Below are positions 1 through 64,000 of a DNA stretch of 64,000 nucleotides, one piece after another (the stretch's first letter is position 1; the number at the start of each line of letters is the position of its first letter). The notes beneath the pieces are model-generated. The model was not told the origin of the DNA. It made no database searches and worked only from the letters and a program-made list of their open reading frames with translations. This DNA is from Porticoccaceae bacterium (lineage in GTDB: Bacteria; Pseudomonadota; Gammaproteobacteria; Pseudomonadales; Porticoccaceae). The position numbers and the translations under genes were made by a program. Location of the stretch: positions 1-64,000 of the forward strand of contig JAJFKC010000020.1 in assembly GCA_021773435.1 (NCBI GenBank). The letters are read 5' to 3'.

Positions 1-57
1 GAGTACTTGTCTCATCATTTTGAGGCGAAGCCCAATGCAGATTTCGAGATTGAGTAA
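1..57 (+). CDS. tnpA: IS200/IS605 transposase TnpA, C-terminal fragment
   Basis: Frame 1 gives 18 residues (beginning EYLSHHFEAKPN) and then TAA at 55-57. The motif EYLxHHFExxPN close to a stop is a recognisable tail of IS200/IS605-group Y1 (HUH) transposases. The catalytic HUH motif and tyrosine lie upstream, outside the window, so whether the gene is intact cannot be judged. The hairpins that follow support the assignment. Confidence 0.65.
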   Translation, partial: EYLSHHFEAKPNADFEIE

Positions 58-131
58 TAGACCGGCAGGGCCGGTATTTGGTGGGACTTTCAGTCCCTCA
101 ATCGAACCCACCGTCTTTTAGACGGTGGTTG
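1..131 (+). mobile_element. IS200/IS605-family element, right end (5' part outside window)
   Basis: The window opens inside a transposase C-terminus, followed by three nested or consecutive perfect inverted repeats: 61-66/70-75 (accggc, gccggt), 83-88/92-97 (gggact, agtccc) and 108-116/120-128 (a 9-bp stem with a ttt loop). Subterminal hairpins without terminal inverted repeats are typical of IS200/IS605 elements, whose TnpA recognises structured single-stranded ends. The exact right boundary is not visible because the left end is missing. It probably lies within the ten or so bases after the last hairpin, next to or overlapping the stop codon of the neighbouring minus-strand gene. Confidence 0.7.
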
Positions 132-1055
132 TTAAGTCAAAAGGAATTGTCGTAACCCAACATCCAGGCTTGAAGGGGACCAACCAGTTGGCAAAACATC
201 AGCGCTGAAAGTTATGTTGCTGTTGTTACCATACGATTCGTCATACCGGACGTTCAGATTTAGGTATAGTATTCGCTCGATTCGCAATACGATTTCGAAG
301 ATGGACGAACACCGAGCACTAACGAGAAAGTATATTTGACTACTGTTTAAACCGGCAGTTTTAGAGCTTATGTGCCGAGCGATAAAATTTCCAATATCAC
401 CTGAAAATACGTAGTCTCTGAGTGTCATAATACGTGCATCAAGAACCGTCACTTGCCCATTCCGCCCATTATGCACCAGATTGCTAATTAGGCCCTGTTG
501 AGTTTTCTGCACCATGGGACCATACACAGAACTGGGCCGGTAAATGGCATATTGATCCTTGGTGAAAGACTCCTGAAGTATCTGCTCCTGTGCTAGTTTT
601 AAACGCCCATAGGGCCTGATGGGTTCTGGAACAGAAGCGTTATTGATCACCCGCTGGCCTTCAAAGAGCCCTCCGGCGGAGCTTATATAGTGAAAGACGA
701 AATTTAGGCAGCCCAGCTTTTTTTTTAACATCTGTGCAAAGCGAGTTGTGTCTAAAAAGGAATCATTTTCTCGGGCGACTTCGGCCTGAGTAGCGTGAAA
801 CCGACCTTTTCCTGCGCTCCAGACAATCGACAATCTTTCAGGGGTTTGTGAATATGCTAAGCACAACGTTTCAATTAATATAAATTTCTTAGCTCTGTTT
901 TCGGAATGCTCCCAGTCAAAATCAACCCTGGCGACTAACTTATAATCAGAATTTATTAAGGAGTTGCGTATTGCCGAACCTAGCATGCCCACACCAAACA
1001 TGAGGACGATGTGAGCACCAGGCTTACTTTCAGGTTTCTTGCCAAGGATTTCCAC
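132..1055 (-). CDS. NAD-dependent epimerase/dehydratase family protein (extended SDR)
   Basis: The protein has 307 residues, a normal length for an extended short-chain dehydrogenase acting on nucleotide sugars. The N-terminus carries a glycine-rich nucleotide-binding turn (FGVGMLGSAI, about residues 20-29). Mid-protein there is YGRLK, matching the YxxxK catalytic motif, after an SSAGG segment, and RPSSVYGP follows as in sugar epimerases. Translation starts at GTG (1053-1055), whose G is shared with the upstream gene's TAG stop, so the two are probably coupled. The gene ends immediately beside the IS200 right-end hairpin, so its last codons or stop may have been altered by that insertion. Substrate unknown; a role in surface polysaccharide synthesis is inferred from its partner. 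Confidence 0.75.
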   Translation of the reverse strand: MEILGKKPESKPGAHIVLMFGVGMLGSAIRNSLINSDYKLVARVDFDWEHSENRAKKFILIETLCLAYSQTPERLSIVWSAGKGRFHATQAEVARENDSFLDTTRFAQMLKKKLGCLNFVFHYISSAGGLFEGQRVINNASVPEPIRPYGRLKLAQEQILQESFTKDQYAIYRPSSVYGPMVQKTQQGLISNLVHNGRNGQVTVLDARIMTLRDYVFSGDIGNFIARHISSKTAGLNSSQIYFLVSARCSSIFEIVLRIERILYLNLNVRYDESYGNNSNITFSADVLPTGWSPSSLDVGLRQFLLT

Positions 1056-2071
1056 TAGCGGCTTAGCTTCGCAATTTCGTCGATCAATTTGGCATCTGAC
1101 GATCGGTTCACGACAAAGAAAGAGGGTTTGCCCTGCAACTGCAGCATACCCATGTGGAGTAATTCAACGAGCAGTCCCAGAATGAAAATGGACGCCCCAC
1201 CGAAGGCCAAAATGACTATCATCAGAGATGCCCAGCCTTCTACTTCTATCAACTGATCACTATAAAACCTGCTGTAAAGCACCGATGCGCCATAACCGAC
1301 AGACGATAATAATGCAATAAAAGCCAGCGAAGTTGTAACCCTCAGAGTTCTGAAACCAGATGTCAAGACTAACCTTTTGGCGTGTTGAATAAGGGTTGTG
1401 AAGCTATAACCGCTTTGTTTGTTTTCTTTATACCGAGAGTCGGATAAATCCATATCGGCGGTGACAATGCGCTCAGTAAACCAGGTAAGGGCAATATCAA
1501 AATAAGTGTATTGGGCGCAAATACTGGATGCAGCGCGCGCAATATCACCGCGAATCAACCTGAAGCTGTTAAAGGAAAGTACAAATTGGTTTCCGGATAT
1601 TTTTGCGATTACGGATTTAGCAAGCTTAGAGAGCATATCTCGATAACCGCCTCCGTGAACGACGGCTTGAGGTCGCGCATAAACGACATCCCCGCTTTTG
1701 GAGCATGCCTCTTTAAGTAACTCTTCTATTTGCTGTGGACGATGCTGCATGTCTTCGTCTAAGGTCGCGACCCAATCGCCTGACGAATAAAGAATTCCAG
1801 CGATAGTTGCGCTATGCTGACCATAATTTCGAGATAGGTCTATTAACCTTATCCAGGAGTGATTGATAGTTAATTTTCGTAGCAATTCAGGGGAGTTGTC
1901 TATTGGCGCATCAAGTACAAAAAGTGCCTCTGTAATCTGCAAATCCAACCCGGCTTCCTGCCAATCATTTCTAAGGTTATCAATTTGAGAAACCAGGTCA
2001 GCCAAATATTGACTGCCAGCATGGACTGGCACCACGATGGAGATGGTAATGGTATTGCTTGGATGTTCCAT
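1055..2071 (-). CDS. Glycosyltransferase family 2, polyprenyl-phosphate sugar transferase (GtrB/DPM1-like)
   Basis: A GT2 domain starts at once (SIVVPVHAGSQYL) and continues with the acidic nucleotide-sugar motif ATLDEDMQH after SGDW. The C-terminal third holds two hydrophobic helices, the layout of GtrB/ArnC/dolichyl-phosphate mannose synthase relatives that load a sugar onto undecaprenyl phosphate at the inner membrane. The reading frame can be extended to a TTG at 2095, but ATG at 2071 is preceded by an AGGG ribosome site at good spacing and puts the GT2 domain at the N-terminus, so I use it (338 aa). It is first in a two-gene minus-strand unit with the SDR gene. Sugar donor and final acceptor unknown. 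Confidence 0.8.
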   Translation of the reverse strand: MEHPSNTITISIVVPVHAGSQYLADLVSQIDNLRNDWQEAGLDLQITEALFVLDAPIDNSPELLRKLTINHSWIRLIDLSRNYGQHSATIAGILYSSGDWVATLDEDMQHRPQQIEELLKEACSKSGDVVYARPQAVVHGGGYRDMLSKLAKSVIAKISGNQFVLSFNSFRLIRGDIARAASSICAQYTYFDIALTWFTERIVTADMDLSDSRYKENKQSGYSFTTLIQHAKRLVLTSGFRTLRVTTSLAFIALLSSVGYGASVLYSRFYSDQLIEVEGWASLMIVILAFGGASIFILGLLVELLHMGMLQLQGKPSFFVVNRSSDAKLIDEIAKLSR

Positions 2072-2390
2072 TTTTACCCTTGCCTCGGAAATCAACTAGA
2101 AAATCACAGGCAGACTCAAGTAACTTATTATTTTGAACCGTCGGATTCAACAGCAGTGTAAATTGGAAGTTGCTTCTAATGCAAAACTTGATTTACAGCA
2201 TTTCGTCAGCGGGAATGTAGTTATTTTATGTTCCAGTTTCAAAGGGTTAGTTCCAGAAATATCTGCATAAAATCAAAGGTGAAAAGAACATTGTGTGGAT
2301 CAATTTCGCAATCAGTTAGAATTGTCCTTATTGATAGATATTCGCTAAAGGGGAGTTGGTTAGTACGCGAAATAAAATCAAAATTTGTGA
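2072..2390 (-). other. Intergenic region, no gene recognised
   Basis: This is an AT-rich stretch between the stop of nadC and the start of the GT2 gene, both on the minus strand. A 70-codon plus-strand reading frame (2228-2440) runs into nadC antisense, lacks a ribosome site and resembles nothing known to me. The region probably holds the promoter of the GT2/SDR pair, but I could not pick convincing -35/-10 boxes. Confidence 0.5.
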
Positions 2391-3239
2391 TCAAAGATTT
2401 CCCAATTGCATCGAATAATCGATACTACGACAGTTTTTAGTTAGCGCGCCCATCGAAATAAATTGAATCGCTAAGTCGTGGTACTGATCGAGACTGCTTG
2501 TGTCAATATTTCCAGAGACCTCTAGTTCTACTTGATTCTGGCGTTGAACCAGGGATGCTTTTTTTATGTCCTCCCGGGAGAAATTGTCCAGCATTACTCT
2601 ATCCGCCTTTGCAATCAGGGCTTGCTCAAATTCCTCGAGTGTCTCGACTTCAACCTCTATTAATTTCCCCGGTGCAATTTGTTTTGCGCGTGACACCGCG
2701 TTGTCTATCCCGCCACAGGCGGTAATGTGATTTTCTTTTATCAGGAAGGCATCATAAAGTCCCAGCCGGTGATTATGACAACCGCCAATTTTGACCGCGT
2801 ATTTTTGGGCAAGTCTCAAGCCAGGTAATGTTTTTCGGGTATCTAAAATTTGGATTTTGGAATGTTCCACTAGCTTAGAATATCGTCGAGACAGCGTAGC
2901 GGTACCTGATAATGTCTGCAAAAAGTTTAAAGCAGTGCGCTCGCCAGTTAGTAAGCACCGTGAATTGCCTTCAAGGCGACACAAGGTTTGGTTTTCTCCA
3001 ATTTCATCGCCATCGGCAACATTCCAATCCAATGTAATGTTGGGGTTTAGTTGACGAAAGACCTCATTGACCCATGGGATACCACATATGACGGCCGGTT
3101 CTCTGCAAATAATAACGGCTTCTGAGAGATTGTCTTCCGGGACCAACAAAGACGTGATATCGCCACTGCCAATGTCTTCCTCTAGTGCTCTAGTGACGTT
3201 TTGTACGATATTTTTTTTCAGTTTGGGATCCAGTTGCAC
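2391..3239 (-). CDS. nadC: Nicotinate-nucleotide pyrophosphorylase (carboxylating), quinolinate phosphoribosyltransferase
   Basis: NadC converts quinolinate and PRPP to nicotinate mononucleotide, CO2 and PPi in de novo NAD synthesis. The family motifs are all present: EEDIGSGDIT near the N-terminus, LTGERTALNFLQ, DTRKTLPGLR, KIGGGCHNHR-like KIGGCHNHRLGLYD, IKENH, VMLDN and LEVSGNI. The frame is open up to a GTG at 3320, but GTG at 3239 has AGAGGG seven bases upstream and gives 282 residues, the usual family length, so that start is chosen. The gene is divergent from the DUF1631 gene. nadC-DUF1631-ampD is an order I know from Pseudomonas. Confidence 0.95.
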   Translation of the reverse strand: MQLDPKLKKNIVQNVTRALEEDIGSGDITSLLVPEDNLSEAVIICREPAVICGIPWVNEVFRQLNPNITLDWNVADGDEIGENQTLCRLEGNSRCLLTGERTALNFLQTLSGTATLSRRYSKLVEHSKIQILDTRKTLPGLRLAQKYAVKIGGCHNHRLGLYDAFLIKENHITACGGIDNAVSRAKQIAPGKLIEVEVETLEEFEQALIAKADRVMLDNFSREDIKKASLVQRQNQVELEVSGNIDTSSLDQYHDLAIQFISMGALTKNCRSIDYSMQLGNL

Positions 3240-3562
3240 ATTCAACCCTCTTAAGTTTGATGGATGATTATAACAACCCTCACAGTTTTCATGGCCAAAT
3301 TGGGCCAGGGAATGACACACTGTTGGATGGTGCCAATAGGGGATTTATAGGGAGATACGTAGCAAAATTCACAAATACTTGCATATATCGTCTATAACCG
3401 GATGAAAAATATAGTTAATTTGATGTATATTGTGTTGGAGGCGCTTACGCGCCGATGTACATGCCTGTGAAATAGATAAATGGGACGAAACTTTCGTTGG
3501 ATAAACAGCACAACAATTTAGCATCACATCGTTCCGTCAGGGGATTAGATCGGAGGCTAGCG

Positions 3563-5866
3563 ATGCCTCTGAAAATGTTGGGAGACAGAACTAACCAATT
3601 CCTTACTGAGCGCGCTTTTTTCATCTTTGATCAAGTTACCGATACATTTTTTGAGCTCGCTGATGGCATGACTGAGGCTAGTCAGCAAACCCAATATTAC
3701 GACGCCATTAAAATACTTAGAGCGGATAAGACTAATGTTCTGAATTTGTGGTTGGACGGCATTTCGGCGGCTTTTAGTGACATAGCTCGCGTTGTTGATT
3801 CGGAAGATAGCGACCAGGCTTATAAAGCCAGTGGAAATTCTTTGTCATTATTAGGCGATGATAATCTGGAGGAGGTTGTTGTCTTTGACAGAATGGTGTC
3901 AGCGGCAAATACCAAAAATCATCAGGACTTGCATTTGCTGGAGCGACGAATAAGTAAACTATTGAATAATCAAATTGCATTTCAACAGTTGCCAATGAGT
4001 CCTGAGTTTATTACCGATCAATTTGCGATTGCGATGCGCGCTTGTGATCTAGCACCACTACCCAAATTATCCTTGCTCGCACTTTATGAGGGGGCTGTAT
4101 TAGATCAGATATCGAATTTGTTGGCCCAATGCAACCAGTTATTAAAAGATTTGGGCGTTTTGCCTGAACTTGGGCCAGAAATGTTCGCGGGAGATGAGAA
4201 CGTTAACTTAGAGTCTACCCTTGGGGGGAGGGATCAAGAATTTAGTTCAAATAACTTGGGGGAGAGTGCTGTAAGTTCACCAATCAGTAGCAGTAGGCAT
4301 CAAAATAGTGGGCACCAAAATTTTCTCGAATCCTTCGAGGACGGGCCTAAGAAAAACCCTGCGCCCGGAGACCAATTTGATGTCTGCCAGGTTGGTCGAG
4401 GTGGGCAAGCTGAGCTGAAATCGCGAAGCCCTCTGATCGTCAATTTTAAAAATGTATTAGTGGAAAAGGAAGTCAATCCCCCGAAAGAGATTAGCCCCAA
4501 ATCTAACGGACACGATCGACTGAGTAGTGAAGAATTACTGGACATATTAAAAAATAATTCTGTCAATGGCTGGGTGATTGATGATCGTCTGGACTCAGAT
4601 GTCGGCAGCTCGGCAAGTCCGGAGAAAGTGGGGGTCAGGGTTCAAATCGAACAGATACTTGCTTCCCAGGGCGATCGATTTAATGGCCTGGATGATATTG
4701 ATCAGGCTATTATTATATTGGTCGACAAATTGTTTCGTCAGGCAGGTAAAAGACAGAATACACCTGAGAAGCTGTCGCCATTGTTGTCGCGTTTAGAGTT
4801 GTTCACCGTTAAATTTGCACTGGCGGATCAATCTTTTTTCGACCTCGAGCAACATCCAGTCAGGCGTTTGCTTAATGAGGTAGCAGTGGCAGCCAACACT
4901 CTGGTTGGCGTAGAAACTTTAGAGAACGATCCTCTGTTTAAAAAACTCGATGAGGTCATAGCCAGGCTCGAATGTGCGGAAACTGATTTAGCTCAACTGA
5001 CCGATCTGTTATCCGATTTTGTCAAATTTACAGAATGGGATCGTCAGCGAATTGGCGTGCTTGAAAGGCGAGCTATGGAAGAAGCGGCGGCTAATGAGAA
5101 GATTGATGCTGCACGCAAAAGTGTTGATGAGCTGCTTGGTTTTCGCTTAATCGGGAACCAATTTGGTTACGCGCTGGTGCATTTTTCAGAAAAAGCCTGG
5201 AGCCACGTCTTGTTTCGGGCGAGACTCAAATATGGATTAGAATCAGATCAATGGGTGCAGGCTGTACACTTACTTGACCAGCTATTAGAGCTGGAGTCAA
5301 TGTCGGAGTTTGATAAGGATTTTTTCGACCGTTTAACCGCTACCCTTACAGAATCCTTGAATGATATTTCTTATGATGATTATGAGAGCCAACGGATGTT
5401 TTCAAATATCCAACAATATTTGTTGGAAGATAAAAACAAAGCTGAAAATATTCATCCGGTTGTTTTTGACAAATACGAAGCTGAGCAGGTTGGTGATTAT
5501 TCATTGCGGGTAACCGTTGAACATATTGATGCCGATTTGCCTGGGGAGGGAGAAGACGTTGACAAAGGCTTGCATGGTTTGATTGATGATAATCTCCTGG
5601 CTGAAATTGATTCTCTTAAAAAGGGTGCCTGGGTTGAACTAAGCGATGAGGAAGGTGGGTGTTCAAAACATTGCCGACTAATTGGTAAAGTTGAGTCTAC
5701 AGGAAAATATGTATTTGGTGATCGCAATGGTCGTAATATATTCGTTGCAAGTCGGAATCATCTGGCAGTAAAAATGAAGGAAGAAAAAATTATCGTGCTC
5801 GATAATTCTCATCTATTTGATGAAGCTTTGTCCAAGATTATTCATGACACCAGAAAAATTGGGTAA
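3563..5866 (+). CDS. DUF1631 family protein
   Basis: This large soluble protein of unknown function has about 767 residues from ATG 3563, which follows GGAGG at six bases. A TTG at 3497 would add 22 residues but has a weaker site. The N-terminal half is alpha-helical (FDQVTDTFFELADGM and onward). Residues about 200-330 are low-complexity and probably disordered, and the central part is helical again. The last 120 residues contain GAWVELSDEEGG, then KYVFGDRNGRNIF, which resembles the beta-barrel PilZ-like tail seen in this family; that is inference. It lies between nadC (divergent) and ampD (same strand, 97 bp downstream). No signal peptide or membrane segment seen. Confidence 0.8.
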   Translation: MPLKMLGDRTNQFLTERAFFIFDQVTDTFFELADGMTEASQQTQYYDAIKILRADKTNVLNLWLDGISAAFSDIARVVDSEDSDQAYKASGNSLSLLGDDNLEEVVVFDRMVSAANTKNHQDLHLLERRISKLLNNQIAFQQLPMSPEFITDQFAIAMRACDLAPLPKLSLLALYEGAVLDQISNLLAQCNQLLKDLGVLPELGPEMFAGDENVNLESTLGGRDQEFSSNNLGESAVSSPISSSRHQNSGHQNFLESFEDGPKKNPAPGDQFDVCQVGRGGQAELKSRSPLIVNFKNVLVEKEVNPPKEISPKSNGHDRLSSEELLDILKNNSVNGWVIDDRLDSDVGSSASPEKVGVRVQIEQILASQGDRFNGLDDIDQAIIILVDKLFRQAGKRQNTPEKLSPLLSRLELFTVKFALADQSFFDLEQHPVRRLLNEVAVAANTLVGVETLENDPLFKKLDEVIARLECAETDLAQLTDLLSDFVKFTEWDRQRIGVLERRAMEEAAANEKIDAARKSVDELLGFRLIGNQFGYALVHFSEKAWSHVLFRARLKYGLESDQWVQAVHLLDQLLELESMSEFDKDFFDRLTATLTESLNDISYDDYESQRMFSNIQQYLLEDKNKAENIHPVVFDKYEAEQVGDYSLRVTVEHIDADLPGEGEDVDKGLHGLIDDNLLAEIDSLKKGAWVELSDEEGGCSKHCRLIGKVESTGKYVFGDRNGRNIFVASRNHLAVKMKEEKIIVLDNSHLFDEALSKIIHDTRKIG

Positions 5867-5963
5867 CAGCGCGCCGGATACCTTTTGCTCGGAGGACAAA
5901 TGTTGCCAGTGTTTGCCCGTAAGACGCCGACAACGAGTCATTCAATATAAGGCATAAATTGTA

Positions 5964-6536
5964 GTGTTTGGAGAAATAGGGGTTGATGGTTGGCTTACCG
6001 CTGTCCGGCATGTGCCGTCAAGGAATTATGATGATCGCCCCGAAAATTGTGATGTGTCGCTTATAGTTATTCACGGGATTAGCTTGCCTCCGGGTGTTTA
6101 TGGCGGCTCCTTTATTGAAGAATTTTTTTGCAATAGATTGAACCCACTGCAGCACCCCTATTTTTCTGAAATTGGTGGCGAGACGGTTTCTGCACATTTA
6201 CTGATAGATAGGCTGGGTGAAGTTGTCCAGTTCGTATCTTTTAACCGCCGCGCATGGCATGCCGGATTGTCGAATTATGAAGGGCGCGATAACTGTAACG
6301 ACTACTCTATTGGCATAGAGCTAGAAGGTGTTGATGATTCACCTTATACGGATGCCCAATACCTGGCATTGATAGGCGTCAGCCAATTATTATTTGGTGC
6401 GTATCCAAATCTCGATGTAATGAGCGTCGTTGGCCATAGCGATATTGCACCAGGTAGAAAGACTGATCCGGGCCCCGCATTTGACTGGTCGCGTTATCAA
6501 GCAAGTTTGCCACTAGACCTTAAACGTTGTCCTTGA
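5964..6536 (+). CDS. ampD: 1,6-anhydro-N-acetylmuramyl-L-alanine amidase AmpD
   Basis: AmpD is a cytoplasmic zinc amidase that removes the stem peptide from anhydro-muropeptides during cell-wall recycling, and so keeps the AmpR inducer low in bacteria that have ampC. In 190 residues the N-acetylmuramyl-L-alanine amidase type 2 fold is evident. H37 (VIHGIS), H158 (VVGHSDIAPGRK) and D168 (KTDPG) fit the zinc ligands, E119 in GIELEG the structural/catalytic acid, and K166 the conserved lysine. GTG 5964 is the only reasonable start, since an in-frame TAA lies just upstream. ampE, its usual partner, does not follow. ampG lies 0.7 kb away on the other strand. Confidence 0.93.
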   Translation: MFGEIGVDGWLTAVRHVPSRNYDDRPENCDVSLIVIHGISLPPGVYGGSFIEEFFCNRLNPLQHPYFSEIGGETVSAHLLIDRLGEVVQFVSFNRRAWHAGLSNYEGRDNCNDYSIGIELEGVDDSPYTDAQYLALIGVSQLLFGAYPNLDVMSVVGHSDIAPGRKTDPGPAFDWSRYQASLPLDLKRCP

Positions 6537-6558
6537 ATATTATCCTTGAACAAAGCGG

Positions 6559-6588
6559 ATGATTGATGAGTTTTCGATCATTATTTTT
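6559..6588 (+). terminator. Possible intrinsic terminator after ampD
   Basis: A seven-pair stem (6559-6565 with 6575-6581, one G-U pair) is followed by a T-rich run (tatttttgg). It sits between convergent ampD and the cobalamin adenosyltransferase gene. The stem is AT-rich and weak, and a wider pairing of agcgga near 6554 with tccgct near 6600 is also possible, so confidence is low. Confidence 0.35.
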
Positions 6589-6670
6589 GGTTGATATGCT
6601 TCCGCTCGAATTGTCTCGTTGGGTGCCAATCCGCCTCGCTCGTCGTTCCCTGCACATTCGGGCCATTGGA

Positions 6671-7222
6671 CTAGCCGCGCTTATGCTCCGGGAGCCAGAC
6701 TATTTCACCGCCGCGATCAACTGAGTTTAGTCGGGCAAGTGTTCGCGCCACCACAAACAAGTAATCGGACAGCCGATTAAGGAACTGCGTTGTAGTTTCA
6801 GGAACAAGCTCGGTTTCGGCCAGCCTCAAGACACCGCGTTCGGCGCGACGACAAACCGCCCGGGTGATATGGGCCTGCGCTGTCGCCGAGTCACCGCCGG
6901 GCAGAATAAATTGTTTTAGAGGCGGCAGGGCCTGGTCAAGATCATTAATCCACTGTTCCAACACTCCGACGTGTTGCTGTTTCATCAGGCTTGTTGCTGT
7001 GTCAGCCAGTGTCGCCCCGAGATCAAACAACTGATGTTGAAGTAATACCAGGTTTGCGGATAGTTTAGTATGAGTCGTCAGGCTTACCAGTTTGCCTAGA
7101 TGCGAATTACATTCATCAACTGTGCCGATGGCCTCGATGCGGACGCTGGTTTTGGATACCCGCGTGCCATCTGCCAGGCCGGTGCTGCCATCGTCGCCGC
7201 TGCGAGTGTAGATTTGCGTCAT
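6671..7222 (-). CDS. PduO-type cob(I)yrinic acid a,c-diamide / cob(I)alamin adenosyltransferase
   Basis: The enzyme transfers the adenosyl group of ATP to cob(I)alamin to make coenzyme B12. The N-terminal signature YTRSGDDGSTGL and the ADGTRVSK segment bind ATP. IGTVDECNSHLG, LPGGDSATAQ, RAVCRRAERG and LNRLSDYLFVVAR are the standard PduO/MMAB motifs around the trimer interface. At 183 residues it is full length. ATG 7222 has AAGGAA eight bases upstream. It follows ampG by 48 bp on the same strand and is probably cotranscribed with it. That pairing has no obvious metabolic logic. Confidence 0.92.
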   Translation of the reverse strand: MTQIYTRSGDDGSTGLADGTRVSKTSVRIEAIGTVDECNSHLGKLVSLTTHTKLSANLVLLQHQLFDLGATLADTATSLMKQQHVGVLEQWINDLDQALPPLKQFILPGGDSATAQAHITRAVCRRAERGVLRLAETELVPETTTQFLNRLSDYLFVVARTLARLNSVDRGGEIVWLPEHKRG

Positions 7223-7270
7223 GCCGTTGTTCCTTCTATATGGATAAGGCCAGGCCAGTGCTCCGGCGAA

Positions 7271-8569
7271 CTATTGATCATTAAACCGCTGCGATTTGTC
7301 AGACTCTATTATCGGGGCGTGCCACGGTGCGACTTTAGGTAGTAATAACATGCCCGGTATTGCAGCCAGGGCGCAGCCGTAAAAAAACAGCTCCCAGCCC
7401 ACGCTCTCGACGATAAAACCCGTACCCGCGTTGGCGATAGTTCTTGGCACTGCGGTCAGAGCCGTTAACAGAGCAAATTGAGTGGCGGCGTGGGCGCGGC
7501 TGGTGCTGCGGGCGATAAACGCTATAAAGGCTGCTGCCCCAAGGCCGACACCAAGATATTCAAAGCCTATCACCAGTGCCAACAACCACAGGCCTTCACC
7601 GACATGGGCCATCAACGCAAAGCCGAAGATGGATATAATCTGCACGCCACCGAATACCCATAAAGCCCGGTTAATGCCTATCTTCACCATTAACAGGCCG
7701 CCCGCTAGACCGCCGAAAATCATCGGCCACAAAGCCGCATTTTTGGCGACTATTCCGATCTCGGATAATTCAAAACCTATATCAATATAGAAAGGTGTAG
7801 ATAGCGCAGTCGCCAGGTTATCGCCGAGTTTGTACAAAAACATAAAGCTCAGGATTAATAGTGCCTGGCGAATGCCATCGCGCTGGAAAAATTCAGCAAA
7901 GGGTTCGACCACCGCATTGCGAAGCGAAGTAGGGGTGGGTTGAGCATGGTCAGGCTCGCCAATTGACAGGGTTAGCGCGAGGCCAACGAACATAAATGCT
8001 GCGGTAATCAGGAACACAGTATTCCAGGGCAGGTGATCCGCTAAAATCAGCGCCAGCGAGCCGGGCACAAGGGTGGAAATACGATAAGCAGCAACGTGAA
8101 TCCCATTACCAAGACCGAGATCAGCATCAGACAATAGCTCACGACGATAGGCGTCGATGGCGATATCCTGCGTGGCACTAAAGAAGGCGATCAACGCGCA
8201 TAGCCAGGCGATGGGCCACAACTGTAGCTGGGTGTCCAGGTAAGGTAGATAGGCGATACAAATGAGCAAAGCCAGCTGAGTTGCCAGCATCCAGCCGCGT
8301 CTTCGGCCAAGAAAAGGCAGTGGATATCTTTCCATCAGGGGTGACCAGAAAAACTTCCAGGTGTAAGGCAGGCCGATCAGCGCAAACAAACCAATCTCTT
8401 TCAGTCCAACGCCTTCCGTGCGCAACCATGCAGGTACTAGCGCGTAAAGCAAAAACAGCGGCATCCCCGATGCGAAGCCGGTAAACACACAGATAAGCAT
8501 GCGGCGGTTAAAAATATTTTCCTGCATGGAAGGACTGATCATAGAAATTAAGCGAGACAGGTGGCGCAT
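7271..8569 (-). CDS. ampG: Muropeptide MFS permease AmpG
   Basis: This inner-membrane MFS transporter is expected to import GlcNAc-anhydroMurNAc peptides for recycling, feeding AmpD. About 430 residues with 12 or so hydrophobic segments. Family signatures are strong: FTGFASGMPL at the start of TM1, WKFFWSPLMER then FLGRRRGW in the first half, SATQDIAIDAYRRE, and KLGDNLATALSTPFY opening the second half. The start is uncertain: TTG 8593, ATG 8569, ATG 8542 and ATG 8527 are all in frame and none has a clear ribosome site. ATG 8569 is used here. The extended C-terminal helices of E. coli AmpG seem to be absent (shorter protein). Confidence 0.9.
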   Translation of the reverse strand: MRHLSRLISMISPSMQENIFNRRMLICVFTGFASGMPLFLLYALVPAWLRTEGVGLKEIGLFALIGLPYTWKFFWSPLMERYPLPFLGRRRGWMLATQLALLICIAYLPYLDTQLQLWPIAWLCALIAFFSATQDIAIDAYRRELLSDADLGLGNGIHVAAYRISTLVPGSLALILADHLPWNTVFLITAAFMFVGLALTLSIGEPDHAQPTPTSLRNAVVEPFAEFFQRDGIRQALLILSFMFLYKLGDNLATALSTPFYIDIGFELSEIGIVAKNAALWPMIFGGLAGGLLMVKIGINRALWVFGGVQIISIFGFALMAHVGEGLWLLALVIGFEYLGVGLGAAAFIAFIARSTSRAHAATQFALLTALTAVPRTIANAGTGFIVESVGWELFFYGCALAAIPGMLLLPKVAPWHAPIIESDKSQRFNDQ

Positions 8570-9055
8570 CGGGTTGACCGACACCTTAAACAAATGTCTA
8601 CTTGTGAGCTAGTCCTGGGGCAGCCTAAATCTCAGTTAAAGTGTAATTTACAATATCTTAGGTACAATATTTGTTTGGTTAATAGCTTTGCGCTACTGAA
8701 GATGCTTAGTAGTTATTTTTTGGATCACTGTGGTAACAATTGTCCGAAGTAATTAAGGCGCTGGCCCTAACTCGTTCCGACTAAAGTTGTGTGCAAAAAG
8801 ATGGCCTGCGATTGTTTCCTGTGGCGTTGTAATATTTTGGTGTAACTTAAAAGCCATTGTAAACAGGACTTTCTGGTGCCTATATTCAGCGGTTTAGATA
8901 TTATTTCATATTGAGATGTTTTCTTTTACGTGTAGTCGCGAATTACTTTGTGGCATGAGTTCACCTGCGGGTGGTGACAACTGAAAAATGGCGCTTACCA
9001 ATAGTGAATTGGCGATTTTCAAATTTTGCGCACATGGGGTTAGGTCAGTAAATCT
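8570..9055. other. Intergenic region between divergent ampG and the glycan island
   Basis: About 485 bp of AT-rich DNA separate ampG (minus) from the first glycosyltransferase (plus). I found no convincing gene. A 63-codon plus-strand frame at 8561-8752 overlaps ampG and has no ribosome site. I looked for and did not find a JUMPstart/ops element (ggcggtagcg) upstream of the polysaccharide genes. Promoters for both directions must be here, but none stands out. Confidence 0.5.
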
Positions 9056-10192
9056 ATGTATAAAAACGCTAGAATAATAGTTGCTGGTAGTTATGCTAAA
9101 TCACTCATAGGGTTTCGTGGTGACATGATAGGTGCTTTTATCCAATCTGGCGCGGAAGTACATGTTTGTGCACCAGAAATTTCAGCGGATGCCGAAACTA
9201 CGCGAAAACTGGAGGAAATTGGTGCATTGGCATACGATATTCCAATCTCCCGTACAGGCCTCAACCCCATTTCCGATTTGAAGACGTTTTTCGCATTATT
9301 CAAACTGGTAAGGCTCGTTAAACCTACACATGTCTTTGCATATACCATTAAGCCGGTGATATATGGCATGACTGCTGCTGCTTTCTGCAAAGTGCCTACC
9401 CGAGTCGCGCTGATTACTGGGTTGGGGTACGTCTTCACAGAGAAGCCAACAGGTCTAAAGCGCTATCTTCGAACATTGGTCCGTCGACTATACCGAATTG
9501 CCCTCAAAGATTGTCACAGCATAATTTTTCAAAATCCCGATGATCGCAGATTATTTGTACGCCTTGGCTTGACGGATGAACGTAGGTCGCATCTGATAAA
9601 TGGATCGGGCATAAATACCCGAGAGTTTGAAGAGGTACCTGTGCCGAGCGCGCCAATAATGCGTTTTCTCCTTATCGCGAGATTATTGAAAGACAAAGGC
9701 GTTGTCGAATACGCAGCTGCGGCCAGGATAATAAAGGCCAAGCACCCATCTGTAGAGTTTGGTTTGGTAGGCTGGTTGGATAAAAACCCATCCTGCATTG
9801 ATCCTAAAGAGTTGGACAGTTGGATACGATCAGGCGTTATAAATTACTATGGTGAGCTGGATGACGTTAGGCCCGTCCTAGCAAAGAGTTCAGTTTATGT
9901 GCTGCCATCTTACCGTGAGGGGATCCCGCGCACAGTTTTAGAGGCGATGGCTACGGGACGCGCAATTATTACGACGGACGCTCCCGGTTGCCGGGAAACC
10001 GTTACTCATGGTGAAAACGGGTTTTTGGTACCCGTTAAGAATGTTGAAGCGTTGGTTGAAGCTATGGAAAAATTTGTGTTGTCGCACGACCTGACAAGGA
10101 AAATGGGTGCGCGATCTCGTCAAATATCGATGGCTAAGTACGATGTTGATAAAGTTAATCGCGATATAATGCAATACATGGGGTTGGACTAA
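9056..10192 (+). CDS. Glycosyltransferase family 4, PglA-like
   Basis: The 378-residue GT-B enzyme is probably cytoplasmic and acts on a lipid-linked acceptor. The N-terminal acceptor domain has the PglA-like run SRTGLNPISDLKTFF, HVFAYTIKPVIYG and ALITGLGYVF. The C-terminal donor domain has IARLLKDKGVVEY, LPSYREGIPRTVLEA and TDAPGCRE, the standard GT4 nucleotide-sugar site with its EX7E-type acidic residues. PglA of Campylobacter adds GalNAc to undecaprenyl-linked diacetamido-bacillosamine, and the downstream PglC/D/E/F-like genes make the same role reasonable here, though the actual sugar is unknown. The stop abuts the GTG start of the next gene, so the two are coupled. Confidence 0.82.
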   Translation: MYKNARIIVAGSYAKSLIGFRGDMIGAFIQSGAEVHVCAPEISADAETTRKLEEIGALAYDIPISRTGLNPISDLKTFFALFKLVRLVKPTHVFAYTIKPVIYGMTAAAFCKVPTRVALITGLGYVFTEKPTGLKRYLRTLVRRLYRIALKDCHSIIFQNPDDRRLFVRLGLTDERRSHLINGSGINTREFEEVPVPSAPIMRFLLIARLLKDKGVVEYAAAARIIKAKHPSVEFGLVGWLDKNPSCIDPKELDSWIRSGVINYYGELDDVRPVLAKSSVYVLPSYREGIPRTVLEAMATGRAIITTDAPGCRETVTHGENGFLVPVKNVEALVEAMEKFVLSHDLTRKMGARSRQISMAKYDVDKVNRDIMQYMGLD

Positions 10193-10783
10193 GTGAAGCG
10201 CATTTTTGATGTAGCGGTGTCGTTAGTGGCTTTGTTGCTGTTCAGTCCGATTTTGTTGATCATTGCTGGTTGGATCTACGTAAAAATGGGCAGTCCAATA
10301 TTGTTCAAGCAGACTCGCCCTGGGCGGAGAGAGGTGCCTTTTCAACTGGCGAAATTTCGCACGATGTTAGACATTGTTGATCATGATGGTAACCCATTGT
10401 CAGACGAGGCAAGATTAACCCGCTTTGGTATGCTATTGCGCAGCTCGAGTTTAGATGAGTTGCCAGAGTTATGGAATGTTCTGAAGGGTGATATGAGTCT
10501 AGTGGGCCCCAGGCCATTACTTATGGAGTATTTGCCACTTTATTCGGACGAACAGGCTCGACGGCATGAAGTGCGGTCAGGCCTAACCGGGTGGGCCCAG
10601 GTTAACGGGCGGAACGCCATTTCATGGGATGAAAAGTTTAAGTTGGACGTTTGGTATGTAGACAACCAATCTTTTTTCCTCGATATAAAGATATTGTTTA
10701 TGACATTGATTCAGGTTATAAAAAGAAAGGATATATCATTCCCAGATCATGTCACGATGACGAAATTCGATGGAAGCTCCTGA
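10193..10783 (+). CDS. Initiating phosphoglycosyl transferase, PglC-like
   Basis: This monotopic phosphoglycosyl transferase of 196 residues transfers a sugar-1-phosphate from a UDP-sugar to undecaprenyl phosphate, starting glycan assembly. One hydrophobic N-terminal re-entrant helix (residues 6-28) is followed by KFRTM, the catalytic Asp-Glu pair in SSLDELPELWNVLKGDMS, VGPRPL and SGLTGWAQVNGRN, all bacterial sugar transferase hallmarks. The short form without the extra transmembrane segments of WbaP matches PglC. Starts at GTG 10193 directly after the previous stop. Its probable substrate is the UDP-diacetamido sugar made by the next three gene products. Confidence 0.88.
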   Translation: MKRIFDVAVSLVALLLFSPILLIIAGWIYVKMGSPILFKQTRPGRREVPFQLAKFRTMLDIVDHDGNPLSDEARLTRFGMLLRSSSLDELPELWNVLKGDMSLVGPRPLLMEYLPLYSDEQARRHEVRSGLTGWAQVNGRNAISWDEKFKLDVWYVDNQSFFLDIKILFMTLIQVIKRKDISFPDHVTMTKFDGSS

Positions 10784-10815
10784 TGTGCTTTTTTAGATAG
10801 AGGGCCACGGACGCG

Positions 10816-11433
10816 ATGGAAAAACTAACAATAATTGGTGCTGGTGGCCACGCACAGCAAATAGCGAGTGCGGCAGAGCTGATTGCATGCTGGGGTGTTA
10901 TCGAGTTTGTTGATGATGCCTTTACCAAGGAGCGTAAAATACACAATTGGTCAGTCGTCAGCACTATAAGCGATTACATTGATAGCGCAGAAGACGGTTC
11001 TAAATTTATTGTCGGTATTGGCGATAATACTACAAGAGTTGAATTGCAACTGAAACTTACCGGTAGAAACTTAACGCCTGTAACGGTTATTCACCCTAGC
11101 GCAGTTGTTAACCCTTATTCGACGATTGGTCAGGGTTCTTTTATTTCTACGCAGGCTGTAATTAGCATGAATGCGGCTATTGGTGATGTTTGCATTGTCA
11201 ATAGTGGAGCAGTTGTGGGGCACGATAGCACTCTGATGGATGGCGTGCATATTTCAACGAATGTGGCCTTGGGAGGGGGAGTGACAGTGGGACAAAATAG
11301 CTTGCTGGGGCTCAGTGTAGCGGTTGGCCCCGGATTGTCTATCGGTGCCAATGTGATTGCTGGTATCGGTGCTGCGGTGGTACGAGATGTGCCGGACGGA
11401 GCGACAGTTAAAGGTGTTCCTGCGAGAGAGTAA
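10816..11433 (+). CDS. NeuD/PglD-family sugar acetyltransferase
   Basis: The N-terminal Rossmann-like part (IIGAGGHAQQIASA) binds the nucleotide sugar. From residue about 95 there are repeated hexapeptides (PYSTIGQGSFIST, NAAIGDVCIVNSGAVVGHDS, GGGVTVGQNSLLG) that fold as a left-handed beta helix and bind acetyl-CoA. PglD N-acetylates the 4-amino group of UDP-4-amino-bacillosamine, and the histidine in VVGHDS corresponds to the likely general base. Length (205) matches the family. Neighbouring PglC- and PglE-like genes support this over a sialic-acid O-acetyltransferase role. Confidence 0.85.
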   Translation: MEKLTIIGAGGHAQQIASAAELIACWGVIEFVDDAFTKERKIHNWSVVSTISDYIDSAEDGSKFIVGIGDNTTRVELQLKLTGRNLTPVTVIHPSAVVNPYSTIGQGSFISTQAVISMNAAIGDVCIVNSGAVVGHDSTLMDGVHISTNVALGGGVTVGQNSLLGLSVAVGPGLSIGANVIAGIGAAVVRDVPDGATVKGVPARE

Positions 11434-11904
11434 ACAGTTTTCTTTGCTATATGGTCATGATGGAAAGAGTTTGTACGAGCGTATCGATGTAAATTACGAT
11501 GGTTGCGAGGATAGTATAGTTTGTACTCTTGAATTAAAAATTTCTGCTAAATAAACTATTTTCCAAAATTTAACTCTTTGATTAAAAAAGTGGGTTAAAT
11601 ACGGCCCGGGTTATGGAAACCATTCGTTTCTAGTTGATATTGCTAACAGTTAGTCGTCGCAGAGGATAAATCCCGCAACGTTATTTACAAAAGTTGTACT
11701 AATTATAATACTGACTGCGCTGTAATATCTAATCGGGCGACCATCAGTCATGTTGTAGTTTATTTAATACTCGCTAAATTTACAGTAATTCCAATGGTAG
11801 GATTACCTAAAGAGTAAGGAAATATCTAACAAAGTCATCATGTGTTTTTATGGCGTGCCAAACAGATATTTAACTCTTTTTAACATGCATTTGATGAGGT
11901 GCGC
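11434..11904 (+). other. AT-rich gap inside the glycan island
   Basis: About 470 bp lie between the PglD- and PglE-like genes, with no recognisable product. A 65-codon frame (11357-11554) overlaps the acetyltransferase gene and seems spurious. A 12-bp direct repeat, atttaactcttt, occurs at 11568-11579 and 11869-11880, close to both ends of the gap. The second copy lies just before the ribosome site of the aminotransferase. The gap may contain a separate promoter or the scar of a deleted gene; neither can be shown. Confidence 0.4.
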
Positions 11905-13089
11905 ATGACTTTTTCTCCATGGCCATCTTATTCTCATGAAGAAATTCAAAAAGTTTCTGAAGTTCTTCGGTCAAATAGAGTCAATTACTGGACTGGCGAA
12001 GAATGTCGGAATTTTGAATCAGAATTTGCCGACTTTTGCCAGGTAAAACATGCGGTAGCTGTAGCCAATGGTTCGCTGGCACTTGAGCTGGCGTTAAGAG
12101 TGCTAGGCATTCGAACTGGTGATGAAGTAGTGGTGGCTTCGCGAACATTTATCGCGTCAGCCAGTAGTATAGTCAATGTCGGTGCGACACCCGTTTTTGC
12201 CGATGTTGACTGCGATAGTCAAAACATTACACCTTCTACTATTCGGGAAGTCATAACCAAAAAGACCAGAGCCATTATATGTGTCCACCTCGCGGGATGG
12301 CCATGTGACATGGATGGAATCATGGATTTGGCCAGGGAGTTTCATATAAAAGTAGTTGAGGATTGCGCTCAGGCACACGGAGCTTTATATAAAGGTAGGC
12401 CGGTAGGTGGGCTAGGTGACGTCGCGGCATTCTCTTTTTGCCAGGATAAGATCATAAGTACTGGTGGTGAAGGTGGCATGTTAACTACCAACAACCATAG
12501 GCTTTGGGAGAGTGCATGGGCCTATAAGGATCACGGAAAAAGTTATGCGGCAGTATATCGTCAATCGCATCCGTCGGGGTTTCGGTGGTTGCATGAATCC
12601 TTCGGCAGTAACTGGCGGCTTACGGAAATGCAAGCTGCTATTGGCCGCATTCAATTACGATTATTGAAAGCATGGCATGAATTACGGTTGGCTAACGCGA
12701 TGGCTATTACGCAGGCATGCGAGAGTTTAATTGGGGAAGGTGTTTTACGGGTACCCTTCCCTTCAGGTGACACTGAGCATGCTTTCTACAAATTCTATCT
12801 TTTCGTTGATCCTACAAAATTAGCGGACGATTGGTCTCGTGACCGGATAATTCAGGAAATCAATGCTCAGGGCGTTCCCTGTTTTCAAGGAACCTGTTCC
12901 GAGGTTTACCTTGAAAAAGCTTTTGACGGTACTACTTTCCGGCCGAGCAAAAGACTCCCTATTGCAATGGAGCTAGCGGAGACAAGCTTGATGTTTCTTT
13001 GCCATCCAACGTTAACGAAGGCTGAAATAAATAAAACCTGCCTGACTATTAATGAGGTTTTTAAATTAGCCGTTCGGAATCCAAAATAA
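11905..13089 (+). CDS. DegT/DnrJ/EryC1/StrS aminotransferase, PglE-like
   Basis: This PLP-dependent sugar aminotransferase is expected to convert the UDP-4-keto-6-deoxy-GlcNAc made by the 4,6-dehydratase into the 4-amino sugar. PLP-site features: NGSLALELAL near residue 55, EDCAQAHGA for the cofactor-stacking region, and K182 in SFCQDKIISTGGEGG as the Schiff-base lysine. SNWRLTEMQAAIG is the conserved C-terminal-domain motif. ATG 11905 has GAGG six bases upstream, better than the GTG at 11899, and gives 394 residues, normal for the family. Confidence 0.87.
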   Translation: MTFSPWPSYSHEEIQKVSEVLRSNRVNYWTGEECRNFESEFADFCQVKHAVAVANGSLALELALRVLGIRTGDEVVVASRTFIASASSIVNVGATPVFADVDCDSQNITPSTIREVITKKTRAIICVHLAGWPCDMDGIMDLAREFHIKVVEDCAQAHGALYKGRPVGGLGDVAAFSFCQDKIISTGGEGGMLTTNNHRLWESAWAYKDHGKSYAAVYRQSHPSGFRWLHESFGSNWRLTEMQAAIGRIQLRLLKAWHELRLANAMAITQACESLIGEGVLRVPFPSGDTEHAFYKFYLFVDPTKLADDWSRDRIIQEINAQGVPCFQGTCSEVYLEKAFDGTTFRPSKRLPIAMELAETSLMFLCHPTLTKAEINKTCLTINEVFKLAVRNPK

Positions 13090-13391
13090 TTCTAATACTT
13101 GAAACCCGAGTTTGGCTCGCTCCAGGATAATCATAATATCTATACGCTGGAAAGTTCTTGGCACTTAACACGCCAAGCTAAGGGTGGCGTGTTCTCAGCC
13201 GTTCATCAACCGACCGCATCGCTTCATCTAAAAATACACCTTAATTGATTGATTAACATAACAAAAATAAAGTAAAAAGGGCCTGAAATTTATCATGGCT
13301 CCAACTTGGTAGTCGTGCCCTTAACAAATTCTTAACCGTTCGTCGTCAAGATAGAGTTTGATGAGTTTGGTCACTAGAACCCGGAGCCAGC
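13090..13391 (+). other. Intergenic region before the 4,6-dehydratase gene
   Basis: About 300 bp with no gene. It contains the hairpin at 13167-13193 and an A/T-rich stretch (13240-13285) that could serve as promoter or UP-element for the dehydratase gene. The GTG start at 13392 is preceded by GGAG at six bases. Confidence 0.45.
13167..13193 (+). terminator. Perfect hairpin downstream of the aminotransferase gene
   Basis: The nine-base arms aacacgcca (13167-13175) and tggcgtgtt (13185-13193) pair perfectly over a nine-base loop. No T-run follows (ctcagcc), so it is not a standard intrinsic terminator. It could be a weak terminator, an mRNA 3' stabiliser or a protein-binding palindrome. Confidence 0.4.
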
Positions 13392-15389
13392 GTGGCGCAA
13401 CAGAGCACACCAGTAGCCAATAGTAACCGCAGGAATCGATATAAGTTTTTTGATCTCCTCTGGACAACGGTTCGTGGCGAAATCACCAATCTATCGACGA
13501 AGCAGAAGGTGGCGATTGTCATAAGCGTCGATTGCGTTCTGCTAACCGTTGCGGTGTGGCTATCTTGCGTGTTAGTACTTGGTGAGATGCCTGTTTTTGA
13601 TAGGGATTTTATTGTTGCCTGTTTCTTGGCCCCCGCAGTGACGGTTCCAGCTCTCTATCTTCTGCGTATTTATAAACTGGTCGTCAGGTATTTTCAGGAT
13701 GATTTGTGGCAGCAGGTTGGCAAAGCCGTACTGATCGGGATGTTGGTTTGGTACGCGTTACTATATATGGCTCAGTACAGGCTACCTGCTTCAGTAGTGG
13801 TGTTATATGGCTTGCTGGCCTTTATGGCTATTATCGGCTCACGCGTAATTGCACGTTATATTATCGTCAGTAATACGCGTTCCGGCGAAGAGAAAAAAAG
13901 ACGTTTTGCGTGGAGTGTATGTATCTACGGTGCAGGCGAAGCGGGACGTTCCCTGGCAGCAGGCCTTGCAACGGGACCAGAAATTTATGTTGCAGGTTTT
14001 GTCGATGACAACCCGTCATTGCAAGGCAGAATGATAAACGGAAAACTTGTTATTTCGGCTGATCGGCTTGATACCTTTGGCAAGGAAAAAAAAATTGATG
14101 AAATATTACTAGCGATCCCATCTGCCAGTCGCGAAAGAAAACTGGAAATTGTCCAGGAGTTGGAGAGTAAATTATTCAAAGTAAGAAATGTTCCGGGAGT
14201 TAGTCAGATAGCCTTGGGTAATATTCGTAAGGCCTGGTTTCAGGATGATTATATGAGTCAATTATTAGGGCGTGAAAAATCTGTCCCTGATCAGGATCTT
14301 CTAAGAGAATGTATTACTGGGCGAAGCGTGCTGATATCCGGTGCCGGAGGGTCAATAGGTTCTGAACTGGGCCGACAGATTGTCGAATTGGAGCCAAACA
14401 GGCTGGTGCTTTTTGACGTGAGTGAAGTCGCGCTCTACAAAATAGAAACGGAGCTAATCAAGTACATTGATTCCCGAAATATTCAAGTGGAACTGGTCTG
14501 CATACTTGGTTCAGTACTAGAGCGACAGCATCTCGAACAGGTTGTCAAAAAGTTTGGTATAGAAACTTTTTATCATGCCGCTGCATACAAGCATGTGCCT
14601 ATTGTCGAACACAATATGGCCTCGGGCTTACGAAATAATGTGCTCGGAACATTGAATGCGGCTGAAGTTGCAGCTGCCTCAACTGTGCAGAATTTTGTTC
14701 TGATTTCCACGGACAAAGCTGTGCGGCCGACCAATGTAATGGGCGCGAGCAAACGGTTGGCCGAGCTTGTGGTGCAGGCGGTTTGTGAACGTGCGAGGCA
14801 GGAAGGGAAGACAACTCGTTTTTCGATGGTAAGATTTGGAAACGTACTAGGGTCCTCTGGCTCCGTAATTCCTGCCTTCGTCAGCCAAATTCGTATGGGC
14901 GGCCCGGTCACCTTAACTGCCGCCGAGATAACGCGATATTTTATGACGACCCAGGAAGCCGCTAGTCTGGTACTCCAGGCAGGTTCAATTGGGCGTGATG
15001 GTGAAGTGTTTGTGCTTGATATGGGCGAGCCGGTAAAAATTATCGATGTTGCCCGTCGCATGATCGAGATGGCAGGGTTGACGGCTCGTGAGGAAGGTGC
15101 GAGCGGGGTTCCACAGGATGGAGATATTGAGCTTGTCATAACCGGGCTACGCCCCGGTGAAAAGCTGTACGAAGAGTTGTTGATCGGTGATAACGTGGGT
15201 TCGACGGAACATAAACAAATAATGAAGGCTAGCGAAGCGGCGCTGTCAAGGGAGCAGATTCAGGTTGTTTTAAATGATTTAACAAATGCTATGGAAGTAC
15301 AGGACAGTAGAGAAATGGTCGAGGTACTACTGGCTAGCGTAAATGGTTATCAGCCAACAGCACGTATGGTTGATTATCTTGGTGGTTAA
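13392..15389 (+). CDS. UDP-sugar 4,6-dehydratase, membrane-bound long form (PglF/WbpM/CapD family)
   Basis: The first enzyme of bacillosamine-type synthesis: it oxidises and dehydrates UDP-GlcNAc to the 4-keto-6-deoxy sugar. The 665 residues comprise about four N-terminal membrane helices (to residue 155), a first Rossmann domain (YGAGEAGRS then FVDDNPSLQGR) and a catalytic SDR domain (SGAGGSIGSELGRQI near residue 316). The catalytic segment is STDKAVRPTNVMGASKR: the usual YxxxK is MxxxK, the hallmark of the long PglF/WbpM forms. GTG start with GGAG upstream. An IS5 element has landed about 240 bp downstream without harming the gene. Confidence 0.9.
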   Translation: MAQQSTPVANSNRRNRYKFFDLLWTTVRGEITNLSTKQKVAIVISVDCVLLTVAVWLSCVLVLGEMPVFDRDFIVACFLAPAVTVPALYLLRIYKLVVRYFQDDLWQQVGKAVLIGMLVWYALLYMAQYRLPASVVVLYGLLAFMAIIGSRVIARYIIVSNTRSGEEKKRRFAWSVCIYGAGEAGRSLAAGLATGPEIYVAGFVDDNPSLQGRMINGKLVISADRLDTFGKEKKIDEILLAIPSASRERKLEIVQELESKLFKVRNVPGVSQIALGNIRKAWFQDDYMSQLLGREKSVPDQDLLRECITGRSVLISGAGGSIGSELGRQIVELEPNRLVLFDVSEVALYKIETELIKYIDSRNIQVELVCILGSVLERQHLEQVVKKFGIETFYHAAAYKHVPIVEHNMASGLRNNVLGTLNAAEVAAASTVQNFVLISTDKAVRPTNVMGASKRLAELVVQAVCERARQEGKTTRFSMVRFGNVLGSSGSVIPAFVSQIRMGGPVTLTAAEITRYFMTTQEAASLVLQAGSIGRDGEVFVLDMGEPVKIIDVARRMIEMAGLTAREEGASGVPQDGDIELVITGLRPGEKLYEELLIGDNVGSTEHKQIMKASEAALSREQIQVVLNDLTNAMEVQDSREMVEVLLASVNGYQPTARMVDYLGG

Positions 15390-15633
15390 AAGTGGGTCGT
15401 GCTTAATATATGAAAAAATGTACTGTTGCAGCAGGCAGGTACATCTCGAATTGCAAGCTTAAAAAGCTGTGGGTATCTGCCAGAGTCTTTTGGACGTACA
15501 CAGATGATAAATTTACGACTATGTTGAAGGGCGTAATAAAATCATCTTTTAACAGTAAGACGGCATGCTGTCGCAGCCCTCAAAGATTCGCTGAATACAG
15601 TGTTTTCTTGTGCTGAGCCAAGAACTCTCCTAA
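15390..15633 (+). other. Intergenic remnant left of the IS5 element
   Basis: The 244 bp between the dehydratase stop and the insertion sequence include a 68-codon frame (15410-15616) with no ribosome site and no recognisable similarity. Joined across the IS to 16881-16927 it would form a plain intergenic region of about 290 bp ending at the convergent cyclophilin gene. Positions 15630-15633 are the left copy of the target duplication. Confidence 0.45.
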
Positions 15634-16876
15634 GGGCACTTCTAAAAATACCTGAATAAGTTAATCTTACCGTTAGTCGTTCAAATAATCAGGAACTATC
15701 CATGCAACCAGGTTTCTTTGATCTCGATAATCGCCACATCAAACTCGATGAACGAGACCCATTGATTCAACTGAACCAGTTGATCGATTGGGAAGACTTC
15801 CGTCCCAGCCTGGAAAAGATCAGAGAGAAGCCGAGAAAAAGCCAGGCAGGTCGTAAGCCTTATGATGTGGTTTTGCTCTTCAAAATGCTGATTCTGGGGC
15901 ATCTATATAACATTTCTGATGAAGAGCTGGAGTTTCAAGTGAGGGATCGCTACAGTTTTTGTCGGTTTCTCAGTCTATATCCTGAAGATAAGGTACCCGA
16001 TGCCCGAACGCTCTGGCTATTCCGAGAGCAATTAAGCCAACAGAGCATTGATAAAGAGCTGTTTATAGACTTCGCTATTCAGTTGGACGCCCAGGGTTTG
16101 AAGGCGTGTCGTGGACAAATCGTAGACGCCAGCTTTGTGGAGGCGCCGAAACAGCGCAACAGCCGTGAGGAGAATGCTCAAATCAAGCGAGGCGAGACGC
16201 CAGAACGTTTTGATCAGAATCCGTCAGTGAAATGTCAAAAAGATGTCGATGCTCGCTGGGCCAGGAAAAACGATGAGACGCATTTCGGCTACAAAAACCA
16301 CCTATTGGTAGATAATGAACACAAACTCATACGAGGGTTTGAAGTCACCCCGGCCTCCGTGCACGACTCTCAGATATTTTTTGAGCTGTTGACCGAAAAC
16401 ACCTCACAGGATGTTTGGGCGGATAGCGCCTATCGTAGCGAAGAGAACGATCTGATGTTGTTCGCTTCGGGCTATCGTAATCAAATGCATCGAAAGGGCA
16501 CGCGTAACAAGCCATTGTCGGAACGTCAGCGACAAGCCAATCGAAAGCGATCGAAAGTTCGCGTTCGAGTGGAACACGTTTTCGGATCGATGGAAAACGA
16601 GCAGGGAGGCATGTTTATTCGGACGATTGGTTTGGTTCGCGCTAAAACCAGGATATGTCTCATGAATCTGGTGTACAACATGAGGCGTTTTGTGACAATA
16701 CAGAGGACAGTTGCGCCCGTATGACAGGAGCTAGGGAAAGAACGACGCTGACTGTGTCAAAAGGGCTTGATAACAGGTGTTTTGATCTGTTTTATTGAGC
16801 GTGGTTATCAACAAATGACAACATTAGAAATCCTCAGAAATTGAGGCCAAATTTAGACGCATTTTTAGAGGTGCCC
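15634..16876 (+). mobile_element. IS5-family insertion sequence, complete, with CTAA target duplication
   Basis: The 1243-bp element begins GGGCACTTCTAAAAATAC and ends with the inverted copy; the 18-base ends match at 16 positions (mismatches at 7 and 17). CTAA flanks it on both sides (15630-15633 and 16877-16880), fitting the YTAR target of the IS5 group. One full-length transposase gene fills the element. Intact ends, duplication and reading frame all point to a recent, potentially active insertion. Confidence 0.93.
15702..16724 (+). CDS. IS5-family DDE transposase
   Basis: The 340-residue transposase has the IS5-type N-terminal domain (FFDLDNRHIKLDE, later QAGRKPYDVVLLFKMLIL) and the DDE core: first Asp in IVDASFVEAP, second in DVWADSAYRS, Glu in RVRVEHVFGSME. 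The HFGYKNHLLVD and AKTRICLMNLVYNMRR segments are typical as well. The start at ATG 15702 follows AGGA. It is a single uninterrupted frame, so no programmed frameshift is needed. It encodes cut-and-paste movement of the surrounding element. Confidence 0.95.
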   Translation: MQPGFFDLDNRHIKLDERDPLIQLNQLIDWEDFRPSLEKIREKPRKSQAGRKPYDVVLLFKMLILGHLYNISDEELEFQVRDRYSFCRFLSLYPEDKVPDARTLWLFREQLSQQSIDKELFIDFAIQLDAQGLKACRGQIVDASFVEAPKQRNSREENAQIKRGETPERFDQNPSVKCQKDVDARWARKNDETHFGYKNHLLVDNEHKLIRGFEVTPASVHDSQIFFELLTENTSQDVWADSAYRSEENDLMLFASGYRNQMHRKGTRNKPLSERQRQANRKRSKVRVRVEHVFGSMENEQGGMFIRTIGLVRAKTRICLMNLVYNMRRFVTIQRTVAPV

Positions 16877-16927
16877 CTAAGTTGATTGTAGGGTCTGTTG
16901 GTTGACACGACCGTAAGGCAAAGAATT

Positions 16928-17572
16928 TCATTTGATTACCGTGGCGCTCTTGATTACTACAGTGCGCAGCGGCACATCTTTTGGGAATGGCCCACGGCCA
17001 CCGGTGGGTGAGTCACCAATTTCGTAAACCACGCTCATGCCTTCTACCACTTTGCCGAATACAGTATAGCCCCAGCCCTGCATGGATTTGTTTTTGTGAT
17101 CGAGAAAGCGGTTGTCCGCCAGGTTGATAAAAAATTGCGCGGTGGCCGAATGTGGGTCATTGGTGCGCGCCATGGCGATGGTGCCGGTGATGTTTTTGAG
17201 TTTGTTATCCGCTTCATTTTGAATGGGTGCCAATGTCGGCTTTTTATTCAGGTTTTTATAAAAGCCGCCGCCCTGGGCCATAAAGCCAGGAATAACCCGG
17301 TGGAAGATCGTGCCATCGTAATATTTGCTGTTCACGTAACTAACAAAATTGGCAACGCTTAGCGGTGCTTTTTCGGCGTTGAGCTCAACAACAATATCGC
17401 CCAGATTAGTGGTCAGTTTGACGCGGGTTTCCGTTGGCGTATCGGGTGATTGTGGAAATGCTGCCTCAGAGGCGCTAGCCGTCGATGTGCATAATATCGA
17501 GGTAAATAGTAGCGAGGCAAACAGGCTGGTAGCGATCATGCATCGATTCACAGTGGTAGTTTTTTTGACCAT
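16928..17572 (-). CDS. Periplasmic peptidyl-prolyl cis-trans isomerase, cyclophilin type
   Basis: A signal peptide (residues 1-35: positively charged start, hydrophobic core, then TASASEA) precedes a single cyclophilin domain. Active-site motifs are [13 protein letters not shown] (catalytic Arg plus Phe and Gln), GTIAMAR and [13 protein letters not shown], so activity is expected. It resembles PpiA and would help fold exported proteins in the periplasm. The gene lies 31 bp downstream of the acetoacetyl-CoA synthetase gene on the same strand, likely one transcript, though the functions are unrelated. Confidence 0.9.
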
Positions 17573-17603
17573 GGATATAAGCTCCGGTTAATAATGAGTG
17601 AAG

Positions 17604-19625
<2,022 letters not shown>

Positions 19626-19777
19626 AGGGGATTAATACTCGTTTATGCAGTTGGGCTTAATAACGTTGAATTCGGCAGGCAGCATTATTGTTAAAAAGTG
19701 CGTTCGATCATTGCGCGGCAAGCTCGAATAAATGTCGAAAATATGGTTGATTAATGAGCCAGGGAAAGTTAGGCGAA

Positions 19778-20353
19778 TCAGTTATCAATGTATTCGAATA
19801 CCCGCACGATTTTGCGAGCGCCACGGGTGTTGCTTGCCACAGCAGTAATAGTATCTGCTTGCGCTCGTGTTACCCGGCCCATCAGGTAGATGGCGCCATT
19901 TTCAGTAATCACATTCACATGGCGGCTTTTAATATTTCGATTGGCGAGTAATTTGGTTTTTACTTTGGTAGACAGCCAGCTGTCATTGGTGCGGGCCAGC
20001 AGTGTCGTCGCGCCCTGCACCTGCAGTTCGTTATGGAGCAGCCGCACACCGAGAAAGTTGCGTGCGGTATCCCCCGCCAGTTTGCGCATGGCATCGGAGG
20101 GTACTTCGCCGGTGAGTAGCACGATTCTGTTATAGGTATGGACATTGACGTGGGATTTCTCCAGCAGCGGACTGGCCTTTTTGATGTTGACGCCGATCAG
20201 AGTGGCCATCTGCCAGTCATCCAGGTCAGTGCCAACGGATGTTTCGCTGGGGTCAGGTTTGATGGGTTTGCTGGTGACGACATGAATAGCGGTCGTGCAT
20301 CCGGCTGCGATAATTGCTGCGGCGAGTATGAAGCCAAGCCAGAGTCTAGCCAT
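19778..20353 (-). CDS. dolP: Outer-membrane BON-domain lipoprotein DolP (YraP)
   Basis: From ATG 20353 the protein has 191 residues with a lipoprotein signal (ARLWLGF..., lipobox AAGC at about residue 20). Two BON domains follow: one about residues 50-115 (VNVHTYNRIVLLTGEV) and one about 125-190 (VNVITENGAIYLMGRV). DolP supports outer-membrane integrity and BAM/amidase function at division sites. The start overlaps the upstream gene's stop as TAATG and has GGAG ten bases before it; the frame could run to 20401 but the lipobox position favours this start. Last gene of the lpoA-yraN-diaA-dolP unit. Confidence 0.9.
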   Translation of the reverse strand: MARLWLGFILAAAIIAAGCTTAIHVVTSKPIKPDPSETSVGTDLDDWQMATLIGVNIKKASPLLEKSHVNVHTYNRIVLLTGEVPSDAMRKLAGDTARNFLGVRLLHNELQVQGATTLLARTNDSWLSTKVKTKLLANRNIKSRHVNVITENGAIYLMGRVTRAQADTITAVASNTRGARKIVRVFEYIDN

Positions 20354-20922
20354 TAGTTTACTTCTCCAAATAAGTTGTTTTCGATGAGTGCGCATATACA
20401 AAATATGAGCAGCATTTGAATTTCCTGGATGCGATATTGGTTGCCATTATTGGCAAGAAGTTCAACATCGGATGCACTGAGTTGCTCGGCAAAGGCTTCG
20501 TTACCTGGTGCAGTCAGAGCGACAATTTTTAGCGCCAATTGTCGCGCAGTGGCGACGGCGGCGGACAGTTGTTGGCTGACCGGCTCAGCACTAATGATGA
20601 TAAGTATATCTTGTGGTTGTGCGAGGGCACGGATTTGCGTGCTATAAGGGTCGTTAGCATCTGCACTGTTGTGCAGGGTTCTACTCAGGGTCACTGTGGG
20701 CAGTCCGGGTCGTTCAAGACCCTGGCCGTTGAGCATACAGTGGGCCAGAGTATCAGCTAGCGGTGCCGACATACCCTCGGCGCAGATCAGTAATTTGCCT
20801 TCTTGCAGCAGGCATTCGGTGATTAATTCGGCGGCATCCTGGAGGGGCCTAGACAGCAACTCGACATGCTCGATCTTCGCTTCAATACTTTGATGGAATT
20901 GATGGCTAATAATTTGTTCCAC
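20353..20922 (-). CDS. diaA: SIS-domain protein, DiaA-like
   Basis: This 189-residue single SIS (sugar isomerase) domain protein belongs to the GmhA/DiaA family. Homologues at this position in the lpoA-yraN-X-dolP operon are called DiaA, which binds DnaA and helps time replication initiation. Visible features: LLICAEGMSAPLADTLAHCM (phosphosugar-binding loop, where GmhA has GNGGSAADA), ILIIISAEPVSQQL and YRIQEIQMLLIF. The loop is diverged from the GmhA consensus, which argues against heptose isomerase activity. Start is GTG 20922 after a G-rich ribosome site. Confidence 0.8.
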   Translation of the reverse strand: MEQIISHQFHQSIEAKIEHVELLSRPLQDAAELITECLLQEGKLLICAEGMSAPLADTLAHCMLNGQGLERPGLPTVTLSRTLHNSADANDPYSTQIRALAQPQDILIIISAEPVSQQLSAAVATARQLALKIVALTAPGNEAFAEQLSASDVELLANNGNQYRIQEIQMLLIFCICALIENNLFGEVN

Positions 20923-20993
20923 GGTCTACCCCCCGGTCTTTGCCAGGTTCGGCATGCGGTTATTGTTGACCACGATCAATTCAATATTAATCA

Positions 20994-21395
20994 TCACCAG
21001 CCGTCTCCTCCGGAGAAGGCATCTTTTATCCACTCAGCATCTACGGTTGCAGATTTGCTCTGGGCACTTATGTAGCTCTGGGCAGTTATGCAGATTGTAT
21101 CAAACCGGCAGGATTGTGAATCGGCAATCCTCTCTTTCTGAAGGTAATGTTGGCTGGCATAGATGATGCGCTGTTGTTTTCGAGGGGTAATGCTTTCGGC
21201 CGGGCCGCCATAGGTGCTATTGCTACGCAAGCGGACTTCAACAAATACCAGGGTGCTGCCATCTTCGGCAATGATGTCTATCTCGCCGCGTTTGGTTCGA
21301 TAATTTCGCTCGCGTATTTTCAGGCCGTGTTTGCGCAGTAACCGACAGGCATCATGTTCGGCTTGCTCGCCAACTGTGCGTTTGCGACCGATCAA
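20994..21395 (-). CDS. yraN: YraN family protein (UPF0102, endonuclease-like fold)
   Basis: The 133-residue cytoplasmic protein has the UPF0102 signature: GEQAEHDACRLL at the N-terminus, NYRTKRGEIDIIAED and LVFVEVRLRS, matching the E-x-D-x-x-ExK-like nuclease core (R replaces K in the last position). Biochemical role not established; the family is usually listed as predicted endonuclease. The start overlaps the lpoA stop by four bases (ATGA), indicating coupling. The C-terminal 30 residues are not conserved in my recollection. Confidence 0.88.
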   Translation of the reverse strand: MIGRKRTVGEQAEHDACRLLRKHGLKIRERNYRTKRGEIDIIAEDGSTLVFVEVRLRSNSTYGGPAESITPRKQQRIIYASQHYLQKERIADSQSCRFDTICITAQSYISAQSKSATVDAEWIKDAFSGGDGW

Positions 21396-23338
21396 TATTC
21401 TTGTATCACGGTGATGGGGCGTACGCCGGAATTTTTAAATTCAGCCCAGGGCAAGATGCGTTTGACGATATTGCCTGACGATAAGCTCAGCGTGCCGGTG
21501 CGACCATAAATTTGAGTCTGTGGTGAGGCTTGCATCAGGGCGATATTCTGGTGTAGCTGGTAGGCGTCTATGCCCAGGGCATATAAATGACGGTACGCGG
21601 AGCGCATATTGCTATCGGGTATCAGATCGCCAGCAACCAAGCCAGGCAATGTCCAGGACATCGCGCTAAAACGAACGCCATTAAGATCACGAATCATTTC
21701 TGCGCTTTCTATTCCGGTATAGAGGTGGGATGTCGCATAGACTGGCAGGTCGTGGGCATAGAAAAAATCCAGCGTCGGCTTGATGGAGCGCGCCTGACCG
21801 GGCTGTGCAACCAGAAAAATCATATCGATATCATGGCGTCGCCTGGGGCTGAATTCGAGATTCTTGCCCAAAGTACGTTGGATTTTTTTGGCGCGTTGAT
21901 TGCTCTGGTCAATAAGCAACGCGGGTTTAATGATCTCGGTGAAATCTGATTGCGAAAGCGCATAAGGCCTGGTGCTGACGATGATCCCGCCACGATTAAC
22001 CCAGTGTTCAGAAAAAGCCGTCCGCGCTCGTTCGCCCCAGGCGGTAGATGGCGTTATCACCATGGCCGATCGGTGCCCTTCTAGCCAGGCTCGCTTTGCG
22101 ACTTGCGCAGCCTCGTCGGAAATAGAAAGTCCGAACTGATAGAAGTTGGCATGGCTGATCGCGCCTGCATAAGTTGCCGGGTGGTCTTCCTCTACCAACT
22201 TCTCGTTTAGCCTGTTATCTAATTTTTGATCCAGATAGTTTAGCCCAACGAGCGGAATTGGCAGGGTATCTAGTCTGGTTAGTGCGGCCAGGTTTTCTTT
22301 GCGTAGTGGGCCGATCACAAAGTCAGCACCTTCGCTCACCGCATGACGATAGGCATCTGCAATCGCTTGTTCAGAGGTGTCGTAAATACGAATCGTCGGT
22401 ACCCGGGCACCCTTTGCCAGGTTGTCGTAGTAGTTTGCGAGAAAACCGTCGCGGATTACAGTTCCCGCTTCTCCGTAGCGACCATTCAAGGGGAGTAGTA
22501 GAGCTACCTGGGTTGGTAAAAACTCAGCCGCCGCTGCGATTGCACCAAGATTTGAGGGTGGAAAGTACACCGCAGGGTGGGCTGGCCATTGCTTGCGCCA
22601 TCGTTCGATTTGCCCCTGTTGCAAACTCAAATCACTGAGACTTCGGGTCGCGAGGGCTAGCTGGTACCAGCCTTTTAATGCCATCCCCCGGGCATCGGCG
22701 GCCTGATTGAACAAAGTGTTATCAGGCGTGTGACTAAGAATTTGCCAAATTTTGTCGTGGCTAATTTTGATGGCAGTTGTATCGCTTAACAACCGCGAAA
22801 GCGCCACGTACTCTGCCACTGCAGCACTATCTTCTCCCAGTAAAGAGAATAAATCTCCCCGCGTTTCACGTAGGGTGATTTGCAAAGGTTTTGCTAATGT
22901 TGGCAATGCCGTGAGCAGCTTTGGGGCGGTCAGATATTCACGGGCACGAAAATGCTCGTGCTTGCTCAGTAATACCGGTGCATATAATACGGTGTATTGG
23001 CCCAGCGATCGCGCCGATAGCTGGGCGCTATCTATCTCCGCAAGCGTCTTTTCTGCCGACGAATTTAGCTTAAGCTGATGGTAGATTTGTGCCGCATCAA
23101 GCAGATGCTGGGCTTTTCCTGGCCCATTGTCGGCCTCGGCGGCACGTAGTGACCGTTCAGCTAGTTCGGTCAGCCCTGGTTTCGTGGTGTATGCTGGTTG
23201 TTGCTGAGGTGACGGCCCGGCACAAGCGGCTAATAGCACCATTACCGCCACGGCCAGCATCATGGTTTGAAGCGCAGTTGGAAGCATGGTCAGGGCCACG
23301 GGTAACGACGGGTATTTCGTCAGTAATTTGAAGGGCAT
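21392..23338 (-). CDS. lpoA: Penicillin-binding protein activator LpoA
   Basis: This outer-membrane lipoprotein stimulates the bifunctional peptidoglycan synthase PBP1a from the outside. A long lipoprotein signal ends in MVLLAACAG (Cys at residue 39). An N-terminal TPR-like helical domain (to about 270) is followed by a periplasmic-binding-protein-like domain starting QVALLLPLNGRYGEAG, with DFVIGPLRKENL and GERARTAFSEHW. Length 648 fits. ATG 23338 is kept because it supplies the basic residues of the signal peptide; internal ATGs exist. It diverges from rsmI with only nine bases between start codons. Confidence 0.9.
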   Translation of the reverse strand: MPFKLLTKYPSLPVALTMLPTALQTMMLAVAVMVLLAACAGPSPQQQPAYTTKPGLTELAERSLRAAEADNGPGKAQHLLDAAQIYHQLKLNSSAEKTLAEIDSAQLSARSLGQYTVLYAPVLLSKHEHFRAREYLTAPKLLTALPTLAKPLQITLRETRGDLFSLLGEDSAAVAEYVALSRLLSDTTAIKISHDKIWQILSHTPDNTLFNQAADARGMALKGWYQLALATRSLSDLSLQQGQIERWRKQWPAHPAVYFPPSNLGAIAAAAEFLPTQVALLLPLNGRYGEAGTVIRDGFLANYYDNLAKGARVPTIRIYDTSEQAIADAYRHAVSEGADFVIGPLRKENLAALTRLDTLPIPLVGLNYLDQKLDNRLNEKLVEEDHPATYAGAISHANFYQFGLSISDEAAQVAKRAWLEGHRSAMVITPSTAWGERARTAFSEHWVNRGGIIVSTRPYALSQSDFTEIIKPALLIDQSNQRAKKIQRTLGKNLEFSPRRRHDIDMIFLVAQPGQARSIKPTLDFFYAHDLPVYATSHLYTGIESAEMIRDLNGVRFSAMSWTLPGLVAGDLIPDSNMRSAYRHLYALGIDAYQLHQNIALMQASPQTQIYGRTGTLSLSSGNIVKRILPWAEFKNSGVRPITVIQEY

Positions 23339-23347
23339 ATTCTACTT

Positions 23348-24193
23348 ATGGCAGGAACACTATTTGTGGTGGCGACGCCCATTGGCAATCTGGGTGACAT
23401 GGTACCCCGCGCTATTGAGATACTCCAGACGGTTGAGCTAATCGCTGCCGAGGATACACGGCGCAGTGGTCAGTTATTACAACAATTTAATATCGACACC
23501 CGGTTGATTTCGTATCACGATCACAGCAGTGCTGGCAGGGTTGATGAGGTGTTGGATGTGCTTGGGCGTGGCGGTGATGTGGCCTTGATTAGCGATGCGG
23601 GCACACCGCTGATTTCGGACCCGGGTTATCGTCTGGTGCGGCGGGCTCTGGATAACGCTTGTACCGTGAGTCCGGTGCCAGGCTGTTGCGCGGCCACGGC
23701 AGCATTGAGTGTTGCCGGTTTACCCAGTGATCGTTTTGTCTTTGAAGGCTTCCTGCCCGCTAAAGCAGCACAGCGACAAAAAGCCTTGCAGGCTTTAGCT
23801 AAAGAATCGCGTACCTTGATTTTTTACGAGGCTCCACATCGTATTCAGGCTACGATTGCTGATCTTGGTGATATCTTTGGGCGCGACAGAGAAGCTGTAT
23901 TGGCCCGTGAACTAACCAAAACCTACGAAACCATTTTGTGTGGCAGCCTGGCTGAACTGGAAGATCGGATTAATCACGATGCCAATCAACAACGCGGTGA
24001 AATTGTCCTGCTGGTGCACGGGTTCACAGGTCTGGCAGGCAGCGATGAAGACGTAGAGCACGAGCGGGTATTGGCAGTATTACTCAAAGAGCTACCGGTC
24101 AAACAGGCCGCGAGTCTCGCCGCCGGAATCACCGGCGGCGCCAGAAATAAGCTATACCAGTTAGCGCTGACTTTGACTCAGGAAAACCACTGA
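23348..24193 (+). CDS. rsmI: 16S rRNA (cytidine(1402)-2'-O)-methyltransferase RsmI
   Basis: RsmI methylates the ribose of C1402 in the 16S rRNA decoding centre using SAM. The tetrapyrrole-methylase-like domain is clear: LFVVATPIGNLGDM, IAAEDTRRSGQLLQ, ALISDAGTPLISDPG, PVPGCCAATAALSVAGLPSD with FEGFLP, and FYEAPHRI. The C-terminal RsmI helical extension ends the 281-residue protein. The start is supported by the conserved N-terminus; an AAGGG lies 12 bases upstream, rather far. Convergent with the haloalkane dehalogenase gene. Confidence 0.95.
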   Translation: MAGTLFVVATPIGNLGDMVPRAIEILQTVELIAAEDTRRSGQLLQQFNIDTRLISYHDHSSAGRVDEVLDVLGRGGDVALISDAGTPLISDPGYRLVRRALDNACTVSPVPGCCAATAALSVAGLPSDRFVFEGFLPAKAAQRQKALQALAKESRTLIFYEAPHRIQATIADLGDIFGRDREAVLARELTKTYETILCGSLAELEDRINHDANQQRGEIVLLVHGFTGLAGSDEDVEHERVLAVLLKELPVKQAASLAAGITGGARNKLYQLALTLTQENH

Positions 24194-24282
24194 ATCAGCA
24201 AGCTTCTGAACCGGGAAAGCCGCTGAGCCAGAAAAATAGCTGCGCCTGTGGATTGCGCGACCGGTATAGGCAAGGCTTAGGG

Positions 24283-25170
24283 TTAAGAGTTAACTTTAGT
24301 GTTTATCCAGTCTGCGATAGCCTGGCCGATCTCATCCGGCGAATCTTCCTGAATAAAATGTGTGCCTGCCACCGTGACTTCGTTCTGATTAGGCCAGCTG
24401 CGACAGAATTCTCTCTGTTCACCAACCAAAATCGCGCCGGGATCTGCATTGATAAAGAGCTTGGGAATATTGCTCTTCCTTAGCCATGCCCCATAGTTAT
24501 TGACAATTTCGACAACGTTTTCGGGTGAGCCATCGACGGGGATTTGTCTTGGCCAGCTCAGCGTCGGGCGGCGATCTTCGCCAGGTTCGTTAAAAGGCGC
24601 GCGGTAATGAGCCATTTCTTGTTCCGACATCTTTCTAATGATCGAGCCAGGTAGTACCTTTTCTATAAAGATGTTGTTTTCGAGTATTATCTTTTCTCCC
24701 TCTGGCGAGCGAAAAGCCTGGAATAGTGGCCTTGAAGCTTCGGGCCACTGGTCCCAGGTGATTGGCTGTACGATGGCCTCCATGTAAGCAATACCCTTGA
24801 TGGCTTCCTGATGTTGGTGCGCCCAGTTAAAACCCAGTGCTGAGCCCCAGTCGTGGAGCACCAGGGTGACATTGCTATCGACACCCAATGCCTCCAGTAA
24901 AGCGCTCAGGTACTCGCTGTGTTCGACAAAACTGTAGCGTTCCGGGCCGGACGGCGAGAGCTTTTCTGAGTCGCCCATGCCAATCAAATCTGGGGCGATA
25001 CAGCGGCCCAGGGTTTCGCAATAAGGTATGATGTTGCGCCATAAATATGAGGACGTCGGATTGCCGTGCAAGAAGACGATGGGGTCGCCACTGCCAACTT
25101 CGACGTAGCTCATGCTAGAACCTTTGACGAACTGACGTTTTTTGTCGTAGGGCATATTTGCTGAAATCAT
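24283..25170 (-). CDS. Haloalkane dehalogenase (LinB/DhaA-type, HLD-II)
   Basis: An alpha/beta hydrolase of 295 residues that hydrolyses carbon-halogen bonds of haloalkanes to alcohols. The whole catalytic pentad of LinB is in register minus one: halide-binding N37 ([11 protein letters not shown]) and W108, nucleophile D107 ([11 protein letters not shown]), acid E131 ([11 protein letters not shown]) and base H271 ([10 protein letters not shown]). The acid after strand 6 assigns it to subfamily II. AGGAGG lies eight bases before ATG 25170. Natural substrate unknown; epoxide hydrolases and haloacetate dehalogenases are the closest alternatives but do not carry this Asn/Trp halide pair. Confidence 0.9.
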
Positions 25171-25268
25171 GTCGCGATCCTCCTGATCACTTTATTATTA
25201 ACTCCAACGATACTGACAGACGAGTGTAGGTAAACCAATATCTGCCTGCAATCATCGCTGTATTTTTT

Positions 25269-25283
25269 ACGCTAACTTAGCGT
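25269..25283. promoter_or_regulatory. Inverted repeat between divergent dehalogenase and tesB genes
   Basis: The arms acgcta and tagcgt are separated by act. The palindrome lies near the middle of the divergent intergenic region and could be an operator for either gene, but no regulator gene is nearby and the repeat is short. Confidence 0.25.
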
Positions 25284-25337
25284 TATAGGCCAATCATGAA
25301 AAAGACTAACTTTAAATGCTAGTCATGAATACTAGTT

Positions 25338-26198
25338 ATGAAAATTGATGATCTGATCGCTCTGTTAACCTTAGAACGCCTCGACACCAATTTGTTTCGC
25401 GGCCTCAATCAGGATATTGGCTCGCCCAATGTTTTTGGCGGCCAGGTGCTGGGCCAGGCGATGATGGCAGCGTCGGCAACGGTTGAAGATCGAGATATTC
25501 ATTCTCTTCACGGTTATTTTTTGCGGGCTGGCGATAAGACTGCGCCGATCATTTATGACGTTGATCAGATCAGGGACGGCGGCAGTTTCACCACACGCCG
25601 GGTGGTGGCGATTCAGCACGGCAAGCCGATATTGAATGCCTCGATGTCATTCCAGCGTCCTGAAGAAGGTCTCAACCATCAATGTGAAATGCCGGATGCG
25701 CCTGATCCTGACAGTTTGTCTTCCGAGCAGGCGTACAGGGTATCTCGGGCTGATATGTTGCCGGAAGATCAGCGTGAGTTTTTTGTCAGTGATCGACCGG
25801 TAGAGATGCGACCGGTGCAGCCAGACGAGCTGTTTTCGGCGGATAGTCTACCGCCTGAGCAGATGTTCTGGATTCGCGCAACTTCTCCCGTAGATGTGCC
25901 GCTTGCCCTGCATCAGGCGATGCTGGCCTATAGCTCGGATTTTTACCTGATAGGCACTACGTTGCGGCCCCATGGCATACAGTTTGTTCGCGATGAGATT
26001 CAGTCGGCCAGCCTTGATCATGCCATGTGGTTCCATCGACCATTTCGTATCGATGACTGGTTGTTATACGTGATGGACAGTCCCACTGCATCAGCGGGTC
26101 GTGGATTAAATTTTGGCAAGATTTTCACCCGTGCCGGTGAGTTGGTTGCGTCCTGTGCCCAGGAAGGTTTAATTCGCTTGTTGAATAAAGATGGCTGA
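25338..26198 (+). CDS. tesB: Acyl-CoA thioesterase II (TesB)
   Basis: A double-hotdog thioesterase of 286 residues releasing free acids from medium and long acyl-CoAs. Family motifs: LFRGLNQD near the N-terminus, FGGQVLGQAMMAA (first hotdog helix), LHGYFLRAGD, DGGSFTTRRVVAIQHGKPI, and in the second half LDHAMWFHRPFRIDDWLLY and SAGRGLNFGKIFTRAGELVAS. It diverges from the dehalogenase gene and converges with the phosphotriesterase-like gene over a strong shared terminator. No strong ribosome site is visible before ATG 25338. Confidence 0.93.
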   Translation: MKIDDLIALLTLERLDTNLFRGLNQDIGSPNVFGGQVLGQAMMAASATVEDRDIHSLHGYFLRAGDKTAPIIYDVDQIRDGGSFTTRRVVAIQHGKPILNASMSFQRPEEGLNHQCEMPDAPDPDSLSSEQAYRVSRADMLPEDQREFFVSDRPVEMRPVQPDELFSADSLPPEQMFWIRATSPVDVPLALHQAMLAYSSDFYLIGTTLRPHGIQFVRDEIQSASLDHAMWFHRPFRIDDWLLYVMDSPTASAGRGLNFGKIFTRAGELVASCAQEGLIRLLNKDG

Positions 26199-26344
26199 AT
26201 AAAGGTTGGAGAATAAGAGCACTTGGATAGATTATGGTATCGGTGCTTGAAAGGATTCGCGAAAAAATAAGCCTGGCTCGTCAACCGCGTCTATATAACT
26301 TAAATCTGTTCGCAAGAGGGGCCTGTTCTCAAATTGACACGGGT

Positions 26345-26380
26345 AAATAAGCCGACCCACTAATTAGAGTCGGCTTATTT
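26345..26380. terminator. Bidirectional intrinsic terminator
   Basis: A perfect 12-bp stem (26345-26356 aaataagccgac with 26369-26380 gtcggcttattt) encloses a 12-base loop. The A-run on one side and T-run on the other make it usable in both directions, as expected between convergent tesB and the phosphotriesterase-like gene. Confidence 0.85.
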
Positions 26381-26413
26381 AACATCCATGTCTACTCGAT
26401 CAAAAAAAATCGG

Positions 26414-27361
26414 TTAGTAACTGCCCGAGGTTGAAAATACCTTTTTCGGGTTAGCCACCATCATGGTGTCGATATCAGCCTGGTTAACACCGGCTTCAGC
26501 CAGTGCCGGCAAGACATCCCGAGGCACATGTTCATAACACCAGTTAGGGGCAAAATTTTCAATGTATTCACCATCGAAGAAATCCTGAAAGCTGCAGGCG
26601 TCATGGGAAACTACCATTTGCCCTGCGTAACCTTTCTCGCACAAAGTGGCGACTGTCTTGACCCGATCATCTGAAGGCAGCATAGCTTCGAGACCAAAGC
26701 GATCCATACCGATAAAGCAGCCACTGGCAAGAATGCTTTCCAGATAATCAATGTCTGTCGAGTCACCCAAATGGCCGATTACCACACGGCTCATATCCAC
26801 GCCAAATTCTTTAAAGGCGCTAACCTGATCTATCGCTGAGCTGTTAGCAACCGTGGTGTGGGTAGAGATCGGTGTCCCTGTGGCCCGGTGAGCCAGAGCC
26901 GAGGCCTGGAGGAGTTTTTTATTAAAGTCATCGACGCCGGTGTGGTCCGTGGCGCATTTGATAATACCGGCTTTAATGCCGGTATCGAGGATGCCGTCAG
27001 TAATGTCGCGAATCATATATTTGGACAGGTATTCTGCATCCCAGCCGTGCATCCAGGGTTCTTCCGTCCAGTAAAAGCCCGTGGGGCAAATAACATTCAC
27101 GCCAGACGCTTCAGAGACCGCGCGGATGGAATGAATATCCCGGCCCAGGTTAATCGGCGTTAAATCAACGATGGTACACACGCCGCGATCTTTGGCTTTG
27201 CTGAGCGAGCCAACCGCTTTGGGTACTTCGGATTCTATATCGACATAATCCTCGTAGTTTGAGCGCATGTCCCAATCGGCGATGATGATGTGTTCATGCA
27301 TCAAGCACATACCGATGTCGTCGACATCAATAGCGCCTAAAGCGGTTTCTACTTGTGGCAT
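26414..27361 (-). CDS. Phosphotriesterase-family metal-dependent hydrolase
   Basis: This 315-residue amidohydrolase-superfamily enzyme resembles phosphotriesterases and lactonases. The binuclear metal site is complete: H22 and H24 (LMHEHI), K135 as the carboxylated bridging lysine (AGIIKCATD), H168 (ISTHTT), H197 (VIGHLGD) and D254 (VSHDAC). The C-terminal NPKKVFS is typical of the PTE family. AAGGGG stands nine bases before ATG 27361. Most relatives are lactonases or esterases, so genuine organophosphate hydrolysis should not be assumed. The neighbouring dehalogenase and thioesterase suggest a catabolic setting. Confidence 0.85.
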   Translation of the reverse strand: MPQVETALGAIDVDDIGMCLMHEHIIIADWDMRSNYEDYVDIESEVPKAVGSLSKAKDRGVCTIVDLTPINLGRDIHSIRAVSEASGVNVICPTGFYWTEEPWMHGWDAEYLSKYMIRDITDGILDTGIKAGIIKCATDHTGVDDFNKKLLQASALAHRATGTPISTHTTVANSSAIDQVSAFKEFGVDMSRVVIGHLGDSTDIDYLESILASGCFIGMDRFGLEAMLPSDDRVKTVATLCEKGYAGQMVVSHDACSFQDFFDGEYIENFAPNWCYEHVPRDVLPALAEAGVNQADIDTMMVANPKKVFSTSGSY

Positions 27362-27555
27362 ACCGGTTACCCCTTATATTTTGGCGTTAGCCTGCTAGAT
27401 ATTAGTTTGTAGCCTGAGCTTGATAGCCCGGCGAGCGATTTAGCTTGCTGATAGTAGTTGATTTTGTCAGGTCAGAAAAGCGAGCTGCTATCGGCTATTG
27501 GTCGGCGTTGTTGATGCCCGTGGTTGTCAGGGAGATTCATGGTAACCTGCGCGCC

Positions 27556-27935
27556 GGGAGTCGGCCGAGCAGTCGCTATCGCGTTTACTCGAATTATCCG
27601 CTACGGACATTCGGGGCCGCGGTGGAGGAAAGTCCGGGCTCCGCAGGGCAGAGTGCCAGGTAACGCCTGGGAGGCGCGAGCCTACGGAAAGTGCCGCAGA
27701 AAATATACCGCCTAAGCAGTTCGCTGCCGGTAAGGGTGAAATGGTGCGGTAAGAGCGCACCGCGCGGCTGGCAACAGGCGTGGCAGGGTAAACCCCACTC
27801 GGAGCAAGACCAAATAGGAATCCTTTGGCGCGGCCCGCGCTGGATTCGGGTAGGTCGCTTGAGGTGCATGGCGACGTGTATCCCAGATGAATGACTGTTC
27901 TCGACAGAACCCGGCTTACAGGCCGGCTCCCCACT
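27556..27935 (+). ncRNA. rnpB: RNase P RNA, bacterial class A
   Basis: This is the catalytic RNA that matures tRNA 5' ends. The conserved cores are explicit: gaggaaagtccgggctcc near 27627-27644 (CR-I), a gcaacaggcgtggcagggtaaacccc block, cggagcaagaccaaatagga, and agatgaatgactgttc with cagaacccggcttac near the 3' end. Helix P1 pairs gggagtcggcc (27556-27566) with ggccggctccc (27921-27931), one G-U, which fixes both ends. Length of about 380 nt is normal. Placement shortly upstream of mraZ also occurs in Pseudomonas. No clear U-tract terminator was seen just after it. Confidence 0.95.
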
Positions 27936-28048
27936 TATTCTAAGCAAGCCTGTGTTCTTCTAGGGGGCTATTTATGCCAGATTATCCAAGGGAACTAATC
28001 CAGAAAATTTATTGACTGCGACCGAATCTAGCGAAGCCCAAAGCTGGT

Positions 28049-28474
28049 TCAGCTATTGTCGCCCAGGCTTGGTGGCAACAGATCAAATTTTGGAATCCCT
28101 TCGGGGAAAGTCGCCCACTCAGGCGCGTGGGCTGTGTACATCAACATACCGGGTGATAGCTCAGAACCATTTTCAATCGCCATTGCTGCCACTGAGTAAA
28201 AATCAGTGAGCTCAGGAAACCCGGCTAAGGTGACGCCACAATTACCGCAAAATGTATATTCGACACGATTTCCGGAATCACCGATTCGGGTAAAGGTTGA
28301 GGGCTCGCCTTGGGTAAATTTGAAATTTTCCTTTGGCACCCAAACCCCAAACCATTTGTCTGAATTGGTGCGGAGTTGACATGAGTAGCAGTAACAGAAA
28401 GAGCTATTAATAGGATCTCCGGTAAAAGCAAATTCCACTTCGCCGCAATCGCATTTCCCTGTACTCGTTTGCAT
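28049..28474 (-). CDS. GFA family protein (glutathione-dependent formaldehyde-activating enzyme-like, CENP-V fold)
   Basis: A 141-residue zinc protein. The cysteines follow the family pattern: KCDCGEVEF, then CYCYSCQLRT and CGNCGVTL, which bind two zinc ions. The ATG at 28474 has AGGA at eight bases and gives the normal N-terminus; the frame is open to 28528 without a ribosome site. GFA proteins are named after a reported formaldehyde-glutathione activity, but most members have no proven function. It is oriented against mraZ and rnpB and looks like an accessory gene inserted in this syntenic stretch. Confidence 0.83.
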   Translation of the reverse strand: MQTSTGKCDCGEVEFAFTGDPINSSFCYCYSCQLRTNSDKWFGVWVPKENFKFTQGEPSTFTRIGDSGNRVEYTFCGNCGVTLAGFPELTDFYSVAAMAIENGSELSPGMLMYTAHAPEWATFPEGIPKFDLLPPSLGDNS

Positions 28475-28938
28475 GATGTTTTCCTGGTTGATTGTTTGAG
28501 AGACTGGCACCCCAGTTTGAGTACTCATTATTTATATCTGGCAACAGTTTTGCCTGCGCAATAATCATAGGCATAAATAGGGAAATTACGCTGAGTTATG
28601 GTTGGTTAAAATTTGACCAAAGCTATAGAGGTTATTGTTTTAAGTGGAGGTGTTTTTAGATAAAAACAGTCTCTATACTAAGTAATTACTTGAGGTTTGT
28701 ATTTTACTAGACTGTTTTCTATTAGGTATAAATTTCTCTTTTCTTATTTTAACGGCAGTATCGCCGCTTTTCGAGCTTATATACCGACATCTTCCCACTT
28801 TTTAGATCGACTTGTCGATTCAAGATCGATTATGATCTTTTGGGTGGTGAATTGTGGTGAATTGTGGGGAATTGTGGCTGTTAGTGCCTTTTTCCTCTAA
28901 AACCAGCTTTTTCCATAAAAACAACAACGGGTTCGGCG
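28475..28938 (+). promoter_or_regulatory. Upstream regulatory region of the dcw cluster
   Basis: About 460 bp with no gene, containing the promoter for mraZ and the division genes. The distal half is AT-rich. From 28801 there are clustered GATC-containing repeats, including the inverted repeat aagatc (28822-28827) / gatctt (28834-28839), followed by the MraZ boxes. A tatgat at 28831-28836 could be a -10 box, but no -35 box lies at proper distance, so promoter placement is left open. Confidence 0.6.
28845..28879 (+). promoter_or_regulatory. MraZ operator: four TGGNN repeats at 10-bp spacing
   Basis: TGGTG (28845-28849), TGGTG (28855-28859), TGGGG (28865-28869) and TGGCT (28875-28879) are separated by three identical AATTG spacers. 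In E. coli MraZ binds TGGGN repeats with 5-bp spacers in front of mraZ and represses the cluster. The position 60 bp before mraZ, the spacing and the repeat core all fit autoregulation by the gene that follows. Confidence 0.85.
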
Positions 28939-29394
28939 GTGTTTCTAGGCAACAGAGAAATCAACATGGATGCTAAGGGGCGTATGGCGTTGCCCGCCCT
29001 GTATAGGGACGCTTTGCTTAGCGATTGCGAAGGCCAACTGGTGGTTACCGTTAGTCTTACAGATAAGTGTTTGATGATATTCCCTCAGCCTGAATGGGAT
29101 GAGCGTGCGGTTAAAATCCGTGCCCTGCCTACTCTAAACCCTCGAACCCGTGGAGTGCAACGTTTGTTGTTGGGTCACGCTCGCGAAGTTGAGATGGATG
29201 CTAGTGGTCGCATCCTGATCCCGCCAGAATTGCGCTCTTTTGCGGAACTTGAAAAGAAGTTGATGTTGGTCGGTCTGGGCCATCGCTTTGAGCTGTGGGG
29301 TGCCGACCGCTGGAATACAGATCGTGACGATTGGTTCGCAGCAGAAGCTCAGGCAACAGATATCCCTGAAGAATTAAAAACACTATCACTGTGA
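28939..29394 (+). CDS. mraZ: Transcriptional regulator MraZ
   Basis: A DNA-binding protein of the AbrB-like swapped-hairpin class that forms ring-shaped oligomers and controls the dcw promoter. The 151 residues contain two SpoVT/AbrB repeats, each with the characteristic motif: NMDAKGRMALPALYRD (about residues 9-24) and EMDASGRILIPPELR (about 84-98). The start is GTG 28939 (FLGN follows, as in MFxG family starts) with only a weak G-rich site upstream, which may keep expression low. rsmH follows within ten bases, after a stop overlapped by its ribosome site. Confidence 0.95.
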   Translation: MFLGNREINMDAKGRMALPALYRDALLSDCEGQLVVTVSLTDKCLMIFPQPEWDERAVKIRALPTLNPRTRGVQRLLLGHAREVEMDASGRILIPPELRSFAELEKKLMLVGLGHRFELWGADRWNTDRDDWFAAEAQATDIPEELKTLSL

Positions 29395-29404
29395 GGTAAG
29401 TTTG

Positions 29405-30340
29405 GTGGGCCGACAGCCTGAATACCATGCGACTGTTTTGCGAGCCGAAGCCATCGAGGCATTAGTGCAAGACCCTGACGGTTTTTATGTGGATTGCACC
29501 TTTGGTCGCGGTGGCCATAGCGCAGAAATCTTGTCAAAACTTTCGAGCAAGGGGCGTTTGCTTGCCATCGATAAAGACCCCGAGGCCAGTGCCTGGGCGG
29601 ATCAGCATTTTGCCCAGGATAAGCGGTTTACGTTTGAACGTGGGTCGTTCGAAAATTTAGTGCTGATGGTCGAAGGTCAACATCGTTCTGCCCAGGTTTC
29701 GGGTGTGCTGCTGGATCTCGGTGTGTCATCACCTCAGCTGGACAATCCTGCCCGGGGCTTTAGTTTTTTGCGTGATGGCCGGCTGGATATGAGACTGGAT
29801 CCCCAGTGTGGGCAAAGTGCAGCGCAATGGCTCGCTGTAGCCTCGACGGATGACCTAACGCGGGTGCTCAGAGATTACGGTGAAGAAAAGCATGCCAGAC
29901 GCATGGCGCGAGCGTTGGTAGCGGCGCGGGATGAATCGGCTATTACGACCACCAGTCAACTGGCCGACATTATTGCCGCCGCAAATCCTTCCTGGGAGAA
30001 ACACAAGCATCCGGCAACTCGTGCTTTTCAGGCCATCAGAATTTTTATCAATCGGGAGCTGGAAGTCTTGCAGCAGCTTCTTGGCAGTGTCCTGGACGTG
30101 CTCGCAGTGGGCGGACGATTGGTGGTGATTAGTTTCCATTCTTTGGAAGACCGCATTGTTAAGCGATATATTCGTGGCCACGAGAGGCCGATGCTACCCA
30201 AAGGTTTACCTCTGCGAGACAGCGAGATAACTCGGCGTATGCAAGCGGTGGGTAAAGCCACCAGGGCCAGCGGGCAGGAAGTGGCGGAGAATCCCCGCGC
30301 CCGTAGCGCCGTTATGCGTGTTGCGGAGAAATTGGCATGA
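29405..30340 (+). CDS. rsmH: 16S rRNA (cytosine(1402)-N4)-methyltransferase RsmH
   Basis: RsmH (MraW) methylates N4 of C1402 in 16S rRNA, the same nucleotide whose ribose is modified by RsmI encoded 6 kb upstream. Motifs: HATVLRAEAIEAL, DCTFGRGGHSAEIL (SAM loop), LAIDKDPEA, GVLLDLGVSSPQLDNPARGFSF, RAFQAIRIFINREL and VISFHSLEDRIVK. Adjacent TTG 29402 and GTG 29405 can both serve as start; GTG sits eight bases after GAGG and is preferred. About 311 residues, full length. Confidence 0.96.
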   Translation: MGRQPEYHATVLRAEAIEALVQDPDGFYVDCTFGRGGHSAEILSKLSSKGRLLAIDKDPEASAWADQHFAQDKRFTFERGSFENLVLMVEGQHRSAQVSGVLLDLGVSSPQLDNPARGFSFLRDGRLDMRLDPQCGQSAAQWLAVASTDDLTRVLRDYGEEKHARRMARALVAARDESAITTTSQLADIIAAANPSWEKHKHPATRAFQAIRIFINRELEVLQQLLGSVLDVLAVGGRLVVISFHSLEDRIVKRYIRGHERPMLPKGLPLRDSEITRRMQAVGKATRASGQEVAENPRARSAVMRVAEKLA

Positions 30341-30359
30341 CTAAACACAGGGTGTCCAG

Positions 30360-30635
30360 GTGTCTGGTTTGAGCGGCGGCAAAGGCATTTTTTTGCTGTG
30401 GGCACTTATGTTGTTTAGCGGCTTATGTGTTGTTTTCGTCAGTCATCAGTGTCGTCTGTTGTATAGCGAATTGGCCCTGTTAGAGCAGCATAAAAACCGT
30501 CTTGAGGTCGAATGGGGACAATATTTGCTGGAGGAAAGCTCTCTGGCATCGTTGCATCGGGTTGAGACAGTTAGTCAGCGAAAACTGGGTATGCGAGCGC
30601 CGCTGCTGGATCAAATAGTGGTGGTGAGACCTTGA
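30360..30635 (+). CDS. ftsL: Cell division protein FtsL
   Basis: A small bitopic inner-membrane protein of the FtsQLB complex that activates FtsWI at the septum. The 91 residues have a short cytoplasmic end, one membrane helix (about residues 10-29, IFLLWALMLFSGLCVVFV) and a periplasmic coiled coil rich in heptads (LYSELALLEQHKNRLEVEW), ending in the conserved LGMRAP motif. The start is GTG 30360. The stop codon overlaps the TTG start of ftsI. Confidence 0.92.
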   Translation: MSGLSGGKGIFLLWALMLFSGLCVVFVSHQCRLLYSELALLEQHKNRLEVEWGQYLLEESSLASLHRVETVSQRKLGMRAPLLDQIVVVRP

Positions 30636-32530
30636 AGCGTAGCGATACAAAAACATCGAGTTGGCTGATTGGACGCAAGCGCAGACGGCCTAGTGCGCGT
30701 CAGATTGGCATGCCTCGATGGCGTTATCTGACACTAGTTTTTATCCTCACCCTGTTGCCGCTGGCTGCATTTTGGCAGATAGCGGGTTTGCAGGTTATGC
30801 CCGACGCCAAGTATGGCTTCAGGTTTTTGCAGGGTCAGGGCGATGCTCGGATGATTCGAGAAGATGAAATCCCTGGTTATCGTGGCGTTATCACCGATCG
30901 ACGTGGCGAGCCCCTGGCGGTGAGCACCCCTGTGGTGTCTGTCTATGCCGACCCACAAATTCTTGATCTGGGTGAAGACAAGCTGGCGGTGTTGGCGAAA
31001 AAATTGGGGGAGAAACCCCAGGCCCTTGCGCGACGTCTCGCTGTCTATGCCAATAAAGAATTTATGTACTTGTCTCGTCGCATTACGCCGGACGACGCTG
31101 AGGCGATTTTGTCCCTCGGTATTGCAGGCATATTTAAAAAGGTTGAATACAAACGCTATTACCCCGCAGGGGAAGTGACCGCTCAGCTGGTCGGTTTTAC
31201 CGATATTGATGACGCCGGTCAGGAAGGTATGGAGCTAGCCTTTGATGAATTACTGGCTGGCCGACCCGGAGTCAGGCAGGTGCTAAAGGATCGCAAGCGC
31301 CGAGTGATCAAGAATCTGCAACTACTCAGAAGTGAAAGGCCCGGCAAGAACCTGGCGTTGAGCATTGATTTGCGACTCCAGTACGCGGCCTACAGAGAGC
31401 TAAAGGCTGCGATGACGCAGTTTCGAGCGGCGTCTGGCTCAGTGGTGATACTTGATGTGCAGACCGGCGAAGTGCTGGCCATGGTCAATCAGCCCGCCTT
31501 TAACCCTAACAACCGCAGCCGCCTCAACACAAACGCCATGCGTAATCGTGCAGTGACTGACTTGATTGAGCCGGGTTCGGTGATGAAGCCATTAACCATG
31601 ATCGCAGCCCTTGAGAGCGGAAGATTTCGCCCCGAGACGGTGATAGATACCAGCCCCGGACACTTCCGTGTTGGCCGCAAAACTTTCGTCGATCATCGAA
31701 ACTATGGGGCGTTGGATCTGGCTGGCATCCTCAAAAAATCCAGTCAGGTGGGTACTACAAAAATTGCTATGGATCTGGAGCCAGAGGCGGTACGCGGAGT
31801 GTTTGAACGGGTCGGTTTGGGCCAAAGCCCCGGCACGGGTTTCCCCGGTGAGGCCTCCGGTGTGTTACCTAACAAGCAGCGCTGGCGACCGGTTGAGCGA
31901 GCGACCATGGCCTTTGGCTATGGCATCGCCGTGACACCTTTGCAGTTGGCCCACGCCTACGCTGTGCTGGCTAACAATGGTGTTAAAAAGGCAGTGTCTT
32001 TGCTGAGGTTGCCAGACACTAGCCATGCTGCATTACCCACAGAGGATAAAGTTATCAGTGCCGATGTGGCGGCGGATGTCCGTGAAATGATGAAAGCTGT
32101 GATTGACGAAGGCGGTACTGGCACGCGAGCAGCCATTGCCGGTTACGCGGTCGCCGGCAAAACAGGAACCAGCCACAAAGTCGGCGCGGGCGGTTATCAG
32201 GATGATCGATACGTCTCATTATTTGCCGGTATGGTGCCTGCCGATGCGCCGCGTTTGGTGACGGTGGTGGTGATTGATGATCCCCGTAGCCAAGAGTATT
32301 ACGGCGGTCTGGTTGCCGCGCCGGTGTTTTCAAAGGTGACTGCCGAGGCGCTGCGATTTTTGAATATTGCACCGACGCAAACGCCGGAGGCGGCATTAGC
32401 TGTGGGAACGCAAATGGGTGTTCTAAAAAACGGGGCACTGTCAGGTCAGGTGGCACCCAGTCAAACCCTTGCTAGCCAGAAGGTAAGTCGTCGACCAGAA
32501 CCTGCCCAGGTTCGGGGTGGCGCAACGTGA
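30632..32530 (+). CDS. ftsI: Peptidoglycan D,D-transpeptidase FtsI (PBP3)
   Basis: The septum-specific class B penicillin-binding protein; it crosslinks lipid II polymer made by FtsW. 632 residues: cytoplasmic tail, membrane helix about 31-52, pedestal domain (GYRGVITDRRGEPLAVS), then transpeptidase. Catalytic S316-x-x-K319 (EPGSVMKP) and KTGT (AVAGKTGTSHK) are present. The second motif, S370-S371-Q372 (KKSSQVGTTK), has glutamine where E. coli PBP3 has asparagine (SSN); the codon is cag at 31745-31747. The start is TTG at 30632, inside the last codons of ftsL. Overlaps murE by one base. Confidence 0.95.
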   Translation: MKRSDTKTSSWLIGRKRRRPSARQIGMPRWRYLTLVFILTLLPLAAFWQIAGLQVMPDAKYGFRFLQGQGDARMIREDEIPGYRGVITDRRGEPLAVSTPVVSVYADPQILDLGEDKLAVLAKKLGEKPQALARRLAVYANKEFMYLSRRITPDDAEAILSLGIAGIFKKVEYKRYYPAGEVTAQLVGFTDIDDAGQEGMELAFDELLAGRPGVRQVLKDRKRRVIKNLQLLRSERPGKNLALSIDLRLQYAAYRELKAAMTQFRAASGSVVILDVQTGEVLAMVNQPAFNPNNRSRLNTNAMRNRAVTDLIEPGSVMKPLTMIAALESGRFRPETVIDTSPGHFRVGRKTFVDHRNYGALDLAGILKKSSQVGTTKIAMDLEPEAVRGVFERVGLGQSPGTGFPGEASGVLPNKQRWRPVERATMAFGYGIAVTPLQLAHAYAVLANNGVKKAVSLLRLPDTSHAALPTEDKVISADVAADVREMMKAVIDEGGTGTRAAIAGYAVAGKTGTSHKVGAGGYQDDRYVSLFAGMVPADAPRLVTVVVIDDPRSQEYYGGLVAAPVFSKVTAEALRFLNIAPTQTPEAALAVGTQMGVLKNGALSGQVAPSQTLASQKVSRRPEPAQVRGGAT

Positions 32531-34152
32531 TGGCGGCTCAGAACACTGTGGGCAATCTAACCCTGGGCAATTTGCTACCACGAGAAGCGCTTGCTAAATC
32601 TATATCAAACCTTGAAATTAGTGGTTTACAGCTGGATAGCCGCAAAATACAGGTTGGCGATTTGTTTATTGCCGTACCGGGTTCGGACCCAGCCAAGCCC
32701 AGTGATGGACGCCGTTTTATTAGTGAGGCTGTGCAGGCCGGGGCCAGTGCAGTATTAGCAGAAGCTGTGGATTGGCCAAACGATGTCGATGTCGAGATTT
32801 CGACAGATAACCCAGCATCTATAGATATAGACGGCTCAACTCCTGCCGTCCTGATTGCAGATTTGGCCAAGCAGATCAGTGCCATAGCTGGTTGTTTTTA
32901 CGGGCACCCCAGTGATTATCTCAATGTGATTGGTATCACTGGCTCCAACGGCAAGACCACCTGCGCCCATTTGCTTGCGCAACTATTTAACCGTCTTGAA
33001 ACCAGTGCTGCCACGATCGGTACGCTTGGTTTTGGCGCGCCGAAGTCTGGAGCAGGCGATGATCCGGCGCGAAATACGTTAACGGGCACGGGCCTGACCA
33101 CACCAGATGCGGTGTCATGCCAGAAAATTCTCGCTGATATGTTGAGCGATAAAGTCGATACGGTGGCGATGGAAGTATCGTCACACAGCCTAGATCAGGG
33201 TCGTGTCAGTGATATTCGGATGCGCGGTGCAGTATTTACTAATTTCAGCCGTGATCATCTCGACTATCACGCGTCGATGGCAGACTACCTTGATGCTAAG
33301 CTAAAGCTGTTTTCTGCACGAGGTCTTGAATTTGCCGTCATCAATATTGATGATCCGGCGGGTGTTTCGCTGGCCGAATCACTCCATGCTGATATCCGCT
33401 GCTACACCTATTCAATAACGGATCATGATGCCTCGGTTTATGCCGAAAATATTCGCCTTTCAGCCCAGGGTCTAGAAGCGGATGTCTTGACGTTCTGGGG
33501 GCGAGGGCGCCTGAAGAGCCGACTTATCGGCGAATTTAATCTGAGCAACATGCTCGCGGTGATCACGGTCGCCTGTGCCAGCGGTTTAAAACTGGATGCG
33601 GTGCTGGCTGCTGTCGAAGCCCTGGCGCCGGTGCCAGGCCGACTGGAAGTTATCCGTCATCGTGTCGGCCCGATGGTCGTCATCGATTACGCCCACACAC
33701 CGGACGCTCTGGCAAAAGCCCTGACCGCGCTGCGCTTTGCAGATAATTCCTCAGCACGTAGTAAATCGGCACATGGTAAATCGCCCAGTGGCAAATTGTG
33801 GTGCGTGTTTGGTTGTGGTGGTGATAGAGATAAAGGTAAGCGTCCAGAAATGGCAGCAGCGGCTGAACAGTTGGCCGATGAAGTAGTGGTAACCAGCGAC
33901 AACCCCCGCAATGAAGCGCCTGCCGCGATTATCGATGACATCCTGTCCGGTACGGACCAAGCCTTTCATCGCTATGAAGACCGGGCTAAAGCGATTCGCT
34001 TTGCCATCGATAATGCAGACCCTGCCGATACCGTATTAATAGCCGGTAAGGGGCACGAAGATTATCAAATCACTGGTGAAAACCGGTTGCCCTTTAGCGA
34101 TGCAGCAGAAGCCAGATTAGCATTACAGCGCTGGGGTGATGCGCGTGAATAG
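32530..34152 (+). CDS. murE: UDP-N-acetylmuramoyl-L-alanyl-D-glutamate--2,6-diaminopimelate ligase MurE
   Basis: This cytoplasmic Mur ligase adds the third stem residue. LDSRKIQVGDLFIAVPG opens the N-terminal domain, ITGSNGKTTCAHLLA is the ATP P-loop, and the C-terminal domain carries DNPRNEAP. The DNPR form is the signature for meso-diaminopimelate, so the wall is of the usual Gram-negative type. The ATG overlaps the ftsI TGA (TGATG). A GTG one codon earlier is possible. About 540 residues, slightly longer than E. coli because of small loops at 755-830 in the gene. Confidence 0.95.
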   Translation: MAAQNTVGNLTLGNLLPREALAKSISNLEISGLQLDSRKIQVGDLFIAVPGSDPAKPSDGRRFISEAVQAGASAVLAEAVDWPNDVDVEISTDNPASIDIDGSTPAVLIADLAKQISAIAGCFYGHPSDYLNVIGITGSNGKTTCAHLLAQLFNRLETSAATIGTLGFGAPKSGAGDDPARNTLTGTGLTTPDAVSCQKILADMLSDKVDTVAMEVSSHSLDQGRVSDIRMRGAVFTNFSRDHLDYHASMADYLDAKLKLFSARGLEFAVINIDDPAGVSLAESLHADIRCYTYSITDHDASVYAENIRLSAQGLEADVLTFWGRGRLKSRLIGEFNLSNMLAVITVACASGLKLDAVLAAVEALAPVPGRLEVIRHRVGPMVVIDYAHTPDALAKALTALRFADNSSARSKSAHGKSPSGKLWCVFGCGGDRDKGKRPEMAAAAEQLADEVVVTSDNPRNEAPAAIIDDILSGTDQAFHRYEDRAKAIRFAIDNADPADTVLIAGKGHEDYQITGENRLPFSDAAEARLALQRWGDARE

Positions 34153-35527
34153 CGTGACATTGTCTCAAGCAGCCGTGACCTACGGTGGCACCTTGTTATT
34201 TCCAGATTGTAATTTTAGCCGGGTCTCTACGGATTCTCGAACCCTGGCGGCGGGAGATTTGTTTGTCGCCTTACAGGGCGAGTCATTTGATGCCCACCTG
34301 TTTCTCAGGCAAGCGGCCGCTAAGGCCAGTGGCTTAGTTGTGCAATACCCAGACAAGCAACTCGATGTACCCCAATGGGTGGTGCCGGACACGGTGCTTG
34401 CACTGGGTCAGCTGGCGGCACTGGCCCGGCAGCAGTTTGATGGCCCCTTAATTGCCCTGACCGGTAGCAGCGGTAAAACCACCGTCAAAGAAATGTTGGC
34501 GAGTATTTTGGGCTGCGTGGCCCCGGTGCTAGTTACTCAGGGCAATCTGAATAACCATATCGGCGTACCTAAAACATTGCTGGCCCTTGATGCTGAGCAT
34601 CGTTTCGCGGTGCTGGAACTGGGTGCGAGTGGCCCCGGTGAAATCGCTTATCTGGCGAGCCTGGTTAAACCGACCATCGCCCTGGTCAACAATGTCCTGC
34701 TCGCCCATGTCGAAGGCTTTGGCTCACTGGCCGGTGTGGCGAAGGCCAAGGGCGAAATTTATCGCAGCCTTGATGCCTCGGGTATTGCGGTATTGAATTT
34801 GGATGAGCCCTGGCTAGATGAGTGGCAACGAAATCTGCCCTGCGTGAACACCATCACGTTTAGCATCGACAACATTCACCCAAAGGGCAAGGCTGATGTT
34901 TATGCCAGCGATATTCAGTTAAATGTGCGGGGCTGCGCGGCTTTTATTATGCATATTAAAGACAAAGCGCAGACCCACCAATCGCCCATTCAGCTACAAA
35001 TCCCCGGTCGTCATAACGTCAAGAATGCGCTGGCAGCAGCAGCTTGCGCCGTCGCTGCGGGTATAGAAATTACCACCATTGCCGCCGGGCTAGAGTCAGT
35101 GTCAGCCGTGGCCGGGCGTATGGAATACAAGCCCGGCATCGGACAAAGCCAGATCATTGACGATAGTTATAACGCTAATCCAGGCTCGGTGAAAGCAGCC
35201 ATCGATGTGCTGGGAGGTCTTGAAGCTCGTCGAATTTTGGTGCTGGGTGACATGGCTGAACTCGGTGCCGATGCCGATCAGCTACACGAAGACATCGGCG
35301 AATACGCACATCAGCAAGGCATCGATATGCTGATGGCAACCGGAGATTTATGTGCTCATGCGGTTGCAGGTTTTGATGGCAATGCGCATTTATTTGCCGA
35401 TAAGCAAGCCCTGGTCGATGCGTTAACCGCCGAGCTGAGTAGCGGCGTGACCGTGCTGGTAAAGGGTTCTCGCAGTGCGGGTATGGATGAAGTCGTCGCC
35501 CAAATTACCACTGAGGAAAGCATCTGA
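34139..35527 (+). CDS. murF: UDP-N-acetylmuramoyl-tripeptide--D-alanyl-D-alanine ligase MurF
   Basis: MurF attaches D-Ala-D-Ala to complete the UDP-MurNAc pentapeptide. [19 protein letters not shown] begins the N-terminal domain; [14 protein letters not shown] is the ATP-binding loop, followed by [12 protein letters not shown] and [10 protein letters not shown]. The C-terminal domain has [14 protein letters not shown]. About 462 residues. It overlaps the end of murE by 14 bases and its TGA overlaps the mraY ATG. Start choice among GTG 34136, ATG 34139 and GTG 34145 is open. Confidence 0.95.
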
Positions 35528-36609
35528 TGCTCTTTTGGCTAGCCGATTATTTATCTCAGTATTCCAGCATTTTTAATGTTTTTAGCTATCTCACCTTGCG
35601 GGCGATTTTGGGGATTATGACCTCCCTGGCGATATCGCTGTTGTTGGGGCCGGCCGTTATCCGGCGTCTTAACGCCTTGCAAATTGGTCAGGCGATACGC
35701 GACGACGGCCCGCAAAGCCATTTGATGAAGGCCGGCACACCGACTATGGGTGGCGCGTTGATTCTGATGTCCATTTTTACTAGCACTTTGCTGTGGGCGG
35801 ATTTAAGCAATCGTTATATTTGGACAGTGCTGGTAACTACTTTTCTATTTGGCCTGGTGGGTTGGGTAGATGATTACCGCAAAGTGGTTGAAAAAAATTC
35901 CCAGGGTTTACCGGCCCGGTGGAAATATTTGTGGCAATCAGTGGCGGGCCTGAGTGCGGGGGTGTTTCTTTTTGTTACCGCAGCGACGCCCGCTGAAACT
36001 CAGTTAATCGTGCCGTTTTTCAAAAATGTCGCCTGGGAATTAGGTATTTTTTACATCCTGTTCAGTTATTTAGTGATTGTTGGTACGAGCAATGCAGTAA
36101 ACCTTACCGACGGTCTCGACGGCCTCGCCATTATGCCCGCTGTCCTTGTGGGTGGCGCTCTGGGTGTGATCGCCTATCTGGTGGGTAACATCGAATTCGC
36201 CAATTATCTACACATACCTTATATACGCGGTGCCGGAGAGTTGGTGATTTTTTGTACCGCACTGGGTGGTGCAGGGTTGGGCTTTCTTTGGTTCAACACC
36301 TACCCCGCTCAGGTTTTTATGGGCGATGTCGGCGCATTGGCCCTCGGTGCGGCATTAGGCGTGATCGCGGTCATCGTGCGTCACGAAATAGTGCTGTTCA
36401 TTATGGGCGGTATTTTTGTGCTTGAAACGGTCTCGGTGATCATGCAGGTGGCCTCGTTTAAGCTGACTGGTAAGCGTATTTTTCGCATGGCACCGATCCA
36501 TCATCATTTTGAATTAAAGGGCTGGCCGGAACCGCGGGTGATTGTGCGCTTCTGGATTATCACCGTGATGCTGGTGTTGTTTGGTCTCGCGACGCTGAAA
36601 CTTCGTTGA
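35527..36609 (+). CDS. mraY: Phospho-N-acetylmuramoyl-pentapeptide-transferase MraY
   Basis: This polytopic inner-membrane enzyme makes lipid I from UDP-MurNAc-pentapeptide and undecaprenyl phosphate. The 360 residues contain about ten membrane helices and the standard motifs: [15 protein letters not shown] with the Mg-binding Asp residues, [10 protein letters not shown] and the [11 protein letters not shown] cytoplasmic loop. The length equals that of E. coli MraY. Starts by TGATG overlap with murF. A 115-bp gap follows before murD, the widest break in this part of the cluster. Confidence 0.96.
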
Positions 36610-36724
36610 TAAGTAAGCATCACTATCAGGAATCGGCTTCGCAAGAAAAATATAGCAGTGGATATTTGGGATAGGACATTGCGGTTATGACAACCGTAGA
36701 AACAACAAGAAGATATATAACTCA
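36610..36724 (+). other. Gap between mraY and murD
   Basis: In a cluster where most genes overlap, 115 bp here carry no gene. The end is A-rich and contains the inverted repeat cggtt/aaccg spaced by atgac (about 36682-36696). An internal promoter is plausible, but no box pair with good spacing could be assigned. Confidence 0.35.
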
Positions 36725-38131
36725 ATGCAAGAGCAGGCAGTGGCAAATTTAATCGCAAGCGACAAGCTATCTGTTGTGGTAGGCCTGGGTGCCACCGGAT
36801 TATCCGTGGCCCGCTTTCTGGCCGCCCGGGGCGAGGCGTTTGTGGTTGTAGATAGCCGGGCCGAACCGCCGGAGCTTGCTGCGTTGCGAGCTAGCCTGCC
36901 AGATGCTGCCATTGAGCTCGGCGGTTTTAATGCCGAGACGTTGGCCAGTGCCGATCGCTTGATCATTAGCCCAGGTGTGTCACTCAATCATCCCGCTTTG
37001 ATGCAGGCCGCTGCCGAAGGCGCAACCTTAGTTGGCGATATCGAACTATTTATGGCCGAGGTCGATGCCCGTGGCGGGGCGCCAGTGATCGCTATTACCG
37101 GCTCGAACGGCAAAAGCACGGTGACAACCCTGGTCGGCAAGATGGCACAGGCGACGGGCAAGAGTGTTGGCATCGGCGGCAATCTCGGCACTCCGGCGCT
37201 GGATTTGTTGAGCGACTCGCTGGATGAAGAACGGGATTGTTATGTGCTCGAACTGTCGAGTTTTCAGCTGGAGTTACTGAGTAATTTATCAGCCGATGTG
37301 GTCACAGTGCTCAACGTCAGTGCCGATCATATGGATCGCTACGCTAACCTGGAAGTCTATCATCGGGTTAAGCATCGAATATTCAAAGGCGCAAAAACCG
37401 TTGTGGTGAACCGGGATGACATGCTGACGCGACCGTTGGTTCCGGCTTCGGTCACACGTTTCAGTTTTGGTCTTGGCAAACCCGATTTAAATGATTTTGG
37501 TCTGCTGGAAGAAAACGGTGAAGCGTATCTGGCGTTTCAATTTGAAGCGTGGCTCCCGGTTTCTGAATTGGCTATCAAGGGCCGACACAATGTCGCCAAT
37601 GCTCTGGCAGCGTTAGCGCTCGGCCATGCTCTGGGTTTGCCCCGCAACGCTATGGTGAAAGCCCTGCGCGAATTCACCGGCCTGCGCCATCGCTGCGAAA
37701 CGCTTGCCATCGATCACAATGCTACCGGTCAACAAGGCGTGACCTGGATTAATGATTCCAAGGCGACCAATTGTGGCGCGACCATCGCGGCGATAACAGG
37801 TCTGGCCGATGCCGATGACTTAACTCTCATACTGATAGCCGGTGGCCAGGGCAAGGGTCAGGATTTCTCTGTACTTGAGGCGGCGGCAATGGGTCGTGTC
37901 AGATTGGCGATCTTGTTTGGCGAAGATGCCAGGCAGCTGGGTTCGGGATTACCTGCATCGACCGAAATTATATTTGTTGATGACATGTCAGTCGCGGTCA
38001 AGATGGCGGCCCAACGAGCAATTGAGGGTGACACGGTATTGTTATCACCGGCCTGTGCCAGCTTCGATATGTTTGCTGGTTTTGCCGAACGGGGTGACTG
38101 CTTTGCCGCGGCAGTGGAGGCCCTGTGTTGA
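36725..38131 (+). CDS. murD: UDP-N-acetylmuramoyl-L-alanine--D-glutamate ligase MurD
   Basis: Adds D-glutamate to UDP-MurNAc-L-Ala. The N-terminal nucleotide-binding fold starts VVVGLGATGLSVARFL, the central domain holds ITGSNGKSTVTTLVG (P-loop) and LELSSFQLE, then NVSADHMDRY and GRHNVANALAA, and the C-terminal domain NDSKATNCGAT. 468 residues. The ATG lacks a strong ribosome site. The final codons overlap the GTG start of ftsW. Confidence 0.95.
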   Translation: MQEQAVANLIASDKLSVVVGLGATGLSVARFLAARGEAFVVVDSRAEPPELAALRASLPDAAIELGGFNAETLASADRLIISPGVSLNHPALMQAAAEGATLVGDIELFMAEVDARGGAPVIAITGSNGKSTVTTLVGKMAQATGKSVGIGGNLGTPALDLLSDSLDEERDCYVLELSSFQLELLSNLSADVVTVLNVSADHMDRYANLEVYHRVKHRIFKGAKTVVVNRDDMLTRPLVPASVTRFSFGLGKPDLNDFGLLEENGEAYLAFQFEAWLPVSELAIKGRHNVANALAALALGHALGLPRNAMVKALREFTGLRHRCETLAIDHNATGQQGVTWINDSKATNCGATIAAITGLADADDLTLILIAGGQGKGQDFSVLEAAAMGRVRLAILFGEDARQLGSGLPASTEIIFVDDMSVAVKMAAQRAIEGDTVLLSPACASFDMFAGFAERGDCFAAAVEALC

Positions 38132-39336
38132 TTCAATTGCGACAATGGCTGGGCCTCTTCTGGCAAGCGAAAATGCTTACCGAGGTGGATAAACCCCTGT
38201 TGTTCAGCGTCTGGGGCCTGGTATCAATCGGCATCATTATGGTCACGTCGGCCTCGGTCGGTTATGGCGATGGCTTCTATTTCTTAAATCGGCATTTGAT
38301 TTATCTGGGTATTAGCGTGGTTGGCGCGTTGGTCGTGCTACAAATCCCGATGCAGCTCTGGTATCGCTATGCGGGCTACTTAATAGTGGGAAGTGCAGCC
38401 CTGCTGATTGCGGTATTGATTCCTGGTGTTGGTCATGAAGTCAATGGTAGTTCGCGCTGGCTTCGTGCCGGACCACTGACCCTACAGGTATCCGAGCTGG
38501 CTAAACTGGCGGTGATTATATTTATCGCCGCCTACCTACAGCGTCGCCATTTGTACTTGCGTGATCAATGGCAGGATGTCGCCAAGCCCCTCGGCATCCT
38601 GGCTTTGTTTAGTTTACTGCTGCTGCTGGAGCCAGATTTCGGTTCGACTATGGTCATCGGCGGTACCGTGTTGGCCATGTTGTTTCTTGCCGGGGTGCGC
38701 TTATGGCAGTTTCTGGCGCTAATGTTAATTGCCGTTGTGGGCATGGCGGTGTTGATCGTGACCAGCCCCTATAGATTCCAACGCCTGATCACTTTTCTTG
38801 ACCCGTGGGCGGAAAGATATGACAGCGGTTATCAATTAACCCAGTCGCTGATAGCTTTTGGACGCGGTGAATGGTTTGGCGTCGGCCTGGGCAATAGTGT
38901 TCAAAAATTATTTTATTTGCCCGAAGCCCACACCGATTTTGTCTTTGCGATCTTTGCCGAGGAATTTGGTCTGGTTGGCGTGCTGGTGGTATTGGCCTTA
39001 TTGGTGGTACTCATCGCCCGCATTTTCACTATTGGCGTGCAGGCCATAAAGCGCCAGAACTGGTTTGTCGCCTACGCGGTTTTTGGTTTTGGCGTGATGT
39101 TGGCGGGCCAGGCCTTCGTTAATCTCGGTGTGGCATCGGGGCTATTGCCGACCAAGGGTCTAACGCTGCCATTTGTCAGTTATGGGGGCAGTAGTTTGCT
39201 GGTCTCCAGTTTGATCGTTGCCCTGGTGCTACGCGCGGGTTTGGAAATGAATTACCCGGTATTAGCGGTGGCAACGGCGCAATCTACCCCGCCGGATGCA
39301 TTAGTCGCGAATGGGCTCGACGAGCATGGGTACTAA
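38125..39336 (+). CDS. ftsW: Septal peptidoglycan glycosyltransferase FtsW
   Basis: A SEDS-family polymerase partnered with FtsI. About ten membrane helices within 403 residues, beginning with MVTSASVGYGDG after the first, followed by NGSSRWLRAG, QVSELAKLAVI (SEDS signature), LEPDFGST and, near the end, GLTLPFVSYGGSS. The catalytic Asp of SEDS proteins would lie in the large periplasmic loop following YDSGYQLTQS. GTG start overlapping the last codons of murD. Confidence 0.94.
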   Translation: MLIQLRQWLGLFWQAKMLTEVDKPLLFSVWGLVSIGIIMVTSASVGYGDGFYFLNRHLIYLGISVVGALVVLQIPMQLWYRYAGYLIVGSAALLIAVLIPGVGHEVNGSSRWLRAGPLTLQVSELAKLAVIIFIAAYLQRRHLYLRDQWQDVAKPLGILALFSLLLLLEPDFGSTMVIGGTVLAMLFLAGVRLWQFLALMLIAVVGMAVLIVTSPYRFQRLITFLDPWAERYDSGYQLTQSLIAFGRGEWFGVGLGNSVQKLFYLPEAHTDFVFAIFAEEFGLVGVLVVLALLVVLIARIFTIGVQAIKRQNWFVAYAVFGFGVMLAGQAFVNLGVASGLLPTKGLTLPFVSYGGSSLLVSSLIVALVLRAGLEMNYPVLAVATAQSTPPDALVANGLDEHGY

Positions 39337-40414
39337 GCGCGTGTTGATAATGGCCGGCGGCACTGGGGGACACGTCTTCCCAGGTCTGGCTGTGGCCGAG
39401 TTATTGCGGGATAGGGGCGTAGATGTCGTCTGGCTGGGTACGCGTCGGGGTGTTGAGGCGCAATTGGTGCCGGCGCGTGATTTTCTGATCCGTTATATAG
39501 AAGTCAGTGGTCTGCGGGGTAAACAAGGCCTGCTTAATAAGCTTAAAGCCCCGGCGCAAATTTTCCGGGCGGTATGGCAGGCGCTATTCGTCGTACGAAG
39601 TCTGCGACCCGATGCGGTATTAGGTTTGGGTGGGTTTGCCTCCGGCCCGGGCGGACTGGCCGCCTGGTTATTGCGCAAACCTTTGGTTATCCACGAACAA
39701 AATGCGGTGGCGGGCACCACCAATCGCTTGTTGGCACAAATTGCGACTCGTGTATTAGAGGCCTTTCCTGGCAGTTTGCCGGGCGGACAGCCGTGTGGCA
39801 ATCCGGTTCGAGAAGCGATTAGCGATCTCCCCGAGCCACAGAGCCGAGACGTTGGTGAGTTGGAAATTGCTGGCAGAAGAGCGCCTCGTTTGCTAATTCT
39901 GGGCGGCAGCCTGGGAGCGCTGGCTATTAATCAGATAATTCCGGCGAGTGTGGCGCGTCTGGCAAGCGCAATGCGCCCTGAAATTCGTCACCAGAGCGGG
40001 CGTGACCATCTGGAAGCAACTCGCGACGCTTATCGGGACGCAGGTGTGTCGGCTGATACAACAGCCTTTATCGACGATATGGCCGAGGCCTACGCCTGGG
40101 CTGATCTGGCGGTTTGCAGAGCGGGCGCTCTGACCGTATCTGAATTAGCTGCGGCCGGCCTTGGCTCGATATTGATTCCTTTTCCCCATGCCATTGATGA
40201 TCACCAGACGGTTAATGGCAATTGGCTGGTTGAGCATCAGGCCGCCATCTTAATCCAGCAGTCGGATTTGAGTGAAACAGATTTGGCGGTGTTGTTCACC
40301 GAATTATTCAGCGATCGAGAGCGCTTGTTAGCGATGGCCAGGGCGGCCAGGCGATTGAGACTGCCTGAGGCAACCGCTGCGGTCGCCGATGCGTGCCTGG
40401 AGGTGATGGCGTGA
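39326..40414 (+). CDS. murG: UDP-GlcNAc:undecaprenyl-PP-MurNAc-pentapeptide GlcNAc transferase MurG
   Basis: The peripheral inner-membrane GT28 enzyme that converts lipid I to lipid II. The N-terminal loop [17 protein letters not shown], then [15 protein letters not shown] and [15 protein letters not shown]; in the C-terminal half [11 protein letters not shown] (where E. coli has GGSQGA), HQSGRDHLE and [18 protein letters not shown] 39326 gives an N-terminus of normal length, while ATG 39311 would add five residues; neither has a good ribosome site. Overlaps ftsW; its stop overlaps the murC start. Confidence 0.95.
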
Positions 40415-41868
40415 GCGGTGTTTACGAGGTGCCAGAAATGCGCCGCATCCGCCGCATCCATTTTATTGGCATCGGTGGCACCGGCATGTGTGGTATTGCC
40501 GAGGTGCTAAATAATCAGGGTTATCAAATCTCCGGTTCTGATCTCGCTGCAAATAATAATGTCGACAGGCTGAGGCAATTGGGTCTTGAGATTTTTGTCG
40601 GTCACAACGCTGAAAATTTATCCGGTGCCGATGTGGTGGTGGTGTCCTCCGCCATACATGACAACAACCCCGAACTGATCGCGGCTAAAGACTTACGCAT
40701 TCCCGTGGTGCCCCGCGCCGAAATGCTTGCCGAGCTAATGCGTTATCGCCACGGCATTGCGGTGGCTGGTACCCATGGCAAAACCACCACTACGAGTTTA
40801 CTGGCTGCGATTTTGGCCGAGGGTGGCAAGGCGCCGACCTTTGTGATTGGTGGCCGCGTTAACAGCGCTGGCACCAATGCCCAGCTCGGTGAAAGTCGTT
40901 ATCTGGTGGCCGAGGCTGACGAGAGCGATGCATCCTTTTTGCATCTACAGCCGATGACTGCCGTGGTCACCAATATCGATGCCGATCACATGGAAACCTA
41001 TGATTTCGATTTCGAACGGCTGCAAAATACCTTTGTCGAATTTCTCCATAATTTGCCGTTCTATGGTCTGGCGGTACTGTGCATTGATGATCCAGCAGTG
41101 CGTGCGATCATGCCCCGGGTCGGCCGTCCGATGTTGACCTATGGTTTTAGTGAGCAGGCGGATTTTCGTATCAGTGGGGTCAAAGCCCATCAACGTAGTA
41201 CGGAATTTATCGTCCAGCGCCCTGATGGTGGGCCAGCATTGACGGTGACTATGAATATCCCCGGCGAGCACAATATGCTCAACGCCACTGCGGCCATTGC
41301 GGTGGCCGTTGATGAAGGTATTTCAGACCAGCAGATTATCGCTGGCCTGGCCGGTTTCGAAGGTGTTGGTCGGCGCTTTGAAGTGTATGGCGAGTATCCG
41401 GTGGCCGATGGCAGCGCCATGCTGGTGGATGATTACGGCCATCATCCCAGCGAAATTGCTGCCACCATCAAGGCGGTTCGAGATGGTTGGCCAGAGCGCC
41501 GTCTGATACTGGTTTTTCAGCCCCATCGTTATACCCGTACGCGAGACTTGTTTGACGATTTTGTTGCTGTGTTATCGACCTGTGATGCCCTGGTGCTGGT
41601 GCCGGTTTATACCGCTGGTGAGTCGGTTATTGTCGGTGCCGACAGCGATCATCTGTGTGCTGCCATCAATCAGAATACAGCCAACGATAAGATCCAATCT
41701 GAAGATTGCAAACATCGCCGACATGTCCGCTCAGTATTAGCAGACTCAATCGAGGCCGTCCCCGAGATGATCGGTAGCATGGTGCGCGGTGGCGATATCG
41801 TCATTACTCAGGGGGCCGGTAGTGTCAGCAAACTGGTCAAGTTGTTAGCCGAGAGTCGTCTTCAATAA
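40411..41868 (+). CDS. murC: UDP-N-acetylmuramate--L-alanine ligase MurC
   Basis: The first Mur ligase, which joins L-alanine to UDP-MurNAc. [18 protein letters not shown] is the N-terminal UDP-binding fold, [16 protein letters not shown] the ATP loop, [12 protein letters not shown] and [10 protein letters not shown] the metal region, and [10 protein letters not shown] and [12 protein letters not shown] the C-terminal domain. Start GTG 40411 is fixed by an excellent ribosome site (GGAGGTGAT) and overlaps the murG TGA, although the frame is open to a GTG at 40393. About 485 residues. Confidence 0.96.
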
Positions 41869-42836
41869 TGGTTGATGATATGAACTCAATTCACCAAAAG
41901 GCAATCGCACCGGGTCGGGTCGTCGTGCTCTATGGTGGCTGGTCGAAAGAGCGTGAAGTGTCGCTCGACGGTGGGCAAGCAGTAGTTCGCGGCCTGCACG
42001 CGTCTGGTGTCGATGCCGTGGGTCTGGATGCTAGCGAAGACTGGATGAGTCAATTACAGGCGCTGCAGCCTGATCAGGTCTTTATCATGCTCCATGGCAG
42101 TGGCGGTGAAGACGGAGTCGTTCAGGGTGCCCTGGAGAGCATGGGTCTCCCCTACACCGGCAGCGGTGTACTGGCTTCAGCGCTAGCCATGGACAAGATT
42201 CGTTGTAAACAATTCTGGTTCGGCATCGAATTGCCAACCCCGGCCTTTGAGGTCATCGATGCCGACAGTAACTGGTCAGCGGTATTAGCATCGCTGGGTG
42301 GCAGCGCTATGGTTAAGCCCGCCAGTGAAGGCTCTAGTCTGGGCATGAGTAAAGCTGACTCTCCCGCTCAGCTGAGTGAAGCCTGGGCGTTGGCTCGGCA
42401 ATATGATGACCAGGTGTTGGCCGAGCAATGGTTGAGTGGTGGTGAATATACCGTCGCGATCGTAAACGGCAAGGCGCTGCCAACTATTAAGCTGGAAACC
42501 GAGCGCGAGTTTTACGACTACCAGGCCAAATATGTCGCTGACGATACCCGTTATGTGTGCCCTTGCGGATTATCCACCCGGGAAGAAAATGCTATCCAGG
42601 CACTGGCTATAAGAGCCTATGAAAGCCTGGGTTGTTCAGGCTGGGGTCGGGTCGATCTAATGCTTGGCGACGATAACCAAACTTATGTGCTTGAGGTTAA
42701 TACCGTACCGGGCATGACTGATCACAGCCTGGTGCCGATGGCAGCGGCGGCAGCAGGCACCAGTTTTAACCGCCTGGTGCTCGATATATTGCTCGGTTCA
42801 ACGGCGGTAAACGCATCTCTGGCGGCCACTCAATGA
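41868..42836 (+). CDS. ddl: D-alanine--D-alanine ligase
   Basis: This ATP-grasp enzyme makes D-Ala-D-Ala for MurF. VVVLYGGWSKEREVSLDGG is the N-terminal substrate loop, FIMLHGSGGEDGVVQGALE and GLPYTGSGVLASALAMDK follow, with GRVDLM and LEVNTVPGMTDHSLVP for the metal and substrate sites. 322 residues, the DdlB type usual in dcw clusters. ATG overlaps the murC stop (TAATG), and its own TGA overlaps the ftsQ ATG. Confidence 0.95.
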   Translation: MVDDMNSIHQKAIAPGRVVVLYGGWSKEREVSLDGGQAVVRGLHASGVDAVGLDASEDWMSQLQALQPDQVFIMLHGSGGEDGVVQGALESMGLPYTGSGVLASALAMDKIRCKQFWFGIELPTPAFEVIDADSNWSAVLASLGGSAMVKPASEGSSLGMSKADSPAQLSEAWALARQYDDQVLAEQWLSGGEYTVAIVNGKALPTIKLETEREFYDYQAKYVADDTRYVCPCGLSTREENAIQALAIRAYESLGCSGWGRVDLMLGDDNQTYVLEVNTVPGMTDHSLVPMAAAAAGTSFNRLVLDILLGSTAVNASLAATQ

Positions 42837-43594
42837 GGCAAATTACGCAATATAACCAGGCCGTTTTGAAGCGACCAGAGAGTCAGGATCAAGGCTGGTT
42901 GTGGTTGTCTAGTTTGCGCAGAATTTTAGTCAGTCTTGGCGTGATAGGCCTTGCTGGATTGATCGCGTTTGGCAGTGTTCTGGTTTATCGCTGGATCGAT
43001 GGGCCGGTATTGGTGGTCGCCATTGCGACGCCCCTGAAGCGCGTCAACCAAATAGAGTTTGAAGCAATCAGCAGTGCAGCGATTAAGGGCGGTTTTTTAA
43101 GTCTCGACCTCGATGCCCTGTGTGCTGCTCTGGAGGCTCACCCATGGATCGCAGAGGTGACCGTGCGTCGCTATTGGCCGGATCGGATCGAAATATCGGT
43201 CCGTGAGGAAGTGGCAATCGCTCGCTGGGGTGAAAGTGGTTTTCTCAATCAGCGGGGTCAGATCTTGCAGATCGATGACACTAGCGATTTGACCTCGCTG
43301 CCATTGCTGTCTGGCCCGGAGGGTAGCGTACAACAGGTAATGCGCGAGTACCGCGATATCAGTGAACTACTTCTGGCCCAGGGGCTCCGGGTTAATGAAT
43401 TCGAAATGGATAAGTATCAGCGAATTCGTTTGCACCTGAATTCGGGGTTTTCGGTGTGGTTGGGTCGTCATCAGGTGCTGGCCAAGGTGCGCCGATTTTT
43501 ACAGGCCTGGGCCAGTGAGTTAAAGGTTCGCCAGCAGGAAATAAGACTGATTGATGCCCGATATGAAAATGGAGTGGCGGTTTCATGGCGTTAA
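42833..43594 (+). CDS. ftsQ: Cell division protein FtsQ
   Basis: A bitopic divisome protein scaffolding FtsL and FtsB. 253 residues: cytoplasmic 25-30 residues, membrane helix about 33-53 (LVSLGVIGLAGLIAFGSVL), POTRA domain (RVNQIEFEAIS to HPWIAEVTVRRYWPD, then ISVREEVAIARW) and the beta domain with FLNQRGQI. The start overlaps the ddl stop by four bases. Unlike E. coli, where ftsQ and ftsA overlap, about 130 bp separate it from ftsA here. Confidence 0.93.
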   Translation: MRQITQYNQAVLKRPESQDQGWLWLSSLRRILVSLGVIGLAGLIAFGSVLVYRWIDGPVLVVAIATPLKRVNQIEFEAISSAAIKGGFLSLDLDALCAALEAHPWIAEVTVRRYWPDRIEISVREEVAIARWGESGFLNQRGQILQIDDTSDLTSLPLLSGPEGSVQQVMREYRDISELLLAQGLRVNEFEMDKYQRIRLHLNSGFSVWLGRHQVLAKVRRFLQAWASELKVRQQEIRLIDARYENGVAVSWR

Positions 43595-43727
43595 TAACAA
43601 CACAATCAAAGATTAACGATGATCCAACCTGGCGCTCAGGGCGGAAATGGCAATTGGTATTTAACTGCTCGCCAGCAACGGCTGATTGGGTGAAGAGCGG
43701 TCTCGCTCAGAAGATGGGGTTCTGAAT

Positions 43728-44957
43728 ATGGTGAACGGAAATGGCGAACAGATGATTGTCGGGCTTGATATCGGCACATCGAAAGTCGTTGCAATTGTCG
43801 GTGTGGTTGGCGCAGATGGCCAGATGGAAATTGTCGGTACCGGTATGCACCGCTCTTCCGGCATGAAAAAAGGCGTGGTGGTGAATATCGAATCAACCGT
43901 ATCGGCGATTCAGCGGGCTGTTGAAGAGGCTGAATTAATGGCCGGTTGTCATATTCATTCGGTTTACGCTGGCATTGCCGGTAGCCATATCCGCAGTATG
44001 AATTCCCACGGCATTGTCGCCATTCGCGATCGCGAAGTCTTACCGATGGATGTCGAGCGGGTTATCGATGCTGCTCGCGCCGTCGCGATTCCTGCCGATC
44101 AGGAGATTCTCCACGTCTTACCTCAGGAATTTATTATCGATAGCCAGGAGGGTGTGCGGGAACCGTTGGGTATGTCGGGTGTGAGGCTGGAGGCCAAGGT
44201 TCATCTTGTCACCTGTGCCGCCAACGCTGCGCAAAATATCAAGAAATGTATCCGCCGCTGCGGCCTTGAAGTTGACGACATTATTCTTGAGCAACTGGCA
44301 TCCAGTTATGCCGTGCTCACCGAGGATGAGAAGCAACTGGGTGTGTGCATGATTGATATCGGCGGTGGCACCACTGATATCGCGATATTCACCGATGCCG
44401 CGATTCGCCATACCGGGGTGATTCCTATCGCCGGTGATCAGGTCACCAACGATATAGCGATGGCACTGCGTACGCCGACGGCCCACGCTGAAGATTTAAA
44501 AATCAAATACGCCTGCGCATTGGCCAAACTGGCTCGGCCAGAGGAAACCGTCAAAGTGCCCAGTGTCGGTGAACGACCTCCGAGGGACTTATCACGGCAA
44601 GCCCTTGCGGAGGTGGTCGAGCCTCGCTATGACGAGTTATTCACTCTTGTACAGGCTGAATTACGCCGTAGTGGTTTTGAAGATTTGGTCGCAGCCGGTG
44701 TCGTGCTGACCGGCGGCACTGGAAAAATGGAAGGTGTGGTGGAGTTGGCCGAGGAGATTTTTCATATGCCAGTGCGGTTGGGTTGTCCGCAAAATATCCG
44801 TGGGTTGACGGATATCGTCAATAACCCGATTTATTCGACGGGAGTTGGATTGTTGCTGTATGGCATGCAGCAGAGAGAAGGTGGTAAGGCAGGAGGTAGT
44901 AAACCCGGTGGTGGCTTGATCGATCGGATCAAACGCTGGTTCCAGGATCATATGTAG
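43728..44957 (+). CDS. ftsA: Cell division protein FtsA
   Basis: An actin-fold ATPase tethering FtsZ to the membrane. MIVGLDIGTSKVVAIVG is the phosphate-1 loop, with GVCMIDIGGGTTDIAIF phosphate-2 and GVVLTGGTGKMEGV the adenosine site; the 1C domain follows the first loop. The C-terminal amphipathic helix LIDRIKRWFQDHM is the membrane-targeting sequence. ATG 43728 (409 residues), nine bases after GGGG, is preferred over TTG 43686, which would add 14 residues without homology to FtsA. Confidence 0.95.
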   Translation: MVNGNGEQMIVGLDIGTSKVVAIVGVVGADGQMEIVGTGMHRSSGMKKGVVVNIESTVSAIQRAVEEAELMAGCHIHSVYAGIAGSHIRSMNSHGIVAIRDREVLPMDVERVIDAARAVAIPADQEILHVLPQEFIIDSQEGVREPLGMSGVRLEAKVHLVTCAANAAQNIKKCIRRCGLEVDDIILEQLASSYAVLTEDEKQLGVCMIDIGGGTTDIAIFTDAAIRHTGVIPIAGDQVTNDIAMALRTPTAHAEDLKIKYACALAKLARPEETVKVPSVGERPPRDLSRQALAEVVEPRYDELFTLVQAELRRSGFEDLVAAGVVLTGGTGKMEGVVELAEEIFHMPVRLGCPQNIRGLTDIVNNPIYSTGVGLLLYGMQQREGGKAGGSKPGGGLIDRIKRWFQDHM

Positions 44958-45002
44958 TTTTTTAATCGACAGTAAAACGGTGTAAACCGAGGGGTAATTG
45001 AT

Positions 45003-46235
45003 ATGTTCGAAATTGTAGACACTATTCCGGAAGGCGCGGAAATCAAAGTCATAGGAGTGGGTGGCGGCGGTGGCAACGCCGTTAAACATATGATCGAGAG
45101 TCAGGTTCAGGGGGTGGATTTTATCTGCACCAATACTGACTCTCAGGCCTTGCGAGACATTACCGGCGCGACTTTGTTGCAGCTTGGTAATGGCATGACC
45201 AAAGGTCTGGGTGCGGGTGCGAATCCGGAGGTAGGCCGACAGGCGGCAATGGATGATCGGGATCGTATCGCCGATGTGCTCGATGGTGCCGATATGGTCT
45301 TTGTCACCGCCGGTATGGGTGGCGGAACAGGCACGGGTGCGGCACCGGTGGTAGCTGATGTCGCCCGTGAAATGGGTATTCTCACCGTTGCTGTGGTGAC
45401 CAGACCGTTTCCCTTCGAAGGGCGTAAACGCATGGCCATCGCTGTAGGTGGTATCAATGAGCTGAAAGAAAGAGTTGATTCATTAATTACTGTACCCAAT
45501 GAAAGGTTACTGTCGGTATTGGGTAAAGACACCTCCCTGCTCAATGCTTTTAAGGCGGCCAATGATGTGTTGCTCGGTGCGGTTCAGGGCATTGCCGATC
45601 TAATTATTCGGCCGGGCATGATCAATGTTGATTTCGCCGATGTGCGCACGGTGATGTCTGAAATGGGTATGGCTATGATGGGCAGTGGGCACGGTACCGG
45701 AGAGCACCGAGCGCGTGAAGCTGCCGAAGCTGCTGTGCATAGCCCCTTACTCGAAGATGTCGATTTGCGTGGCGCCAAAGGTATTTTGGTCAATATTACC
45801 GCTGGCCCAGATTTGGCGTTGGGTGAGTTTGCTGATGTTGGCGATACCGTCGAAGAATTCGCCTCGGATAACGCTACGGTGGTGGTCGGCACTGTTATTG
45901 ATCCTGATATGGAAGACCAGCTGCGCGTCACTGTTGTCGCGACTGGTTTAGGTCACCAGGAAGAGGCGCGCCGTCCTGCACAGCCCACCAAAGTGATCGA
46001 TAATACCGTGATCAAACCGGGTGGCGAGATTGACTATACAACGCTGGATCGACCTACGGTTACGCGGAGGCCACGAACGCGTGCAACTACCTCGGCGGTC
46101 GCCGTCGATGTCAGCGCTGCCCAGGCTGAAATCGAGATGGATCAAGCAGCCAGAACGCCGCGTGCGGAACTGAAGCAGGAGGTCGATATGGATTATCTTG
46201 ATATCCCCGCGTTTCTACGCCGCCAGGCTGACTAG
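45003..46235 (+). CDS. ftsZ: Cell division protein FtsZ
   Basis: The tubulin-like GTPase of the Z ring. [14 protein letters not shown] at the N-terminus, the tubulin signature GGGTGTG at residues 106-112 and [12 protein letters not shown] are conserved. The flexible linker runs from about 320 to 390 and ends with the C-terminal peptide [12 protein letters not shown] that binds FtsA and ZipA. GAGGGG lies nine bases before ATG 45003. A perfect 14-bp hairpin follows the stop, probably closing the division-gene transcript. Confidence 0.98.
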
Positions 46236-46243
46236 CGCCGATG

Positions 46244-46279
46244 AGTTACACCCTGTGAACCCCTCCACAGGGTGTAACT
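46244..46279 (+). terminator. Perfect 14-bp hairpin between ftsZ and lpxC
   Basis: Arms agttacaccctgtg (46244-46257) and cacagggtgtaact (46266-46279) pair without mismatch over an eight-base loop. No T-run follows (aagtagg), so termination may be partial or Rho-assisted, or the structure may protect the ftsZ message 3' end. Confidence 0.6.
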
Positions 46280-46345
46280 AAGTAGGTAGAGGGTAAGGAC
46301 TGGTTTTGGTACTATGCGCGGCCATTTATCTCGAATTCAACGGCC

Positions 46346-47260
46346 TTGATAAAACAGCGCACCCTCAACAACACCATTCGCGCCACTGGCGTGGGTTTGC
46401 ACACCGGCGAGAAGGTTTATTTAACCCTTAAACCCGCACCAATCAATGCTGGTATTACGTTCTGTCGCGTCGATCTTGATCCTGCTGTCAAAATAGAAGC
46501 CAAGGCTGTGAACGTGGGTGATACGACATTATCCACTTCGCTGGTCAATGGCGACGTGCGGGTGTCGACCGTCGAGCATCTGTTGTCCGCGATGGCCGGC
46601 CTGGGAATCGATAACGCGTTTATTGATGTCGACTCGGCTGAGCTGCCTATTATGGATGGCAGCGCCGGGCCATTTGTCTTCCTGATTCAGTCCGCCGGCA
46701 TTGTCGAGCAGGACGCCCCCAAGAAATTTATTCGCATCAAACGCCCGGTCAAGGTAGCGGAGGATGACAAGACCGCGTCCTTTGAACCCTATGATGGCTT
46801 TAAAGTGACATTTGGTATTGATTTTGACTATCCAGTATTTCGAAATCGCAGCCTGAAAGCCTCGGTAGATTTTTCCAGTACGTCCTTTGTAAAAGAAGTT
46901 AGCCGCGCGCGCACCTTCGGGTTTATGCACGAGATCGAATATTTGCGCTCCAAAGGGCTGGCTCGGGGTGGTAGCCTCGAAAATGCTATTGTCGTCGACG
47001 AAAACGAAATCATGAATGAGGACGGTCTGCGTTACGAAGACGAATTTGTTAAGCACAAAGTGCTCGACGCGATTGGCGATTTATACCTGTTGGGTTATAG
47101 CTTGATTGGTGCGTTTGAAGCCTATAAATCGGGTCATGCGCTGAATAATGCGTTGCTACGAGAGCTACTAGCCCAGGAGGATGCCTGGGAAATCGTCACC
47201 TTTGAGCAAGACGAGCGGGATGCGCCCATTTCTTATGTGAAACCATTGCTAGCCAACTAA
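46346..47260 (+). CDS. lpxC: UDP-3-O-acyl-N-acetylglucosamine deacetylase LpxC
   Basis: This zinc deacetylase catalyses the committed step of lipid A synthesis. 304 residues with zinc ligands H78 ([10 protein letters not shown]), H237 and D241 ([10 protein letters not shown]), and catalytic H264 (KSGHALNN), one residue offset from E. coli. The conserved N-terminus MIKQRTL is encoded with TTG as start; no ATG is available, and the ribosome site is weak. That suggests deliberately low translation, which fits the need to limit LpxC. It stands about 110 bp after ftsZ behind the hairpin. Confidence 0.96.
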
Positions 47261-47308
47261 GTTGGTTTGTTGACAGAACTTTTAGTCAGGTATGCAACCA
47301 AATTACCC

Positions 47309-48229
47309 ATGAAAATAATTTTACTCAATGCCCGACCGGGCCGATCAGTGACACTGAATGTCAACAGCTGGGTTAAAGCAGTTGCGTCATTGTGCGTGTT
47401 GGGGATTCCTCTGAGCATTGGTATCACAATCGGAGTCACCAGTGCCGATAATCGAGAAGATCTTGTCGCTGCGCTGGATTTACTCGAGTCTCAGCTTGAT
47501 GCACAAAAAAATACCCTTAATCACGGGCGTAGTGAAGCAATTTATCAATTAGAAGCTTACTCATCAAAGCTCGCTGACATGCAGGCGCGGGTTGTGCGGC
47601 TTGATGCGCTAGGCGAGCGAATCGCCGACATTGCTGGCTTAACTAGCGGTGAGTTTGATTTTGGTGATCCGCCAGCCTTGGGGGGGCCAAACGAAACGCT
47701 AGCAGAACCTACTGTCCAGGCCGATGTCGATTTATTTTATCAGGAACTGGATTCGCAATTGGTCGCTAGCGAACGCCAGCTCGGAATACTTAGAACGATG
47801 ATGACCGATCGCCTCTTTAAGCGCGAGAACACGATGGCCGGGCTTCCTGCGGCTAAAGGGTGGTTGTCTTCCGCCTATGGTTTACGCCGCGATCCTTTTC
47901 ATGGCAAGAAAGCCTGGCATAAAGGTATAGATGTGGCGGGACAAGAGGGTTCTCCGGTTATTGCGGTGGCTGGCGGAATAGTCACGCGGTCAGGAACAAA
48001 GGCTGGATATGGTCAACTGGTTGAAGTTGATCACGGCAACGAACTGGTCGCCCGTTATGCCCACAATAAAGAAAATATTGTCAAGATCGGTGATCTGGTA
48101 AAAAAAGGTCAGGTCATCGCTTATATGGGGAGTACCGGACGTTCAACCGGCCCCCATGTCCACTTTGAAGTCTACAAAAATGGCCGTCATGTCGATCCAG
48201 CCAGTTATATTCGGCGCACTATTCGTTGA
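47309..48229 (+). CDS. M23-family (LytM/peptidoglycan endopeptidase) membrane-anchored protein
   Basis: One N-terminal membrane helix (about residues 22-45 of the 306-residue form), a periplasmic coiled-coil-like stretch, then a C-terminal LytM domain. The zinc motifs look intact: HKGIDVAGQEGSPV (HxxxD), GQLVEVDHGN, and RSTGPHVHFEVYKNG (HxH). It may therefore be an active D,D-endopeptidase rather than an EnvC-like activator, though this is not proven. The frame is open to a TTG at 47267, and ATG 47309 better fits a short cytoplasmic tail. Its position between lpxC and secA matches Pseudomonas. Confidence 0.85.
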   Translation: MKIILLNARPGRSVTLNVNSWVKAVASLCVLGIPLSIGITIGVTSADNREDLVAALDLLESQLDAQKNTLNHGRSEAIYQLEAYSSKLADMQARVVRLDALGERIADIAGLTSGEFDFGDPPALGGPNETLAEPTVQADVDLFYQELDSQLVASERQLGILRTMMTDRLFKRENTMAGLPAAKGWLSSAYGLRRDPFHGKKAWHKGIDVAGQEGSPVIAVAGGIVTRSGTKAGYGQLVEVDHGNELVARYAHNKENIVKIGDLVKKGQVIAYMGSTGRSTGPHVHFEVYKNGRHVDPASYIRRTIR

Positions 48230-48337
48230 TAATATTGCAATATAGTCGGTTTAAACTCATACCGAGCAGCAAAATTTACATCGGACAGTTTTATAACAGG
48301 CTTTTCTATTACCGGAAAGTCAGGGTCGAGGGCCATC

Positions 48338-51205
48338 ATGGTCGCAAAAGTATTCAAAAAGGTTTTTGGTACGAAGAATGATCGCGAGCTGCGGCGCTTG
48401 CGTAAAATCGTTAACGCTGTCAATACGGTAGCCCCAAAAACTGAAGCATTGAGCGATACTGAATTACGTCAGCAAACCGAAATATTCAGAGATCGTTTCC
48501 AAAGCGGCGCAAGCCTGGATGAGCTAATTCCTGAGGCCTTTGCAGCGGTTCGAGAATCAGCAAGCAGAACGTTGGGTATCCGCCATTTTGACGTGCAGTT
48601 AATTGGTGGCCTGGTGCTCCACGAAGGCAAAATTGCCGAGATGCGCACCGGTGAAGGCAAAACCCTGGTTGCAACGTTGGCTGCATATCTGAATGCGCTG
48701 TCGGGTTCCGGCGTACACATTGTTACGGTAAATGATTATCTGGCGCGAAGGGACGCCGAATGGATGGCACCCATTTATAACGCGCTGGGCATGGATGTCG
48801 GCATTATTCAATCCTACGCCGGGCCGGGTGTTGCCAATTCTTTTGTGATTAAGGCTAATCCGGGGGATGTTGAAGGCGATCAGCCAGCAGAAGGCGCAGC
48901 GGGACAAACTATCGATGCCAGTCGTCAGGAAGCTTATGCCGCCGATATTACCTACGGCACTAATAATGAATTTGGCTTTGATTACCTGCGCGATAATATG
49001 GTCCTGCAGCTACAGGACAAGGCCCAGCGCGAATTGGGTTTTGCCATTGTCGATGAGGTGGATTCCATTCTTATCGATGAATCCCGTACGCCATTAATTA
49101 TTTCTGGCACCGCCCAGGATAGCTCTGCACTTTACAAGCGTATCAACGCCGTGGTGCAAATGCTGACACCGGGGGAAATGTCGGAGCACGATCTAGCCGA
49201 GCTACAAACGGATGGGGAAGTTGATTCAGCAGCTTATGGCGATTTTATTATCGATGAAAAGACCCGTGCGGCGGAATTGACCGAGCAGGGTCACGAAAAA
49301 ATAGAACAGATTCTTGAGAGCGAAGGTTTGTTGGGTGAAGGCGAAAGTCTTTACCAGCCTGCCCACCTGGGCTTGCTACACCATGTCCATAACGCGCTTC
49401 GTGCTCAGCACTTATTTCACAATGATGTCGAATATATTGTTCAGCAGGGAGAAGTGGTTTTAATTGACGAGCACACCGGCCGAACGATGGCAGGGCGTCG
49501 ATTGTCAGAAGGTCTTCATCAGGCGATAGAAGCAAAAGAAGGCGTACAAATTCAAAGTGAAAGTCAGACACTAGCCTCAACGACTTTCCAGAATTACTTC
49601 CGTATCTACAATAAATTGTCGGGTATGACCGGTACCGCTGATACTGAGGCCTTCGAATTCCAGCAAATATACGGTTTGCAGGTGGTGGTCATTCCGACCA
49701 ATCAGGATGTGGCACGTGAGGATTATAACGATCTCATCTTTTTGACCCAGGAAGAAAAATTTGATGCGGTTATCGAAGATGTTCGCTCCTGCATCGAGAA
49801 AGGCGCACCGGTGTTAGTGGGTACCGCATCGATAGAATCTTCAGAGCTTATGTCTGGCTTGCTCGATAAAGCCAAAATTGAGCACCAGGTGCTCAATGCC
49901 AAATTCCACGAAAAAGAAGCCAAAATTATTGCCGAGGCTGGCCGCCCAGGCGTGGTCACCATCGCCACTAATATGGCGGGTCGCGGTACCGATATCGTCC
50001 TGGGCGGGAACTGGGAGGCACAGATAAACGGTCTCGATAATCCCAGCCAAACCCAGATTGAGGCAATTAAACAAGATTGGCAGGACCGGCATCAACAAGT
50101 CATTGAAGCGGGTGGATTGCATATACTGAGTACCGAGCGCCATGAATCACGGCGCATCGATAATCAATTGCGCGGCCGGGCAGGTCGGCAGGGTGACCCC
50201 GGCGTATCGCGGTTTTATCTGTCTATGGAAGACACCCTGATGCGCTTGTTTGCCTCTGATAGGGTGAAAAATATGATGCGCGCCATCGGTATGGAGCAGG
50301 GCGAAGCCATTGAGCATCGCATGGTCACCAACGCCATCGAAAAAGCCCAGCGTAAGGTCGAGGGCCGTAACTTTGATCTTCGCAAGCAGCTACTGGAGTA
50401 CGATGATGTAGCTAACGATCAGCGTAAAGTCGTCTATGAACAGCGTAACGAGCTACTCGGTGCCGACGATATTTCAGAGATGATTGAAGGTATTCGCCAC
50501 GATGTGATCAACACCGTTATCGACCACTCGATTCCTCCGCAATCTCTACACGAGCAGTGGCAGGTCAGTGATCTCGAAAATGATTTGCAGACCGAATTCA
50601 ATCTTAAACTGCCTGTCCAGCAATGGCTTGATGAGGATCAACGACTCAATGAAGATGGACTTCGAAGCCGGGTGCTCGAAGAGGCCGACAAAATGTATGA
50701 CGCCCGTGCCACGAAGATTGGCGGGGATATGAAAACCCTCGAAAAACAGGTGATGTTGCAGGTGCAGGATAATTTCTGGAAAGAACATTTATCCAGTATT
50801 GATCATCTTCGCCAGGGCATTGGATTACGGGCTTACGCTCAGAAAAATCCCAAACAGGAATATAAGCGGGAGTCCTTCGAGCTGTTTCAGACCATGCTGG
50901 AGAATATAAAACTCGAAACTGTGCAGTTTTTGAGTCGGGTAGAAATTCGTCAGCCGGAAGACGTCGAAGAATTAGAACGGCAGCGACTCGCCGAACAGCA
51001 GCTCCAACAAATGGCATTTGAGCACGAGCAGCAGGAATCGATGTTAGCAGCGGCAGGTGGTGGCGGTGCTTCCCGCCCTGTGGCAGCAGATCCGATAGCA
51101 GCAGGCCAAACGTATACGCGAAGTGCCGAAAAAATAGGCCGAAATGAGCCATGCCCCTGTGATTCGGGGAAAAAATATAAACATTGCCACGGCAAAATCG
51201 CTTGA
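48338..51205 (+). CDS. secA: Preprotein translocase ATPase SecA
   Basis: The motor ATPase pushing unfolded proteins through SecYEG. Walker A MRTGEGKT (about residues 102-109), Walker [57 protein letters not shown] and the C-terminal zinc-binding [14 protein letters not shown] that binds SecB are all present. At 955 residues it is about 50 longer than E. coli SecA. Most of the excess is an extra Gly/Ala-rich segment at about residues 160-193 in the first nucleotide-binding domain. GAGGG six bases before ATG 48338. Confidence 0.97.
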
Positions 51206-51271
51206 GTCACGTTGAATTATTTCGGCTCCCTACAGATTGATCAAAGGTTATAGATCGATGACTTTAAAACA

Positions 51272-52498
51272 ATGGCAGTAGGTCCGGGTATATCCACCGG
51301 CATCAATCCCGTCGCCGGGTTTCGTCTCGGCACGGTGAGTGCTGGAATTAAAGTCCCGGGACGACCCGACCTAGTGCTTATGGAGTTAGCGGAAGGTAGC
51401 AGTGTTGCCACTGTCTTTACCCGCAATGCTTTTTGTGCCGCACCTGTCCAGGTAGCTAAAAATAATCTGATCACTGCGTCTAACCAGGGCCTGAGCATTC
51501 GTTACCTGGTAACCAATACCGGCAACGCGAATGCTGGAACAGGTGCCGCTGGACTGGATGGTGCGAACTCAGTGTGCCAAAGCGTTGCCGAGCTTACCGG
51601 CGTCGAGCCCTGTCAAGTCTTACCGTTTTCAACGGGTGTTATCGGTGAGGCTTTACCTGTCGATAAAATTTCTCATGCTTTGCCCGATGCAATTGCCGCC
51701 ATGAACGAAGCGACGTGGCTTGACGCAGCAACAGGGATTATGACCACGGATACCCGACCGAAGGCCGCAACCCGACAAATAAAATTCGGTGGTGAAACGA
51801 TTACCGTGAGCGGTATTGCCAAAGGTGCGGGCATGATCAAACCGAATATGGCGACGATGCTCGCCTATATCGCCACGGATGCAACGATTGACCAAACGGC
51901 TTTGCAAGCCATGCTCATGGCGGCAGTCGAACAATCTTTTAATTGCATTACAGTGGATGGCGATACGTCGACTAATGACGGTGTTGTTTTGGTTGCGACC
52001 GGTGCTGGCTGTGTTGCTCCAAATTCGGATAAAGAAGATCAGTTGATACGGGAGACGATTGACTCGATTTGTATCGAATTGGCACAAGGTTTAATCAGGG
52101 ATGGCGAAGGCGCAAGCAAATTTGTCGAAGTGCTGGTTACCGGTGGCGGCAGTGATCAGGAATGCCTGGACGTTGCTTACACAGTTGCTGAGTCACCTTT
52201 GGTCAAGACCGCACTCTTTGCTTCAGATCCAAACTGGGGGCGGGTGCTAGCGGCAGTGGGTCGCGCAGGTGTGGACAATCTGTTGGTCGAAAATGTACGA
52301 ATCTGGTTTGATGATGTGCTGATCGCCGAACAGGGTTGCCGGGCCGCTAACTATATCGAAGCAGATTGCCAGCGGGTGATGGATCAGGATGAATTCGTCA
52401 TCAAAATCGATTTGGCTCGTGGCGCCAGTACCCAAAAAATATGGACCACAGATTTGTCCCACGACTATATCCGCATCAATGCCGAATACAGAACCTGA
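51272..52498 (+). CDS. argJ: Bifunctional glutamate N-acetyltransferase/amino-acid acetyltransferase ArgJ
   Basis: Transfers acetyl between N-acetylornithine and glutamate in the cyclic arginine pathway; bifunctional members also use acetyl-CoA. The precursor of 408 residues self-cleaves before the nucleophilic Thr in KPNMATMLAYIATDA. Other motifs: GFRLGTVSAGIK, NTGNANAGTG, LPFSTGVIGE, TVDGDTSTND and DPNWGRVLAAVGRAG. It lies 66 bp after secA. An out-of-frame ATG at 51258 precedes the true start. Confidence 0.95.
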   Translation: MAVGPGISTGINPVAGFRLGTVSAGIKVPGRPDLVLMELAEGSSVATVFTRNAFCAAPVQVAKNNLITASNQGLSIRYLVTNTGNANAGTGAAGLDGANSVCQSVAELTGVEPCQVLPFSTGVIGEALPVDKISHALPDAIAAMNEATWLDAATGIMTTDTRPKAATRQIKFGGETITVSGIAKGAGMIKPNMATMLAYIATDATIDQTALQAMLMAAVEQSFNCITVDGDTSTNDGVVLVATGAGCVAPNSDKEDQLIRETIDSICIELAQGLIRDGEGASKFVEVLVTGGGSDQECLDVAYTVAESPLVKTALFASDPNWGRVLAAVGRAGVDNLLVENVRIWFDDVLIAEQGCRAANYIEADCQRVMDQDEFVIKIDLARGASTQKIWTTDLSHDYIRINAEYRT

Positions 52499-52517
52499 GT
52501 CGGTTAATCTGCGTGCC

Positions 52518-52925
52518 ATGGCTAAAACGACGCGCGTCCACGTTGTAGCTGGAATTATTTTTAACCCAGAGCGGACTAGAGTTTTAATTGCCAAACGCTC
52601 GGAAGGTAGTCATCAGGGTGGCCTGTGGGAATTCCCTGGGGGCAAGGTTGCTAAGGATGAGGCGATATACCTGGCCTTATGCCGTGAACTGTCGGAGGAG
52701 TTAGCCATCGGCGTCACCGCTGCAAGCCCACTATTTACTGAAGATCATGATTATCCCGATAAAGAAATCCGGCTTGATATCTGGACGGTTGAAAGTTTTA
52801 CCGGCATTGCAAGGGGTAATGAAGGGCAGGAAATTGCCTGGGTTGCTTTGCAGGAACTAACAGGGTTTCAATTTCCCGCCGCCAATAAATCTATTCTTGC
52901 TCATCTTTGTGGGAATAATCTTTAG
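52518..52925 (+). CDS. mutT: 8-oxo-dGTP diphosphatase MutT
   Basis: A Nudix hydrolase that clears 8-oxo-dGTP and prevents A:T to C:G changes. The 135 residues from ATG 52518 begin RVHVVAGIIF after a short lead and contain the Nudix box GGKVAKDEAIYLALCRELSEEL (positions about 41-62) with the REXXEE core, followed by the TEDHDYPDKEIRLDIW strand typical of MutT. The frame stays open 129 bases upstream into argJ, but those codons have no homology. No thiamine-phosphate-synthase fusion is present. Confidence 0.9.
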   Translation: MAKTTRVHVVAGIIFNPERTRVLIAKRSEGSHQGGLWEFPGGKVAKDEAIYLALCRELSEELAIGVTAASPLFTEDHDYPDKEIRLDIWTVESFTGIARGNEGQEIAWVALQELTGFQFPAANKSILAHLCGNNL

Positions 52926-53014
52926 TACAGAAAGCGGCTACTCGCAATTCTTCATGTTTTGATGCTCAGGGCTTACGGGTTGAATAAAGGGTCCTCACAT
53001 TTTTCGAGATATTT

Positions 53015-53233
53015 TTAGTAGTTATCCACCTCTTTATCTTGATCACCGAGACCATCCAAAGCCTGCTCATCCTGCGCTAGTGTCCGCCCGGGAATTCGAT
53101 TTTCTTCGTTTGCCCAATCGCCGAAATCAAGATGCTTGCAGCGGGCTGAGCAAAAGGGACGATGGGGGAACTTTTCAGTCCAGTGCACAGGCTTTTTACA
53201 CTCTGGGCACTGTAAGACGATATTGTCGGTCAT
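53015..53233 (-). CDS. yacG: DNA gyrase inhibitor YacG
   Basis: A 72-residue zinc-finger protein that binds GyrB. The four cysteines are CPECKKPV and FCSARCKHLD (C-x2-C then C-x3-C), followed by the family motif DFGDWANEENRIPG. The acidic C-terminal tail is disordered. The ATG overlaps the coaE stop by four bases, so the two genes are coupled. Convergent with mutT. Confidence 0.95.
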   Translation of the reverse strand: MTDNIVLQCPECKKPVHWTEKFPHRPFCSARCKHLDFGDWANEENRIPGRTLAQDEQALDGLGDQDKEVDNY

Positions 53234-53847
53234 GGATTGTTTCCAGCCATTTCATTGGCTGCGTGAAGGTATTTTTTGTGCAGCCGCTGCACCGGATCAA
53301 CTAGCGCGTCGAGGGCACCATTATTATCGATGACATCGTCGGCCCGTTCGATTCGTAATTCTCGCGACATCTGCGTGGCAATAATTGCCTTGATTTGCTC
53401 AGCTGTGTTGCCATCCCGCGCGCACGCTCTGTCGATCTGCACTTGCTCGGCGACATCGACCACGAGTGCACGATTGATCATTTTGTGCTGGCTGGTTTCA
53501 AGCAACAGCGGCGATTCCAGAATCGCGTAGGGGCTATCTGCTGAGGCAAGCTCGCTGGCCAGCCAGTCACCGATGGCGGGGTGCAATAACTGCTCCAGCC
53601 AAAAGCGTTCTTGTTCATTATCAAAAACAATTTTACGTAGTGCCGCTCTGTCCAGGGTTTGATTTGCTTGCAATACCTTTTTACCAAAATGCCTGGCGAT
53701 GGCTTCCAGCGCGGGCGTGCCCAGCTCGACGACTTTACGGGCTGCAATATCCGCATCGACCACTTTGATGCCAAGCTCTCGAAATATCGCCGCTACGGCA
53801 CTTTTACCGCTACCAATGCCGCCGGTCAGTCCTACAATAAATTTCAT
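53230..53847 (-). CDS. coaE: Dephospho-CoA kinase CoaE
   Basis: Phosphorylates the 3'-OH of dephospho-CoA in the last step of coenzyme A synthesis. The P-loop is GLTGGIGSGKSAVA at the N-terminus, followed by VVDADIAARKVV, the LHPAIGDWL CoA-binding region, and ESPLLLET before VVDVAEQVQIDR. 205 residues, full length. In Pseudomonas coaE-yacG lie beside the pil genes; here no pil gene is next to it and the upstream neighbour is a sulfotransferase on the other strand. Confidence 0.95.
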   Translation of the reverse strand: MKFIVGLTGGIGSGKSAVAAIFRELGIKVVDADIAARKVVELGTPALEAIARHFGKKVLQANQTLDRAALRKIVFDNEQERFWLEQLLHPAIGDWLASELASADSPYAILESPLLLETSQHKMINRALVVDVAEQVQIDRACARDGNTAEQIKAIIATQMSRELRIERADDVIDNNGALDALVDPVQRLHKKYLHAANEMAGNNP

Positions 53848-54163
53848 AAAATTTCGCTATCGTCAGTTTCGTTCGCTACGGGTTTGTTAACTAAAAGACC
53901 TTAATCCAAAATAAGGTCAATCAGAATTCCATGAAGTTAATGACTATTATGTTTGAAAAACATTATAAAGTGCATTGCTACAATCTTTAAAATATAAATT
54001 AGTCTATTGGCCATGCTCATGGCGATGGCGATGGCGATGGCGAAAAAAAACATTTACTCTTGGTCAATGCTCAATCTGTATTTGCTGATACAGTTTTTGA
54101 AATTGCGTATGAGGCATTCCGGCTTAAGTGACCAATACGATTCATAAAAAGTAGGACTAGACA
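53848..54163 (+). other. Divergent intergenic region between coaE and the sulfotransferase gene
   Basis: About 315 bp with AT-rich DNA (53890-54000) and then a short tandem repeat and A-run (54019-54050). An open frame of 44 codons begins at 54013, reads through the repeat as alternating Met-Ala, and stops at 54147, sixteen bases before the sulfotransferase start. It has no recognisable ribosome site. No other feature seen. Confidence 0.4.
54019..54042 (+). repeat. Microsatellite (ATGGCG)4 followed by A8
   Basis: Four perfect copies of atggcg are followed by eight adenines (54043-54050). Hexamer slippage would not change frame, but slippage in the A-run would alter the small frame reading through it. 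Repeat-rich DNA just upstream of a gene can vary expression; there is no direct evidence of that here. Confidence 0.8.
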
Positions 54164-55123
54164 ATGGATGAATCCGTCGATAACGGAGCATTGCCGAGTA
54201 GACAACGCACTTACAACGAATTCCATATGGAAAATAGCCGCTGGGATAAACTTGATCCCCGGGACGGCGATATCACCATTTGCACACCAGCCAAATGTGG
54301 TACAACCTGGATGCAAATGATTTGTGCTTTGCTGGTTTTTCAAAAACCCAAGATCGACGGCTTGCTGAGTGATTACTCCCCCTGGCTCGACATGTTAGCG
54401 GCGCCTATAGACGATGTGGTTGCTCGTCTGGAAGCACAAACCCACCAGCGTTTTGTCAAAACCCATACGCCCCTCGATGGCCTTCGCTATTTCGAAAAGT
54501 CTAAATATATCTGCGTCGGCAGAGATCCCCGGGATGCGTTTATCTCCCTGCGCCATCACATGAAAAATATCAACCCGGAGTTTTTTGCGATCATGCAAGA
54601 AAACACCACGCGGAAGCTGGAGCGCCCCGAGCGTGCGCCGGATGATTTCTGTGAAGGCTTCCGTAAATGGATCAGCTCCAGTTGTCGCACCGACGAGAAG
54701 CACAGTGTCCCAGACGACGTGCTTTACTATCTCAGGAGTTTTTGGCCCTACCGCCATCTGCCTAATATTCTGATGGTGCACTACAGCGATTTGTTGTCCG
54801 ACCTGAATGGTGAAATGCGCCGCATTGCCAGCTTTCTCGGCATCGAAGTGCCAGAGGAGCTGTGGCCGGAGCTGGTAGAGGCTGCCACATTTGCCAATAT
54901 GAAAAACAATGCCGATACGCTAGCCCCTCAGTCCACTAGAAATGAATGGAAAGACACCAGCAACTTCTTTTATTCTGGTACCAGCGGACAGTGGCAGGAG
55001 GTGCTGGGTGAAGAAGAGCTAGCGCTTTACCAAAAGGTTATGTCTGAAAAGCTGGCGCCGGATCTGGCTCACTGGATGGAAAATGGTCGCCTGGCATCGG
55101 AAGTGGATTTAGGTGACATCTAG
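54164..55123 (+). CDS. PAPS-dependent sulfotransferase, cytosolic SULT-like
   Basis: Transfers sulfate from 3'-phosphoadenosine 5'-phosphosulfate to a hydroxyl or amine acceptor. 319 residues. The 5'-phosphosulfate loop is TPAKCGTTWMQ (residues 41-51), the catalytic histidine H101 in FVKTHTPLDG, and the 3'-phosphate motif VGRDPRDAFIS (118-128). The usual C-terminal RKGxxGDW-type loop is not evident; NFFYSGTSGQWQEVL fills that place and keeps the G-x-W core. AGGA stands eight bases before ATG 54164. Acceptor unknown; such genes in marine bacteria may act on small molecules or lipids. Confidence 0.85.
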   Translation: MDESVDNGALPSRQRTYNEFHMENSRWDKLDPRDGDITICTPAKCGTTWMQMICALLVFQKPKIDGLLSDYSPWLDMLAAPIDDVVARLEAQTHQRFVKTHTPLDGLRYFEKSKYICVGRDPRDAFISLRHHMKNINPEFFAIMQENTTRKLERPERAPDDFCEGFRKWISSSCRTDEKHSVPDDVLYYLRSFWPYRHLPNILMVHYSDLLSDLNGEMRRIASFLGIEVPEELWPELVEAATFANMKNNADTLAPQSTRNEWKDTSNFFYSGTSGQWQEVLGEEELALYQKVMSEKLAPDLAHWMENGRLASEVDLGDI

Positions 55124-55277
55124 AAGACCTGGGCGTTGCCAATCTTGGGCGGTGATTTGCTGACAGGCATCGAACTTAGTTCTAACCTTCATACGCCGCT
55201 TAAAATAAATTGTTTGAAGCGGCTAGCCATAGTTAGAGCCGTTGTGTTCCCGATACTCGGGTTTGCCCAGCACTAAC

Positions 55278-56567
55278 TTAATCGGGTTTTGTTTTGGCCC
55301 ACCGTGGTTCTGCTACGTAAATATTTACCAGAGCGCCGCCCAGAATTAGAAAGGCCACCGAGCAGATGAACACCGCCTCATAGCCCAGCAAGGTTGCCAA
55401 AATGCCACCGAACAATGGACCTACGGCGCCTGCAATTTCTGAACTAGAATTAGCAATCGCGATACGCACCGGCACATCGTCTCTATGACCAAACTCTAAG
55501 GTTAGGTTGGCCGCAGAAGTCTGAAAACCCTGCGTGGCTGCGCCAATACCAACAAATACCAGAACACTGAATAGCATGCCCTGGCTGAATATGAGCAGTA
55601 GTGTTGAGGCTATCCACAGGGCAATAGAAGCCAGAAATGCTAACCGGAAACCACGACGGTCGGCGAGCAGGCCCCACAGTAAATTGGAAATCGTACCTGC
55701 TAGCGTAAATGCTACCGTCAGTGTCCCCAGTGTTATGCCGGTCAGGCCCAGGCTTTGACCGGCGTACAGGATATAGAACGGCATGGCCATACGACCCATA
55801 GTCGCCAGGGCTCGAGCCAGGAAATAATGTGTGAAAGCGGGATCGTTGCGCAATAGAGCCGGTATCTGGGCCAGGCGGGTTTTTAATGTCACATTGGGCG
55901 CAACGGTGGGCGGTTCCGGCTCGTTCACAAACACCAGAATAGCGAGACCAATACTGGTAAGCAGGAAGGCCAATAAGAATGTCATCGAGTAACCGAATGC
56001 ATCGGGATGGTCACCGATCAAATAGCGTCCGCCCAGGTAGGCCACTGAGGCCGCCGTTATGCCCGCGAGGAAATTCCTCAGGCCGGTGAGCCGCCCACGC
56101 CGATTGACGGGTATAACCTTACTCATCAGAACATTAAAAATAACGCCCTGCATACCCTGAAATAGCCCCAGTAGCGCGAGCAAAAGAATGATTGCAATCA
56201 GGGCTGATGAGGCAGATAAAAAAATCCCCGACAGCGCAATGCATAGGACCATAGCCCTCATGCCCCCTCCGATCAGGAAGCCAGTGGGTAGTACCCGAGC
56301 CTTATGTTCAATGAGGTTGGCTCCCACTATGGGAGTGATGGCCATACCAAGGGACTGCATGGCAAGTGCAATTCCGACGGCGATATTGGAGCCATTGGAA
56401 AGCAGGAGCACATAAGCAGGTAAGAAGGTGGGGGCATTGATGAGACGAAACCCCGTTTGCCCAAGTAGCCCGTGGGCAAGGTGCACCGCGAAGTTTCGGT
56501 TAAGGTTGCGCCGAACCTGAATCTGGTAGCTGCGCTCTGCTCGACGTTTTGATCTGAGTTCGGTCAC
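55278..56567 (-). CDS. MFS transporter of unknown substrate
   Basis: 429 residues with about 12 hydrophobic segments. The N-terminus is basic (ELRSKRRAERSYQIQVRRN). The intracellular loop after TM4/5 contains NRRGRLTGLRNFLAG and the second-half loop LLADRRGFRLAFLASI, both matching the MFS signature RxGRR-like basic turn. No substrate-specific motif is recognised. GTG 56567 is the longest start and has no clear ribosome site. It converges with the sulfotransferase gene, and a shared pathway is possible but unsupported. Confidence 0.8.
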   Translation of the reverse strand: MTELRSKRRAERSYQIQVRRNLNRNFAVHLAHGLLGQTGFRLINAPTFLPAYVLLLSNGSNIAVGIALAMQSLGMAITPIVGANLIEHKARVLPTGFLIGGGMRAMVLCIALSGIFLSASSALIAIILLLALLGLFQGMQGVIFNVLMSKVIPVNRRGRLTGLRNFLAGITAASVAYLGGRYLIGDHPDAFGYSMTFLLAFLLTSIGLAILVFVNEPEPPTVAPNVTLKTRLAQIPALLRNDPAFTHYFLARALATMGRMAMPFYILYAGQSLGLTGITLGTLTVAFTLAGTISNLLWGLLADRRGFRLAFLASIALWIASTLLLIFSQGMLFSVLVFVGIGAATQGFQTSAANLTLEFGHRDDVPVRIAIANSSSEIAGAVGPLFGGILATLLGYEAVFICSVAFLILGGALVNIYVAEPRWAKTKPD

Positions 56568-56790
56568 GGCGATAGTTTAACTGCTTCCTTGATGACCACC
56601 GCTAGCTTATCTAGTGAATCTTCTAAACCGCGAGCGAACGTAGCTACCTATGATTCAAAATACCCTGCCCAGGATCGATTATTAGGTGAGCGACGAGTTG
56701 AAAGCGCGGAGCCACCTTATAAAACCGGTAGCGATGTTTGGCTGTACTGATCCAAGAATAATAATGTGTACACAGGTTTCAGGGTCGTCT

Positions 56791-57003
56791 TTAATCTTCG
56801 TAGCCATGATCCGGTTGTGGTCTTTGCAGCTTTTTTAGCAATAAATCACTGTTATCGAAAGTATTTCTGGGGAAGTATGTTTGTGTTACGAATTCACGGT
56901 ACCCTTCCCAGGTAATTGTAAAATGAATGTGCGGCGGGCGAACCCATAACTGACATGCTGAGTATTTACCGCGCATGGTAGTCTTAGAATAGGAGAAATA
57001 AAC
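56791..57003 (-). pseudogene. C-terminal remnant of an intradiol ring-cleavage dioxygenase
   Basis: The minus frame encodes SKTTMRGKYSACQLW, then RPPHIHFTITWEGYREFV and TQTYFPRNTFDNSDLLL, which is the end of a protocatechuate/hydroxyquinol-type dioxygenase. HIH supplies the two iron-binding histidines, but the N-terminal half with the two tyrosine ligands is gone. The frame runs on without homology, antisense to the next gene, to 57144. About 70 recognisable residues are far fewer than the family's 200-plus, so this is a broken gene. The break falls at or near the start of the MBL gene. Confidence 0.7.
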
Positions 57004-57004
57004 C

Positions 57005-57910
57005 GTGGCTTCCCCCATTTCCTCATCGACTTCACCATCCATTATGCATGGCATGAAAATGCCGGATGTCGCCGACTGGTCCGAACGGGTCATTGTGGCG
57101 CTCGGGCAAAATCCGGGCTCATTCACCGGGCCGGGCACCAACACTTATCTCGTCGGCACCGGATCACGCCGCATCTTGATCGATACCGGCGACGGTCGAC
57201 CTGAGTACATCCCGATCCTCGACCGCGCGCTCGAAAAGGCAGGTTGTACGATCCAGGAGATCGTCCTGACCCACGGCCACCCCGACCACATAGGTGGTGT
57301 CCAGAATATTCATGAGCGTTATGGTAAATGCCGGGTTAGCAAGCTGCCCTGGCTGGAAGTCGATGCCCAGTATGCATTTGAGATGACCCCGCTTAAGGAC
57401 GCTTGCGTGATCGAAACCGAGGGCGCACGTCTGCATGGAATTCACACGCCAGGGCATGCGCCAGATCACCTGTGTTTCCTGCTTGAGCAGGAGCAGACGC
57501 TCTTTACCGGTGATAACGTACTTGGCGTCGGCACCACGGTGATCCCGACGACGACCGGCGATCTGGCCCAGTACATGGCCTCCCTTGGTCGCCTGCTCGA
57601 GCGTGAACCGGTGGGAATCTATCCGGCACATGGTCCCTTTATAGAGGACGGTGTCGGAAAATTGCGTGAATACATCGCGCATCGGTGGGAACGAGAGGAG
57701 CAGATTCTAGCCTCGTTGGCCGATGGCGTTGACGACATTGAGGCCATCGTCAAGATTATCTACGCCGCCTATCCAGCCTTTTTGCATGCGGCGGCGGGAC
57801 AGTCTGTGGGCTCCCACCTGCTTAAGCTTGAGCGAGAATCGCGTGTGCGGCGCGAAGGTAAGCTCGATGCGCTACCCACCGAGGTCAGCTGGCACATGAT
57901 GATAGAATAA
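57005..57910 (+). CDS. MBL-fold metallo-hydrolase, LACTB2-like
   Basis: 301 residues with a metallo-beta-lactamase fold and a C-terminal winged-helix-like segment, as in LACTB2 endoribonucleases and related thioesterase-like hydrolases. Zinc ligands: H90, H92, D94 and H95 (LTHGHPDHIGG), H151 (HTPGHAPDH), D170 (FTGDNVLG) and H209 (YPAHGPF). PGSFTGPGTNTYLVG precedes the core. GGAG lies ten bases before GTG 57005; ATGs at 57044 and 57053 are alternatives. Codon use looks more G+C-rich than the flanks, and the gene's 5' edge abuts a decayed gene, consistent with arrival by transfer. Confidence 0.85.
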   Translation: MASPISSSTSPSIMHGMKMPDVADWSERVIVALGQNPGSFTGPGTNTYLVGTGSRRILIDTGDGRPEYIPILDRALEKAGCTIQEIVLTHGHPDHIGGVQNIHERYGKCRVSKLPWLEVDAQYAFEMTPLKDACVIETEGARLHGIHTPGHAPDHLCFLLEQEQTLFTGDNVLGVGTTVIPTTTGDLAQYMASLGRLLEREPVGIYPAHGPFIEDGVGKLREYIAHRWEREEQILASLADGVDDIEAIVKIIYAAYPAFLHAAAGQSVGSHLLKLERESRVRREGKLDALPTEVSWHMMIE

Positions 57911-58064
57911 TGACGGCGAATTAGGCTGACATCCAGGGCGAAGAGTGCGTCGCTTTTGTGACCTCATTGACATCGATCTGATGGTCACCGAGTATGCGAT
58001 CAGCTCCCTAAGCTTATAATGAGTGAATTGCTAATGTAGCCTCGAACCTTGGGCGTAAGCAAAG

Positions 58065-59108
58065 ATGCAAGAACATATTATTTTTGGCGCAGGGCTTATC
58101 GGTGGTTTTCTATACGGGGTATTGGCTTCGCAGGGAAAATCAGCAGCGATGGTGGCGCGGCCCAATATTCGAGATAAGTTGTCTGGGGGTATGAAACTCA
58201 GCGGTTATCAAGGGCATCAAGTCGAGGTTAAATCTCCGCAGTTTGTCGAAATGGCCTCCTCAAAATCAGGTGTTAGCGAGCCGCACCATTTAACCAACAA
58301 AAGCGAATCTTGTGATTTTCTCTGGTTAACGGTGAAGTGCACAGGAATAGTGCGTGCGTTGTCTGAGTTGGCGGACTTAGTTGATGACAATACAGTGATC
58401 TTGTGTTGCCAGAATGGTCTGGGTAGTGATGCTCCGCTGCGTGAGGCTTTTCCCCATAATCGAATCTTGCGTGTCATGGTCGGGTTTAATGTCAGCGATT
58501 TATCTGAAGGACGATTGCACAGAGGCTCAGAAGGACAGCTAATCATAGAAAGCGGAATAGACGAGGTTGACAGGCTGATCAAAGCCGCGAACTCGCCATT
58601 GCTGCCGATGTGTGGCACTGACAATATTCAGGCAACGCTGTGGGCAAAGCTGCAACTCAATCTGGCAAACCCGGTCAATGCCCTTGCTGATATTCCGGTC
58701 AAAGAAATGTTGAGTCAGCGAGAATTTCGTCGCTGTTTTGCATTATTGATGGCTGAACTCCTCGCGGTAGTCTCAGCAAAAAATATCTCGCTACCCAAAG
58801 TTACGACCCTCCCGGCTTCTGCCCTACCGAAATTTTTAAGTATCCCAAACTGGTTATTTCGAATAGTGGGCAACCAAATGCTGGCAATTGATCCAACCGT
58901 GCGTGCCTCGATGTGGTGGGATTTACACACCGGACGACGCACCGAAATAGACTATTTAAATGGTGCGGTAGTGAGCGAGGCAAAGACACTGGGCATCGAA
59001 ACTCCGGCCAATAGGCGAATCGTTGAGTTGATCCATGCAGTCGAGCGCGGCGTTGGAAAGACCGGTATTTGCGGTGCTGAGTTATACAGGGAACTCAGCC
59101 ACGCATAA
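58065..59108 (+). CDS. 2-dehydropantoate 2-reductase family protein (PanE/ApbA-like)
   Basis: 347 residues. The N-terminal NADPH fold begins IIFGAGLIGGFLYGVLA, followed by TVKCTG and LCCQNGLGSD. The C-terminal helical domain has WAKLQLNLANPVNALAD (catalytic lysine) and SMWWDLHTGRRTEIDYLNG, the ApbA_C signature. PanE reduces ketopantoate to pantoate for CoA synthesis, but many paralogues have other ketoacid substrates, so no symbol is assigned. It stands alone between the MBL and FetB-like genes. Confidence 0.85.
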   Translation: MQEHIIFGAGLIGGFLYGVLASQGKSAAMVARPNIRDKLSGGMKLSGYQGHQVEVKSPQFVEMASSKSGVSEPHHLTNKSESCDFLWLTVKCTGIVRALSELADLVDDNTVILCCQNGLGSDAPLREAFPHNRILRVMVGFNVSDLSEGRLHRGSEGQLIIESGIDEVDRLIKAANSPLLPMCGTDNIQATLWAKLQLNLANPVNALADIPVKEMLSQREFRRCFALLMAELLAVVSAKNISLPKVTTLPASALPKFLSIPNWLFRIVGNQMLAIDPTVRASMWWDLHTGRRTEIDYLNGAVVSEAKTLGIETPANRRIVELIHAVERGVGKTGICGAELYRELSHA

Positions 59109-59253
59109 GGGCGTCATGTATATCTGTGATATAGAGCGCCGAAGCTATCAAGCCTGATAAAGTCAAATTTCTATTTATAGCCTGCCCACTAAAGTTCGAT
59201 GCACGGGAGTTTGGTGAGTGTTGTGCTGATGTGCGGGTTGCAGGTTAGTCGGT

Positions 59254-59994
59254 ATGAATAGTAGTGTCGCAAATATTGATTTGCTCAATCTCAGCATGGT
59301 CTTTGTGCCAGTCGTGATCGTTATTGTCATCCTTTATTTGTGGTCGCTTGACGCGGGCAGAGCGATTTACGCTTTTGTACGTATGCTAAGCCAACTGCTG
59401 TTAGTCGGTTATGTGTTGACCTTTTTATTCGCTACCGAACAAAGTGGCATTGTTTTGGGTGTATTGGCGGTGATGGTCGTTGCTGCAAGCTGGATTGCCC
59501 TGGGTAACATAAAGGCGCGTCGGGCTGAGGTTTATGGTCGAGCGGTGATGGCTATCTCGTTGGGCGGAGGTTCCGTTCTATTTCTGGTGATTCTAGGTGT
59601 TCTTGGTCTGCAGCCCTGGTACGAGCCGCGAGTACTGATTCCCCTGGCGGGAATGATCTTTGCTGGCGCAATGAACGCGGTAAGCCTGGCCGCAGAGCGT
59701 TTATTTGCGGAGCTTGGTCGCGGGGTCAAATATATTGAGGCCCGTAATCTGGCCTGTCAGGCTGCGCTGATTCCAGTGATTAACTCCTTGTTTGCCGTTG
59801 GGTTGGTGTCTTTGCCGGGGATGATGACGGGTCAAATTTTGTCAGGTGTTTCACCATTGATCGCCGCCCGATACCAGATAATGGTCATGTGTATGTTGTT
59901 TGGTGCAACGGGATTTTCGGTGGCATTGTTTCTAACAGGGGTGCGAAAATTGGCTGAAAATGACTGGCAAAGCGGCTCTAATGATGACACGTGA
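59254..59994 (+). CDS. FetB/YbbM-like ABC transporter permease (UPF0014)
   Basis: 246 residues with about seven membrane helices. Family motifs: RMLSQLLLVGYVL, IPLAGMIFAGAMNAVSLAAERL, ALIPVINSLFAVGLVSLPGMM and TGQILSGVSPLIAARYQIMVM. In E. coli FetAB exports iron and protects against peroxide. The ATPase partner FetA is not next to this gene on either side, so the permease must borrow an ATPase encoded elsewhere or be non-functional alone. GTAGT-like sequence before ATG 59254 makes a weak ribosome site. Confidence 0.87.
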   Translation: MNSSVANIDLLNLSMVFVPVVIVIVILYLWSLDAGRAIYAFVRMLSQLLLVGYVLTFLFATEQSGIVLGVLAVMVVAASWIALGNIKARRAEVYGRAVMAISLGGGSVLFLVILGVLGLQPWYEPRVLIPLAGMIFAGAMNAVSLAAERLFAELGRGVKYIEARNLACQAALIPVINSLFAVGLVSLPGMMTGQILSGVSPLIAARYQIMVMCMLFGATGFSVALFLTGVRKLAENDWQSGSNDDT

Positions 59995-60169
59995 GAACCT
60001 GACGACGTCAGGGCTCATTCCCACAACTCCAGAACTGTTCAGTGATTGACTTAAATTGTCGATGGCAGGACTACCTTGCTACACTCATAGGTGTTAGTTT
60101 TCGAGAGTTAATTTCAAGCTTTAAATTTCCGTTCACAAAATTCAATCTACTAAAGTTAAGGATTATATT

Positions 60170-60454
60170 ATGCAAATGCTACTTTCTATCGGAAAAATCG
60201 GAACATTGGGCTTCTGGCTGCTACCTGTGCTTGCTTTGTGCGGCGTCTTGGGCGACTGGAACGAGTGCGTGCTGTGGATCGCTGTAGCGATATTCTATGC
60301 CCACCTCGGTGAGTTGATCGTGATTCAGGGTAAGCTAAAAATGAATGATCGAGATACCATTCACGATGGTTTGATGGTCATTTTGGCTGGTTTTTTTCAT
60401 TGGCTACCGATCCTTCAAGAAGCCAAACAGCAAGCTGAAAGTGATGATGCGTAA
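60170..60454 (+). CDS. Small inner-membrane protein, possibly DUF1145-like
   Basis: 94 residues, two clear hydrophobic helices (about 8-27 and 33-52) and a weaker third near 68-80. The second helix ends with YAHLGELIVI, resembling the HxxE motif of DUF1145 proteins, but I am not certain of the family. AAGGA lies eight bases before ATG 60170. Function unknown. Stand-alone gene between the FetB-like permease and the PhyH-type oxygenase. Confidence 0.65.
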   Translation: MQMLLSIGKIGTLGFWLLPVLALCGVLGDWNECVLWIAVAIFYAHLGELIVIQGKLKMNDRDTIHDGLMVILAGFFHWLPILQEAKQQAESDDA

Positions 60455-60552
60455 ATAGAAATGAAAACGGGCGTTCTTCACTGAGTGTCAATTCTTCGGT
60501 ACGCGACACGATTTCTTTATACGGGACAAGGTTTTTAACGCGAGAGAGGATC

Positions 60553-61404
60553 ATGGGCAGGCAATTTTGCGGAAGTATTGACGATATGGTTCAGCAGGTT
60601 CAGGAACGCGGTTATGCGATTCTTGAAAACTTCCTGTCGTCTGAACAATTAGCTTCAGCCCGGCAATTACTTGATGGAAAAATGGGTGGTTATCAGGGCC
60701 GGAATAATTTTGAGGGCAGTAAGACCGAGCGTATCTATGCGTTATTGAGTCAGCATAAAATATTTCAGGATATCGTCGAACATCAGCAATTGATGGCGCT
60801 GTGCGATCATTTTCTGGAACCCAACTACTTGCTCACCACCAGTCAGGCGATCTGCATTCACCCCGGCGAGACCCCTCAGCCCTGGCACTGCGATGATGCT
60901 TTTTATGCCATTCCCCGGCCGCGGAATATGGCGCTGTCAACGGTCATTGCGCTGGATGATTTCACCAAAGAAAATGGCGGCACCGAAGTTATTCCCGGTA
61001 GCAATACCTGGAGCGAAGCAGAGGCGGGAGGCGACTATAGAACCGGAGAGATTGAAACCGACCCTCAATTTGCGGCACGGATGGCGGAGAAAGCCGTTGT
61101 CGTCGAAATGCCAGCCGGTGCCTGTGTGGTGTTTGCCGGTAACACCTTGCATCGTGGCGGACGGAATACCAGTGCTGGTGTTCGTCGGGCTTTATCTAAT
61201 CAATACTGCCAGCCCTGGGCGCGGACGATTGAAAACTTTTTCCTGACGATACCGCGGCACGAAGTCAAAACGATGAGTCCAAAAATACAATCCTTGTTGG
61301 GCTACTCGGTACACCCGCCATTTATGGGGCAGGTATCTGGCTCCCATCCATTGAAAACACTTGATCCGGATTTTGTGCCCTCGGTATATCGGGATCGTTC
61401 GTAA
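60553..61404 (+). CDS. Phytanoyl-CoA dioxygenase (PhyH) family oxygenase
   Basis: A 283-residue Fe(II)/2-oxoglutarate-dependent oxygenase. The iron triad is H112 and D114 (PWHCDDAFY) with distal H200 (GNTLHRGGRN), and R211/R212 (GVRRALSNQYC) can bind 2-oxoglutarate. The N-terminus (VQERGYAILENFLSSEQL) is typical of the family. Bacterial members hydroxylate very varied substrates, so the name implies no phytanate metabolism. GAGAGGA precedes ATG 60553. Confidence 0.85.
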   Translation: MGRQFCGSIDDMVQQVQERGYAILENFLSSEQLASARQLLDGKMGGYQGRNNFEGSKTERIYALLSQHKIFQDIVEHQQLMALCDHFLEPNYLLTTSQAICIHPGETPQPWHCDDAFYAIPRPRNMALSTVIALDDFTKENGGTEVIPGSNTWSEAEAGGDYRTGEIETDPQFAARMAEKAVVVEMPAGACVVFAGNTLHRGGRNTSAGVRRALSNQYCQPWARTIENFFLTIPRHEVKTMSPKIQSLLGYSVHPPFMGQVSGSHPLKTLDPDFVPSVYRDRS

Positions 61405-61492
61405 AGGCCTAATGCGGATAAGGGCCTGGTTTTAGCTAGGGCCGCTCAACATAGACTGTTAGAATGGCCTCCGGCTTTTTCGTCCTCTCTTT

Positions 61493-63625
61493 ATGCAAAC
61501 CGAAAAACCCCTATTTTCCTATCCTAAATACTGGGCTGAATGTTTCGGCATCGCTCCGTTTTTGCCTACGACCCGGGTGGAAATGGACGCGCTCGGCTGG
61601 GATAGTTGCGATGTAATTATAGTCACCGGCGACGCTTATGTGGATCATCCCAGTTTTGGTATGGCGGTGATAGGTCGCTTACTCGAAGCTCAGGGCTTTC
61701 GTGTCGGTATTATCGATCAGCCCGACTGGCGTAATAAAGATGATTTCATGGCCCTGGGCAAACCCAATTTATTCTTTGGTATCACTGCCGGCAATATGGA
61801 TTCGATGATTAACCGCTATACGGCCGACAAGCGCGAGCGCAGCGACGATGCCTATTCACCGGATGACGAAGGCGGCAGGCGTCCGGATCGGGCCGTGATC
61901 GTTTACAGTCAGCGGTGCCGCGAAGCCTGGAAAGATGTGCCTATCGTGCTTGGCAGTATAGAAGCCAGCTTACGTCGTATAGCCCATTACGATTATTGGT
62001 CGGGCGAGGTTCGGCGTTCTATTTTGGTTGATTCCCAGGCCGATATTTTGCTCTATGGCAATGCCGAGCGAGCTATATCAGAAGTCGCTCAGCGTTTGTC
62101 GAGAGGGCAGGAAGTTACTCAAGTGACAGATATTCGCGGCACCGCCGTGTTACGTAAGGATTTGCCGGAAGGCTGGACGGTGATCGACTCCACCCGTGTT
62201 GATCGGCCTGGCAAGGTCGATCCCATCCATAATCCATACGACAGCGACGAAGAACTAGCGGCGGCGACGGGTGGTAAGTGTTCAGTTGGCCGCGATGAAG
62301 ATAGTGGTGAACAGGTTCTGCACTTTGTACCTCATCGCCAAAAAATTGATCGCACCAAAAGTGTGATCCGCCTGCCCCATTATCATAAGGTCAAAAATGA
62401 TCCGGTGCTCTATGCTCATGCCTCGAGGGCGCTACATCTTGAGACTAATCCCGGCAATGCCAGAGCGCTGGTGCAGCGACATGAAAATATTGAGGTGTGG
62501 CTAAATCCGCCACCCATCCCCTTGACCACAGACGAAATGGATGACGTATTTGGCCTGCCCTTTGCCCGCGTCCCCCACCCCAAGTATGACGGCCAACGAA
62601 TTCCCGCCTACGAGATGATCCGATTTTCGGTGAACATTATGCGCGGCTGTTTCGGTGGCTGTACGTTTTGTTCCATCACCGAACACGAAGGCCGAATTAT
62701 TCAGAGCCGGTCAGAAGACTCTATTATCAGAGAGATAGAGAATATCCGCGATAAGACCCCGGGATTTACCGGTGTGATATCTGACCTGGGAGGCCCCACC
62801 GCGAATATGTATAGACTGGCGTGTAAAAGCGCCGAGATTGAGTCCGCCTGTCGACGATTATCTTGTGTTTATCCCGGTATTTGTTCCAATCTTAATACAG
62901 ACCACAATCCCCTGATTAGTCTGTATCGTCGCGCCCGCGATTTGCCGGGTATTAAAAAAGTATTGATAGCTTCCGGTTTACGTTACGACCTGGCAGTGGA
63001 ATCACCAGAATATGTCGAAGAGCTGGTCACCCACCACGTCGGTGGCTATCTGAAAATCGCCCCGGAGCATACCGAGGACGGCCCGCTGTCAAAAATGATG
63101 AAGCCCGGCATGGGTGCCTATGATCGTTTTAGCGCCATGTTCGAAAAATACAGTAAAAAAGCCGGTAAAAAACAGTATTTAATCCCGTATTTTATAGCCG
63201 CCCATCCGGGCACGACAGAAAACGATATGGTCGAGTTAGCGCTCTGGCTGAAACGTAATCGCTTTCGCGCTGATCAGGTGCAAACCTTTTACCCCTCCCC
63301 CATGGCCACAGCGACAGCCATGTACCACACCGGTCGCAATCCGCTGCGTGGCTTGAGTTATAAACGGGGCGAGAAAGTAAGCCGGGTGCGGAATCTGAAT
63401 AAGCGCCGTTTACACAAAGCCCTGCTGCGCTACCACGATGCAGCAAACTGGCCACTGATTCGTGAGCACCTAAATTCTTCCGGGCGTGCAGATTTAATTG
63501 GTGATGAAGAGCATTGTCTGGTGCCACGAGAAAGCGCCAATCGACGATCAGCGGGCAGCAAAAAGTATCGGCTGTTTGAAACAAAGCACACCCGCAAAAA
63601 CGCTGTGGGCCGCACACGGCGTTAA
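61493..63625 (+). CDS. YgiQ family radical SAM protein
   Basis: 710 residues matching E. coli YgiQ over its whole length. The N-terminal UPF0313 domain has [15 protein letters not shown] and [18 protein letters not shown]. The radical SAM cluster motif CxxxCxxC is [18 protein letters not shown] (about residues 386-403), then [14 protein letters not shown] and [15 protein letters not shown]. The final 60 residues are basic and low in homology. Reaction not established for the family. ATG 61493 has no clear ribosome site but matches the conserved N-terminus. Confidence 0.92.
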
Positions 63626-63700
63626 AGGAATTACCGCCTTACGTGATGTACTTACTGGCCCAGGTTCACCTTACGGAAATAGGCGCCAAAATTTATTTTA

Positions 63701-64000
63701 CTAATGGGTTTTCTTTAGTCGACGATTGCCGGCTTTTTCGGGATGATATTCAAAAAACCAGTTTTCGAGCGCCTGTTGTTTATCACGCTCATGTTGTTGC
63801 TGCGCTGTTTTTGTGCTGTTTTTGCACAAATCGAGTGCTATCTGGTTAGCGCGCTGTTGTTTATCTTGGTCGTGTTCAAGCAAATCCTCTGACACCAACT
63901 GCTGTATAAAAGCTAGCGTTACTGCTTCACATTTGAGATCGATAGTTTCGGTATTAGCCGTCGAACAGAAGAGGCTGGCAAGCGAGATGATGATGGTTGG
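63701..64000 (-). CDS. Small exported protein, N-terminus beyond window edge
   Basis: The frame is open from the window edge (64000) to a stop at 63701, about 99 visible residues. The first visible residues (IIISLASLFCSTA) look like the end of a signal peptide, followed by a mature part with KCEAVTLAFIQQLVSED, a polar stretch rich in Q, K and D, and a basic end (NRRLKKTH). Two cysteines in the mature part could form a disulfide. No family recognised. Initiation at the internal TTG (63898) seems unlikely because coding continues upstream. Confidence 0.55.
   Translation of the reverse strand, partial: PTIIISLASLFCSTANTETIDLKCEAVTLAFIQQLVSEDLLEHDQDKQQRANQIALDLCKNSTKTAQQQHERDKQQALENWFFEYHPEKAGNRRLKKTH

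Follow-up and report, generated by a model that had tools for sequence, protein, structure and literature searches.

The window (the whole stretch of DNA analysed, 64 kb) carries on its forward strand an mraZ gene with a GTG start (28939..29394), which was assigned through PF02381, TIGR00242, sequence alignment, and the predicted fold. The product scored 104.7 bits against PF02381 (cut-off 23) and 136.9 bits against TIGR00242 (cut-off 98.35); its matches to five narrower NCBIfam MraZ models stayed below their cut-offs. The alignment revealed the two repeats of MraZ, with a DxxxR motif in each half (DAKGR and DASGR). The monomer model had a pLDDT of 85.8, and its comparison with mycoplasma MraZ structures yielded Z values of 18.0–19.4 and rmsd values of 2.3–3.0 over 137–138 residues; the next entry had a Z value of 4.5. 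According to the model, the product is predicted to adopt the MraZ fold. At 28945–28947, we noted that the protein starts with MFLG, and that the five aligned relatives having that residue read MFRG. Behind mraZ, the forward strand contains rsmH, ftsL, a penicillin-binding transpeptidase gene at the ftsI position, and a Mur ligase gene at the murE position (29402..34152). These were assigned with Pfam and, for RsmH, with TIGR00006, the names ftsI and murE being based on domains and gene order. The mraZ, rsmH, ftsL, transpeptidase, and Mur ligase genes are the head of the dcw cluster.

An array of direct repeats precedes mraZ. Positions 28845–28879 read TGGTG-AATTG-TGGTG-AATTG-TGGGG-AATTG-TGGCT, with TGG starting at 28845, 28855, 28865, and 28875. 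Because a G stands before every TGG, GTGG is the better core, and the forward-strand MraZ boxes 1–4 were placed at 28844..28847, 28854..28857, 28864..28867, and 28874..28877. The unit GTGGTGAATT (28844–28853) recurs exactly at 28854–28863. The preliminary description had claimed four TGG repeats at an exact 10-bp period, separated by identical AATTG spacers. The sequence reads as claimed, all three spacers included, and a repeat search of the window returned the same 10-bp direct repeat. A degenerate in-phase site, GTGC, follows on the forward strand at 28884..28887. As a fifth site it is probably marginal, the fifth box being weakly conserved in the class profile. Four TGG at the 10-bp period were found once in the 64-kb window, as compared with 0.01 on average over 100 dinucleotide-shuffled versions, one of which had such a run. 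In the 3.4-Mb genome the pattern was present twice, with the second copy located within a 498-aa ORF, and a reversed control pattern gave one match.

A consensus scan predicted a sigma-70 promoter on the forward strand at 28807..28836 (TCGACT, 18 bp, TATGAT; 9/12 matches). The scan yielded 3 sites in the region versus a mean of 0.8 in shuffles, which is weak on its own. Both hexamers and their 18-bp spacing are also present in a relative of the same genus, G003. The predicted −10 hexamer ends at 28836 and box 1 starts 7 nt behind it. From the usual distance between the −10 and the start, we take the mraZ start site to be at about 28842–28844, as a prediction. The end of the array is 61 bp from the GTG start of mraZ. 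As expected of an MraZ operator, the array is flanked by the promoter (a prediction) on one side and by mraZ, the first gene of the dcw cluster, on the other, and it consists of direct repeats with a TGG/GTG core and a 10-bp period.

Two further repeats were observed around the promoter. The inverted repeat AAGATC-GATTAT-GATCTT (28822–28839) contains two GATC sites and spans the predicted −10; it is absent from G003 and was taken as chance. The repeat search also returned a 16-nt repeat, TTTTTAGATAAAAACA (28653–28668) and TTTTTCCATAAAAACA (28908–28923), whose copies are 255 bp apart and flank the promoter. It could be a chance occurrence in A+T-rich DNA.

The regions upstream of mraZ were compared in 102 genomes of the same family and in 118 others (E. 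coli K-12 and 117 genomes sampled from the order and class). For the family, 112 genomes were searched, 104 matched, and 102 regions were used; G004 (contig beginning in the gene) and G065 (partial match) were dropped, and second copies in G023, G102, and G001 were not counted. The order gave 52 matches among 56 genomes searched and 48 new regions, G000 and G082 having been counted already and G142 (partial match) and G164 being left out. For the class, 94 genomes were searched, 82 matched, and 69 new regions were used; G000 and G146 had been counted already, and the 11 weakest matches were left out. At the phylum level, 80 genomes were searched, 48 matched, and 24 regions were examined, none of which was added to the 118 regions or to the 123 representatives. 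For the latter set, each genus of the family and each family outside it supplied one genome, and E. coli was added.

Within the family (n = 102, window included), the strict TGG runs at the 10-bp period comprised two boxes in 12 regions, three in 78, and four in 12. The order, class, and E. coli regions (n = 118) had one box in 4, two in 13, three in 56, four in 40, five in 4, and six in 1. Three was the commonest count in both sets. For the 14 phylum regions outside the class, the counts were two boxes in 2, three in 8, and four in 4. At least three TGG stood in phase in 90/102 and 101/118 regions, respectively; the TGG cores are conserved in relatives, a point on which the preliminary description had made its reading depend. 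Runs of three were scarce in the controls: the reverse strands contained them in 0/102 family regions and 1/118 of the others, and five shuffles per region gave 2/510 and 1/590. A run of four appeared in none of the shuffled upstream regions (0/510 for the family; 0/590 for the order, class, and E. coli), and no run longer than three was present in the reverse strands and shuffles. Among the 123 representatives, none of the other periods from 7 to 13 gave more than one run of three. As a separate observation, contig C242 of G023 (L114) harbors a second, divergent MraZ gene with its own three-box array (TGGTAAGAAG TGGTAAGAAG TGG) 89 bp upstream. This gene may be foreign, since this genome of the same family has an estimated contamination of 5%.

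At least four strict TGG were found in 45/118 regions of the order, class, and E. coli and in 12/102 of the family (57/220 overall), which does not bear out the earlier suggestion that the fourth box is special. The idea of the fourth box as an innovation was rejected on the survey counts and on the reports of four boxes for Burkholderia cenocepacia and in the title of PDB entry 9sz7. Judged by sequence, the four strict boxes of the window are within the ordinary range. The preliminary description also raised the possibility that an extra box alters how tightly repression works. The related statement that the window has one box more than E. coli holds under the strict TGG rule; E. coli K-12 has three GTGG and then an in-phase GGGG, whereas all four boxes in the window are GTGG.

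The number of boxes varies with the rule by which a box is defined. Under the rule GTG[GT], the 123 representatives had one box in 3 cases, two in 18, three in 43, four in 55, and five in 4. The same rule gave two boxes in 60, three in 27, and four in 15 of the 102 family regions; runs of two prevail there because many boxes in the family read ATGG. Under [AGT]TG[GT], two boxes were found in 5 representatives, three in 33, four in 64, five in 19, and six in 2, and the family had two in 2, three in 35, and four in 65. Among the representatives, both looser rules thus put the maximum at four. Runs of three under the second rule were detected in 2/123 reverse strands and 7/615 shuffles.

A gapless profile of the 123 representatives, which was seeded with a four-box consensus and could favor that register (the run counts are independent of it), displayed four conserved boxes: an AGTGT overlapping the −10 (TATAGTGT) and three GTGG, with a weak fifth. 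A text test on the 119 representatives with at least two boxes found a degenerate box on a TATA-like −10 in 62, the first TGG at this place in 11, and neither in 46, to which kind the window belongs. The window shares with the gammaproteobacterial consensus the GTGG core, the 10-bp period, and the place directly behind the promoter. The consensus differs in having a first box, GTGT, fused to the −10; this box is missing from the window, whose four GTGG all follow the −10. G003 lacks it as well: the window reads TATGATCTT and G003 TATGATTCG, instead of TATAGTGTC.

We also considered whether the total number of boxes is held at four by compensation. In the family, four strict TGG were present in 0/52 regions whose first TGG is preceded at 10 bp by TGT and in 12/42 having no TG at that position (Fisher p = 2e-5); regions with another TG at this position had them in 0/8. 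The genomes concerned are, however, closely related. Among the 123 representatives, at least four TGG were found in 18/62 with the upstream TGT, 24/55 without it, and 2/6 with another TG (p = 0.12 for 18/62 vs. 24/55). Using a definition anchored at the −10 for the 119 representatives, at least four boxes were counted in 21/62 with the degenerate −10 box, in 9/11 with the first TGG on the −10, and in 14/46 with neither. The 9/11 fit a total of four, but the 14/46 show no compensation. Compensation is therefore visible within the family, not clearly so among the representatives, and is not established.

Alignment with G003 revealed one additional 10-bp unit in the array of the window. Units 1 and 2 of the window are each identical to unit 1 of G003 (10/10), and unit 3 matches units 1 and 2 of G003 at 9/10 positions. 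Based on this one alignable and fairly distant relative, whose MraZ is 63% identical, tandem duplication of a single 10-bp unit in the lineage of the window is the most likely origin of the fourth strict TGG. As three strict boxes prevail in the family (78/102), gain by duplication is the simpler reading. The comparison is not entirely clean: the distance from the −10 to box 1 is 7 nt in the window but 8 nt in G003, and the latter has an off-phase GTGG 11 bp past its third box. Three identical 5-nt spacers are rare, being observed in 2/57 genomes with at least four boxes; three spacers drawn at random from the pool would be alike with a probability of about 0.01. The matching spacers are accounted for by the duplication together with the commonness of AATTG. 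The near-identity of the units is a small lineage-specific feature.

The composition of the spacers was analyzed across the 119 representatives. AATTG made up 18 of the 276 spacers, second to AAAAG (58). The four bases before the box contained 60 TpA steps versus 139 expected and 113 A-tract tetramers versus 60 expected when the columns were shuffled, where each promoter contributes several spacers that are not independent. Restricting the count to the first spacer (n = 119) gave 25 TpA steps versus 50 expected. Since TpA may be rare generally, the flanks of the same promoters were used as a comparison. A-tracts constituted 113/165 of the all-A/T tetramers in the arrays and 820/1734 in the flanks (Fisher p = 2e-7). 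After the removal of AAAA and TTTT, the difference was 37/89 versus 366/1280 (p = 0.011), and AATT alone gave 24/89 versus 90/1280 (p = 4e-8). A-tract-like spacers across the class may fit DNA bending along the MraZ ring or a readout of the narrow minor groove. An A-run is already within the mollicute MraZ motif given in PMC8475190, and among the best 10 of 196 matches of our literature search no paper named MraZ together with A-tracts.

The array resembles sites described in other bacteria. In B. cenocepacia, MraZ retarded a 250-bp fragment in a gel shift, and reading of this fragment then revealed four repeats of 7 nt, spaced by 3 nt, downstream of the −10 (PMC7761207). These repeats share with the window the 10-bp period, the GTG core, the number of four, and a position past the −10 that overlaps the start. 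The difference is that they were located by reading the bound fragment, with no footprint, whereas in the window the start is predicted and the units are nearly identical to each other. The region upstream of mraZ in E. coli K-12 is likewise similar, with GTGG at a 10-bp period from 7 nt behind an apparent −10 (TAAACT). The mollicute MraZ site consists of direct repeats of AAAGTG[T/G], according to PMC8475190 (see also PMC5138195). It and the Mycoplasma genitalium entries PDB 9sz7 and 9r4j have the GTG core in common with the window, and the title of 9sz7 names MraZ "in complex with 4 box promoter"; no publication for this entry was among the results listed in our literature searches. The A-run before the mollicute GTG is also the commonest spacer of the class, whereas the window has AATT there, and the MraZ proteins of the window and of mycoplasmas are 24–28% identical. 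A search of PMC5089854 found no mention of repeats or boxes.

With these results in hand, we consider that the array is very probably an autoregulatory dcw operator, at which MraZ binds the four GTGG boxes and represses mraZ, rsmH, ftsL, and the genes behind them. The gene context, the place behind the predicted −10, the conserved TGG cores, and the published gel shift with equivalent repeats all support the proposal of the preliminary description that the array is the operator of the MraZ encoded downstream. MraZ produced from the first gene would bind the four boxes, one per helical turn, via adjacent subunits of its ring, an arrangement that appears to fit the title of PDB 9sz7. Because the array starts 7 nt past the predicted −10, the start site and roughly the first 35 transcribed bases should lie within it. 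The bound MraZ should block initiation, leading to a negative feedback on mraZ, rsmH, ftsL, and the genes behind. The genes at 29402..34152 are presumably governed by the four-box operator. The search of the genome showed no sign of further sites that would indicate a wider MraZ regulon: the three-box GTGK pattern, at control level, had 5 matches (2 in the mraZ operator) versus 7 for the reversed control. The other matches were one within an ORF, one at 1501–1524 of L253 in a stretch without a 100-aa ORF, and one on L251.

A more elaborate history would be that the operator slid one turn downstream. The −10 box that is frequent in the class would have been lost and a 10-bp unit duplicated behind, so that four boxes were kept for the MraZ ring and repression moved from the −10 to the start and early transcribed region. 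The AATT spacers would then act as A-tracts in phase with the helix, bending the DNA along the ring, and spacer sequence as well as box number would be under selection. We regard this scenario as conceivable, but rather doubtful.

The sign of the regulation may vary, because PMC7761207 cites work that describes mycoplasma MraZ as an activator. That the MraZ-bound operator activates the cluster instead of repressing it is nevertheless very unlikely here: the array is on and behind the predicted start, as it is in E. coli and B. cenocepacia (PMC7761207), which suits blocking, and mraW, MG_223, and ftsZ go up when M. genitalium loses mraZ (PMC8475190).

Control of expression by a G-quadruplex formed from G-runs in the promoter or leader would make MraZ binding unneeded. 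PMC11796246 reports such a structure for the mraZ promoter of S. aureus and claims conserved G-quadruplex motifs for the mraZ promoters of several bacteria. The E. coli stretch does fit the G3+ pattern, and the loose G2+ pattern fits 41/107 arrays with at least three boxes. However, G3+ fits just 5 of these 107, and the stretch in the window, which does not have four G-runs of at least 3, fits neither G3+ nor G2+ (loops 1–7). What is conserved is GTG in a 10-bp phase, including a first box GTGT without GG, and a G-quadruplex requires no such phase. The conservation in helical phase points to a protein and makes the G-quadruplex most improbable as the controlling element. The motifs claimed in PMC11796246 may partly be the phased GTGG boxes of the MraZ operator. 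Hardly credible, finally, is a functionless tandem duplication that happens to lie in the mraZ leader. Slippage would give identical units, and units 1 and 2 are indeed identical, but in-phase TGG runs precede mraZ across the order and class and in G003, only 0.01 four-TGG runs are expected per window, and a duplication accounts for the added unit and not for the existence of the array.

Across the representatives, arrays with four MraZ boxes are more frequent than those with any other number once the degenerate −10 box is counted. The three strict boxes of E. coli are no yardstick, and this corrects a likely misreading. The survey also yields a testable anatomy, with GTGT on the −10, three GTGG, and A-tract-like spacers. 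In a series of arrays that differ in box number, the near-identical repeat of the window would supply a natural variant with an extra unit.
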